IMG/VR virus record: IMGVR_UViG_3300019458_000620
Coordinates: 1-38,732 of that record
From: a virus
Strand: one strand, 5' to 3'
Length of the DNA stretch: 38,732 bases
Every line of letters starts with the position of its first letter. Position 1 is the stretch's first letter. Positions 1 through 38,732 of the stretch are shown here, piece by piece. A model generated the notes under the pieces. The model was not told the origin of the DNA, did no database searches, and was given only the letters and a program-made list of their open reading frames with translations. The position numbers and the translations under genes are program-made.

Positions 1-279
1 TCAGTTCGGCGGGCCGCCGATCGCTGGTGGCACCTGGCCCAAGGCTGGCCAGAATTGTTCAAACAATCGCGCTGTGTTGTGCGCCGCGCCTTGAACCACG
101 AGGCGGCAGCGTCTATCACCGCGGCAGCTCTCAAAACGGAAAGGCCCGCCCGAGTACAGGAACGTCACGCCCTCGAACGTGCAGTTCGCGTAGCAGATGT
201 TGTCGAGTGGCCGGTAGCAGTCCTTGTACGCCTGGCCCTCGTAGCGCACGAACTCGGTCACGTCGCTTACTTCCCCCAT
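1..279 (-). CDS. Small conserved hypothetical protein, divergent
   Basis: This 92-residue protein is the only convincing reverse-strand gene. Its ATG is preceded on the minus strand by GGGAGGTG, and its stop lies at the very first bases of the window. The sequence carries a pattern N-x-C-x-F-x-G-x-x-F-x-Y-x-GGP-x-RF followed by GAAHNTA, which resembles small uncharacterised bacterial proteins with short beta-strand repeats. I cannot name a function. It faces away from the membrane protein/transposase operon, with 43 bases between the two starts, so a divergent control region probably lies there or inside the gene starts. Position left of the transposase is where Mu-like phages carry regulators, but no DNA-binding motif is visible here. 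Confidence 0.72.
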   Translation of the reverse strand: MGEVSDVTEFVRYEGQAYKDCYRPLDNICYANCTFEGVTFLYSGGPFRFESCRGDRRCRLVVQGAAHNTARLFEQFWPALGQVPPAIGGPPN

Positions 280-322
280 CGAGCACCTCCCGGAGCGCGA
301 AGCCTACCACGAGGAGGGACCA

Positions 323-1135
323 GTGATCGCACACCTCGTCCACGTTGCCGCGCTCGCGCTCCTTCTCGCGCAGATGCGCCGCGCGCAGCTCCATCGCGCT
401 GAGCGGTCGTTCTTCTGCTTCTTCGCCGCCTGGCTCGCCGCGTGCGCAACCTGGCTGGTGCTCGACCTCGAATCTTCTCCTCTAGCCCCTGCGCTCTACC
501 TCGCGCTCAACCTGGTCCCCTTCCTCTTTGCCGCGCCCGCGCTGGCGCGTGCGGCGCGGCAGCTTGTCTGCGTGCCGCCCGCGAGCTCCGGCGAAGAGCA
601 GGAAAGCGCTGCGGTCGCCATCATCTGGCCGTTTGTCGCGCTCGTGGCCGTCGGCGTTTCCGGCCGCGAGGTTTTCCTGCACTGGCCCGATCCGGCTGCT
701 GCTGCGCACATCGTCGCGTTCAATGCAGCGGCATGGTGGGGCGCTGTGGCCGGCGCGATCTTCCTGGCGTCGTCGTTTTGCGAAGAGCCCGGCGCGCGCC
801 GCACGCTGGCCCGCGGCGTCGGCGTGTACCTGGCGATGTATCACGGCGGCCAGCTCCTCATTGCCGCCGTGCAAGCGCCTCTGGCCGCGTTGCAGCTTCT
901 GCTCTTCGCCGCGGCAGCCGCGGCCGTGGCCCTGGCGTTCCATATCGGCCCGCGCCCCGACGCGCTGGTGAATCCCGAAGTCCTCGCTGTTGTCCCCGCG
1001 GGGCGGCTCGCAGCCACCACCACCCCAAGTGCCGTCGCCACGTACGCCGGCCTTGACACGGCGCATCACGCGCCCTGCGCGCCGCCCCCACCTCTCTCCT
1101 GTCGCACCGGCCGAGCCGGACGGAGGAACGGATGA
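323..1135 (+). CDS. Multi-pass membrane protein, unknown function
   Basis: The GTG start is preceded by GAGGAGGG at good spacing. The 270-residue product has about six hydrophobic stretches (roughly residues 1-20, 30-48, 55-75, 97-115, 128-155 and 170-215), then a polar, proline-rich C-terminal tail of about 60 residues. Its stop overlaps the transposase start as ATGA, so the two are probably translationally coupled. I do not recognise the family. A membrane protein directly ahead of the transposase is not part of the classical Mu layout. Exclusion or lysogen-surface roles are possible but unsupported. Confidence 0.7.
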   Translation: MIAHLVHVAALALLLAQMRRAQLHRAERSFFCFFAAWLAACATWLVLDLESSPLAPALYLALNLVPFLFAAPALARAARQLVCVPPASSGEEQESAAVAIIWPFVALVAVGVSGREVFLHWPDPAAAAHIVAFNAAAWWGAVAGAIFLASSFCEEPGARRTLARGVGVYLAMYHGGQLLIAAVQAPLAALQLLLFAAAAAAVALAFHIGPRPDALVNPEVLAVVPAGRLAATTTPSAVATYAGLDTAHHAPCAPPPPLSCRTGRAGRRNG

Positions 1136-3490
1136 GCAAAGTCGCCGCCGAAGCGATAGCCGAACGCGCGGGGATGGACCCGCGCAGCGTGCGCCGCGCG
1201 CTCGACGCGGTGCTCGCCTCAACCAACGGCACGCGCTCGCGCTACGAGCAATGCGTCCCCAGCGCCCGCGGCGGCGGCGGCGCGAAAGGCCTGCGCTTGT
1301 TCGATCCCGCGGCCATTGCCCGCGACCTCGGCGCGCGCATCCGCAATCCAAAACTCCGCGAGGCCCTCGCCGGATTCGCCGGCCAGGAGCCTACCCCCGA
1401 AACGCACGACGTCCACGTCAGCACCACCACGCTTGCGCTGCGTCCCGCGTCGCCAGCGGCAGCACCGCGGCCCGCGCACACGCGCATTGAGGGACCCGGC
1501 AACCTGGCGACGCCGGCCGCAGCGCAAGCCACCCTTCCACTCTTCGCCCCCACGAGCGAATCGGCCGCCCTCTCCCCCGAAGACGAGCGCCAGGCGCGCG
1601 AGCGCTTCGCGGTGATCCAGCCGCTCATCGACTACCTGGCGCTCCCGCGCGCTCACCGCGCCAACTTCCACGTCGGCGTGGGCCAGGAGCGCCGCGCCAT
1701 CCGCAACTCGAAGGCCTTCGTCCAGTGGCTCGCCACGCAGGAGTTCTGGATCACGGAGAAGGGCACGAGCGCCCAGCGCCGCGTCCCCGCGCGCACCATC
1801 TGGCGCTGGTACAGCGAGCAGTGGCTCAAAGGCGGCTGGGCGGCGCTCGGTGGCAAGACGCGCAGCGATCGGGGCGAGTCCAAGCTCTTCGGTCGCGCGC
1901 CCGCGCAGCTCCCCGACGACAAAGATGCGATCGCGCGCGAACTGGACAAACTCACGCCCGCGGGGCAGCTCGTGGCGCGGCTGTACCTGGTCGAGCGCCG
2001 CAGTATGCGCATGGCCTTCGAGGAGCTGGCGCGGCAGCACGCGCAGCTTGGCCTCGAGCGCGCGCCGGCCTACTCCACGGTGCACGCCTTCCTCTCGTCG
2101 TTGCCGCCGGTGGTCGCCCGCGCGGCCCTGCGCCCCGCCAAGGAGTTCCACCAGGCGCATGCGCCATACATCGTCCGCGATTACACCACCGCGCGCGTGA
2201 TGCAGTGGTGGGTGCTCGACCACGCTCAGGACGACTTCTTCGTCTTCAACGACTTCATTCCCGAGCTCAACCGCTTCGCCTTCCTCGACGCCGAGCCCAA
2301 CGCCTGGATGCGCCTGTGGCTCACCGCGTTCATGGACGTGCGCTCGCGCTACATCGTCGGCTACGCCTTCGCCGCGGTGCCCAGCTCCACCTCGATCTGC
2401 TCGGCGCTGCGCATGGCCGTGCTGCGCACCGGGCGCGCGCCGCAGTTCGGTCTGCTCGACCGCGGCGAGGACATGAAGAAGGTCGCCCGCGGCGCATCGA
2501 ACGTCGCACCCGCGAAGCCCGCGCTGCCCGAAGCGGCGCAGGGCCAGCTCACCCGGCTGATCCGCCAGCAGTGGGGCGGCTCGGGCGGCGTAGTGCACTC
2601 GATCGGCGAGCACCCGCAAGCCCATCGAGTCGTGGTTCAAGACCAAGCGCAACCGCTTCGATTCTCAGGCGCGCAGTTACGCCGGCAACGCCCCGCACAA
2701 CCGCCCCGACTCCGCGCAGCAGATGCTCGACGCGCACGCGCGCGCCCTGCGCGAGGTCCCCGCGGGCGCCGCGCTGCTGCACAACGCCACGCCGCTGCCT
2801 GCGGCTTCGCTGGCCATCCGCGCCACGGTCGAGTGGATCGAGCGGTGCTACAACCGCGAGCACCCGCACACCGGCCACGGCATGGGCCGCCGCACCCCGG
2901 AGCAGGTCTTCCGCGCCGGCTACGCGCTCGCCGAGCAGCAGAAGAACGCCGCCGCGCTTTCGCCGCGCGCGCTCGACGAATTCCTGCGCGACCGCCAGCG
3001 CCGCCAGGTGTTCAACTCCGGCTGCGTGCGCATGTACAAGGCTCAGTTCGAGCCTGCCGACGCGGAATCGCTCGCCGTGCTGCGCTGCTGGGACGATCAG
3101 GAAGTGCTGGTCGCCGCCGACCCGCACAACGTCGGCGACGCCGTAGCCTACAACCCGGAAACGGGCGAGTTCCTGGGCGCGCTGGTTTCCAAGACGCTCC
3201 TGGCCTGGGGCGAATCGCAAGACACCATCCGCGCGCGCATGCGCGCCCAGCGCCGCACCCGCCGCGCCGCCGCGCAGTACGTCGCCCTGCTCGGCCAGCG
3301 CGACGACGCTCATTTCGGCTTCCTAGGCCCCGCTTTCAGTGGCACAGCCACTCCTGGCTGTGCGTCAGACGCGCTCCCCGCGGCCGTCCCTGCGCGCGCA
3401 TTACCCGCGCGCCCGCCGCGAGCTGACCTGGCTTCGCCCTTCGTCTCCGACGCCGTGCGCGATTCCGACTTCTGGAAGGAGGACGCCTGA
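1132..3490 (+). CDS. Mu-type DDE transposase A, broken by a frameshift
   Basis: This is the phage transposase that would cut and join the phage ends during integration and replicative transposition. It starts at ATG 1132 after GGAGG. The N-terminal part has a helix-turn-helix-like segment (residues 1-25) and a Mu-family DNA-binding region. The rve/RNase H core shows the first Asp at D363 (WVLDHAQ) and the second at D443 (LLDRGEDMKK, where the usual Asn-Gly is Arg-Gly). The third acidic residue lies in KPIESWF, which is read only in the +2 frame (Glu codon 2627-2629). The first frame runs on as nonsense to 3426, whereas the second carries the Mu-type C-terminal domain to 3490. The switch needs a +1 shift at about 2612-2622. 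As written, no intact enzyme is encoded unless frameshifting occurs or the base calls are wrong. The MuB-like gene overlaps the end. Confidence 0.88.
2723..3490 (+). CDS. C-terminal part of the transposase in the shifted frame
   Basis: This is the open frame that continues the transposase after the frameshift. An in-frame ATG occurs at 2723, but similarity extends upstream to about 2612 (RKPIESWFKTKRNRFDS), so this is a fragment of the same gene rather than an independent one. It holds the end of the catalytic core (ATVEWIERCYNREHPHTG, RTPEQVF) and the Mu transposase C-terminal beta-barrel region (VLVAADPHNVGDAVAY). The last 50 residues include a palindromic repeat at 3342-3363 read as protein. 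No good ribosome site precedes 2723. Confidence 0.6.
   Translation: MLDAHARALREVPAGAALLHNATPLPAASLAIRATVEWIERCYNREHPHTGHGMGRRTPEQVFRAGYALAEQQKNAAALSPRALDEFLRDRQRRQVFNSGCVRMYKAQFEPADAESLAVLRCWDDQEVLVAADPHNVGDAVAYNPETGEFLGALVSKTLLAWGESQDTIRARMRAQRRTRRAAAQYVALLGQRDDAHFGFLGPAFSGTATPGCASDALPAAVPARALPARPPRADLASPFVSDAVRDSDFWKEDA
3342..3363. repeat. Short palindromic repeat inside the transposase gene
   Basis: Two perfect 9-base arms (GCACAGCCA and TGGCTGTGC) flank a 4-base loop. It is read in frame near the C-terminus of the transposase. It has the same architecture as the palindromes at 4531, 17312 and 17398 and looks like a host-type interspersed repeat. Confidence 0.7.
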
Positions 3491-4509
3491 TGTCCGTCAC
3501 CGTGGAAGCCCGTTCGCTCGCCGCGCGCGTCCAGCCGCCGGCCTCGCGCGAAGTCCGCGCCGCGCTCACCGACTACCTGGAGCGCACCGGCCACACCCAC
3601 ATGGAGTTCGCCGCGCGCATCGGCTATTCGCAGCAGGCCGTCTCGATGTTCCTCTACGGGCGCTACGCGAAGCTCGCCGGCACCGACCTCTACCTCCGCG
3701 CCGCGGTGTGGGACTACATCGAGCGCCACCCCGTCGTGGTGCGCCGGGCCGCGCGCGGCCGCCTCTTCGCCACCGAAAATGTCCAGCGCATCCGCCGCTA
3801 CTTCGCCCGCGCCATCGCCCACGGCGAAGTGGCCCTGCTCTACGGCCCGCCCGGCACGCAGAAGACCTTCGCGCTCGAGCACCTCATCGCCGAACAGAAC
3901 GGCCGCGACGCCGGCGCCGCGCTTTACGTCTACGCCAGCGACCGCATGACCGCGCTGGCGCTCCTCCGCCGCATCGGCCGCGCCGCCGGCGCGGTGATCT
4001 CCAGCGCCAGCGTCGAACGCCTCATCACCAACGTGCTCGCCGCGCTCGAAACCCGCTCCCAGGCCCCGGCCATCCTGGTGGACGAGGCCCAGCACCTCGA
4101 CGTGCGCTGCCTCGAAATCCTCCGCGAATTGCACGACCGCTCCGGCTGCGGCCTGGTGCTGGCCGGCTCGCACTCGCTCTTCGAGAACTTCCTGCGCGGC
4201 CGCGCCCACCTCGAGCAGTGGCTCTCGCGCATTGACCACAAGGACCCGCTCCCCGGGCTCACCGAAGACGAAGTCGAGCGCATTGCCGCGCGCGAGCTCG
4301 GCAACGGCCAGCCGGCCAAGCTCTCCGAGCGCCAGGTGCGCGAGCTCGTCAAGATGTGCCGCGTCGAAGACGTCTTCGCCCGCGACCCGGAAGGCAAGCG
4401 CGCCACCCGCCAGTACCTCAGCGTGCGCCGCCTGGTCAAGTCCATCGCCCAACTCAAGGAGCAGCGGTGCGCCGCGCACTCCGCCAACGCGAAAGCAGGT
4501 GCCGCGTGA
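3490..4509 (+). CDS. MuB-like AAA+ ATPase, transposition target activator
   Basis: In Mu-like phages this protein binds target DNA non-specifically, stimulates the transposase and confers target immunity. Its start codon (ATG 3490) shares a base with the transposase stop. The 339-residue product has an N-terminal helix-turn-helix (about residues 37-58, MEFAARIGYSQQAVSMFLYG), as in MuB. A Walker A motif GPPGTQKT lies at residues 119-126 and a Walker B motif ILVDEAQ around D198-E199. A sensor-1-like segment VLAGSH follows. The Q before KT in the P-loop is slightly unusual. Length is close to that of MuB-family proteins. The downstream gene starts within its stop codon (GTGA). Confidence 0.92.
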   Translation: MSVTVEARSLAARVQPPASREVRAALTDYLERTGHTHMEFAARIGYSQQAVSMFLYGRYAKLAGTDLYLRAAVWDYIERHPVVVRRAARGRLFATENVQRIRRYFARAIAHGEVALLYGPPGTQKTFALEHLIAEQNGRDAGAALYVYASDRMTALALLRRIGRAAGAVISSASVERLITNVLAALETRSQAPAILVDEAQHLDVRCLEILRELHDRSGCGLVLAGSHSLFENFLRGRAHLEQWLSRIDHKDPLPGLTEDEVERIAARELGNGQPAKLSERQVRELVKMCRVEDVFARDPEGKRATRQYLSVRRLVKSIAQLKEQRCAAHSANAKAGAA

Positions 4510-4739
4510 GCCGCCTCAGCCTTTCGTACCGCCGGCATCCTGCCGGCCTCCTGGTGCGGTTGCGCCATCCCCTGCGGCACTACGACCCGCAAACGGGCCG
4601 CGTCACCAACGTCACCTATCGCCACGCCGCGCTGGTCCTCGCCCTGGTGTTCTTCGGCGCGGCCGCGGTCACCATGGCCATCCACTTCGCGCTCGCCGCC
4701 GTGGTCGCTCTCCTCACGGAGGTGCCATGCCTGAAGTGA
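4506..4739 (+). CDS. Small single-span membrane protein
   Basis: The 77-residue product begins at GTG 4506, overlapping the MuB-like stop by four bases. It is strongly basic at the N-terminus and has one long hydrophobic segment (about residues 42-71). Residues 9-15 (RRHPAGL) are encoded by a 17-base perfect palindrome at 4531-4547, so part of the N-terminus is repeat-derived. No function can be assigned. Being so short and coupled to neighbours, it could also be a leader for the following gene. Confidence 0.55.
   Translation: MSRLSLSYRRHPAGLLVRLRHPLRHYDPQTGRVTNVTYRHAALVLALVFFGAAAVTMAIHFALAAVVALLTEVPCLK
4531..4547. repeat. Short palindromic repeat GCCGGCATCCTGCCGGC
   Basis: Seven-base perfect arms surround the loop TCC. 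It lies in frame inside the small membrane-protein gene and matches the architecture and loop of the repeat at 17398-17414 (GCCGGCTTCCAGCCGGC). Confidence 0.75.
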
Positions 4740-5125
4740 ACACCTACGCCTGCGACGTCTGCGGCGCGCACAAGCGCGAGGTCAATCGCTGGTGGATCGT
4801 CTGGACAGGCGCTGATTCGCGCTCCGGGGACGCCGACTATTACCTCCACGTCACCGGGTTCGACGAGGCCGTGTGGGGCGGCCTCAACGCCACGGGCTAC
4901 GTCCGCGCGGTGGCCTGCGGGGAAGAGCACGTCCACGAACTCTTCTCGCGCTGGCTGGTGTCGCGCACCTTTTTGGCCCCGTCGCAAAGACCGCTCCAGG
5001 GTTCCGGGGTCAGGACGGAGGGGTCCGGCGAAACCCTCTCCCCTCGTCCCTCGCCCCTGGCCCCTGCTTCTTCGCCCCCTCGCGTCGCCCCTACCCAAGA
5101 CGACGACCAAGGAGACACGCCATGA
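4727..5125 (+). CDS. Small cysteine-pair protein with repeat-derived tail
   Basis: ATG 4727 follows a strong CGGAGGTG site. The 132-residue product has an N-terminal CDVCGAHK knuckle (C9, C12) and a later CGEEHVH (C64, H68, H70), a plausible single zinc site. Residues from about 85 onward are Pro/Ser-rich low complexity and coincide with G-rich then C-rich repeat DNA (5001-5096), so the original protein probably ended near residue 85. Its stop overlaps the next start (ATGA). It resembles small zinc-ribbon genes that follow MuB in Mu-like phages. Function is unknown. Confidence 0.65.
   Translation: MPEVNTYACDVCGAHKREVNRWWIVWTGADSRSGDADYYLHVTGFDEAVWGGLNATGYVRAVACGEEHVHELFSRWLVSRTFLAPSQRPLQGSGVRTEGSGETLSPRPSPLAPASSPPRVAPTQDDDQGDTP
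5034..5096. repeat. C-rich simple repeat (CCCTCGCCCCTGGCCCCT type)
   Basis: This is a run of CCCT/GCCCCT units. The 16-mer CTCGCCCCTGGCCCCT at 5050-5065 recurs exactly at 6234-6249, and its first 13 bases recur at 15401-15413. It forms the low-complexity C-terminus of the overlapping gene. Confidence 0.7.
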
Positions 5126-5562
5126 GAATCAAACGCAGCAACCTGAACGCGCTGGACCACGAATGCGCCGAGTACCTGCGCATGAAAGCCGCGCTCGAAG
5201 CGCTCGGCAAAAAGCTCTTCCGCGCCGCGCGCTCCCTGGGCGTCGCCCCCCAGAACGCCGCCAAGTCCCGCTACCTGGCCGGCTCGCTCTACGAGGTACT
5301 GGCCACCATCGGCGCCCGCACCGAAGTGGATCAGGCCGCCGCGTTGAGAGTGGCAGAGCGCATCAACGGGGTGTTTGAGAGCGCGGTCGTCTATTCCTTG
5401 CGGCCCGATTGGGAGCGCGCGACCATGACGAAGAAGGACATCGCCGCTGTGCGCGCCTGCCTGCGCACCAAACCCGTCCGCCGCCTCACCGTCCGGCCGC
5501 GCAAGGCCCGCACCGCGCAGCGCCGCCGCGCCGACCGCGTCATCGTCCGGAGGGCCGCGTGA
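5122..5562 (+). CDS. Hypothetical basic protein
   Basis: The ATG at 5122 has AAGGAGA upstream and overlaps the previous stop. The 146-residue product is mostly helical in appearance, with a central region around residues 15-100 that reads as an ordinary folded protein. A very basic tail rich in Arg and Lys follows (last 30 residues, e.g. RRLTVRPRKART), which suggests nucleic-acid contact. I recognise no family. It overlaps the next gene by four bases (GTGA), so it sits in the same transcript. Confidence 0.6.
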   Translation: MRIKRSNLNALDHECAEYLRMKAALEALGKKLFRAARSLGVAPQNAAKSRYLAGSLYEVLATIGARTEVDQAAALRVAERINGVFESAVVYSLRPDWERATMTKKDIAAVRACLRTKPVRRLTVRPRKARTAQRRRADRVIVRRAA

Positions 5563-6224
5563 AGCTCACCAACGCGGACCTGGCCACGCTCATCGACGCG
5601 CTGCGCGACGCGGAGGCCTACCGCCGCTCGATCATCGACGCGGAACTGCCGCCGCGCAGCGTCCCGCGCTGCGACTGGGAGAAGGACGACCTCGACAACG
5701 AGGCCATCTGGAAGCAAAGCGTGGCCCGCTTCCGCAAACTGCGCCGCAGGCTCGAGCGGATGGAGTCGAACCTCTCTGCGCCCTCTGCGCGAACCGCGCG
5801 CAGCGCGCCAGAACCATCGTCCCCTCGGACCACGACGCGCTGTGCGCCCGCCAGACGCCGCCGCCGGCCGACCGCCAGGGCCTCACCGTGGCCGTTCGCT
5901 TCGAGCGCATCCAGGGCCTGTACCTCGAAGAGACCGGGCGCGCCCGCACCAGCCGCTACGACGACGAGAAAATCCGCGCCTGGGCCGCCTCGCTGGAGGT
6001 CCCGCTGGCCGCCAATCCTCCAGGGCCTCCGGCGCGCCCTGGACGTGGCCCACGGGCGCGGCGACGCCGTCTACGCCTTCGGCTACGTCGAGCCGCACAT
6101 CGTCGCCGCCGTCCGCCGCTACGCCGAAACCCACGCCGGCCAGGGCCCGGAGAGCAGGGCGCGCCGGGCGCAGGGGTCAGGGGGCAAGGATGAACTCCGA
6201 CCGCACCACTCCACACGCCGATGA
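5559..6224 (+). CDS. Hypothetical protein, probably a frame-damaged composite
   Basis: The frame opens at GTG 5559 after GGAGGGCC and stays open for 221 codons. Only two parts look like real protein. The first is the N-terminal 70 residues (DLATLIDALRDAEAYRRSII ... RFRKLRRRLERM), a helical, coiled-coil-like segment. The second is the C-terminal stretch LQGLRRALDVAHGRGDAVYA onward. Between about 5770 and 6010 the frame gives Arg/Pro/Ala-rich nonsense, while another frame reads sensibly (see 5888). The switch coincides with a CCTCTGCG simple repeat at 5771-5790. It may be two genes fused by mutation or a sequence error. Function is unknown. Confidence 0.4.
   Translation: MKLTNADLATLIDALRDAEAYRRSIIDAELPPRSVPRCDWEKDDLDNEAIWKQSVARFRKLRRRLERMESNLSAPSARTARSAPEPSSPRTTTRCAPARRRRRPTARASPWPFASSASRACTSKRPGAPAPAATTTRKSAPGPPRWRSRWPPILQGLRRALDVAHGRGDAVYAFGYVEPHIVAAVRRYAETHAGQGPESRARRAQGSGGKDELRPHHSTRR
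5888..6193 (+). CDS. Alternative-frame ORF, likely 5' part of a frameshifted gene
   Basis: This frame reads AVRFERIQGLYLEETGRART and on to DEKIRAWAASLEVPLAA with normal amino-acid composition, unlike the overlapping frame. After about 6015 it turns into Arg/Pro nonsense to its stop, while the neighbouring frame continues sensibly as ILQGLRRALDVAHGRG. Skipping one base near 6017 would join the two into one protein of about 110 residues ending at 6224. The GTG start is uncertain and has only a weak site. No family is recognised. Confidence 0.4.
   Translation: MAVRFERIQGLYLEETGRARTSRYDDEKIRAWAASLEVPLAANPPGPPARPGRGPRARRRRLRLRLRRAAHRRRRPPLRRNPRRPGPGEQGAPGAGVRGQG
6157..6184 (+). promoter_or_regulatory. 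G-quadruplex motif just upstream of a start codon
   Basis: Four G-runs (6157-6159, 6166-6168, 6173-6176, 6180-6184) with loops of 6, 4 and 3 bases fit the G3+N1-7 rule on the coding strand. The ATG at 6190 follows five bases later, so the motif overlaps where a ribosome-binding site should be. Confidence 0.55.
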
Positions 6225-6588
6225 ACGCCGCCACTCGCCCCTGGCCCCTCTGGCCAAGTGGGCCGGCTGGCTGCTCATCCCCGGCGCGTGGCTCATCGGC
6301 GCCGCCGCCGGCGTGTGGCTGGTGCTGGCCCTGCGCCGCGCCGAGCGCCTGTACCTGCGCTACGAGAACGAAGCGCTCCACGCCATCGAAGCCTTCGCCG
6401 GCGAACGCATCACCCTGGCGCATCTCGACCTGGCGCACGCGCGCTTCGAGCTGGCCTGCGCCCGCCGCGCCGTGTGGCGCGCCCGCGCACAGCTCGCCGG
6501 CATCCCCGCCGCGGTCAGCCCCTCGCCTCTCGCCCCGAGCCCCTCGAAAACCACCTGGCCGGCCTCCGGCTCCGGGAGGATTCAATGA
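6190..6588 (+). CDS. Single-span membrane protein, hypothetical
   Basis: This 132-residue product has a hydrophobic segment at about residues 25-48 (WAGWLLIPGAWLIGAAAGVW). A long amphipathic helical region rich in Ala, Arg and Glu follows, then a low-complexity Pro/Ser tail encoded by C-rich repeat DNA (6514-6546). The start is preceded by a very G-rich tract. The beginning of the coding sequence (6234-6249) also carries the shared C-rich 16-mer. It could be a small inner-membrane protein with a cytoplasmic coiled coil. No function is assigned. Confidence 0.55.
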   Translation: MNSDRTTPHADERRHSPLAPLAKWAGWLLIPGAWLIGAAAGVWLVLALRRAERLYLRYENEALHAIEAFAGERITLAHLDLAHARFELACARRAVWRARAQLAGIPAAVSPSPLAPSPSKTTWPASGSGRIQ

Positions 6589-6842
6589 GCGTTCGCGCCG
6601 CGATGGCTTCCGGGGTGGACTTCGCCGACGTGTCCAACCTGGTCACGCTCGAGCGCCTGGGCATCGTCGAGCACTGGTTCCCGCTGGACGCCGCCATGTT
6701 TTTCCTGCTGCGCGACCCGGTGCGCTGCGCCCATTGCGGCGAGGCCCATCACTTCTTCGTCAACCGCGACGGGCGCACCCGCTGCTGCTTCTGCGACGAC
6801 GTCTACCGCGCCGCCTGCGCCGCCCTGAAGGAGTCGCCCTGA
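6585..6842 (+). CDS. Small zinc-ribbon protein
   Basis: ATG 6585 follows GGGAGGA and overlaps the previous stop. The 85-residue product has CAHC (C48, C51) and CCFC (C67, C68, C70), spaced 16-19 residues apart with an aromatic/Asn-rich beta segment between. This is the usual layout of a four-cysteine zinc ribbon. The N-terminal half is helical. Such small ribbons in phage early regions are generally of unknown role (nucleic-acid or protein adaptor). It overlaps the next gene by one base (TGATG). Confidence 0.62.
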   Translation: MSVRAAMASGVDFADVSNLVTLERLGIVEHWFPLDAAMFFLLRDPVRCAHCGEAHHFFVNRDGRTRCCFCDDVYRAACAALKESP

Positions 6843-7372
6843 TGCCGCGCCGGCGCACCGACCCCATCTGGCAGGCTACGCAGCGTAACCGCCGCGCCGT
6901 TCTGGAAGCCCGCGCCCAGCGCGAGCGCGCCGCCAAGCGGCTCGAGTGGATGGTCGTCCATCTGGTGGACCTCATCCTCCGCCCGGACGCGCCGCGCCAC
7001 CGCCGCCTGGGCATCCGCGCGCGCACCCGCACGGAGTACTCCGCGAAGTGGGCTGCGCAGAAGCGCGCCGGCAGCAAGTCCTTCCGCCTGGCCGAGGCCG
7101 CGCGCTGCGCGGGCTACCGCCAGCGCCACCCGCGCAAGGCGAAGCGCGCCCGCCAGCGCTGGCGTCGGGGCCACCGGCGGCACTTGCGCGCCTACAACCG
7201 GCGCTACAGCGCGGAGTGTTTCCCGCTGCGCGTGTGCTTCTTCTGCCGCGCGAAGTTCGTCCACGGCAGCCACGCCGGGCGGCGCGGCTGCGCCGGGCGC
7301 GACCGTTGCGGCCTGATCGAGCGCGTGGTGAACGGCCGCCCGCGCCAAGTCTTCCATTGCGGAGAATGCTGA
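6842..7372 (+). CDS. Very basic cysteine-cluster protein, hypothetical
   Basis: This 176-residue product has an Arg-dominated N-terminal 120 residues (nearly one in four residues is Arg). A C-terminal cysteine cluster follows (CFFC, then a pair spaced by six residues, then CGEC at the very end), suggesting a zinc-bound fold that contacts nucleic acid. The central segment RTRTEYSAKW and AYNRRYSAEC is reminiscent of small HNH or recombination-type phage proteins, but no complete catalytic motif is seen. Its stop shares a base with the HNH gene start. Confidence 0.55.
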   Translation: MPRRRTDPIWQATQRNRRAVLEARAQRERAAKRLEWMVVHLVDLILRPDAPRHRRLGIRARTRTEYSAKWAAQKRAGSKSFRLAEAARCAGYRQRHPRKAKRARQRWRRGHRRHLRAYNRRYSAECFPLRVCFFCRAKFVHGSHAGRRGCAGRDRCGLIERVVNGRPRQVFHCGEC

Positions 7373-8214
7373 TGCCGACGACGCCTCGCGCCTGGACAAA
7401 ACGCGACGAGCGGCGACTGCGCGCGCTGTATCCGACGCACCGCCAGAAGGAGTGCGCGGCGGCGCTCCAGCGAACAGCGAAAGCCATCGCCAGCCGCGCC
7501 AAGCTCCTGGGCCTTCGCCGCATTCGCGACTGCCACCGATGGACCGCGGCCGAAGTTCACGAGCTGCGCGCCATCTATCCAAACTCGCCGACGCGTGAGG
7601 TCGCCAGGCGGATGGGTGTTTCGGTTCACCAGGTGAACGGGAAGCGAGCCATGCTCGGCCTCCACAAGGAAGCGGCGTATCTCGCCGGGCCCTACAAAAA
7701 ACTGCTCGCCGGCCTAGGCAATGGCATCCGGCACCGCTTCCCTAAAGGCCACGTCCCCGCGAACAAAGGCCTGCGCCGACCGGGGTGGTTCGCCGGCCGC
7801 ACGCAATTCCAGAAGGGCCAGCGGCCGCGCAACACGCTTCCCGTAGGCACAGTGATGCCCAATAGCGCTGGTTACATGCGCATCAAAATCAGCGATGCGC
7901 CCGAGCCGTCCCACGCCAAGGGAGCGAACAGCCGGAACTGGGAGTTCGTCCACCGGCGCGTGTGGGAGGCCGCGCACGGCCCGATCCCCAAGGGGCACCG
8001 CATATGGTGGAAAGACCGCAACCACGGGAACTGCGCCCTCGAAAACTTGGAGCTGCTCAGCGACGCCGAACACATGCGCCGCACCACCATCCACAATCTG
8101 CCGCCGGACCTGAAGAAGGCCTGCCAGGCCCTCGGCGCGGTGCGGCGGAAGCTCACCCTGATTCGCAAGAAAGGAGCCCGCGATGCCCAAGAACAAGTTG
8201 CAAGATCTGCGTGA
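7372..8214 (+). CDS. HNH endonuclease with N-terminal HTH repeats
   Basis: This protein of 280 residues starts with two Myb/HTH-like segments (WTKRDERRLRALYPTHRQKE and WTAAEVHELRAIYPNSPTRE). A linker with phage-type repeats follows (RFPKGHVPANKGLRRPG and TQFQKGQRPRN). The C-terminal HNH module shows FVHRRVWEAAHG (H194), KGHRIWWKDRNHGNC (H209) and LENLELLS (N225). This arrangement is typical of free-standing HNH endonucleases in phages, which cut DNA and may act in homing or packaging. Its end overlaps the next gene by 32 bases. It is either a selfish homing gene inserted in the small-gene cluster or a phage nuclease; I favour the former. Confidence 0.85.
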   Translation: MPTTPRAWTKRDERRLRALYPTHRQKECAAALQRTAKAIASRAKLLGLRRIRDCHRWTAAEVHELRAIYPNSPTREVARRMGVSVHQVNGKRAMLGLHKEAAYLAGPYKKLLAGLGNGIRHRFPKGHVPANKGLRRPGWFAGRTQFQKGQRPRNTLPVGTVMPNSAGYMRIKISDAPEPSHAKGANSRNWEFVHRRVWEAAHGPIPKGHRIWWKDRNHGNCALENLELLSDAEHMRRTTIHNLPPDLKKACQALGAVRRKLTLIRKKGARDAQEQVARSA

Positions 8215-8437
8215 CCACCTTTTCGAGACCCTCGAAAAACTGAAAGACGAAGAGCAGCCGATGGAAGTCGAGCGTGCGCGGGCCGTTGCGGAAGTCAGCC
8301 ACGCCATCATCAACACGGCCAAGCTCGAATTGCGCTGGCTGGAGCTTAAGGGCCAGGAGGCCGAGAGCGAGTTCCTCGCCCCCAAGCAATTGCCGTGCGT
8401 CCCGAAATCAGTGACGCCGATGAAAAAACTCGGATAG
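8183..8437 (+). CDS. Small conserved phage protein (early region)
   Basis: ATG 8183 follows AAAGGAGCC. The 84-residue product reads LRDHLFETLEKLKDEE then ERARAVAEVSHAIINTAKLE, a pattern I recall from small proteins in Mu/B3-like phages of Burkholderia and relatives. It looks fully helical and acidic. Its role in those phages is unknown. The start lies inside the HNH gene end, implying that translation is coupled. Confidence 0.7.
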   Translation: MPKNKLQDLRDHLFETLEKLKDEEQPMEVERARAVAEVSHAIINTAKLELRWLELKGQEAESEFLAPKQLPCVPKSVTPMKKLG

Positions 8438-8452
8438 ATCGGGGGCGCTGCA

Positions 8453-9079
8453 GTGAGGCTCTTGACTTTGACCAACGCCGTCCAGCTCCGGTTGCCGGCC
8501 GCCGCGGCCACTCGCGTGGCCAACGCCGCGGCCACTCGCGTGGCCAACGCCAATGCCCAGCGCGAGGCGCTCGCCGAGAAGACCCTGCGCGTGATGACCG
8601 GCCTGGGCTGGCGGCCGCCTACGCCGCTCGAAGCCGCCGTGCTGCCGCTGCTCCGCCCCGGCCGCGCTGCCGCGCTCTCCATCCGCGCCATCCAGGAGCG
8701 CATCGGGCCCTTCGGCGACGAAGGCCGCTTCGCCGATGCCCGCGAGATCAAGGAAGCCGTCTCGCGCCTGGTCACCGACTTCGCCATGCCCATCGGCGGC
8801 GCGCGCGGCCACGACCAGGAGTGCCCCGCCGCCGGCCCTCGTCTCTCGCCATCTCGCCACTGCCGCTGCGGCGGCCCCGGCTACTTCCTGGTGCTCACGC
8901 CCGAGGATGCCGAGCTGGCCGCGCGCCCGCTCATCGCCGAGCTGCGCTCGCTCAGTCGCCGCGTCCGCGCCCTGGCCGGCAAAAAGGAGCTGGCCCGCCT
9001 CTTCGGCCAGATCCAGCTCTCGCTCGACGAAGCGGAGGGGTCCGGGGGCAGGGGAGAGGGCTCCGGGGAGGCCGCATGA
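8453..9079 (+). CDS. Winged-helix-like hypothetical protein with repeat insert
   Basis: The frame starts at GTG 8453 with GGGGGCG upstream. The 208-residue product begins with an Ala-rich segment containing AAATRVAN twice, encoded by a perfect 24-base tandem repeat. Residues 65-140 (LSIRAIQERIGPFGDEGRFA, IKEAVSRLVTDFAMPIGGAR, GYFLVLTPEDAEL) match the pattern of small winged-helix regulators found in phages, which carry a helical DNA-binding core followed by GYFL. The final residues (GSGGRGEGSG) are encoded by G-rich repeat DNA. The true start may be downstream, for example near residue 40. A regulatory role is inferred only. Confidence 0.6.
   Translation: MRLLTLTNAVQLRLPAAAATRVANAAATRVANANAQREALAEKTLRVMTGLGWRPPTPLEAAVLPLLRPGRAAALSIRAIQERIGPFGDEGRFADAREIKEAVSRLVTDFAMPIGGARGHDQECPAAGPRLSPSRHCRCGGPGYFLVLTPEDAELAARPLIAELRSLSRRVRALAGKKELARLFGQIQLSLDEAEGSGGRGEGSGEAA
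8501..8548 (+). repeat. Perfect 24-base tandem duplication containing palindromes
   Basis: Two identical 24-base units (8501-8524 and 8525-8548) encode AAATRVAN twice. Each unit contains GGCCAC-TCGC-GTGGCC, a perfect 6-base-arm palindrome (8506-8521 and 8530-8545). The length keeps frame. Confidence 0.9.
9037..9068 (+). promoter_or_regulatory. G-quadruplex motif overlapping a ribosome-binding site
   Basis: There are five G-runs (9037-9040, 9044-9048, 9051-9054, 9058-9060, 9065-9068) with loops of 2-4 bases. The last run begins the GGGGAGG ribosome site of the ATG at 9076. It shares the 13-mer CGGAGGGGTCCGG with 5016-5028. Confidence 0.6.
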
Positions 9080-9354
9080 GCACCAAGCCGCTGCGCATCC
9101 GGCCGTTCCCAGGCTTCGCGACAGCCTGGACGCGCACCTCTCCCCATGAAGGCGAACCCGACTGCCTCTGCGCCTTTTGCGGCACGGTCATCGGCGTGCC
9201 CGACGACGATCCGCGCCTGGAGGATCATGACGAGGAGTGCCCCGGCTGCGAACTGTGCGACGGCGCCATCCGCCTGTGGCGGGGCGAAGGCGACGCGATG
9301 GAGGAGATTCGGTTCCACACCGCGTGTTTCCAGATGTGCGTGGAGGCCGCATGA
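9076..9354 (+). CDS. Small cysteine-rich zinc-binding protein
   Basis: ATG 9076 follows GGGGAGG and overlaps the previous stop (ATGA). The 92-residue product has C30, C32 and C35 (CLCAFC), C55, C58 and C61 (CPGCELC), and H81, C84 and C88. These would serve two metal sites. An acidic patch (PDDDPRLEDHDEE) lies between the clusters. No family is recognised. It is one of three consecutive small cysteine-pair genes. Confidence 0.62.
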   Translation: MSTKPLRIRPFPGFATAWTRTSPHEGEPDCLCAFCGTVIGVPDDDPRLEDHDEECPGCELCDGAIRLWRGEGDAMEEIRFHTACFQMCVEAA

Positions 9355-9584
9355 CGAGAGTCGTCCACCACAAGGTGTTTGGCCCGCTGGAGACGTACCA
9401 GACCGCCGAGCCTTGTCCCAACCCGAGCTGCGGCCGGGCCATGCGTCTCCTGTACTCGAAACAGCGCGGCCTGGCCTATTGGCGCTGCGACAACTGCCAC
9501 GGCGTGGTTTGGGCCGAAGGGATGCGTGCCATTGCCAGCGACCTCTTGCGCGAGCAGTTTGTTCAGCCCGGAGGTGCCGCGTGA
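9351..9584 (+). CDS. Small zinc-ribbon protein
   Basis: This 77-residue product overlaps the preceding stop (ATGA), with GGAGG at short distance. Cysteines C22 and C27 (CPNPSC) and C46 and C49 (CDNC) bracket a beta-rich segment MRLLYSKQRGLAYWRC, a classical zinc-ribbon layout like the short ribbons of topoisomerase C-termini. The C-terminal helix AIASDLLREQF follows. A nucleic-acid or protein adaptor role is likely but unproven. Confidence 0.62.
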   Translation: MTRVVHHKVFGPLETYQTAEPCPNPSCGRAMRLLYSKQRGLAYWRCDNCHGVVWAEGMRAIASDLLREQFVQPGGAA

Positions 9585-10021
9585 GCGAGCACTACACCAG
9601 GAACACCGAATCGGTCACCCGCTGGTGCAACCGCTGCGGCCGCCCCACGCAGCACCTGGTCAGCGCCGGGCGCGTGGGCCGCTGCGAAAACGACCACCAC
9701 CCGGCAACGCCGGGCAAGCCCCCGCGCGCCAACATCCCGCCGCTGCAGCAGCCCGGCCTTTTCGCCGGCGCCCTCGCGCCCCAACTGAGCGAATCGCTCC
9801 AGGCCACGGCGTTGCGCGAGCTGGCCGGCGCGGTGTGCGTCTGCGGCTCGGCCAAGCGCCGCGCGCAATCCTTCTGCGGCCCGTGCTACTACGCGCTGCC
9901 CGTGCCCGTGCGCAACAGCCTGTGGGCGATCTTCTCCCAGGGCTATGCCGTGAACTACGACGCCGCCAAAGACTGGCTGCGCCACAACACCAACCGTCTC
10001 GACCAACGGAGGCCCGCGTAA
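9581..10021 (+). CDS. Double zinc-ribbon hypothetical protein
   Basis: GTG 9581 follows GGAGGTGCC and overlaps the previous stop (GTGA). The 146-residue product has an N-terminal CNRC...C set (C16, C19, C35) and a second cluster C86, C88, C99 and C102 (CVCG, FCGPC). A helical C-terminus ends with the TAATG overlap into the next gene. The second cluster followed by YYALPVPVRNSLW looks like a conserved phage module. Function is unknown. Confidence 0.6.
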   Translation: MSEHYTRNTESVTRWCNRCGRPTQHLVSAGRVGRCENDHHPATPGKPPRANIPPLQQPGLFAGALAPQLSESLQATALRELAGAVCVCGSAKRRAQSFCGPCYYALPVPVRNSLWAIFSQGYAVNYDAAKDWLRHNTNRLDQRRPA

Positions 10022-13000
10022 TGGCCAAGCGAATGTACGCAATCGAAGTCGTCTGGAGCGACGGCTCTAGGGAGCTCTTGAGGGAAGGCGACCACACGAA
10101 GCTTTTCCGCAGGCGAAAGGAGGCCGACGAAATGAGGGACTTCATGGCAGCGGGCACGGAAGGCGCCCAGAGCATCAGCGTCGTGCTCTACCACCTTCTG
10201 GCCGAAGGCGAGGTGGAGAAAATGTGGCGGAGCGGCGAGGCCTGGATGCAACACCAAGCGAGGCGAGGCGCACTTGTGCTGGCCCTGTGCCTCTGTGCCT
10301 CTGTGGCCAATGCCCAAACGACTTTAACCGGCACGTTCAAGACGCCGGACAACCTCACCCCGGCCGCGGCGTCGCTCGCGGTCATGGGCTGCCTCGATTC
10401 CACCAAGACCGCGCCCGCGTGCACCGGCTCCGTGCCCTTCTACGGCACGGTCAAGCTGGTGGCCAGCGACATCTCCGCCACGCCGCCCGCGCCGCGCGAG
10501 CTGACCTTCGGCGGTACCACTTTTCCGCCGCAGGCGCCCGTCGCCTACGTCAAAAGCGACGGCGCCATCATGCGCCAGGACGGCACCGCCGGCATCGTGC
10601 TCATCCCTACGAAAAACGGCGCGCTCGGCGCCGGCGCGTCGCCCGCGGGCCTGGCCTACTGCGCCACCATCAACTGGCCCCGCTCCACCGACGGCCGCCG
10701 CGCCGCCACCGTCGTCAGCGGCAAGCACCTGTGCAAGGAGATCACCCACGACACCACGGTGGACTGGGCCTCCATCGCCCCCGCCTCCATCACCACGCCG
10801 GCCACGTCCTACCAAGCGCAGGTCGAAGGCCAGGTCACCAACTGGGAGACCTGGAACGTCATCGCCGCCGCCAGCGTCACCAATCCTTCGAGCGGCAACG
10901 TCCGGCTGTTCTTCGACTCGTCGGACGCGAGCAAACTCAAGCGCCGCAACTCCGACGGCTCGCTCACCACCATCGAAGGCGGCGGCGGCGGCTCGAATCA
11001 CAATCTGCTGAGCTCGACTCACTCGGACACTACCGCGGGCACCGGGGTGCGCGGCGACGTGATTGTGCGCGACGCCACGGCCTGGGCCCGCCTGGCCATC
11101 GGGGCGGCCAATCGCGTGATGGCCTCCGACGGGACCGACGCCGCCTGGACCGCGCTGACCGACGCGCACATCCCCGACACCATCACCGCGGCGCTGTACC
11201 TGCCGCTCACCGGCGGCACGCTCACCGGCACGCTGACCGCGCGCGCGGGCGCGACCGGCGCGGGCACCGCGCCCTTCAAGTTCCAGTCGGGCGCGCTGAT
11301 GACCGCGCCGGAGAACTTCGCCCTCGAGACCGACAACACCGCGCTCTTCTTCACCAATTCCGGGGCCACGCGCAAGCAGCTGGTCTTCACCGACGGCTCC
11401 ATCACCGGCAACGCCGCCACGGCCACCGCGCTCGCCGCCAACGGCGCCAACTGCTCCGGCAACAACTTCGCCCTCGGCGTGGACGCCAGCGGCGCGGCCG
11501 AATGCGCCCAGCCGGCCTTCTCCAACCTCAGCGGCACGATTGCCGTGGCCCAAACCGCGCTGACCACCGAAGGCGATTTGCTGAGCGTGGGCCCCGGCCC
11601 GGCGCTGGCCCGGCTGGGCATCGGCACGCTCGGCCAGTTCCTGCGCTCCACCGGATCCGCGCCGCAGTGGTACACCATCAGCCTCGGCGACCTAGCCACC
11701 TTCTCCTCCGCCACGCTGGCCACCCAGCTCACCGACGAGACCGGCTCCGGCGTCGCCGTCTTCTCCACCTCGCCATCGTTCACCACTGGCGTCACCATCA
11801 GCGGCGGCACGCAGACCACGGACGTGAAGCCATTTGACCTCTCGTGGACGCAGAACGCCGGGGGCGTGCTCTTCACCGGGCCGACCTTCGCCACCACGGC
11901 GACGGCCGCGGCCAGCGGTTCGCGCGCATTTACCGTCAGCGTCGACGGCAACCCGCGCTTCGCCATCCTCTCCAAGGGTCCGTTCAGCAGCGCGCACGGG
12001 TCGCCCATTTTCACCGCGCCCACTAACTGGAGCGCCTCCTCGCCGCTGCTGAACACGTTCTTTATCGAATGGGGCGGCGGTTCGCCCATCTGGCATTGCC
12101 AACTGGACGGGACCAACTGGACCAAGTGCATCTACCAGTGGGAAGTGCAGGGCGTGACCAATGCCACCATCATGCGCGGCGGGCTGTACGGAAACCGCAA
12201 CAGCGGCGCGCTGGGCGGCGACCAGGGCGCGAATGTCCGCGTCATGTGGTCGAACTCGACCTCGCAAACGGTGGGTATGGTGGGCCTGGGAGAGATTGCT
12301 CACGCCACGCTGGACGCCTCCGGGCTCACCCTGCTGGTGCTTGACGGCACCGCCGGCCACTCCACCACCGCCGGCATCCGCGCCGGCGACACCCAGGTTG
12401 CTGACCTGCTCCAGGCGCAGAACAACTCCGGCGCCGTGCTCAGCGGCATCGACGCCAGCGGGAACCTCTTTGTCGACAACCAGCTCACCCTGCGCCTCTA
12501 CGAACTGAACGCCAACGGCGCGAACTACATCGAGCTGCGCGGCTCCGCCTCGCGCTCGGCCAACTACACGCTCACCTGGGCGGTCACCGGCGATTGTACC
12601 GGCAACACCAACGGCGGCGCGCTGACCGTCAACTCCTCGAACGAGATCGTTTGCTCCGACGACGACGGCGGCGCGGGCGGCGGCGGCGACAACATCACCG
12701 TGAACGGCACAGCGGCCACCGACGCCGACTTCGACGACGCCACGCCCGCTGCGGCCACCGACGGGCTCAACGTGAAATGGCAAAAAGACACCGGCACGCC
12801 CAACAACATTTCCGCCTACGTGCTCATGACCAGCATCACCAAGGTCGGCACCATCACCGCTGGCGTATGGACGGGCACCGATATCGCCGTGGCCGATGGC
12901 GGTACCGGGGCCAGCACCGCCACCGCTGCCCGCGCCAATCTGGGCGTGCGCTACGGCATGGCTTTTGGCCTGACCACCACCTTCAACCCGGCCGATGCCA

Positions 13001-13368
13001 CCACCTACTACCAGGGCTCCGGCGATACCCCCGACGGCGACGTCGGCGACAACAACCGCCACCGCGCCATCGTCCCGGTGGCCGGCACCATCGAGCGCGT
13101 GTGCCTGCTGGTCCGCGTCGCGGGAACCGCTGGGAGCAACGAGACGGTCACCGCGGTGCTGCGCAAGAACGGCACCACGGATTCCACCGAGTCCATCTCC
13201 ATGACCTGGGACGCGGCTAACCCTGCCGTAGCCTGCGTCAACCTGACCACGACGTTTACCGTCGCGCAGGACGACCGCATTTCCCTGAAAATCACCACCC
13301 CGACCTGGAGCACCAACCCGACCAATGTGTCCACGCGCTGGAGCGTGAAGATTCTGCAAGACCAGTAG
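10021..13368 (+). CDS. Tail-fibre-like giant protein with internal signal peptide
   Basis: The open frame of 1,115 residues starts at ATG 10021 after CGGAGG. Residues 1-75 read as a small soluble alpha/beta protein (YAIEVVWSDGSRELLREGD). An in-frame ATG at 10246 then begins MQHQARRGALVLALCLCASV followed by ANAQ, a textbook signal peptide with cleavage after ANA. The rest shows phage tail-fibre hallmarks: YLPLTGGTLTGTLTA, GSITGNAATATALA, GVAVFSTSPSFTTG and VADGGTGASTATAARANLGV, with a distinct C-terminal domain of about 140 residues that may bind receptor. Tail fibres normally lack signal peptides and sit among the late tail genes. Here the gene lies in the middle of the early small-gene cluster. 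It may be a secreted adhesin or a fibre exported to the surface of the lysogen. Two separate proteins, from 10021 and from 10246, may be made. Confidence 0.8.
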   Translation: MAKRMYAIEVVWSDGSRELLREGDHTKLFRRRKEADEMRDFMAAGTEGAQSISVVLYHLLAEGEVEKMWRSGEAWMQHQARRGALVLALCLCASVANAQTTLTGTFKTPDNLTPAAASLAVMGCLDSTKTAPACTGSVPFYGTVKLVASDISATPPAPRELTFGGTTFPPQAPVAYVKSDGAIMRQDGTAGIVLIPTKNGALGAGASPAGLAYCATINWPRSTDGRRAATVVSGKHLCKEITHDTTVDWASIAPASITTPATSYQAQVEGQVTNWETWNVIAAASVTNPSSGNVRLFFDSSDASKLKRRNSDGSLTTIEGGGGGSNHNLLSSTHSDTTAGTGVRGDVIVRDATAWARLAIGAANRVMASDGTDAAWTALTDAHIPDTITAALYLPLTGGTLTGTLTARAGATGAGTAPFKFQSGALMTAPENFALETDNTALFFTNSGATRKQLVFTDGSITGNAATATALAANGANCSGNNFALGVDASGAAECAQPAFSNLSGTIAVAQTALTTEGDLLSVGPGPALARLGIGTLGQFLRSTGSAPQWYTISLGDLATFSSATLATQLTDETGSGVAVFSTSPSFTTGVTISGGTQTTDVKPFDLSWTQNAGGVLFTGPTFATTATAAASGSRAFTVSVDGNPRFAILSKGPFSSAHGSPIFTAPTNWSASSPLLNTFFIEWGGGSPIWHCQLDGTNWTKCIYQWEVQGVTNATIMRGGLYGNRNSGALGGDQGANVRVMWSNSTSQTVGMVGLGEIAHATLDASGLTLLVLDGTAGHSTTAGIRAGDTQVADLLQAQNNSGAVLSGIDASGNLFVDNQLTLRLYELNANGANYIELRGSASRSANYTLTWAVTGDCTGNTNGGALTVNSSNEIVCSDDDGGAGGGGDNITVNGTAATDADFDDATPAAATDGLNVKWQKDTGTPNNISAYVLMTSITKVGTITAGVWTGTDIAVADGGTGASTATAARANLGVRYGMAFGLTTTFNPADATTYYQGSGDTPDGDVGDNNRHRAIVPVAGTIERVCLLVRVAGTAGSNETVTAVLRKNGTTDSTESISMTWDAANPAVACVNLTTTFTVAQDDRISLKITTPTWSTNPTNVSTRWSVKILQDQ
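10234..10248 (+). promoter_or_regulatory. Internal start site for the signal-peptide form
   Basis: GCGAGG is followed after five bases by ATG 10246, in frame with the upstream small domain. The signal peptide starting here would only work at an N-terminus, so this site may be the true start of the fibre-like protein. Confidence 0.5.
10285..10308 (+). repeat. Simple repeat (CTGTGCCT)2-CTGTGGCC encoding the signal-peptide core
   Basis: Three 8-base units in tandem encode LCLCASVA, the hydrophobic core of the signal peptide. A related CCTCTGCG repeat lies at 5771-5790. Confidence 0.65.
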
Positions 13369-13389
13369 GAAAAAAAAGGAGGACGAACG

Positions 13390-13773
13390 ATGAGAAAGGC
13401 AATCGTAGCAACCGCCGCAGTGCTGGCCATGCTCGCCAGCGCCTACGTCGGAGTGGTCCTGGCGCGGGCCCCGCTGCCCCAGCGCAGCGTCGCCGAACTG
13501 CCCGCCGGCTACATCGAGCCCAGCGCCAGCTTCCTCCGCGAGTACGCGGAGATCAAGCGCCTCGAAGAAGACCTTAAGCAGCGGGCCACCGCCTGGGGCC
13601 AGACCATCCCCAAGACGCTGTGCGGCACGCCGCCGGGCCCGTGCTTCTTCGACCAGCAGATGCTGGCCTTCCGGCCCTTCACCGACGAGGAGCGCAAGCG
13701 CGCCGGCCTGGCGCCGGCCCCGGCCGCCTCAGGGCCCGCGCCCAATCCGTCGGGGCCGCCGGACGCGAAATAA
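13390..13773 (+). CDS. Small exported or membrane-anchored protein
   Basis: The ATG is preceded by an excellent AAAAGGAGGA site, 21 bases after the fibre gene. The 127-residue product has an N-terminal hydrophobic segment (residues 5-26, VATAAVLAMLASAYVGVVLA) with a basic start, so it is a signal peptide or anchor. A helical stretch follows (REYAEIKRLEEDLKQRATAW), then a CGTPPGPC pair and a Pro/Ala-rich tail. It might be a chaperone or partner of the fibre-like protein, on proximity alone. No family is recognised. Confidence 0.68.
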   Translation: MRKAIVATAAVLAMLASAYVGVVLARAPLPQRSVAELPAGYIEPSASFLREYAEIKRLEEDLKQRATAWGQTIPKTLCGTPPGPCFFDQQMLAFRPFTDEERKRAGLAPAPAASGPAPNPSGPPDAK

Positions 13774-13795
13774 CGCCAGCTCCTGAGGGGATCGA

Positions 13796-13954
13796 ATGCC
13801 ACGGGTCTGCGTGAGACTGGGCTGCGGAGTCGAGCTGCTCAACAAGAGGGGACGGGCCGACTTTTCGCGGCGGCGCTTTTGTTCCAGGGAGTGCCGCCTG
13901 GCCGACGCCCTGGAACGCCTGCATCACCGTCGCGCCAAGCGCAAGCCCCGCTGA
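13796..13954 (+). CDS. Tiny zinc-finger protein (52 residues)
   Basis: ATG 13796 follows GAGGGG. The 52-residue product is very basic and has CVRLGC (C5, C10) and FCSREC (C29, C33), a spacing compatible with a single treble-clef-like or knuckle zinc site, followed by a basic helix (RLHHRRAKRKPR). It is short but has a good start site and protein-like composition, in a row of similar small cysteine-pair genes. Function is unknown. Confidence 0.5.
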   Translation: MPRVCVRLGCGVELLNKRGRADFSRRRFCSRECRLADALERLHHRRAKRKPR

Positions 13955-14080
13955 AAAAGGAGCGCCCTGGAAGCGAGGAAACGATGAAACGACGGACGCC
14001 GGAGAAGGCAGCGGGCAGCGCTCAGGGCTCAGCGGTCAGCAGCCGGAGCCCGGCGGTGGTAACATTTCGTGATTTTAGGC

Positions 14081-14109
14081 TTGACACGGAGGTTAATCGT
14101 GAGTACCCT
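14081..14109 (+). promoter_or_regulatory. Candidate promoter in an AT-richer patch
   Basis: A perfect TTGACA (14081-14086) is followed after 17 bases by TACCCT, a poor -10 match. The surrounding 14057-14115 is noticeably AT-richer than the rest and repeats TCGTGA twice. GGTTA/TAACC arms flank the GTG start at 14099. If transcription began downstream of this -10 the GTG would be lost, so either the promoter serves downstream genes or the -10 lies elsewhere. Confidence 0.3.
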
Positions 14110-14383
14110 AACCACAATTCAGGCAGCCGAGCGGCTGGGCGTGCACAAAAACACCCTGCTGCGTTGGATACGCGACGGGCTCCTGGAGGAGGTGAAGCGT
14201 GTCACGAAGCAAGGGACGTCTTGGCGTGTCTGGACACAGGCGGACATTGCCCGCGCCTGCGCCCTCAAAGAGAAGCTCAAACCGGGGCCGCGACCCAATG
14301 CTGGCGCCAGGGAAGATACGAAGGCCGGCGTCGGTCCGCGATCCCGACCTCAGCTTCGTCGATCTCGAAAGCCCCGTCGTTAA
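14099..14383 (+). CDS. MerR/excisionase-like HTH protein
   Basis: GTG 14099 follows CGGAGG at seven bases. The 94-residue product starts with TTIQAAERLGVHKNTLLRWI then RDGLLEEVKRV and VWTQADIARA, the standard winged helix-turn-helix of the MerR/excisionase (HTH_17) type. The C-terminal 35 residues are basic and low complexity and overlap the next gene in another frame. It likely binds DNA as a phage regulator. It is the first of three such genes before the lysis region. Confidence 0.75.
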   Translation: MSTLTTIQAAERLGVHKNTLLRWIRDGLLEEVKRVTKQGTSWRVWTQADIARACALKEKLKPGPRPNAGAREDTKAGVGPRSRPQLRRSRKPRR

Positions 14384-14549
14384 GAAGCTCCGCATTCACC
14401 CGCTCATCCAGGACAAAGCCGTCAAGGCTGCCGCTCTTGGGCAACTCATCGCTGAACTCACCGTTCTTCGCGACCGGTTCGATGAGGACTCGCGCGAAGA
14501 ACTTAACCGCATCGTTCAGGGCAAAGACCCCTGGAGCGATCCCGTTTGA
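14298..14549 (+). CDS. Small hypothetical protein
   Basis: ATG 14298 opens an 83-residue frame overlapping the end of the HTH gene by 86 bases. Composition is ordinary, with a helical, charged middle (VKKLRIHPLIQDKAVKAAAL) and an acidic C-terminus (DEDSREELNRIVQGKDPW). No ribosome site is strong, and the start may lie elsewhere in the frame. Function is unknown; position suggests a partner of the HTH protein. Confidence 0.5.
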   Translation: MLAPGKIRRPASVRDPDLSFVDLESPVVKKLRIHPLIQDKAVKAAALGQLIAELTVLRDRFDEDSREELNRIVQGKDPWSDPV

Positions 14550-14622
14550 AGATCCGCGTGAGCGAACGGGGGCCGGGCTTGTTGTTGTGGCCCGGCCCTC
14601 TTCCGCATTTCAAGGAGGCAAA

Positions 14623-14850
14623 GTGAAGCGTTCCGCTGAAGAGGCCGAAGTCATCGTCCGCCTCGATTACTTGACGAAGGTTGCCCGCATCACCATCAAC
14701 CAGTGGCCGGCGATGGCCCGGAAGATGCGCCGGCGTTACGGCCAACCGAACCGCGAAAGCGGGCCGATGATCGAACGTTGGGAGGTGCCCATGGCCGCCA
14801 TCAGTTTCCGGGCGGCGAAGCCCCACGCCAAAGCGAAGAAGGCGGCCTGA
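14623..14850 (+). CDS. Small hypothetical protein
   Basis: GTG 14623 follows CAAGGAGGC at good spacing. The 75-residue product (EEAEVIVRLDYLTKVARITI, then QWPAMARKMRRRYGQPNRES) looks helical and basic. The open frame extends far upstream, but that part reads as a shadow of other genes, so the GTG with the strong site is chosen. It overlaps the next gene by one base (TGATG). No family is recognised. Confidence 0.6.
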   Translation: MKRSAEEAEVIVRLDYLTKVARITINQWPAMARKMRRRYGQPNRESGPMIERWEVPMAAISFRAAKPHAKAKKAA

Positions 14851-15137
14851 TGCCCTTTCGCTGCCGGTGGTGCGGCAACTTCATCACGAAGCCGGATGGC
14901 TCTCCGGATTATCGAACGCAGTTCCACCCCGGCCCTTGCCGGCGAGCCGCGAGCGCCGACCGTGTCCAGGCCCGGCGCAACGCTGTTCGTGGGAAGCGGT
15001 GCCACGTCTGCCGGCAACTGGTCCCGGCCAATTTGGGGGAGCCCCTAAAACGCGTGGTTCAGGTGAACCACGCGGCCGTAGACGCAGTTACAGAGCCTGA
15101 CGTGCCCGGCAAGGGGGGTGAGTGCCTGACGCCCTGA
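14850..15137 (+). CDS. Small cysteine-pair protein
   Basis: This 95-residue product begins MPFRCRWCGNFI, with C5 and C8, C30, and a second CHVC knuckle at C51 and C54. The arrangement resembles a zinc ribbon with an unusually long insertion and no clear final ligand pair. Its start shares a base with the previous stop. The C-terminal end overlaps the next gene by 16 bases. Function is unknown. Confidence 0.55.
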   Translation: MPFRCRWCGNFITKPDGSPDYRTQFHPGPCRRAASADRVQARRNAVRGKRCHVCRQLVPANLGEPLKRVVQVNHAAVDAVTEPDVPGKGGECLTP

Positions 15138-15691
15138 TCACGCCGCGCCAGCTTCGCCGGCTGCAAACGCTGTGGGGGCTGCTCGCCGCGAAGGAAGGGC
15201 TCGACCCGAAGTCGCGCGAGCCGCGCCTGGCATGGTGCGGCGCGGCGCTCGGCCACTATGTGGAATCGTTCAAGCTGCTCACCGCGGCCGACGCCAGGGC
15301 GCTGATCGACAAGATGCAAGCCTGCCTGCCGCCCGAGCTGATCCAGCGCCGCCGGCGTTCGCGCGAACGCGCCCGCGCCGCCGGCACGGAAGGTCGCCGT
15401 CTCGCCCCTGGCCGCTCGTCCCGCGCCCCTGCCTCATTGCCCGACGCGCAGACGCTCGACCTGGTGCGCCGCGAGCGCGACGCCCTGGGCTGGTCGCAGG
15501 AGCGCCTCGAGGCCTTCCTCCGCTCGCGCACCTCCCCCACGCGCGGCCGCGCCCCCGTCACCCTGGCCGACTGGAACCGCGTCCTCTGGGCCCTGCGCGG
15601 CATCCACCGCCGCCAAGCCAAGGCCACTCTCACCGCCCCGAAAGATTCGGGGCCGGCGCCGACGCAGAGCGCAGAGGAGAGCCACGCATGA
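15122..15691 (+). CDS. Hypothetical phage protein, possible DNA-binding
   Basis: GTG 15122 follows AAGGGGGGTGA. The 189-residue product begins ITPRQLRRLQTLWGLLAAKE and continues LTAADARALIDKMQACL, a helical pattern like phage regulatory proteins of the GemA/gp16 kind, though I cannot confirm that family. Residues 85-110 are low complexity and encoded by C-rich repeat DNA. The C-terminal part (VTLADWNRVLWALRGIHRRQ) is echoed in the next gene, and both proteins end AEESHA. A palindrome at 15635-15653 lies near the end. Confidence 0.6.
   Translation: MPDALITPRQLRRLQTLWGLLAAKEGLDPKSREPRLAWCGAALGHYVESFKLLTAADARALIDKMQACLPPELIQRRRRSRERARAAGTEGRRLAPGRSSRAPASLPDAQTLDLVRRERDALGWSQERLEAFLRSRTSPTRGRAPVTLADWNRVLWALRGIHRRQAKATLTAPKDSGPAPTQSAEESHA
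15635..15653. repeat. Short palindrome GCCCCGAAAGATTCGGGGC
   Basis: Eight-base perfect arms surround the loop AGA, in frame near the 3' end of a gene. It is similar to the palindrome at 37091-37108 and to the half-site GCCCCGAAAGATT at 26634-26646. Confidence 0.65.
15670..15691 (+). repeat. 22-base direct repeat, first copy (gene junction)
   Basis: Identical to 15939-15960. Each copy spans the end of one gene, its ribosome site (AGAGGAGAG) and the ATGA overlap with the next. Confidence 0.9.
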
Positions 15692-15960
15692 CCAAAAGCG
15701 CCGTGGCCACCGAAACGGTGTGGATCTCCGTCGCCGCGGCCGCGCGCATCTTGGAGAAGACGCCCGCGATGGTGCGCGTGTACATCGCCGAGGGGCGGCT
15801 GCGCGCGCGTTGGGGTCCGCTCGGCGGGCGCACCGAGATCCTCACCCTCGCCGACATCAACCGCTGCTGCTGGGCCCTGAAGGCCATCCTCCAGCGCAAA
15901 GCGAAAACGAATCTCCCCGCCCACGGGAGGCCGACCCACGCAGAGGAGAGCCACGCATGA
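15688..15960 (+). CDS. Excisionase-like HTH protein
   Basis: ATG 15688 follows GAGGAGAG. The 90-residue product has a helix-turn-helix of the excisionase/HTH_17 kind (WISVAAAARILEKTPAMVRV, then YIAEGRLRARWGP). The tail LTLADINRCCWALKAILQRK repeats the end of the preceding protein, so part of the gene derives from duplication. It ends with the same AEESHA. It probably binds DNA; a recombination directionality factor or local regulator is possible. Confidence 0.7.
   Translation: MTKSAVATETVWISVAAAARILEKTPAMVRVYIAEGRLRARWGPLGGRTEILTLADINRCCWALKAILQRKAKTNLPAHGRPTHAEESHA
15939..15960 (+). repeat. 22-base direct repeat, second copy
   Basis: Exact copy of 15670-15691, again covering gene end, ribosome site and ATGA overlap. 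Confidence 0.9.
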
Positions 15961-16163
15961 TCGAGTTGCGCAAGGCGCTGTACCGCTACGACGAGACGGC
16001 CAACCTCCTCTCCGTCTCGCGCCGCACCATCACCCGCGAGGTCGAGGCAGGCAAGCTGGACGTGGTTTTCGTGCGCAATCGCCCCCGGATCACCGCCGAC
16101 TCCATCCGGCGCTACATCGAGGAAAAAGTCCGCGAAGCGGCCAACGCGGCGGCCCGCCGCTAA
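15957..16163 (+). CDS. Small excisionase-like HTH protein
   Basis: The 68-residue product reads YDETANLLSVSRRTITREVE then AGKLDVVFVRNRPRI and SIRRYIEEKV, a compact excisionase/HTH_17 DNA-binding domain with nothing else. It is the last gene before the non-coding control-like region at 16164-16327, so it is a good candidate for the factor acting there. It is coupled to the preceding HTH gene by an ATGA overlap. Confidence 0.75.
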   Translation: MIELRKALYRYDETANLLSVSRRTITREVEAGKLDVVFVRNRPRITADSIRRYIEEKVREAANAAARR

Positions 16164-16169
16164 AAAAAC

Positions 16170-16199
16170 GTGCCACAGGGTGCCACAGCGTGCCAGTGA
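16170..16199 (+). promoter_or_regulatory. Three 10-bp-spaced GTGCCA repeats (candidate operator)
   Basis: GTGCCACAG begins at 16170 and again at 16180, and GTGCCAGTG begins at 16190. Units are spaced exactly one helical turn apart. They lie just after the last HTH gene and upstream of the lysozyme gene. A -10-like CACAAT follows at 16227-16232 with no recognisable -35, as expected for an activator-dependent late promoter. Confidence 0.5.
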
Positions 16200-16251
16200 G
16201 GTTTCCGGGCAGGACTTTACTTGTCGCACAATCCGGGTCGGACATGGGCGC

Positions 16252-16308
16252 GCCAGCCGCGCTCGTGAATCCCGGTGTCCATGACTCCGGGCAAAAGCCG
16301 CGGCTGGC
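16252..16308. repeat. Long inverted repeat upstream of the lysis genes
   Basis: Perfect 10-base arms (GCCAGCCGCG at 16252-16261 and CGCGGCTGGC at 16299-16308) enclose 37 bases. A smaller CCCGG/CCGGG stem nests inside (16271-16275 and 16287-16291). It may fold in the leader RNA or bind a protein. No T-run follows, so a classical terminator is unlikely. Confidence 0.6.
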
Positions 16309-16327
16309 CCTCCCCTCCTAGCCGTGA

Positions 16328-16867
16328 ATGCCGGAACCTCGCGAATCCCTGGTGCAACTGGCGCGCCTCAAGGCCGCGCAATTCTCTCTAGACCCGGCGC
16401 TGGTGTGCGCGGTGGTCGAGCAGGAGTCGGGCTGGGTGCCGTGGGCGTGGAACCCGGAGCCGCGCTACCGCCACATCGTGAACGTCAAGAATGGCCTGCC
16501 CTTCCGGACGCTGACCCCGGAGGAAATGCGGAGCGAGGAGCCGCCCGCGGACTTTTCTTGTCCACCGGGCGTGGATCGCGACACCGAATGGTGGGGCCAG
16601 CAAGCGAGCTGGGGCCTGATGCAGGTGATGGGCGCCGTGGCGCGGGAGCGCGGCTTCAAGGGCCGCTTTCTTTCGGAGCTGTGCGAGCCCGGTCTAGGCC
16701 TCGAGGTGGGCTGCGAGTACCTGGCACACCGGCTGACCAGGGCGCACAACGATACGCGCGCGGCTCTGCTGCGCTGGAATGGCGGCGGCAACCCGCGCTA
16801 CCCCGAGGAAGTGCTGGCGCGCATGGCGCGCTACGCCGCCACCACGACTGGAGGGCCGCAGCGATGA
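16328..16867 (+). CDS. Phage endolysin, SLT-type lytic transglycosylase/lysozyme
   Basis: The 179-residue protein would cleave the glycan strands of peptidoglycan for lysis. It shows the lytic transglycosylase (SLT) fold motifs: ALVCAVVEQESGWVPWAWNP, with the catalytic Glu probably E33, then QASWGLMQVMGAVARERGF and RAALLRWNGGGNPRYPEEVL. No signal peptide is evident, so a holin or pinholin is needed. The ATG has no strong ribosome site. It is the first gene after the candidate late control region and overlaps the next gene (ATGA). Confidence 0.88.
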   Translation: MPEPRESLVQLARLKAAQFSLDPALVCAVVEQESGWVPWAWNPEPRYRHIVNVKNGLPFRTLTPEEMRSEEPPADFSCPPGVDRDTEWWGQQASWGLMQVMGAVARERGFKGRFLSELCEPGLGLEVGCEYLAHRLTRAHNDTRAALLRWNGGGNPRYPEEVLARMARYAATTTGGPQR

Positions 16868-17532
16868 GCCACGACAAAACGACTGGCGCACGGCGGGACG
16901 GCTTCTGTGGAGGCTGCCGCACCGGGGAAGGCAGGAAGCTGGCGCGACTTGCATCCCTCGCCGCGGTCCTCCTGATTGCGCTGGGCACCATGGCGCCGTC
17001 CTGCTCGAACTGGGAGCTGACCGCGTACCGCACGCTGGCCACCGCCCAGGTGACCTACGAGAACACCTACACGGCCATCGTGGTGCTCCACCGCCAGGGC
17101 GCCATCACCGACGCGCAACTGGCGCGCTCGCGCGCCGTGGCCGACCGCATCTATGCCCTGGGACGCAGCGCCACCGGGCTGCTGGTGAGCTACAAGACGG
17201 TGGCCGATGCGCCCACCCGCGCGCGCATCAACGCGGCGCTCGCCGAGCTGCCCAAGCTGGTGCTCGAACTCGAAGCGCTGATCACCTCGTTCCGCCAGTC
17301 GCCGCCGGGTGGCGCAGGCTATCAGCCTGCGCTCTTCGCGCCAAAGGTCGACGCGCAGCTCGGCGGCATCGAGCAACGCTTGGACGTTTTTTGCAGCGCC
17401 GGCTTCCAGCCGGCCTGCCAACGAAATACCCAACCGACGATGAGCGAAACGAAGCGCGTCGGGGCCCTCGCCCACCGGGCCCTGGCAAGTGGGGCCCCGG
17501 CCGCTTCCCGGAGGACCGCATGGGCGAAATGA
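16864..17532 (+). CDS. Small exported/membrane protein of the lysis region, repeat-extended
   Basis: The ATG overlaps the endolysin stop. The 222-residue product has an N-terminal hydrophobic segment (residues about 26-40, LASLAAVLLIALGTM) ending APSCSN, which could be a weak lipobox. The region from residue 44 to 142 (ELTAYRTLATAQVTYENTYT and on) is helical and looks conserved. From about residue 150 onward the sequence is built of repeat-derived peptide (GAGYQPAL, SAGFQPACQ), coming from two palindromes at 17312-17332 and 17398-17414, and a frame-shadow tail. It may be a spanin-like or other lysis accessory, but this is unproven. Confidence 0.62.
   Translation: MSHDKTTGARRDGFCGGCRTGEGRKLARLASLAAVLLIALGTMAPSCSNWELTAYRTLATAQVTYENTYTAIVVLHRQGAITDAQLARSRAVADRIYALGRSATGLLVSYKTVADAPTRARINAALAELPKLVLELEALITSFRQSPPGGAGYQPALFAPKVDAQLGGIEQRLDVFCSAGFQPACQRNTQPTMSETKRVGALAHRALASGAPAASRRTAWAK
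17312..17332. repeat. Short palindromic repeat, 9-base arms
   Basis: GCGCAGGCT and AGCCTGCGC flank the loop ATC. It is read in frame as GAGYQPAL inside a lysis-region gene and is a variant of the 17398 repeat. Confidence 0.75.
17398..17414. repeat. Short palindromic repeat GCCGGCTTCCAGCCGGC
   Basis: Seven-base arms surround the loop TCC, with two base differences from the copy at 4531-4547 (the innermost arm bases), which compensate each other. It is read as AGFQPA. Confidence 0.75.
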
Positions 17533-17720
17533 CCCGCGAAAAATTGATCGTGCTGCTCAGCGGGCAGGCGCTCGCCGCCATCCTCCAGGGCATCGCGGCG
17601 TTCGAGCGCGTGCAGGGGCGCGTGCCCACACTGGCCGAGTGGCAGGAATTGCAGGCGGGCTGGAAGTCGCCCGACGAGATCGAGCGCGAAGTCCGCGCCG
17701 GCCTTGCCGGCGGGGGCTAA
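17520..17720 (+). CDS. Small hypothetical protein
   Basis: ATG 17520 follows CCGGAGG. The 66-residue product reads TREKLIVLLSGQALAAILQG then PTLAEWQELQAGWKSPDEIE, a helical, acidic small protein. It overlaps the repeat-derived tail of the previous gene by 13 bases, which supports the view that the earlier gene originally ended sooner. Function is unknown. Confidence 0.6.
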   Translation: MGEMTREKLIVLLSGQALAAILQGIAAFERVQGRVPTLAEWQELQAGWKSPDEIEREVRAGLAGGG

Positions 17721-17730
17721 GGAGAGACGC

Positions 17731-17961
17731 GTGCGCGAGTTCACCACCTGGCTGCACGACAAGTGGGGCGACATCGTCGGAGCGCTGGTCCTCTTTGTCG
17801 GCATCGGCATCGCCGTGTGGGGCGCGCTGGCGGCCAACGAGAAGCTCTTCCTGCTGGGCTCGGGGACGCTGATCCCGCTGGGCTCGGCCTGGCTGAAGCT
17901 GAAGAGCGGCGTGCCGGCCAGCGGCGCGGCCGCGCCTCCGAACGGGGAGGCCCCGAAGTGA
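17731..17961 (+). CDS. Small membrane protein, holin-like
   Basis: GTG 17731 follows GGAGAG. The 76-residue product has two hydrophobic segments (about residues 12-32 and 38-55: IVGALVLFVGIGIAVWGALA, then KLFLLGSGTLIPLGSAWL) and a Pro/Ala-rich tail. Its size, two membrane spans and position in the lysis block fit a holin or antiholin, but no family signature is certain. It overlaps the next gene (GTGA). Confidence 0.6.
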   Translation: MREFTTWLHDKWGDIVGALVLFVGIGIAVWGALAANEKLFLLGSGTLIPLGSAWLKLKSGVPASGAAAPPNGEAPK

Positions 17962-18395
17962 CCACCGAGCGCAACGGCGCGCAGCAGTCCTGGGGCGATG
18001 CAGGGAAGGCCGCGCTTTCGAAGCTGGCGATGGGCGCTGGCGGCGGTCTCGCGGTTACGTTCCTCTTCTGGATCGCGAACCAGCCCGAGCGCGTTTTCGC
18101 GCTGGCCGAAAAGTGGGGCCCGTGGACGGTGTTGGTGTTCGCGGCGCTGTTCATGCATGAGCGGCGGCGCAACCAGGAGTTGAGGCTGATGCGCGGGCAC
18201 GTTGCCGCGCAAGAGCACATGGCGGCAGCCATCACTCGCGGCGCAGTGGCCCAGGAGCAGACCGGGGAGGCGCTGCGCAGCCTGGCGGGGTCGGTGGGGA
18301 TGATCGCGCAATCGCAGGGCGACGCGCTCGAAGCCATCAAGGCGTCGCTCGGTTCGTTGCACGGCAAGGTGGACGAGATGCGGAGTCACGGGTGA
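17958..18395 (+). CDS. Membrane protein with cytoplasmic coiled coil
   Basis: The 145-residue product begins at GTG 17958 in the previous stop. It has two hydrophobic segments (about residues 22-42 and 53-68: GAGGGLAVTFLFWIAN and GPWTVLVFAALFMHE). A long helical region follows (RRRNQELRLMRGHVAAQEHM and on). Position just before the terminase genes and the membrane-plus-coil layout match Mu gp25-type (DUF2730-like) proteins, though the sequence match is only impressionistic. It could be a holin partner. Confidence 0.55.
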   Translation: MTTERNGAQQSWGDAGKAALSKLAMGAGGGLAVTFLFWIANQPERVFALAEKWGPWTVLVFAALFMHERRRNQELRLMRGHVAAQEHMAAAITRGAVAQEQTGEALRSLAGSVGMIAQSQGDALEAIKASLGSLHGKVDEMRSHG

Positions 18396-18703
18396 GCGAA
18401 AAGCACACAGCGCGTCGCGCGGAGAAGGAGGCGCACCGCGCGGCCATCATCCGGCTGCTGGTGCCGGTCTATCCCCAAGGCCTGACTTTCAGCGGGCTGC
18501 AGCAGGCGCTGATGATCGAAGGCCGGTCGCTGACGAGCGAGGAGATCAATTTCCAGCTCGCCTATCTCGAGGAAGGCGGCTACGTGAAGCTCGAGCGCGA
18601 AACGCGCCGGCGCAAAACGATTGTGCTGGGCGCGGCCGCCACGCGCAAGGCCGTGGACCTGCTCGACGGGCGCATCGCGGAGGACCCGGGCATCGCGCTG
18701 TGA
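18392..18703 (+). CDS. Winged-helix-like protein upstream of small terminase
   Basis: GTG 18392 overlaps the prior stop. The 103-residue product contains AAIIRLLVPVYPQGLTFSGL, then EEINFQLAYLEEGGYVKLER, a winged-helix DNA-binding shape in which the final beta-wing is ETRRRKTIVLG. Mu-like phages carry a comparable small protein directly ahead of the small terminase gene. It may act in packaging-site recognition or regulation; no direct evidence is visible. Confidence 0.65.
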   Translation: MSEKHTARRAEKEAHRAAIIRLLVPVYPQGLTFSGLQQALMIEGRSLTSEEINFQLAYLEEGGYVKLERETRRRKTIVLGAAATRKAVDLLDGRIAEDPGIAL

Positions 18704-18733
18704 GTGCGTCGCGCACGGCGCCAGAAAAAATGA

Positions 18734-19432
18734 ATGACTCAACCGAAACAACGCAAGCGGCACCGCCGGGCCGGAGAGAAGCAGCGGCACCGGATGCCCT
18801 TCAAGCTCGATGCGCTTCCGCAGAAGGCGCAGCAGGCGGTGCTCGATGCGCGCGAGGGGCGATGCGTCTGCAACGGGCCGCGGCCCCACTCTCATACGTG
18901 GGAGGAAACCGCGGCGCTGGCTTCGCGCGTCGCCGGCACGAACATTTCGGCGATGGCGGCGCACCGCTGGTACGACGTCCGGCACGAACAGCGCCGCGCG
19001 GAAACGCTGGCGCGCAACGAGAAAGTGCAGGAGCTGGTCGCGATGTTCGAGCGGCTCGGGCTCAAGAACTTGCCCGCGGCGACTCTGAACGCGCTGGCCG
19101 GCGAATCGTTTGCGCTGGCCGAAGCGGGATCGCCCGCGGAGAAGCTGGCGGCGCTGGGCAATTTGCTGGCTCTGCAGTCCGGGCTGATGAAGGCCCAGGC
19201 CAGCCGGGAAAAGGTCGAGCTGGAGCGCGAGAAGCTGGAAGCGCGGCGCGCGGCCAGCGAGGCGACCTCGCCGCGTGAGGTGTACCTAGCCGCGACCGAG
19301 GAGTTGCTGAAGAAGTTGCGCACCCGCAAGGCTGTGCGCGAGGTGCTGGACCCGATCCAGAAGGACTTGATCGAGGAGCTGAGCCGAAGTGCAGAGTCGT
19401 TCGCAAAGCGGATCGAAGCGCGGCAGGCTTGA
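18734..19432 (+). CDS. Small terminase subunit (DUF3486 / Mu gp27-like)
   Basis: The 232-residue product would recognise phage DNA and recruit the large terminase. It has a basic N-terminus and then KLDALPQKAQQAVLDAREG, typical of the DUF3486 family where an HTH follows (TWEETAALASRVAGTNISAM, HRWYDVRHEQRRAE). A central helix-rich stretch and a coiled-coil region (REKVELEREKLEARRAASEA) follow. The ATG at 18734 is chosen over the one four bases earlier because it keeps the coding frame. It overlaps the large terminase by 44 bases. Confidence 0.82.
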   Translation: MTQPKQRKRHRRAGEKQRHRMPFKLDALPQKAQQAVLDAREGRCVCNGPRPHSHTWEETAALASRVAGTNISAMAAHRWYDVRHEQRRAETLARNEKVQELVAMFERLGLKNLPAATLNALAGESFALAEAGSPAEKLAALGNLLALQSGLMKAQASREKVELEREKLEARRAASEATSPREVYLAATEELLKKLRTRKAVREVLDPIQKDLIEELSRSAESFAKRIEARQA

Positions 19433-20960
19433 GGAAGCACGCGCGCGGCTGGCGAAGCTCTTCGCCGGCGCGCCGGCCCAGCAAGCCGCAGCGGCGGAGC
19501 TATCTGCTGAGGAGCGGCTGCGCGCCGCCTGGGACCTGGCGCTGGCCATCGGGGAATTCGCGCAGACGTACCTGCCGCACTACCTGGTGGACCAGGAGAC
19601 CGGGCAGCCCATCGAGCCCGCGGAGTTTCACCGCGAACTTTACCAGCTTGTGCTCACCGAGCAGCGCCTGGCTGTGGCCGCGCCGCGCGAACACGCCAAG
19701 TCCACAATCCTCTTTATCTTCGTGACCTACTGCGTTTGCTACAAACTCCGCCGCTTTGTCGTGTACATCTCCGACACCGAGGCCCAGGCCATTCTCCAGC
19801 TCAACGCCGTGAAGTCGGAGCTCGAAACCAACGACAAGCTGCGCCAGGACTTCGGCGACCTGGTGGACGACCGCAAGTGGGGCGAGCGCGACATTGAGAC
19901 GTCCACCGGCATCCGGCTCTCCGCGCGCGGGGCCGGCCAGTCGCTGCGCGGCCTGCGCAAGCGGCAGTTCCGGCCCGACCTGGTGATCTGCGACGACCTC
20001 GAGGAAGACGAGGCGGTGGATTCGCCGGAGCGGCGCGAGAAGCTGGAGCGCTGGTTCAAGCGCACCGTCATGAACCTGGGCAAGAACTGCCAGATCATCG
20101 TCGTCGGCACCATCTTGCATTACGACTCGCTGCTGGCTCACCTCACGAGCGAGGAACACTTCCCGACGTTCGTCAAGCGCTTCTATGTGGCGGTGGATGA
20201 CGACTGGTCGCTCGAGTCGGTGCTGTGGCCCGGCAAGTGGTCCCTGGAAGCGCTGAAGGCAAAGGCGGCCGACATCGGCCTCGTGGATTTCGACCAGGAG
20301 TTCCGCAACCGTCCCATCAACGCAGCTACGCAGGTGTTCCGCGAGGACTGGGTGAAGCAGCACGCGTTCACCTGGGACGAGATCCGCGGGATGGCGATGA
20401 TGAAGATTATGGCCGTAGACCCGGCCATCAGCGTCAAGCAGAAAGCGGACTTCTTCGGCCGCGTCCTGATCGGAATCGTGGGCACGGGGCACATTCTTGT
20501 GTTGCGCGGGGAACAGCACAAGATTCCGTTCACGGAGCAGGTCAAGCTGCTGCTGGCCAAGTACGACGCCGAGCAACCGGAATGGATCGGCATCGAGTCC
20601 GTCGCCTACCAGAAGGCGCTCAAGCAACGCATGGACGAGGTGAGCCGGGAGACGGGCCGCTATATCGCCATCGTCGAAGTGGACACCAAGGGCATCGACA
20701 AGTTCGCGCGCATTTCGACGATGGGCCCGCTGGTTGAAAACGGAACCATCCGTTTCTGCCTCGACGGCACGCAGGACACGCTCCTGAAGCAACTCTACTT
20801 CCTCGGCAAGATGAAGGACGACGTCGCCGACGCGCTGGAAATCGCCGTGCGCGTGGCCCGGGAAAAGCGCTTCAGCAAGCCAGCCTTGGCCAGCGAGGAA
20901 GCGCCGCCAGGGACCTACGGGCCCGAGCGGCGGGGATTGCTTCGCGGGAGGGCGGCATGA
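19389..20960 (+). CDS. Large terminase subunit (packaging ATPase/nuclease)
   Basis: This 523-residue motor packages phage DNA into the prohead. The ATPase domain has a deviant Walker A APREHAKST (residues 98-106) and Walker B LVICDDLEED (D202, D203). The RNase H-like nuclease domain begins with MAVDPAIS (D344) and continues GIESVAYQKALKQRMDEVSR, with KMKDDVADALEIA near the C-terminus. This matches the Mu gp28-type/terminase_6 layout. GTG 19389 lies within the small terminase gene, a usual arrangement, and the end overlaps the portal gene (ATGA). Confidence 0.95.
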   Translation: MQSRSQSGSKRGRLEEARARLAKLFAGAPAQQAAAAELSAEERLRAAWDLALAIGEFAQTYLPHYLVDQETGQPIEPAEFHRELYQLVLTEQRLAVAAPREHAKSTILFIFVTYCVCYKLRRFVVYISDTEAQAILQLNAVKSELETNDKLRQDFGDLVDDRKWGERDIETSTGIRLSARGAGQSLRGLRKRQFRPDLVICDDLEEDEAVDSPERREKLERWFKRTVMNLGKNCQIIVVGTILHYDSLLAHLTSEEHFPTFVKRFYVAVDDDWSLESVLWPGKWSLEALKAKAADIGLVDFDQEFRNRPINAATQVFREDWVKQHAFTWDEIRGMAMMKIMAVDPAISVKQKADFFGRVLIGIVGTGHILVLRGEQHKIPFTEQVKLLLAKYDAEQPEWIGIESVAYQKALKQRMDEVSRETGRYIAIVEVDTKGIDKFARISTMGPLVENGTIRFCLDGTQDTLLKQLYFLGKMKDDVADALEIAVRVAREKRFSKPALASEEAPPGTYGPERRGLLRGRAA

Positions 20961-22477
20961 GCGAAGCGCGCCTGACCGCGTATGAACGGGCCGAGAAGTC
21001 CTGCGCGCTGGCCACGCGAAAGACCAAGGCGAAACAGCAGCTCGCGGCGTCGATGGCGGCGAGCAAAACGGAGTTGGCCGCTAAGGCCGCGTTGAGCCCG
21101 GCACTTTTCGCCTTGGGCGCGGGCACAGACGAGCAGGGTTTCCGGCGCATCGGCGGGCACAACACGCTGCGCGAGCTGAACCCGGCGATGCAGCGCCGGA
21201 TGCAGGACGTGTGCTTCTACCTTTCGGTGTGCACGCCTTTCGGCGAGGGCATCATCCGCGTGCTCACCGACTACGTGGTGGGTGAGGGCTTTCAGCTCGT
21301 CGCGGAGCACCCGGACCTGCAGGTGTACCTCGACACTTTCTCGCGCGATCCGGTGAACAACCTGGCGGCGAACCTCCCGCAGTTCTGGCGGGAGCTGATG
21401 ATCTTCGGCGACCAGTGCCTGCCCGCCGTGGAAAACCCTGTGGACGGGTTTGTGCGCCTGGGCACGGTGGATGCCGGCGACATCGAGGCGGTTGAGTTCG
21501 GGACGCTAGTCACCGGCAACCCGGCGCTGCGCCCCGTCTCGCTGCCGGTGAACGTAAAGCTCGTGGACCTGCCGGGCCAGCCCGGCGCGCGCCTGCGCAT
21601 CGCGCAGACCGAGAAAGTGATGGTGAGCGCGCGGGAGTACGACGGGACGTGCTTCTACTTCGCCATCAACCAGGTGCGCGCGGCCTCGCGCGGCATCAGC
21701 GAGCTCTTCGTGCTGGCCGACTGGTCGGACGTGTTCGACCAGATGATCATGGACTTCGCCGACCGCGTGCGGTTCCTGAACGCGTTCGTGTGGAACTACA
21801 CCTTGAACGGGGCCGACGACAAGAAGGTGAACGATTACCTGGCCTACCTGCGCAAGAACCCGCCGAAGCAGGGCGGCTTCCAGGTGCACAACGACTCGGT
21901 GAAGATCGAAACCCTGACGCCGGATTTCAAGGGCGCGGACATGAGCGAGGTCGCCAAGCTGATGAAGGCCTACGGTCCGGGCGCGAAGGGATTGCCGCCG
22001 TGGTTCTTCGGGGACCCGATGGACGCGAACCGCGCGGCCAACGAAGTGATGGAAGGGCCCAGCGGGAAGATGCTCACGAACAAGCAGGGCTTTTTCAAGC
22101 GGTGCGTGGTTTCCGTGGCGGACTACGCCATCGACCGCGCTGTAGCGCGCGGCACGCTGCTCCCGTCCATCCCGCGCGCCTACAAAGTGGTGACGCCGGA
22201 CATCAGCGTGAAGGATATGCAGAAGTCGTCGGCGACCCTGCAGAGCGTCGGCAACTCGCTGGGTGTGGCGCAAGACCGCGGGTGGATTCGGGCGGAAACG
22301 GCCGCGCGCGCTTACCACCTGGCTCTGGGCCAGATCGGCGTCGAGGTGGATTCGCAGCGCGAGTTCCGGGAGGCCCAGACAGAGAAGGCCGACCGGGACG
22401 CGCGCGAGCAGGATGCGCTGGCCGAGCAGGCCGAGCTGGCGCGCGCTCTGGAGGCGGAACGGAGGCCGGTGCAGTAA
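20957..22477 (+). CDS. Portal protein
   Basis: The 506-residue protein forms the ring through which DNA enters the head. It starts after GGGAGGG. Portal features include an N-terminal helical arm, the segment CTPFGEGIIRVLTDYVVGEG, a beta-rich core (LGTVDAGDIEAVEF), and the stem-clip region around QVRAASRGISELFVLADWSD. The helical crown/C-terminal region (FGDPMDANRAANEVMEGPSG) follows. Its length is normal for phage portals of this kind. It follows the large terminase and precedes the F-like gene. Confidence 0.9.
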   Translation: MSEARLTAYERAEKSCALATRKTKAKQQLAASMAASKTELAAKAALSPALFALGAGTDEQGFRRIGGHNTLRELNPAMQRRMQDVCFYLSVCTPFGEGIIRVLTDYVVGEGFQLVAEHPDLQVYLDTFSRDPVNNLAANLPQFWRELMIFGDQCLPAVENPVDGFVRLGTVDAGDIEAVEFGTLVTGNPALRPVSLPVNVKLVDLPGQPGARLRIAQTEKVMVSAREYDGTCFYFAINQVRAASRGISELFVLADWSDVFDQMIMDFADRVRFLNAFVWNYTLNGADDKKVNDYLAYLRKNPPKQGGFQVHNDSVKIETLTPDFKGADMSEVAKLMKAYGPGAKGLPPWFFGDPMDANRAANEVMEGPSGKMLTNKQGFFKRCVVSVADYAIDRAVARGTLLPSIPRAYKVVTPDISVKDMQKSSATLQSVGNSLGVAQDRGWIRAETAARAYHLALGQIGVEVDSQREFREAQTEKADRDAREQDALAEQAELARALEAERRPVQ

Positions 22478-23400
22478 TGGCCAACCTGCAATTCTCGGCG
22501 AAGGTGCGGGAGCTGATCCGGCAGTCGCGTCAGATCGAAGCGCCGGCGCGCCGGCGCATCCTCGAGCTGCTGGACGAGGCGCGCAAACGCATCGCCGGCG
22601 AGCTGGCCGGGATGGACCCGCTGCGGCCGCAGGCTGTGCAACTGCGCCAGTTGCGCAGCTCCATTGACGCGGCCTTCGAGCACTTCCGCCAGCAGGCCAC
22701 CATTACGGCGCAGGCGCTCGAGCGCCAGGGCTTTGAGTTCGGCGTGAAGATCGCCGAGCAGCCGCTGGACGCCGGCGGGCTGCGCGTCCCGGTAGCCGGC
22801 CAGGGACTCACCGGCGTTTCGCGGAACACACTGCAAATCGCGCAGGACTTCACCGCCGACCTCATCAGCAATCTCTCACGGGATGCGGCCGGCAAGGTGA
22901 ACGCGGCGCTGCAGCGGGCGTTCCTCGGCGGGCAAAAGCTCACGGACATCATCGAGCAGGTTGCAGAAGGCCTCGGCGGCAAAGGCCCGTTAGACATTTT
23001 CTCGAAGGTCGGCGAGCGCGCCGTGAACGTGACTATCAACGAGATCAAGCGCGGCTTCTCCATCGCAGGGCAGGCGCGGATGGAAGAGCTGGGTGAGCGC
23101 TTTCCGGAGATGCGCAAGCAGTGGCGCTGGGTGAACGTGGGGCAAGAGCCGCGCATGGACCACAGGCTGGCTCCACCCGAAGGGGCCAACGGGCAAATTC
23201 AGCGCGTGGACGAGCCGTTCCTGGTCGCCGGCGAGGAGCTGATGTTTCCGCGCGACCCGAACGGCTCTGCGGAAAACACGATCAACTGCCACTGCATTTC
23301 GGTGCCGTACTTCGACGCCGATGCGTTCAAGCCGAGCGAGCGGCAGAAGACTTTGCTGCGCGATCTGGGAATCGAAATCAGCGTGGACCGCGCTGCCTAA
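22477..23400 (+). CDS. Head morphogenesis protein (Mu F-like)
   Basis: The 307-residue product belongs to the phage head morphogenesis (SPP1 gp7/Mu F) group, minor head proteins linked to the portal and early infection. The C-terminal domain shows the family pattern: NVTINEIKRGFSIAGQARME, then QWRWVNVGQEPRMDHRLAPP, and NTINCHC (N270, C271, H272, C273). The N-terminal part is helical. The ATG shares its first base with the TAA of the portal gene. No peptidoglycan or ADP-ribosyltransferase domain is fused. Confidence 0.88.
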   Translation: MANLQFSAKVRELIRQSRQIEAPARRRILELLDEARKRIAGELAGMDPLRPQAVQLRQLRSSIDAAFEHFRQQATITAQALERQGFEFGVKIAEQPLDAGGLRVPVAGQGLTGVSRNTLQIAQDFTADLISNLSRDAAGKVNAALQRAFLGGQKLTDIIEQVAEGLGGKGPLDIFSKVGERAVNVTINEIKRGFSIAGQARMEELGERFPEMRKQWRWVNVGQEPRMDHRLAPPEGANGQIQRVDEPFLVAGEELMFPRDPNGSAENTINCHCISVPYFDADAFKPSERQKTLLRDLGIEISVDRAA

Positions 23401-23419
23401 ATCGGTCCGAGGAGGAATC

Positions 23420-23830
23420 ATGGCACCTGAAGTTCAAACCCCGGCCCCGCCGGAGATTCTGCCCGCGCCCTTGCAGGCGCAGTGGCGCAAGACCTATGCC
23501 GAGGCGCTGGAGCAGGCCAAGGCGGACGAGCCCGATGATCCGGCGCGGCAGAAGATGCTGGCACGCCGCGAAGCCAACCGGCTGCTGCGCACCCCGAAGC
23601 TCACCAGCTACGAGGACGCGGCGGGGCTGAAGGACTGGCAGGTGATCTCCCGCGTCGAGGCGGACGGCGTTCTCAAGGGCGTCACCTTCGACGGGAAGAA
23701 GTTCCGCTTCCCGGTCCCGGCGAAGCGCGCCGGCGGCAAGCCCGCGGCCAGCTACGCCGAGCTCGAGGAACAAGCCGCCGCGAAAAGGCGCGACCACGAA
23801 GCGGCTGCCAAGGGCCAAGACGGACGCTGA
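23420..23830 (+). CDS. Small hypothetical head-region protein
   Basis: ATG 23420 follows GAGGAGG. The 136-residue product has LPAPLQAQWRKTYAEALEQA then DDPARQKMLARREANRLLRT, reminiscent of ChaB-like helical domains found near prohead protease genes. A short beta segment follows (DGVLKGVTFDGKKFRFPVP), then a charged helical tail. It lies between the F-like protein and the protease/capsid fusion, so a role in head assembly is likely. The exact function is unknown. Confidence 0.68.
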   Translation: MAPEVQTPAPPEILPAPLQAQWRKTYAEALEQAKADEPDDPARQKMLARREANRLLRTPKLTSYEDAAGLKDWQVISRVEADGVLKGVTFDGKKFRFPVPAKRAGGKPAASYAELEEQAAAKRRDHEAAAKGQDGR

Positions 23831-23867
23831 CGCTGCCGCCGCGCAGAAGTAGGCCCAGGAGGGCACG

Positions 23868-26138
23868 TTGACGCTGACCACCGACGAGCTGCGGCGGCGA
23901 ATCGCTGCCGCGCTCGCTGAAAAGAAGAGCGCGCTGCTGCCGGGCGAGTTCACTGCTCGCCTGGCCGCAGCGGCTGAAGGCGACGGCTGGGTGTGGTCGG
24001 TGGTGGTCTGCAAGGCCGGCTGGGGCAACGCCCACGTCTGGGGCCCGGAGGAATACGCACGGCGGCCGCAGTACATCCCGCGCGAGGTCTTGCCGCAGAT
24101 TGCGGCCGCGGTCAACGGGGCGCGCTTCCGCCGGCGGCACCCGCTGGAAGATGAGGGCGATGGCGAGGGCATCCCCGACCTGGTCGCGGGCTGGGTGGAC
24201 AACGCACGCGTCGTTGGCGACGAGGTGCACGCCGACGTCCACCTGCTGCCTACGGAAACAGAGATCCGCGCGCGACTGCTGGCCCTTCGCGAGGCCGGCC
24301 AGATGGGCCTGTTCAACGTTTCGCTGCTCACCTACTTCCGCGGCCGCGCCGACCGAATCGAAGGGCGCGATGCGCTGGTGATCGAGCGCATCCACAAGGT
24401 GATCGCTCTCGATATGTGCGCCGAACCCGGATGGGGCGGCAAGTTCTTGGAGACGCGGCTGGCCGCGTCTCTGCGAGATTTCCCCGACGCTCTCGGGGAA
24501 GAAAACGGCACGCCGGTCAACGGCGCTGACCGAAACAAGGGAGGGACGATGAAGCAACGCATTTTGGCATTGCTCGCAGTGCTGGCATCGTTCGCCTCGG
24601 ACCGCGCCGCACAGCTCCAGGCGGGGCTGGACAGCGTGCCCGAGGCGGAGCTGCCCAAGCGCTTCGAGCAGGTGGTGGACGCTTTCGTCGAATGCTCGAA
24701 CGGAGCCTTCGCGCATGCCAACACCGGAAAGGGCCAGGACCCCGAGCTGATCAAGCGGGTGCACGAAGCGCTCGCCAAGCTGGGCGAACTGCTCAAGCAG
24801 GGCGGCGGCGGCGAAGAGTTCCTGGCGAAGGCGAACGCGGCCCTCGACGAGGCCAAGCGCATCCAGTTCGGCAACGTGCTGGACGCGCGACTGAAGGCCG
24901 CCGCGCTTCCGGAGGAAGCCGAAACCATCGTGCGCGGGCACTTCAAGGACCGCGTCGCCGACGAAAAGGCGGTAGACGCGGAGATTGCCGTGGTGAAGGC
25001 GGCTTTCGCGAAGTACAGCCAGATCGGGCGCGTCAGCGACGCTTCGCCAGTCACGATGGGCCTCGACACCCAGGAGAAGCTGCAGCTCGCGATGGACGGG
25101 ATGATGGGCGTGAAGGCGGCGCAGGGCAAGGGTGTGCCGGCTTTCCGCGGCATCCAGGAAGCGTTCATCGAGATCACCGGCAGCCGCGACTTCGCCGGCA
25201 TCGCGTCGGGCGGGTTGTATCGCGTACGAGCGGCGATCACCACGGCGTCGCTGCCGCAGATCCTGCTCAACTCGATGACCAAGCGGTTGCTCCAGGACTA
25301 CATGGCCATCGGGTGGAAGGGTTTGGACCGCCTGGTCCGGTTCGTGGGCGTCACCGACTTCAAGACGCAGGACCGCGTGCGGCTCGGGTACTTCCCGGAC
25401 CTCGCGACCGTGGCTGAGGACGCTGGGTACGTGGAAATCGCCAATCCCACGGACGAGAAGATCAGCTACGCCGTGTCGAAGAAGGGCAACCTCTTCACGC
25501 TGACCGAAGAGACCATCCGCAACGACGATACGGGCAAGCTGCGCTCGATCCCGGAACGCCTGGCGCGCGCCGCGATCCGCACCGCCAAGCAGGCGGTGAC
25601 GGACAAGCTGATTACGCCCGGCAACTACGACCCGGACGGCGTGGCGGTGTTCCACGCGACCCACGGCAACCTGGGCTCGGTGGCGCTTTCGGCCGCCGAG
25701 CTCGATGCGCGCGAGGTGGCGATCTTCGGCCAGACTGAACCGGACTCCGGGAAGAAGCTCGGCTTCCGGATCAACTACATCGTCGTGCCGATCAACCTGG
25801 ACTCGACGGCGCGGCAAATCAACAACAACGACGAGGCCTCGAACAACTGGGCCGGCCGCTTCGGCGCGGTGGGCGAGCAGTATCCGGGCGGCATCATCGT
25901 CGACGAGCAGCTCGCCGACACCAATGACTGGTACTACGGCACCGACGAAGCGCCGCCGCTGGAAATGGGCGTGCTCGACGGCGCTGACGGCCAGCCGCCC
26001 GTGCCGCAAATCCTCCTGGCCAACGACCCCACCGTGGGCCAGCAGTTCACGAACGACCGCGCGCAGTACAAGGTGCGCACGGTGTTCGGTCTGGACTGGA
26101 TCGACTTCCGCGGCATCGGCAAGAACGTCGTGGCGTAG
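23868..26138 (+). CDS. Prohead protease-scaffold-major capsid fusion
   Basis: The 756-residue ORF starts at TTG 23868, fixed by AGGAGG at five bases. Residues 1-220 are a prohead protease, with HPLED (H91) and NVSLLTYF (S152) as probable catalytic His and Ser. Residues 228-400 are a charged helical scaffold (ELIKRVHEALAKLGELLKQG). From about residue 420 it is an HK97-fold major capsid protein of the Mu gpT kind (FRGIQEAFIEITGSRDFAGI, then VFHATHGNLGSVALSAAELD). Such fusions are known in some phages. Odd here: the linker NKGGTM is encoded by AAGGGAGGG-ACG-ATG, a full ribosome site and start, so a separate 529-residue scaffold-capsid product from 24549 is likely. Self-cleavage would free the capsid. 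Confidence 0.92.
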   Translation: MTLTTDELRRRIAAALAEKKSALLPGEFTARLAAAAEGDGWVWSVVVCKAGWGNAHVWGPEEYARRPQYIPREVLPQIAAAVNGARFRRRHPLEDEGDGEGIPDLVAGWVDNARVVGDEVHADVHLLPTETEIRARLLALREAGQMGLFNVSLLTYFRGRADRIEGRDALVIERIHKVIALDMCAEPGWGGKFLETRLAASLRDFPDALGEENGTPVNGADRNKGGTMKQRILALLAVLASFASDRAAQLQAGLDSVPEAELPKRFEQVVDAFVECSNGAFAHANTGKGQDPELIKRVHEALAKLGELLKQGGGGEEFLAKANAALDEAKRIQFGNVLDARLKAAALPEEAETIVRGHFKDRVADEKAVDAEIAVVKAAFAKYSQIGRVSDASPVTMGLDTQEKLQLAMDGMMGVKAAQGKGVPAFRGIQEAFIEITGSRDFAGIASGGLYRVRAAITTASLPQILLNSMTKRLLQDYMAIGWKGLDRLVRFVGVTDFKTQDRVRLGYFPDLATVAEDAGYVEIANPTDEKISYAVSKKGNLFTLTEETIRNDDTGKLRSIPERLARAAIRTAKQAVTDKLITPGNYDPDGVAVFHATHGNLGSVALSAAELDAREVAIFGQTEPDSGKKLGFRINYIVVPINLDSTARQINNNDEASNNWAGRFGAVGEQYPGGIIVDEQLADTNDWYYGTDEAPPLEMGVLDGADGQPPVPQILLANDPTVGQQFTNDRAQYKVRTVFGLDWIDFRGIGKNVVA
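24537..24551 (+). promoter_or_regulatory. Internal ribosome-binding site and start at the protease/scaffold junction
   Basis: AAGGGAGGG is followed after three bases by ATG 24549, in frame with the upstream protease. The site sits exactly at the domain boundary. It would produce excess scaffold-capsid relative to protease, like the nested scaffold genes of Mu (Z in I) and lambda (Nu3 in C). Confidence 0.65.
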
Positions 26139-26167
26139 TTGTCGTGACGCCAAGGTGAAACCCGGGC

Positions 26168-26194
26168 CCCGGCCCGATGAAGAATCGGGCCGGG
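26168..26194 (+). terminator. Hairpin after the capsid gene
   Basis: There is an 11-base-pair perfect GC-rich stem (CCCGGCCCGAT / ATCGGGCCGGG) with the 5-base loop GAAGA. No T-tract follows, so it may attenuate, process or stabilise the transcript rather than terminate it. Confidence 0.45.
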
Positions 26195-26219
26195 CGAGCT
26201 CCAACAAGGAGGGAGCCAA

Positions 26220-26609
26220 ATGCCGAGAGAGAGAATCCGCCGGTTCAGCGTGGCCTACCCGATTGGGGACGGCAACCTGGCCGCCGGCGTTGACAAGTTC
26301 ATTCACGTCGTGCGCTTCCGGTGCCGGCTGCTGGAAGTGACGCTGTCGTTGCGAACCACGGGCGGCACGTCGGGGAACACGGACGTGGACGTGAACAGGG
26401 ACGGATCGAGCATCCTGACAGCGCCGGGCCTGCGCATCGCGCAAGGAGCGGCCACCAAGCACGTCACGGCCGCGCCGGCGGCCGCAGCGGGACACCCCAG
26501 CGGCCTGGACTGCGCTCCGGGCCAAACGATCAGCGGCGACATTGACGCCATCCCGGGGACTGCTTCCACGGGCGGCGTGGTGACGCTGCATTTCGCGGTG
26601 ACCGACTGA
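26220..26609 (+). CDS. Capsid decoration-like protein
   Basis: ATG 26220 follows AAGGAGGGA. The 129-residue product is beta-rich with little charge (FIHVVRFRCRLLEVTLSLRT, then GQTISGDIDAIPGTASTGGV) and ends VTLHFAVTD. Small beta-rich proteins directly behind the major capsid gene usually decorate or cement the head, or form head fibres. I recognise no specific family, so the role rests on position and composition. Confidence 0.62.
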   Translation: MPRERIRRFSVAYPIGDGNLAAGVDKFIHVVRFRCRLLEVTLSLRTTGGTSGNTDVDVNRDGSSILTAPGLRIAQGAATKHVTAAPAAAAGHPSGLDCAPGQTISGDIDAIPGTASTGGVVTLHFAVTD

Positions 26610-26655
26610 AGGACGGGGCTCCGCGCCGGGCGGGGCCCCGAAAGATTAGGACGCG

Positions 26656-27357
26656 ATGCCGACGCTTGAACAATTCCAGCAGCGCGTGGACAAGGTCGTC
26701 CAGGACGCGGGGGCCCTGCTGGTTGCCGACGCGCGCGACGCCTTCATCGAGCAGGCCATCACCCAGCGCTATTCGAAGGACCGGCCCATCGAGAAGGTCA
26801 CCGACGTGAACGGCAACGGCACCGCGCTCGTGGCGGTGCCTTCCGGCTGGGAGGACGGCTTCTCGCGCCTTGATGACAGCGAGGGCATCGAGTACCCGAA
26901 CGGCAATGTGCCGCCGACTCACCTCGAAGCCGACGAGTGGCGGATGTACCGCGAGCCGGGCGCGCTGAAGATCATGCTGCTGGCGGCGAAGCCCACAGCG
27001 AGCGAAGTCATCCGGCTGAAGTGGACCGCGCGCCACTCCGCCGATGGGACCACTGTGCCGGCGCACGACTTCGAGGCGGTGGCCGACTACGCCGCGTCGC
27101 TGGCCTTTGCGGCGCTGGCCGCGAAGCACGCGCAGACCGGCGACGCGACGCTCTCCGCGGACACGGTGAACTACCGCTCGAAGCAGCAGGAGTTTTCCGC
27201 GCTGGCTCGCGCCGCGGCGAAACGCTACTACGAGCACCTGGGCATCGACCCGGAAAAGCCGGAAGGCGGCGGGCCGGCGCTGGCCATCGGTGAGACGGAT
27301 CTCGACATCGGCGGCACCGGCGTGGACCGGCTGACGCATCCGGCGAGGACGCGATAG
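26656..27357 (+). CDS. Head-tail connector / adaptor-like protein
   Basis: The 233-residue product starts at ATG 26656 without a clear ribosome site, 46 bases after the decoration gene; a GC-rich imperfect hairpin lies between them (26614-26640). The N-terminal helical part (MPTLEQFQQRVDKVVQDAGA) and the later KWTARHSADGTTVPAHDFEA then YAASLAFAALAAKHAQTGDA fit the helical adaptor/connector proteins placed after capsid genes. The last residues are glycine-rich. It is most likely a head-completion protein. Confidence 0.65.
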   Translation: MPTLEQFQQRVDKVVQDAGALLVADARDAFIEQAITQRYSKDRPIEKVTDVNGNGTALVAVPSGWEDGFSRLDDSEGIEYPNGNVPPTHLEADEWRMYREPGALKIMLLAAKPTASEVIRLKWTARHSADGTTVPAHDFEAVADYAASLAFAALAAKHAQTGDATLSADTVNYRSKQQEFSALARAAAKRYYEHLGIDPEKPEGGGPALAIGETDLDIGGTGVDRLTHPARTR

Positions 27358-27891
27358 ATGGCTTGGAAGATCACCATCAAGGGCGCGAAGGAGGCCACCG
27401 CCGCGGTGCAAGCGGCGATCCGCGCGGGGATGCGCGACGGCCTCGAAGTGGCCGGACAGGTGGGCAAGGGTTTCGTGCAGGAGTTTATCCGCACGCCGCT
27501 CTTTGGGAAGCCCGCGGCCTACGCCACGGGGATCATGCACGACGCCATCGCGGCCGAGTTCCAGGGCGCGCCGGCGGAGGGCATTTTCGGCCGCGAGGTG
27601 ATCTTCGCCCAGCCGCCGGCCGACCAGTACGCCGAGTACGTCGAGACCGGCACGCGGCCGCACATGCCGCCGGTGAAGGCGCTGCTCTTGTGGGTCAAGT
27701 TGAAGTTCGGCGCGCAGGACGAAAAGAGCGCGCTGGGCATCGCGTGGGCCGTGGCCAAGACCATTGCCAAGCGCGGCACCCAGGGGCACTGGATGTTCGC
27801 GAGGGCGTTTCGCCGCCTCGAGCCCATGCTGCAAGGCATCCTCGAGCGCGGCATCGGGGGCGCACTCGAACGCGCGGGGGTGGGCAAGTAG
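27358..27891 (+). CDS. HK97 gp10-like tail/neck protein
   Basis: The 177-residue protein has the gp10 pattern: ATG directly after the previous stop, MAWKITIKGAKEATAAVQAA, then GLEVAGQVGKGFVQEFI, YAEYVETGTRPHMPPVKALL and the C-terminal RGTQGHWMFARAFRRLEPML. In the family these form the head-tail junction or tail completion. Length is typical. The next gene begins right at its end. Confidence 0.82.
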   Translation: MAWKITIKGAKEATAAVQAAIRAGMRDGLEVAGQVGKGFVQEFIRTPLFGKPAAYATGIMHDAIAAEFQGAPAEGIFGREVIFAQPPADQYAEYVETGTRPHMPPVKALLLWVKLKFGAQDEKSALGIAWAVAKTIAKRGTQGHWMFARAFRRLEPMLQGILERGIGGALERAGVGK

Positions 27892-28365
27892 ATGGCGTTG
27901 GCGGACATCAAGGCGCGCATCGCCGACCGCATAAAGACGGTGCAGAACATCGGCAACGTGCACACCCGCGCGGTGAACGTGAAAACGGCCGAGGGGAAGA
28001 AGGCCGTGCTGCATGGCGCGCAGAACCGGCTGCACGCCTGGCTGGTGACGCGGGAATCGTTCACCCCGACCGACGAGACGCAGAACCAGTCGCTACAGCG
28101 GAAGAAGACGAACATCGTCGTGCGCGGGTTCCTTTCGGTGCACGACGGGAGCGACAGCGAGGCCGTATTCGACACGCTGATTGAGGACGTGGCCGCCGCG
28201 ATCAACGACGACCGGCAGCCGGCCGGCGCCGGCGGCACGAAGCTGAGCGGCTTGGTGGCCAGTTGCGACCCGCCGTACCTGCGCACACAAGACCACCGCG
28301 AATACGCGGACACGCTGTGCCACTACTGCGAGATCGTGGTGCCGATCGAGGAGGACGTGCAATGA
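27892..28365 (+). CDS. Tail terminator-like protein
   Basis: The 157-residue product follows the gp10-like gene without a gap. It starts LADIKARIADRIKTVQNIGN and ends with a strand-rich CHYCEIVVPIEEDV. The alternating pattern around KKTNIVVRGFLSVHDGSDSE is like tail-terminator proteins (Mu gp37/lambda gpU-like) that cap the tail tube. Position between gp10-like and tube genes agrees. Sequence identity cannot be confirmed by eye. Confidence 0.62.
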   Translation: MALADIKARIADRIKTVQNIGNVHTRAVNVKTAEGKKAVLHGAQNRLHAWLVTRESFTPTDETQNQSLQRKKTNIVVRGFLSVHDGSDSEAVFDTLIEDVAAAINDDRQPAGAGGTKLSGLVASCDPPYLRTQDHREYADTLCHYCEIVVPIEEDVQ

Positions 28366-28622
28366 CACGCGAAGACCGAGTGAGCGTGAGGTTGGGGCCT
28401 GGCGCCGGCGCCGGCGAGGTGAACTTCGTCGCAGGGGAAAAGTACGCCCTGCGGCTCGGGCCGGGCGAAACGAAAGACGCGTGGGACAACAACGGCGCGC
28501 CGATCACACGCGCGGAGTTCGAGAAAGTGCTGGCGCGGGAGCAGGACGCTGAGGAGCGGCCGGTGTTTGAAGCCGTCGAGCCGGCTCACACGGCGGCTGC
28601 CGCGCAAGCCCAGGACGAGTAG
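28362..28622 (+). CDS. Small hypothetical tail-region protein
   Basis: ATG 28362 follows GAGGACG and overlaps the previous stop (ATGA). The 86-residue product has a short beta-rich half (RVSVRLGPGAGAGEVNFVAG, then KYALRLGPGE) and an Ala/Glu-rich tail. It may be a small accessory of the tail tube. No family is recognised. Confidence 0.55.
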   Translation: MTREDRVSVRLGPGAGAGEVNFVAGEKYALRLGPGETKDAWDNNGAPITRAEFEKVLAREQDAEERPVFEAVEPAHTAAAAQAQDE

Positions 28623-28639
28623 AAAAAGCGAGGTGACGC

Positions 28640-29704
28640 ATGGCTGTTCCATCGAGAGTTGAGGATCGCATCATGCTGGTGACTTCGCACCTGAAGCAGG
28701 CGAACTTCGCCACACTGGTGACGGATGCCAACTTGCAGACCGGGCAGCGCCGCGCATTGTCCGGGCCCATCTTCGCGCATCCAGCGCTGAGCTTCTGGAA
28801 CAACCTGGAGCTGACCGGAAAGGGCCACGACTACCTGACGCAGCAGGTCGAGGTGGAGCGGAACGTCGCAGACACCCTCTCGTTGCCCGGCGACACCTTC
28901 ATGCTGGGTTGGGGCGTGTTCTTTGGCATGGGCAAGGTGACGACCACCACGCCCAACGGCGGCAACCCCACGGCCAAGCTGCACACAGGCAAGCCCCTTG
29001 ATCCGGGAGTGGACGGCAGCGAGTTGCCGGTGGCCACCATCTACCGCGAGTGGGCCAACGCGGCTGCGGCCAAGGGCCGCATTCACTCCATTGCGGTGCC
29101 GAGCTTCCAGATCACGCTGCCGGCGTCACAACCGGTGCGCCTGGAGTGCTCGATTGTGGGCTCGGGGCAGGAGACCACCGGCGCGCTTTCGACGCCGCCG
29201 GCGCTGCCGGCGTCTCTCGACCTGCTGCTCTCGAACAACCTGGTATTCCGCCGGGGGACGCAGGGCTCCCCGAGCGATGTGACCTCGCGGGTGATCCGCG
29301 GCAGCGTGCGCGTGGGCTTCGGCTGGGGGCTCGAGGAGGAGCTACGCCGCACGGCGGGCAGCGGGCTGTACGCCGCACGCTCGGTGATCTCCACGCCGCA
29401 GCCGTTCATCGAGTGGTCGGAGTTGGTGGACGACACGGACGTGACCGTGCACTCGAACTACCTGGCGCAATCCGTCGAGGAGGTCAAGGGCACCGTGCAA
29501 GGCACGGTGATCGGCGGCGGGCCCGAGACGCACCAGCTCGAATTCCGGATGCTGGCCGCGAGGGTGAAGATCACCGGGAAATCGCAGGTGGGCAAATACA
29601 CGGTGTACCAGTTCCGCGCCGGCATCGAGGACGCAGCCAAGGAAGGTGCGAACGACGTCTTCACCATCGCCGTGCAGAACACGCAGACGACCTACGGGAC
29701 GTAG
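28640..29704 (+). CDS. Major tail tube protein
   Basis: The 354-residue product follows a GAGGTGAC site. It is beta-rich and, in the centre, shows VPSFQITLPASQPVRLECSI, VIRGSVRVGFGWGLEEELRR and TVHSNYLAQSVEEVKGTVQG. The size and location (after the terminator-like gene and before the chaperone-like and tape-measure genes) point to the tail tube of a siphovirus-type transposable phage. No tail sheath gene is present anywhere in the window. Confidence 0.72.
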   Translation: MAVPSRVEDRIMLVTSHLKQANFATLVTDANLQTGQRRALSGPIFAHPALSFWNNLELTGKGHDYLTQQVEVERNVADTLSLPGDTFMLGWGVFFGMGKVTTTTPNGGNPTAKLHTGKPLDPGVDGSELPVATIYREWANAAAAKGRIHSIAVPSFQITLPASQPVRLECSIVGSGQETTGALSTPPALPASLDLLLSNNLVFRRGTQGSPSDVTSRVIRGSVRVGFGWGLEEELRRTAGSGLYAARSVISTPQPFIEWSELVDDTDVTVHSNYLAQSVEEVKGTVQGTVIGGGPETHQLEFRMLAARVKITGKSQVGKYTVYQFRAGIEDAAKEGANDVFTIAVQNTQTTYGT

Positions 29705-29823
29705 GCCAGGAATCGCGCGGCACGGGCGCTTCCCCAGCGCAAACAAGCTGGCCGCGAAAGCAGTCGCAGGGCGTCGGCACTTGAGCCACGCAGCGCGCTC
29801 GCAACTCCCGCGAGCCGCAAGCC

Positions 29824-29855
29824 TGAGACACCAAACAGAAGGAGGAGGTGTCTCA
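29824..29855 (+). promoter_or_regulatory. Start-site hairpin containing the ribosome-binding site
   Basis: Arms TGAGACACC (29824-29832) and GGTGTCTCA (29847-29855) pair perfectly and include the A of the ATG at 29855. AAGGAGGA lies in the 14-base loop and the GG runs into the stem. The fold would alter access to the start, a plausible translational switch. Upstream 29705-29823 holds no gene that I can support. Confidence 0.65.
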
Positions 29856-30628
29856 TGGAATCGGGGAACTCAGCACGCAGCACAACAAGTGAAGCGCCGG
29901 AATTGCTGCCCTTGGGCGGCAATCAGCGCGTGGCTTCCATGCGCCGGCACGGCACGAATGAATGGTTGCGGCACGAGTTGCGCCAGCCGACCACGGAAGA
30001 CGTGTTGGAGTACTGGCGCGCGCGGGTGCGCGAGAAGAAGACCGAAGGCGCGGCCATGCTGGAGCTGTATCGCAGGCTGGCGAAGCGCGTGGCGGGCTAC
30101 GGCGCGGACGACCCGCAACGCGCGCCGCGGTTGCACCGTGTGGGTGCGGTGATGCTGGTGGCCAGAGTCGAAGAGGACGCGCTGTCCGCGCCGCCTGAGG
30201 TGGACCCCGCCTACGACTGGGTGATGTTGCGGGCGCTGTGGAGTCCCGCGGAAGGCCAGCACGATATGCGCTGGTTCACGCGCCTGGTGCACTGCTTGGA
30301 CCCCATGACGGCCGATGAGGACACCGAGTTCGACCGGGAATTGAACAAGGCCATCGTGGTCGGCGGTTCACGCACCGGGGAAACGATTCTGCCGCTGCGC
30401 CAGGCGGTCCTGCTCAAGTGGTACGACCGGAAGATCCGCAAAGTGGAAGGCTACGCCGTTCCCTTCGACGACGACCAAGGGACGGCCGCGGCGATCACGA
30501 AGCACATGGACCCGTTTCACAAACTGGTGGCATTCGAACTCTTCCTGAGCGGCATGGGCGCGGCCGAGTTGCGAACGCCGCCAGCGCCCGGGACCGGGGA
30601 AGAGGAGCTGGAAGCAGCCATCGAATGA
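29855..30628 (+). CDS. Tail assembly chaperone-like protein
   Basis: The 257-residue product starts within a stem-loop. It is largely helical with many charged residues: LRQPTTEDVLEYWRARVREK, then ELNKAIVVGGSRTGETILPL and FHKLVAFELFLSGMGAAELR. It lies between the tail tube and tape measure, where siphophages encode tail assembly chaperones (gpG/gpGT type). The following ORF overlaps by ATGA in the -1 frame, but no canonical slippery heptamer is visible. Confidence 0.6.
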   Translation: MESGNSARSTTSEAPELLPLGGNQRVASMRRHGTNEWLRHELRQPTTEDVLEYWRARVREKKTEGAAMLELYRRLAKRVAGYGADDPQRAPRLHRVGAVMLVARVEEDALSAPPEVDPAYDWVMLRALWSPAEGQHDMRWFTRLVHCLDPMTADEDTEFDRELNKAIVVGGSRTGETILPLRQAVLLKWYDRKIRKVEGYAVPFDDDQGTAAAITKHMDPFHKLVAFELFLSGMGAAELRTPPAPGTGEEELEAAIE

Positions 30629-31083
30629 TCCAGGTGGCCAAAGACGAAGCCGGCATTCGCCGCGCGGCACGGGACATGTTCGAGGCCGAGTTGGCGATTG
30701 CAGGCGCTGCTGCCTTGCGGAAGCGCGCCCCGGCTTTGGCCGAGGCGGTTACCGCCCCGGAGCAGAAGCTGGCCGAGGGCTACTACGCATGGACCGGGCA
30801 TCTGCTGCGGCTCGACCGTATGTTGCACCTTCAAGTGGTTCGCGGGCTGCGCCGGGTTACAGCGGACGAACTGCGCGGCCTGTCGGCAGTGGCTGAAGCG
30901 CGTCGCGAGTTCGACGAGGCGCACCCGCCGTGCGCGCATTGCGCGGCCCCGCAGCTTGCGCCGGAGGACACGCGCTGCTGGCGGTGCTGGGAGGTCGCGC
31001 CAGTGACGTGCCCGAAGTGTGGAGCGCAGTTCTCGTCGAACCTGCCGCACTGCCCGCGTTGCAGCCAGGGGGTCGCCGCATAA
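30625..31083 (+). CDS. Tail-region protein with C-terminal double zinc ribbon
   Basis: This 152-residue product overlaps the previous stop (ATGA). Residues 1-95 are helical. The C-terminus has two complete four-cysteine ribbons: C103, C106, C118 and C121, then C129, C132, C143 and C146 (CAHC...CWRC, CPKC...CPRC). A zinc-ribbon protein immediately ahead of the tape measure is unusual. It may be the second part of the chaperone pair. Confidence 0.6.
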   Translation: MIQVAKDEAGIRRAARDMFEAELAIAGAAALRKRAPALAEAVTAPEQKLAEGYYAWTGHLLRLDRMLHLQVVRGLRRVTADELRGLSAVAEARREFDEAHPPCAHCAAPQLAPEDTRCWRCWEVAPVTCPKCGAQFSSNLPHCPRCSQGVAA

Positions 31084-33528
31084 ATGCCCGTCGTCCAAAT
31101 TGCCGTGGAGATCGATGAGAAGGGCGTGGTGCGCGGCGTCGCCGGCATCAACCAGGAACTGGAAAAGGCCGGCGCGAAGGGCAAGGTCGTTTTCACGCAA
31201 CTCTCCGATGAAACCGGAAAGCTGACCCGCAAACAAAAAGAGGCCGCAGAGGCCAGCCAACTCCTGGCGAGCCGCTTGGGCGTCGAGGTGCCGCGCTCCC
31301 TGCAGGCCATCATCGCCAAGAGCAACCTGGTTGGCCCCGCGCTATCCGCGGCATTCAAGTTCACCGCAGCCCTGGCGGCCATCGGCATCTTGGTGAGCAT
31401 GCGCGACGAGATCGGGAAGGTGATCGACCGCTTCTACGACCTCGACGGCGCGGTGAAGCGCACGATGGAAGCCGCAGCCGCGCACAACAAAATCATCCTC
31501 GACGGAGTCAGGCAACGTCTGCGCCTGGAGGAGGAGCTGGCCCTGATCGGATTGAAGGGTTCGCGAGCCGTTGCCGAGCAGCAGCAGCTCGCGGACAAGC
31601 GCATCGCGGCCGCGCAGGCGAACGTAAACAAGCTGCAGGCCGATTTGGATGCCCTCGTGAAGAAATCAACCGAGACATTTGCGGACCGGGGCGCGCCTGC
31701 GTACCTGGTCATCGCGAAACAGCTGACCGAGGAAGCCAAGAAGGCTGCGGCCGAGTTGAGGGAGGGGGGGCTGCAAGGCGCGCTGGAGCTGGCGAACCAG
31801 CAACTCCTCGAGGCCAAGGTCAACGCAGAGAAGCTGGGCAAGCAGCTCATCTTCAGCCTGCGCGACGAAGGCGCGGAGGCGGCCCAAAAGCTGAAGGCGC
31901 AACTTCAGGAACTGAACAGAGTCCTGCTGCAAGCGCGCGCGGCCATGAGGACTGCCGAGCAGGAGATCGACCAAACGCACGGCATTCGGGGTGAACTCGT
32001 GCCGCCACCGGGCGGCCGGTTCTCACGGGACTTCTTGGAGCAGGTTCAACGGGACGCGAACCGGGTCCGGGACATCGAGCGCCAGCTTGAAATTGACCGG
32101 CTGCAGAGTGTGGGCAGGTTCGTCAAGGCCGCGTTGCTGCAGGAACAGATCCGCGTGGAGCAGACGACCGCGGAGTTGAGAAAGCTCAACGCCTCGGAAG
32201 AGGTCATCGCGCGGGCGCGCAAGTCCATCCATGAGCAGACGATGAACGAGATCGCCGCCCGACACCGCGAAGCCGTGGAGAGAATGGCCGATGACCTGGA
32301 GCGGTTCTTCAGCGACCCGAAGGGCGAGATCATGCGCGCGGCGCGGCGCATGGGGTTCATGCTCATCGCGCAGCTCCTGTTGGGAATGCAACAGGGCCGC
32401 ACCAGCCAGGCCGGCGGCGGTGGCGGCATCCTCGACATTCTCTTCGGGGGCATTTTCGGCGGCGGTGGATTGGGCGGCATCTTCACCGGCGGGCGAACGC
32501 CGCCAACCTTTCCATCACCAGGGGGAGGCAACCCGTTCATCGGCGGTCTGCTCGGGGGCTTTGGGGGCAGCCTCGGTTCAAGCTTCGGTTCGTCGTTTGG
32601 ACTGCCGTTCTCCGCGGGCGCAGGCGGGATCGGAACAACGACCCCGGCGGGCGCCTCCGGGGGCGGCGGACTGCTGGACCGTTTGTTCACGCGTGGGATC
32701 GGCCGCGCGGGCAGTCCCTTCTCGCTGACAGGACCGCAAGTTGGTGTGGCCGGGCTCGGACTCGGACTGCTGGGTTTCACGCGCGGCTCGCCGCTGATCG
32801 GCGCGGCGGGCGGGGCGCTCACCGGCTTCGCCATCGGGGGGCCTATCGGCGCGATCATCGGCGGCATCGTAGGTTTCTTCGCCGGGCTCTTCGGGCGCGG
32901 GAAAAAGAGGAAGCAGCGAGACCAAATCGAAGCGCAGGCGTTCCGCGCGATCGCACAAGTAAAGCAAGCGTACAACCTCCATCAGCTCGATTACTTGAGC
33001 GCCATCGCGCAGCTTGAGCAGGTTCGCGAACAAGTCAACCAGGCGATGCGGCAACTGAAGTGGCCGTCGCGCATGGACCCGCACATCGACCGCGCCATCC
33101 GCGAGATCCAAGCCACTGAGGCCGAGCGGCAACGCCGTGATCAGTTGCCCTTTGGCGGGCCGCAGTTCGCAGCCGGAGGCTACGTCAACGAAGGCCTGGC
33201 CGCACCGGCGTTTGGGGGTCCCGGCGCTGTTGTGCCCTTCCGTTCGAGCGCGGTGTGGCCCGCTCCGCGTTTCGATTCAGGCGGCGCGGTGCCGGCCATT
33301 GTGCACACCGGCGAGTACATCATCAACCGCCGCGCGGTGCAGAGGCACGGCCGCGCGAAGCTCGATGCAATGAACAACGGTCACGACGGCGGCGCGGGCT
33401 GGGGCGGCATCGTTATCAACGGGCCGCTGATTCAGGCGCAGAGGGTGGATGAGGCCTGGCTCCGCAACGGCGGCGCGGACGAGATCATGCGCGCATTGCG
33501 GCGAGCCGCACGGGAAGGAGCGCGCTGA
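31084..33528 (+). CDS. Tape measure protein
   Basis: This 814-residue protein sets tail length. If it follows the usual rule of about 1.5 angstrom per residue, the tail would be roughly 120 nm. The N-terminal half is helical coiled-coil with an Ala-rich segment (FKFTAALAAIGILVSM) and repeated Ala/Gln/Lys-rich helices. A glycine-rich hydrophobic middle (GGGGGILDILFGGIFGGGG, GIGTTTPAGASGGGG, then GLLGFTRGSPLIGAAGGALT) resembles membrane-inserting regions of tape measures. It is the longest late tail gene and sits directly ahead of the tail-tip genes. Confidence 0.88.
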   Translation: MPVVQIAVEIDEKGVVRGVAGINQELEKAGAKGKVVFTQLSDETGKLTRKQKEAAEASQLLASRLGVEVPRSLQAIIAKSNLVGPALSAAFKFTAALAAIGILVSMRDEIGKVIDRFYDLDGAVKRTMEAAAAHNKIILDGVRQRLRLEEELALIGLKGSRAVAEQQQLADKRIAAAQANVNKLQADLDALVKKSTETFADRGAPAYLVIAKQLTEEAKKAAAELREGGLQGALELANQQLLEAKVNAEKLGKQLIFSLRDEGAEAAQKLKAQLQELNRVLLQARAAMRTAEQEIDQTHGIRGELVPPPGGRFSRDFLEQVQRDANRVRDIERQLEIDRLQSVGRFVKAALLQEQIRVEQTTAELRKLNASEEVIARARKSIHEQTMNEIAARHREAVERMADDLERFFSDPKGEIMRAARRMGFMLIAQLLLGMQQGRTSQAGGGGGILDILFGGIFGGGGLGGIFTGGRTPPTFPSPGGGNPFIGGLLGGFGGSLGSSFGSSFGLPFSAGAGGIGTTTPAGASGGGGLLDRLFTRGIGRAGSPFSLTGPQVGVAGLGLGLLGFTRGSPLIGAAGGALTGFAIGGPIGAIIGGIVGFFAGLFGRGKKRKQRDQIEAQAFRAIAQVKQAYNLHQLDYLSAIAQLEQVREQVNQAMRQLKWPSRMDPHIDRAIREIQATEAERQRRDQLPFGGPQFAAGGYVNEGLAAPAFGGPGAVVPFRSSAVWPAPRFDSGGAVPAIVHTGEYIINRRAVQRHGRAKLDAMNNGHDGGAGWGGIVINGPLIQAQRVDEAWLRNGGADEIMRALRRAAREGAR

Positions 33529-34391
33529 TGGGCGTGTCCAATGTGCTCAACCCGTCGAGCACCAGCCTGCTCAACCCGCTGTACGGCTGGCAGCGGGAGC
33601 GGCGGCGCGCGGTCGCGTCGCTCTACGCAGAGAGCGGCAGGCATTTCGCGCGGCAGGTGGGTGTCCGGCCGCTCACTTATCGGCTGAGTTGGTTTGTGCC
33701 CAAGACGCAGGCGCTGCAGCTCGAACAGTGGGCCAACCAGTACCTTTTGGACTTCTTCACCATCGCCGATTACGAGCGCGGCCGCTTCTACTCCGGCCGC
33801 TTCATCGAAGGGCCCAGCGAAGTGTTCGAGCGCAACGACCGCTACCGTTACACAGCCGTGTTCGAGGAACTGCCGGCGCTGGGAACGCGCTACGCCGGCG
33901 ACACCTGGGGCGCGAACGCCGGCGACTGGACGCGCGACGCCATTTTCCTCGAAGAGCGCAACGGCTACGGCGAGGATTTGCTCAAGCGCGCCGGTACTGG
34001 TTGGAGTTTCGAGACGAGCACGCTACATCACCCCGGCGACGGCGCGGCCAGCGGCAGCGCGTACATATCGAAGACCACCAACGACACGGCGACGTGGCGT
34101 TTCTTTGGTTGCGGCTTTCGCGTGTGGGGCCAAAAGGCCAACAACATGGGGCATATGGGCGTGACGTGCACACGGGTGCGCGATGGCTCGGTGGTGATCG
34201 CCGAGCAGACCGTCAACCAGTACAACTCGCTCCTCACCGTCGCAGCCGCGCTCTTCGACAGCTACACCTTCCTCGGCGGTCCCGACCTACCGCTCGACTG
34301 GTACGACGTGAAGCTGCGCGTGATGGGAACCAAGAGCGGACCCTCCAGCGACTTCTGGATCACCGCCGACGCCGTCGAGGTGATGCTCTGA
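33528..34391 (+). CDS. Distal tail protein-like
   Basis: The 287-residue product starts with GGAAGGAG a few bases before its ATG, sharing a base with the tape-measure stop. It begins VSNVLNPSSTSLLNPLYGWQ, then LYAESGRHFARQVGVRPLTY, and has a beta-rich C-terminal part (DFWITADAVEVML). Located first after the tape measure, it likely corresponds to the distal tail or baseplate hub ring. It is followed by a DUF2163-like protein with a one-base overlap. No closer family is certain. Confidence 0.66.
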   Translation: MGVSNVLNPSSTSLLNPLYGWQRERRRAVASLYAESGRHFARQVGVRPLTYRLSWFVPKTQALQLEQWANQYLLDFFTIADYERGRFYSGRFIEGPSEVFERNDRYRYTAVFEELPALGTRYAGDTWGANAGDWTRDAIFLEERNGYGEDLLKRAGTGWSFETSTLHHPGDGAASGSAYISKTTNDTATWRFFGCGFRVWGQKANNMGHMGVTCTRVRDGSVVIAEQTVNQYNSLLTVAAALFDSYTFLGGPDLPLDWYDVKLRVMGTKSGPSSDFWITADAVEVML

Positions 34392-35566
34392 TGCCGCGGA
34401 CTCTGCCAGCCGGACTGCTCACGGAGCTGCAAAAGCGGGGCTCGCCGCAGACCCTCGTGTGGCTCTTCGAGCTGGAGCTGCCGGACGGGAGCCGACACTT
34501 CTGGAGCACGCACGAACTGATGGCCACGTCCATCCTCACCGGGGCGTCGCAGCAGTTCAAGCCGTGGGTGGTCGACGTTGGTGAATTTAACCTTTCGCGA
34601 TCGCTGCGCGCGGACTATGGCGAGTTCACCGTGCAGAACCTGAGCGGGAACACGATCGAGCGCGACGTCGCCAAGCTGATCAAGGCATCGGAGTTCGACG
34701 GGGCCTACTGCATCGCCCGGCACCACTGGACGCCCTTCGGCGACGACACCTTCACCATCCACGGCTACCTGAAGCGCTTGCCGGTGAACGACCAGACCGC
34801 TCTGTTTCGCATGACGCAGCTCCTCAACCCCGGCGACCTATCGGCCTACGACGGCCGCTTCACGCGCGGCTGTCGCTGGCGCTTCAACTCAGCGCAGTGC
34901 GGCTACCGTCGCGGCGAACTGTGGGTGCCGCTGACCACCGCGACGGTCTTCAGCGCCAGCACAATCGGCGCCGCGCTGTCGCTGGTTGCCGAACTGTATG
35001 TCCAGGAACTGGTGATGACCATCCTCGGCACGGGCGCGGGCCAGGAGCGGATCATCACCACCAACACGGCGGGCGGCACGTTCACGGTGACGCCGAACTG
35101 GACGACTAATCCGGATGGCACGACGCAGTTCATCGTCACCGGGCCGGGCACGATGCTGCTGGGTGTGACGCTGGCGGACATCTTCAGCTCGACCACTATC
35201 GGCAAAACCGGCGCGGGCTGGACCACCGACCAGTTCAAGGGCCACTTGGCTGTGCCGATTACCGGCATTGGCGCGACCGGCGACTTTCGGACGCGCGCGC
35301 GGAAGATCACGGGGAATACTTCGACAACCATCACCGTGTCGCCGGCATGGGCGGTGACGCCGGATGGAACGACCCGCTTCATCGTCGTGTATTTCGATTG
35401 CGCGCGCGACCGCGCGGCGTGCGTGGACCGCGGCGTGATCGAGCGCTTCAGCGGGCTGATCTACCAGGCCACGCAAGTCGCCGGCGGCATCATCCTGCCG
35501 GGCGTGGGCGGTGACGACGGCGGCGACGGAGGCGGCGGCGGGGACGATCCGCCCGTTTACTACTGA
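34391..35566 (+). CDS. Tail-tip protein, DUF2163/phage BR0599-like, with repeat insert
   Basis: The 391-residue product shows the DUF2163/BR0599 pattern: LVWLFELELPDGSRHFWSTH, then DDTFTIHGYLKRLPVNDQ and CRWRFNSAQCGY (C161, C170), and later DCARDRAACVDRG (C337, C344) and ERFSGLIYQ. Between the two cysteine segments lies an extra region of about 165 residues with two similar beta modules sharing GTGAGQ/GIGATG, TVSPAW-type and PDGTT-FIV motifs. It ends in an acidic glycine tail. It probably forms part of the tail tip; the insert may be surface exposed. Confidence 0.7.
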   Translation: MPRTLPAGLLTELQKRGSPQTLVWLFELELPDGSRHFWSTHELMATSILTGASQQFKPWVVDVGEFNLSRSLRADYGEFTVQNLSGNTIERDVAKLIKASEFDGAYCIARHHWTPFGDDTFTIHGYLKRLPVNDQTALFRMTQLLNPGDLSAYDGRFTRGCRWRFNSAQCGYRRGELWVPLTTATVFSASTIGAALSLVAELYVQELVMTILGTGAGQERIITTNTAGGTFTVTPNWTTNPDGTTQFIVTGPGTMLLGVTLADIFSSTTIGKTGAGWTTDQFKGHLAVPITGIGATGDFRTRARKITGNTSTTITVSPAWAVTPDGTTRFIVVYFDCARDRAACVDRGVIERFSGLIYQATQVAGGIILPGVGGDDGGDGGGGGDDPPVYY

Positions 35567-36942
35567 TGCCCAGCGCGTCGAGCCAACTCGAACTGACGTC
35601 CACGTTCGTGGATTCGCCGGTGCCCTTCGGTTACGGCTTCGTGCGCGGCGCCGGCAAGCGCCTGATTGACTACGTGGACGGCTCGTCGAACACCTACCAG
35701 GTGCGCCTGCTGGGCGAGGGCCAATGGAAGTCGCTGGAGCGGCTGTGGCTAAACCGCGCGGCCCTAACGCTGCCGGACACGACCAAGGTGCGCTTTCATC
35801 CTGGGCTCGACGGGACGATCGGGGCGGGCATGAGCGCGACGTCCACCGGCGGCGACCAGCTTGTGGACTCATTTTTCTCGTCGCTTCCGGCCTCGCTGAA
35901 CACCTACCCGGTGACGTGGTCGCGCTACGCCTACCTCTTCCTGAAGATCGCGCCGGACGCCGGTGCCCCGGACCAGAACGCCGAGGTGCTGGGCGATTAC
36001 AAAGCCGGCATGGTGCGGCTCTTCGACAACACCGGCGCGCAGACAGGCTTCGATTGGTCGCAGAACTGGGTGTGGATCACCGTGGACCAGCTCCTGCGAA
36101 AGTTCGTGCTGCGCGAAGCGCGCATCAACCAGCCCCTCACGAGCGAGCAGAAGGCGCGCTTCGACTTCGGCCTGCTCAAGGCCGCGGCCGACTACTCGGA
36201 CTTTGACATTGGCGGCGGGGTGAAGCGCTTCAGCGGGGAGGGCGTGGTGTGGATCGAGGACGGGCTGGGGTTCGACCGCGCGCTGGAGCAGCTCCTGCTG
36301 CTGTGCCGTTCGTACCTGCTCGAAGCGAACGGGAAGATGAGCGTGAATGAAAAGCGCGACCGCGCCAGCACGTTCACCTTCAAGCGCGACGACATCGAGC
36401 CCGGAAGCTTCGAGATCATCGAAGCCCCTGAGCCGGGCTTCAATCAGGTGACGCCGCGCTTCCGCAACTACGACCGCATGAGCGGGTCGAGCGACGACTT
36501 GACGCGCTTCTTCGACGTAAACATCGCCCCGGTGAACCACGAGGCCCACCAGCGCGCGATGGGCTTTGCGGCCCGCGGCTTGGCGCGCAGCCCGCGCGCG
36601 ATTCCCTTTTTCCCTGACGTGGGTGTCAACACGGGCGAGCGTGCCTGGCGGCTGGTGAGGCCGCTGCTCCTCGAGGAGCTTGGCGACGAGCCGGACCCAG
36701 GCAACGCCTACGTGTCACCGCTGTGGTGCCAGTTTGTGGGCCTGCCGCAGACTCTCGAGGCGATGCCCGGCGACGTGGTCACAGTGGACTCGAGCATCAC
36801 GGAGGAGTTCGGCGGGCTGAAGTGGGTGGTCATCAGTGAAACGCATCTTTCCGGAGGCAGGCATCGGCTTAAGTGCCGCCAGCATAACCCGAATGCCTTC
36901 CCGGATGTGGCTCCCACGCAGCAGGTGACGCTGGCGGCGTAA
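35566..36942 (+). CDS. Tail-tip/host-specificity protein
   Basis: This 458-residue product follows the DUF2163-like protein with a one-base overlap. It carries FVDSPVPFGYGFVRGAGKRL, then VVWIEDGLGFDRALEQLLLL, SYLLEANGKMSVNEKRDRAS and SPLWCQFVGLPQTLEAMPGD, a pattern like the gpJ domain III/tail-tip hub proteins. No long fibre domain is attached, so receptor binding may be the task of the separate fibre-like protein at 10021. The stop is followed by a 180-base gap. Confidence 0.68.
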   Translation: MPSASSQLELTSTFVDSPVPFGYGFVRGAGKRLIDYVDGSSNTYQVRLLGEGQWKSLERLWLNRAALTLPDTTKVRFHPGLDGTIGAGMSATSTGGDQLVDSFFSSLPASLNTYPVTWSRYAYLFLKIAPDAGAPDQNAEVLGDYKAGMVRLFDNTGAQTGFDWSQNWVWITVDQLLRKFVLREARINQPLTSEQKARFDFGLLKAAADYSDFDIGGGVKRFSGEGVVWIEDGLGFDRALEQLLLLCRSYLLEANGKMSVNEKRDRASTFTFKRDDIEPGSFEIIEAPEPGFNQVTPRFRNYDRMSGSSDDLTRFFDVNIAPVNHEAHQRAMGFAARGLARSPRAIPFFPDVGVNTGERAWRLVRPLLLEELGDEPDPGNAYVSPLWCQFVGLPQTLEAMPGDVVTVDSSITEEFGGLKWVVISETHLSGGRHRLKCRQHNPNAFPDVAPTQQVTLAA

Positions 36943-36960
36943 CAGAGAAGGGAGCAGTGA

Positions 36961-37006
36961 CGCGCCGCGGAAACGGCGCGAGCACCAACTGGAGCGCTAA
37001 CTCCAG
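36961..37006. repeat. Two consecutive hairpins after the tail-tip gene
   Basis: CGCGCCG-CGGAAA-CGGCGCG (36961-36980) and CTGGAG-CGCTAA-CTCCAG (36989-37006) both have 6-base loops. They lie between the last tail gene and the methyltransferases and may end or process the late transcript, though no T-tract follows. The rest of 36943-37122 has no supported gene. Confidence 0.5.
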
Positions 37007-37090
37007 AAGACCCGCGTGAGCGAGTTGCTCCCGCCGTGGGATGAAGCGAACGGCGGCGGGATGCTATCGCGGCGTGCGGGAACTTCACAA

Positions 37091-37108
37091 GCCCCGAGCC
37101 TTCGGGGC
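37091..37108. repeat. Short palindrome upstream of the first methyltransferase
   Basis: GCCCCGA-GCCT-TCGGGGC lies 14 bases before ATG 37123, next to its AGGAGG site. It is similar in sequence and shape to the palindrome at 15635-15653. Confidence 0.6.
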
Positions 37109-37122
37109 AGGAGGCGCGCTCG

Positions 37123-37920
37123 ATGGTGCGGAGTCCGATTCGATGGCTGGGCGGCAAATTCCGGTTGCGCGAGCAGATTGTGCGGCTCATGCCGCCGCAC
37201 GAATGCTACGTCGAGGTCTTCTCTGGTGCTGCGTGGGTGCTCTTTGCCAAACCGCCGGAGCTCTCGAAGGCCGAAGTGCTGAACGACCTGGACGGCGAGC
37301 TGGCCAACCTGTGGCGCGTGTTGAAACACAAGGGCGCGGAGTTCACCGAGGCGATGGACTGGGCCATCGCCAGCGAGGAGCTCTTCCACGAGTGGAAGCC
37401 GCTGCCGGGCGTGGGCAGCGAAGTCACGCGCGCGGTGCGCTTCTACGTGGTTTGCCGCATGGCGTTCGGCGGGCGGATGAATCAGCCCACGCTCGGCTAC
37501 AAGTTCAACAAGCGCCCGGAACTGTTCTGGAGCGATGCGAAGGACGAGGCCAAGGCCATCATCGCGAGGCTGCGCCAGGTGTGGATTCGCCGCATGACGT
37601 GGGAGCAGTGCCTCGCCCTCTACAACCGGGCCAACACGTTCTTCTATCTCGACCCGCCGTATCACTGCGCCGGCGCGAAGGGCTACCGGCACTGGTTCAC
37701 CGACGAGGACCACGCGCGCCTGGCCGACACGCTGCGCGGGCTGAAGGGCAAGTGGCTGCTCTCGTACAACGACGACCCGTTCATCCGCAGGCTGTACCGC
37801 TGGCGCGGGCTGCATCTGCGCGAGGTGTCGTGGCATTACTCGGCGGCGAAGGGCGCGCGGCCGCTGGGGCGCGAGCTCTTGATCGCCAACTATGCGCTGC
37901 CGCAGGCGGTGCGCGCTTGA
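37123..37920 (+). CDS. D12-class DNA adenine methyltransferase (first copy)
   Basis: The 265-residue enzyme transfers a methyl group from S-adenosylmethionine to adenine N6. It has the D12/Dam layout: SPIRWLGGKFRL (motif X, GGK at residues 10-12), HECYVEVFSGAAWVLFAKPP with AEVLNDLDGE (SAM binding) and the catalytic DPPY at 177-180. The ATG follows AGGAGG. In phages such enzymes guard against restriction or regulate transposition and packaging. It stands next to a divergent paralogue. The target site is unknown. Confidence 0.92.
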   Translation: MVRSPIRWLGGKFRLREQIVRLMPPHECYVEVFSGAAWVLFAKPPELSKAEVLNDLDGELANLWRVLKHKGAEFTEAMDWAIASEELFHEWKPLPGVGSEVTRAVRFYVVCRMAFGGRMNQPTLGYKFNKRPELFWSDAKDEAKAIIARLRQVWIRRMTWEQCLALYNRANTFFYLDPPYHCAGAKGYRHWFTDEDHARLADTLRGLKGKWLLSYNDDPFIRRLYRWRGLHLREVSWHYSAAKGARPLGRELLIANYALPQAVRA

Positions 37921-37940
37921 GCCCGGTGAGTCGTGGGGAG

Positions 37941-38732
37941 ATGTCGAGCCCGCTGCGCTGGGTCGGTGGGAAGTCGCGGCTGCGCCAGCAGATCATCGAG
38001 CGCTTCCCGGAGCACGTCTGCTACGTCGAGCCGTTCGTCGGCGCGGGCTGGGTGCTGTTCGGCAAAGAGCCGTCGCGCGCCGAGGTGATCAACGACACCG
38101 ACGGCGAGCTCATTAACTTCTACCGCGTGCTGAAGCACCGGCCCGCCGAGTTCGCCGAACAATTCCACCTCGAGCTGATCAGCCGGCAACTGTTCAACGA
38201 GTACCGGCGCTTCGAGGAAGGCAAGACGGAGCTGGAGCGCGCGATGCGCTTCTACTACGTCCTGAAGCTCAGCTTTGGCGGGCGCCGTGGTGGGTCGTTT
38301 GGCACGTATACGCAGCGTGGTCCTGGCCCGGTGCTTTCGCGCCTCTACTTCTACGCGCAGCAATTCAGCGAGCGCCTGGCCAGCGTGGTGATCGAGAACC
38401 TCACTTGGCAGAAATGCCTCGACCTCTACGATCGGCCGCACACGCTGTTCTACTGCGACCCGCCTTATCCTGCCACGCCGAAAGGGGAGGCGCTCGCCGG
38501 CGACTACGCCGCCAACATGGACTGGGCTGCGCACGAGGAGCTGGCAGCCAGGCTGCGCGCCGCCAAGGGGCAATGGCTGCTCAGCTACCGCGATCATCCG
38601 CGCATCGCCAGGCTGTACCGTGGACGCGGCGGCAGGAGGCTCACCACGGAGCGCCTGGCCATCACCTACTCGGTGGGGTCGAAGGTCGGCCAGGGGAAGG
38701 CCGCCGCCGAGCTCCTGATCCGCAACTTTTGA
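37941..38732 (+). CDS. D12-class DNA adenine methyltransferase (second copy)
   Basis: The 263-residue paralogue has SPLRWVGGKSRL (GGK at residues 9-11), VCYVEPFVGAGWVLFGKEPS, AEVINDTDGE and DPPY beginning at D173. ATG 37941 is chosen. GTG 37926 and TTG 37917, in the same frame, are possible starts, the last overlapping the previous stop. Compared with the first copy it has GGRRGGSFGTYTQRGPGPVL in the middle, where the two proteins differ most, so they probably recognise different sequences. The stop is the last base triplet of the window. Confidence 0.92.
   Translation: MSSPLRWVGGKSRLRQQIIERFPEHVCYVEPFVGAGWVLFGKEPSRAEVINDTDGELINFYRVLKHRPAEFAEQFHLELISRQLFNEYRRFEEGKTELERAMRFYYVLKLSFGGRRGGSFGTYTQRGPGPVLSRLYFYAQQFSERLASVVIENLTWQKCLDLYDRPHTLFYCDPPYPATPKGEALAGDYAANMDWAAHEELAARLRAAKGQWLLSYRDHPRIARLYRGRGGRRLTTERLAITYSVGSKVGQGKAAAELLIRNF

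Follow-up and report, generated by a model that had tools for sequence, protein, structure and literature searches.

How a phage can fuse its prohead protease to its capsid protein is a puzzle, for a protease attached to each of the hundreds of shell subunits is hard to square with assembly. A virus record of 38,732 bases (the whole stretch analysed, called the window here) carries a fusion of this kind, and a complete ribosome-binding site with an ATG lies at the joint between the two parts. The question is whether ribosomes start there. From the evidence described below, the internal site is very probably a working start, and the gene a nested one that would give a 756-residue protease form along with a more abundant 529-residue scaffold-capsid form.

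Layout of the fusion gene and its two predicted start sites

The window encodes a Mu-type transposase (phrog_310), then the terminase large subunit, the portal and an ORF of 756 codons on the plus strand (23868..26138; phrog_133/4523). Translation of the window gave a single open frame from the TTG at 23868 to the stop at 26136–26138. PF25209 (Phage_capsid_4) matched residues 456–750 with 118.2 bits (E=1e-33), well above its gathering threshold of 27, and the protein therefore belongs to this family. NF045541 (scaf_prot_MCP2, prohead protease/MCP fusion) matched only partially, at 158.5 bits (2.6e-46) over residues 425–753, which is below its curated whole-protein cut-off of 525 bits and leaves the protein outside that family. 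The general architecture of a prohead protease/MCP fusion is present, a protease fold and an HK97-fold capsid sharing one frame. No Rfam family or tRNA was found in the window. An antisense ORF of 969 codons (23682-26591, minus strand) covers the whole fusion gene and is probably a by-product of the high GC content.

The N-terminal protease part gave no match in the family search. Its structure model (residues 1–186; 23868..24425) resembles T4 gp21 and herpesvirus assemblin, with pLDDT of 84–97 across residues 41–180 and the T4 prohead protease gp21 (5jbl, E=1.4e-6) as the top structure match; H91, S152, and D182 are invariant among the homologues. There follows a linker (residues 187–227; 24426..24548), predicted to be disordered (pLDDT below 50), whose length and sequence vary across the homologue alignment. 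The next region (24549..25019; residues 1–157 of the short form) is a delta-like scaffold, all-helical by predicted secondary structure, with helix predicted from residue 2 of the short form onward. The HK97-fold major capsid domain (25233..26117) completes the protein, and its model matched HK97-fold capsids and encapsulins (E about 1e-4). The predicted short form (mean pLDDT 71) thus has the layout of an HK97 gp5-like precursor, a helical scaffold (delta) domain and then the HK97 fold. In HK97, however, the protease gp4 comes from a separate gene, whereas that of the window is fused upstream in frame.

The internal Shine–Dalgarno (SD) sequence, AAGGGAGGG (24537..24545), sits in the linker predicted to be disordered, exactly at the domain boundary. 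The first-pass annotation had described AAGGGAGGG-ACG-ATG as a near-ideal start in frame at the joint, and this was confirmed: it spans 24537–24551 in the last linker codons, preceded by ccgaaac and followed by aag after the ATG. The peptide at the joint is NKGGT-M, and the ATG (24549..24551) is codon 228 of 756; a product starting there (24549..26138) would have 529 residues and begin MKQRIL. The distance from the GGAGG core to the ATG is 4 nt, which is slightly short. The long form also has a strong SD of its own, AGGAGGG (23857..23863), 4 nt before its TTG. Predicted pairing with the anti-SD is similar for the two starts, −10.8 kcal/mol for the long form and −11.8 kcal/mol for the internal one. 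Predicted mRNA folding at the internal ATG is weaker than in synonymous shuffles (−7.3 vs −9.4 kcal/mol), and the GC fraction is 0.49 there compared with about 0.65 upstream. Both features resemble those of ordinary gene starts. Because ATG is favoured over TTG and the local structure is weaker, the short form would be expected to predominate.

Conservation of the internal start

A search of viral contigs yielded 64 homologues, 36–50% identical to the window protein in their best segment, and the protease was fused in frame in all 61 that had protease sequence present. The joint codon could be read in 52 rows, window included: it was ATG in 51 and ATC in one. Methionine was kept at the joint in every row covering it except that of L010, which has no M in the column and carries GAGGGAGACCAG-ATG two codons upstream. 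The spacing from SD to ATG was kept at 4–10 nt.

The first-pass annotation had suggested checking whether homologues keep the SD more than codon usage demands. Under synonymous resampling according to the codon usage of each gene, AGGAG or GGAGG was expected before the joint start in 10.6 of the 52 genes; it was observed in 49. The peptide alone already gives an expected rate of about 20%, and the homologues are related, so that the SD and ATG counts are not independent. At the other in-frame ATGs of the window gene and its homologues, either motif occurred in the same window of positions in 11 of 637 cases. Among non-redundant sequences an SD-like motif was present in 22 of 22, the motifs of L056 and L046 being weak and that of L046 (GAGGA) the weakest.

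Codon choice at the site is also unusual. The glycine codon at position −4 is GGA in 47 of 47 genes, while GGA makes up 222 of the 1,538 glycine codons in these genes (14%). Among 43 conserved glycine columns, the −4 column is the only fully fixed one, and no other is fixed on GGA; the columns that come next have settled on GGC, the common codon. The codon ahead of GGA-G specifies any of E, Q, K, I, and R, yet its third base is A in 18 of 20 non-redundant sequences, against 6.6 expected. The GGAG also lies in different codon registers, the first in the window clade, the second in L043 and L064 (where AGGAG is encoded through Arg-Ser), and the third in most fusions of the S1 type (as Lys-Glu, Gln-Glu, or Glu-Glu). 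The RNA motif is therefore the same under different peptides, and by these comparisons the conserved signal is in the RNA and not in the peptide.

These observations bear on the idea that only the peptide is constrained, the linker (for example EGA-M) being a protease cleavage site or a folding signal whose codons happen to look like an SD. EGA is indeed the common peptide here, and the SD rate expected from the peptide is not negligible. This explanation is nevertheless very improbable, since E gives way to K, Q, R, I, or G while the wobble base usually remains A, GGA is invariant despite being an uncommon glycine codon, and the three registers encode different peptides. Taken singly the genes are not decisive: a stringent synonymous test, in which the best ATG in the zone was scored in shuffles, gave a median p of 0.23 for genes of the window clade, as AGGAG is already allowed by the peptide EGA. 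It is the whole set that makes the case for a conserved start. On this basis the nested design put forward in the first-pass annotation, with forms of 756 and 529 residues, is supported at the level of sequence, both SD and ATG being conserved beyond codon usage.

In a separate observation, agcgctaccgaaggagca was nearly invariant just before the internal ATG in L008, L012, L016, L030, L033, and others, which extends the conservation upstream of the SD itself.

Split genes and distant fusions

In Dulem virus 34 the protease (185 aa) and the scaffold-capsid protein (513 aa) are encoded by separate genes. Nearly all of its non-redundant relatives are split in the same way, with a strong ribosome-binding site before the second gene, and the stand-alone scaffold-MCP genes of this branch have about 490–530 codons, close to the length of the predicted short form. 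One member, L321, is a true in-frame fusion of 747 open codons that retains GCGAGGAGGAAAAAAAGAA-ATG at the joint (GAGGAGG...ATG). In the capsid-domain tree L321 is nested within the split branch; therefore, as read from this tree, at least one fusion arose by loss of a stop with the start retained. Three other apparent fusions from this branch (L249, L251, and L252) were rejected, their protease and capsid being in different frames. The first-pass annotation had offered, as an alternative origin for the window gene, two genes that lost the stop between them. The split branch with its similar ribosome-binding site, and the fusion in L321, lend this independent support at the level of sequence; in the window's own branch 61 of 61 genes are fused, and the tree gives no direction for the deeper change between split and fused genes, nor an order of events for that branch.

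The same data suggest a further reading, that the internal start is a relic of fusion, inherited from a scaffold-capsid gene that once stood alone, weakly used or silent and with no present function. As the split branch and L321 illustrate, a ribosome-binding site can travel along with a fusion. A silent site in a variable linker, however, should have decayed at 36–50% protein identity, yet GGA is fixed in 47 of 47 genes and in L010 the SD has shifted together with the ATG. We consider a relic very unlikely, if the most probable of the rival readings, and prefer a start in present use.

A search of genome contigs gave only two loci, both on Acidobacteria contigs, and each encodes a capsid-only relative of about 360 aa (L322:2797-4056 and L323:2977-4143), which offers no joint to compare. 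No protease or scaffold was detected upstream of these ORFs and a regulator-like gene adjoins them; they may be a remnant, or an element put to another use.

The survey was extended to nine named fusion phages of both protease types, non-ClpP (S1, PBb001, LPPA33, RcOceanus, and Mae-JY22) and ClpP-like (Gifsy-2, JBD68, yong2, and mEp043). In all nine, an ATG preceded by an SD-like motif lies in frame where protease and scaffold meet, which leaves a product of 450–498 aa; some of the nine also have other internal ATGs with equal or better scores. Boundary ATGs with strong anti-SD pairing were counted in non-redundant members of each clade: 24 of 25 for the window clade (15.1 expected), 10 of 11 for the Gifsy clade (4.6 expected), and 26 of 38 for the S1 clade (14.9 expected). 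The Mae clade showed no excess (4 of 7, 3.6 expected). In the Gifsy-type clade the SD is less telling, because the peptide RxEEF is conserved too.

Many of the S1 exceptions form one subclade of the capsid-domain tree (support 100/98). Its contigs seem to have few SDs at their other gene starts, and the joint keeps its ATG, preceded by a leader that is 50–67% A; the contigs with few SDs and an A-rich joint leader are L185, L188, L189, L191, L192, L195, L220, and L233. This combination fits SD-independent starts. Another fusion, L193, has a GTG start after AAGGAG. A start in frame at this position is present in most of the distant fusions, those with the unrelated ClpP-type protease included.

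An SD-like stretch could also act on elongation, pausing ribosomes to give the protease time to fold ahead of scaffold synthesis, with no initiation at the site. The position of the motif, exactly at the domain boundary, would suit such a pause. For a pause, no ATG at initiation spacing would be required, yet 51 of 52 rows have one, with the spacing kept at 4–10 nt, and the subclade that lacks the SD retains the ATG with its A-rich leader. A pause is accordingly the least probable of the readings considered, and initiation at the internal ATG is preferred.

Relation to known nested genes and the proposed assembly scheme

Nested starts for scaffold proteins are known in lambda (C/Nu3) and Mu (I/Z). 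The window gene resembles Mu I/Z in that a single frame encodes protease and scaffold and has a ribosome-binding site and start inside it, at the scaffold boundary, as expected of a nested in-frame scaffold gene, and the gene order is also like that of Mu. Such genes leave the capsid protein to a separate gene, as Mu does, but the capsid domain of the window is in the same ORF and the nested product includes it. The link to Mu I/Z drawn in the first-pass annotation therefore holds as an analogy, and in gene order; the window gene cannot be counted as a Mu I/Z gene proper. Lambda differs further: its protease is ClpP/SppA-like, and its capsid protein E is separate. Gifsy-2 reportedly has protease, scaffold, and capsid in one gene (Effantin 2010). 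Like the window gene, the Gifsy-2 and MD8-like genes combine all three functions, and the present analysis found an internal SD-ATG in Gifsy-2 and JBD68; their protease, however, is of the ClpP type, whereas that of the window is of the gp21/assemblin type.

In Pseudomonas MD8-like phages the protease, scaffold, and capsid functions are combined in one gene, and the paper describing them makes no mention of an internal start (PMC8508860). A plausible internal start has been noted at Val177 of the protease gene in Mu-like phages of P. aeruginosa (PMC4378225). Our literature search, whose coverage excluded most subscription papers, that on Gifsy-2 among them, turned up no tripartite gene for which an internal start is reported. 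Nested starts and tripartite genes are each known; within the literature covered, we found no description of the two combined.

We infer the following scheme for the two products. Ribosomes starting at the TTG at 23868 would make the 756-residue protease-scaffold-capsid protein, a minority of subunits, and those starting at the ATG at 24549 would make the 529-residue scaffold-capsid protein, similar to the HK97 gp5 precursor and accounting for most of the shell. The long form would join the procapsid through its scaffold-capsid part, identical to that of the short form, and the minority protease domains would thereby be carried inside. There the protease would then cut off the scaffold and the linker.

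We lean, with some reserve, towards the view that phage protease-scaffold-capsid fusions generally have a nested start, whichever of two unrelated protease folds they carry and whether their hosts are SD-using or SD-poor, with initiation setting the ratio of protease-bearing to plain subunits. L321 serves as an example of how such fusions can arise, with the stop lost and the start kept. Databases and proteomic studies that list the full-length fusion alone would miss the probable main product, the true capsid precursor. A conserved internal start would solve the assembly problem without a second gene, and it offers a testable mechanism of protease dosage.
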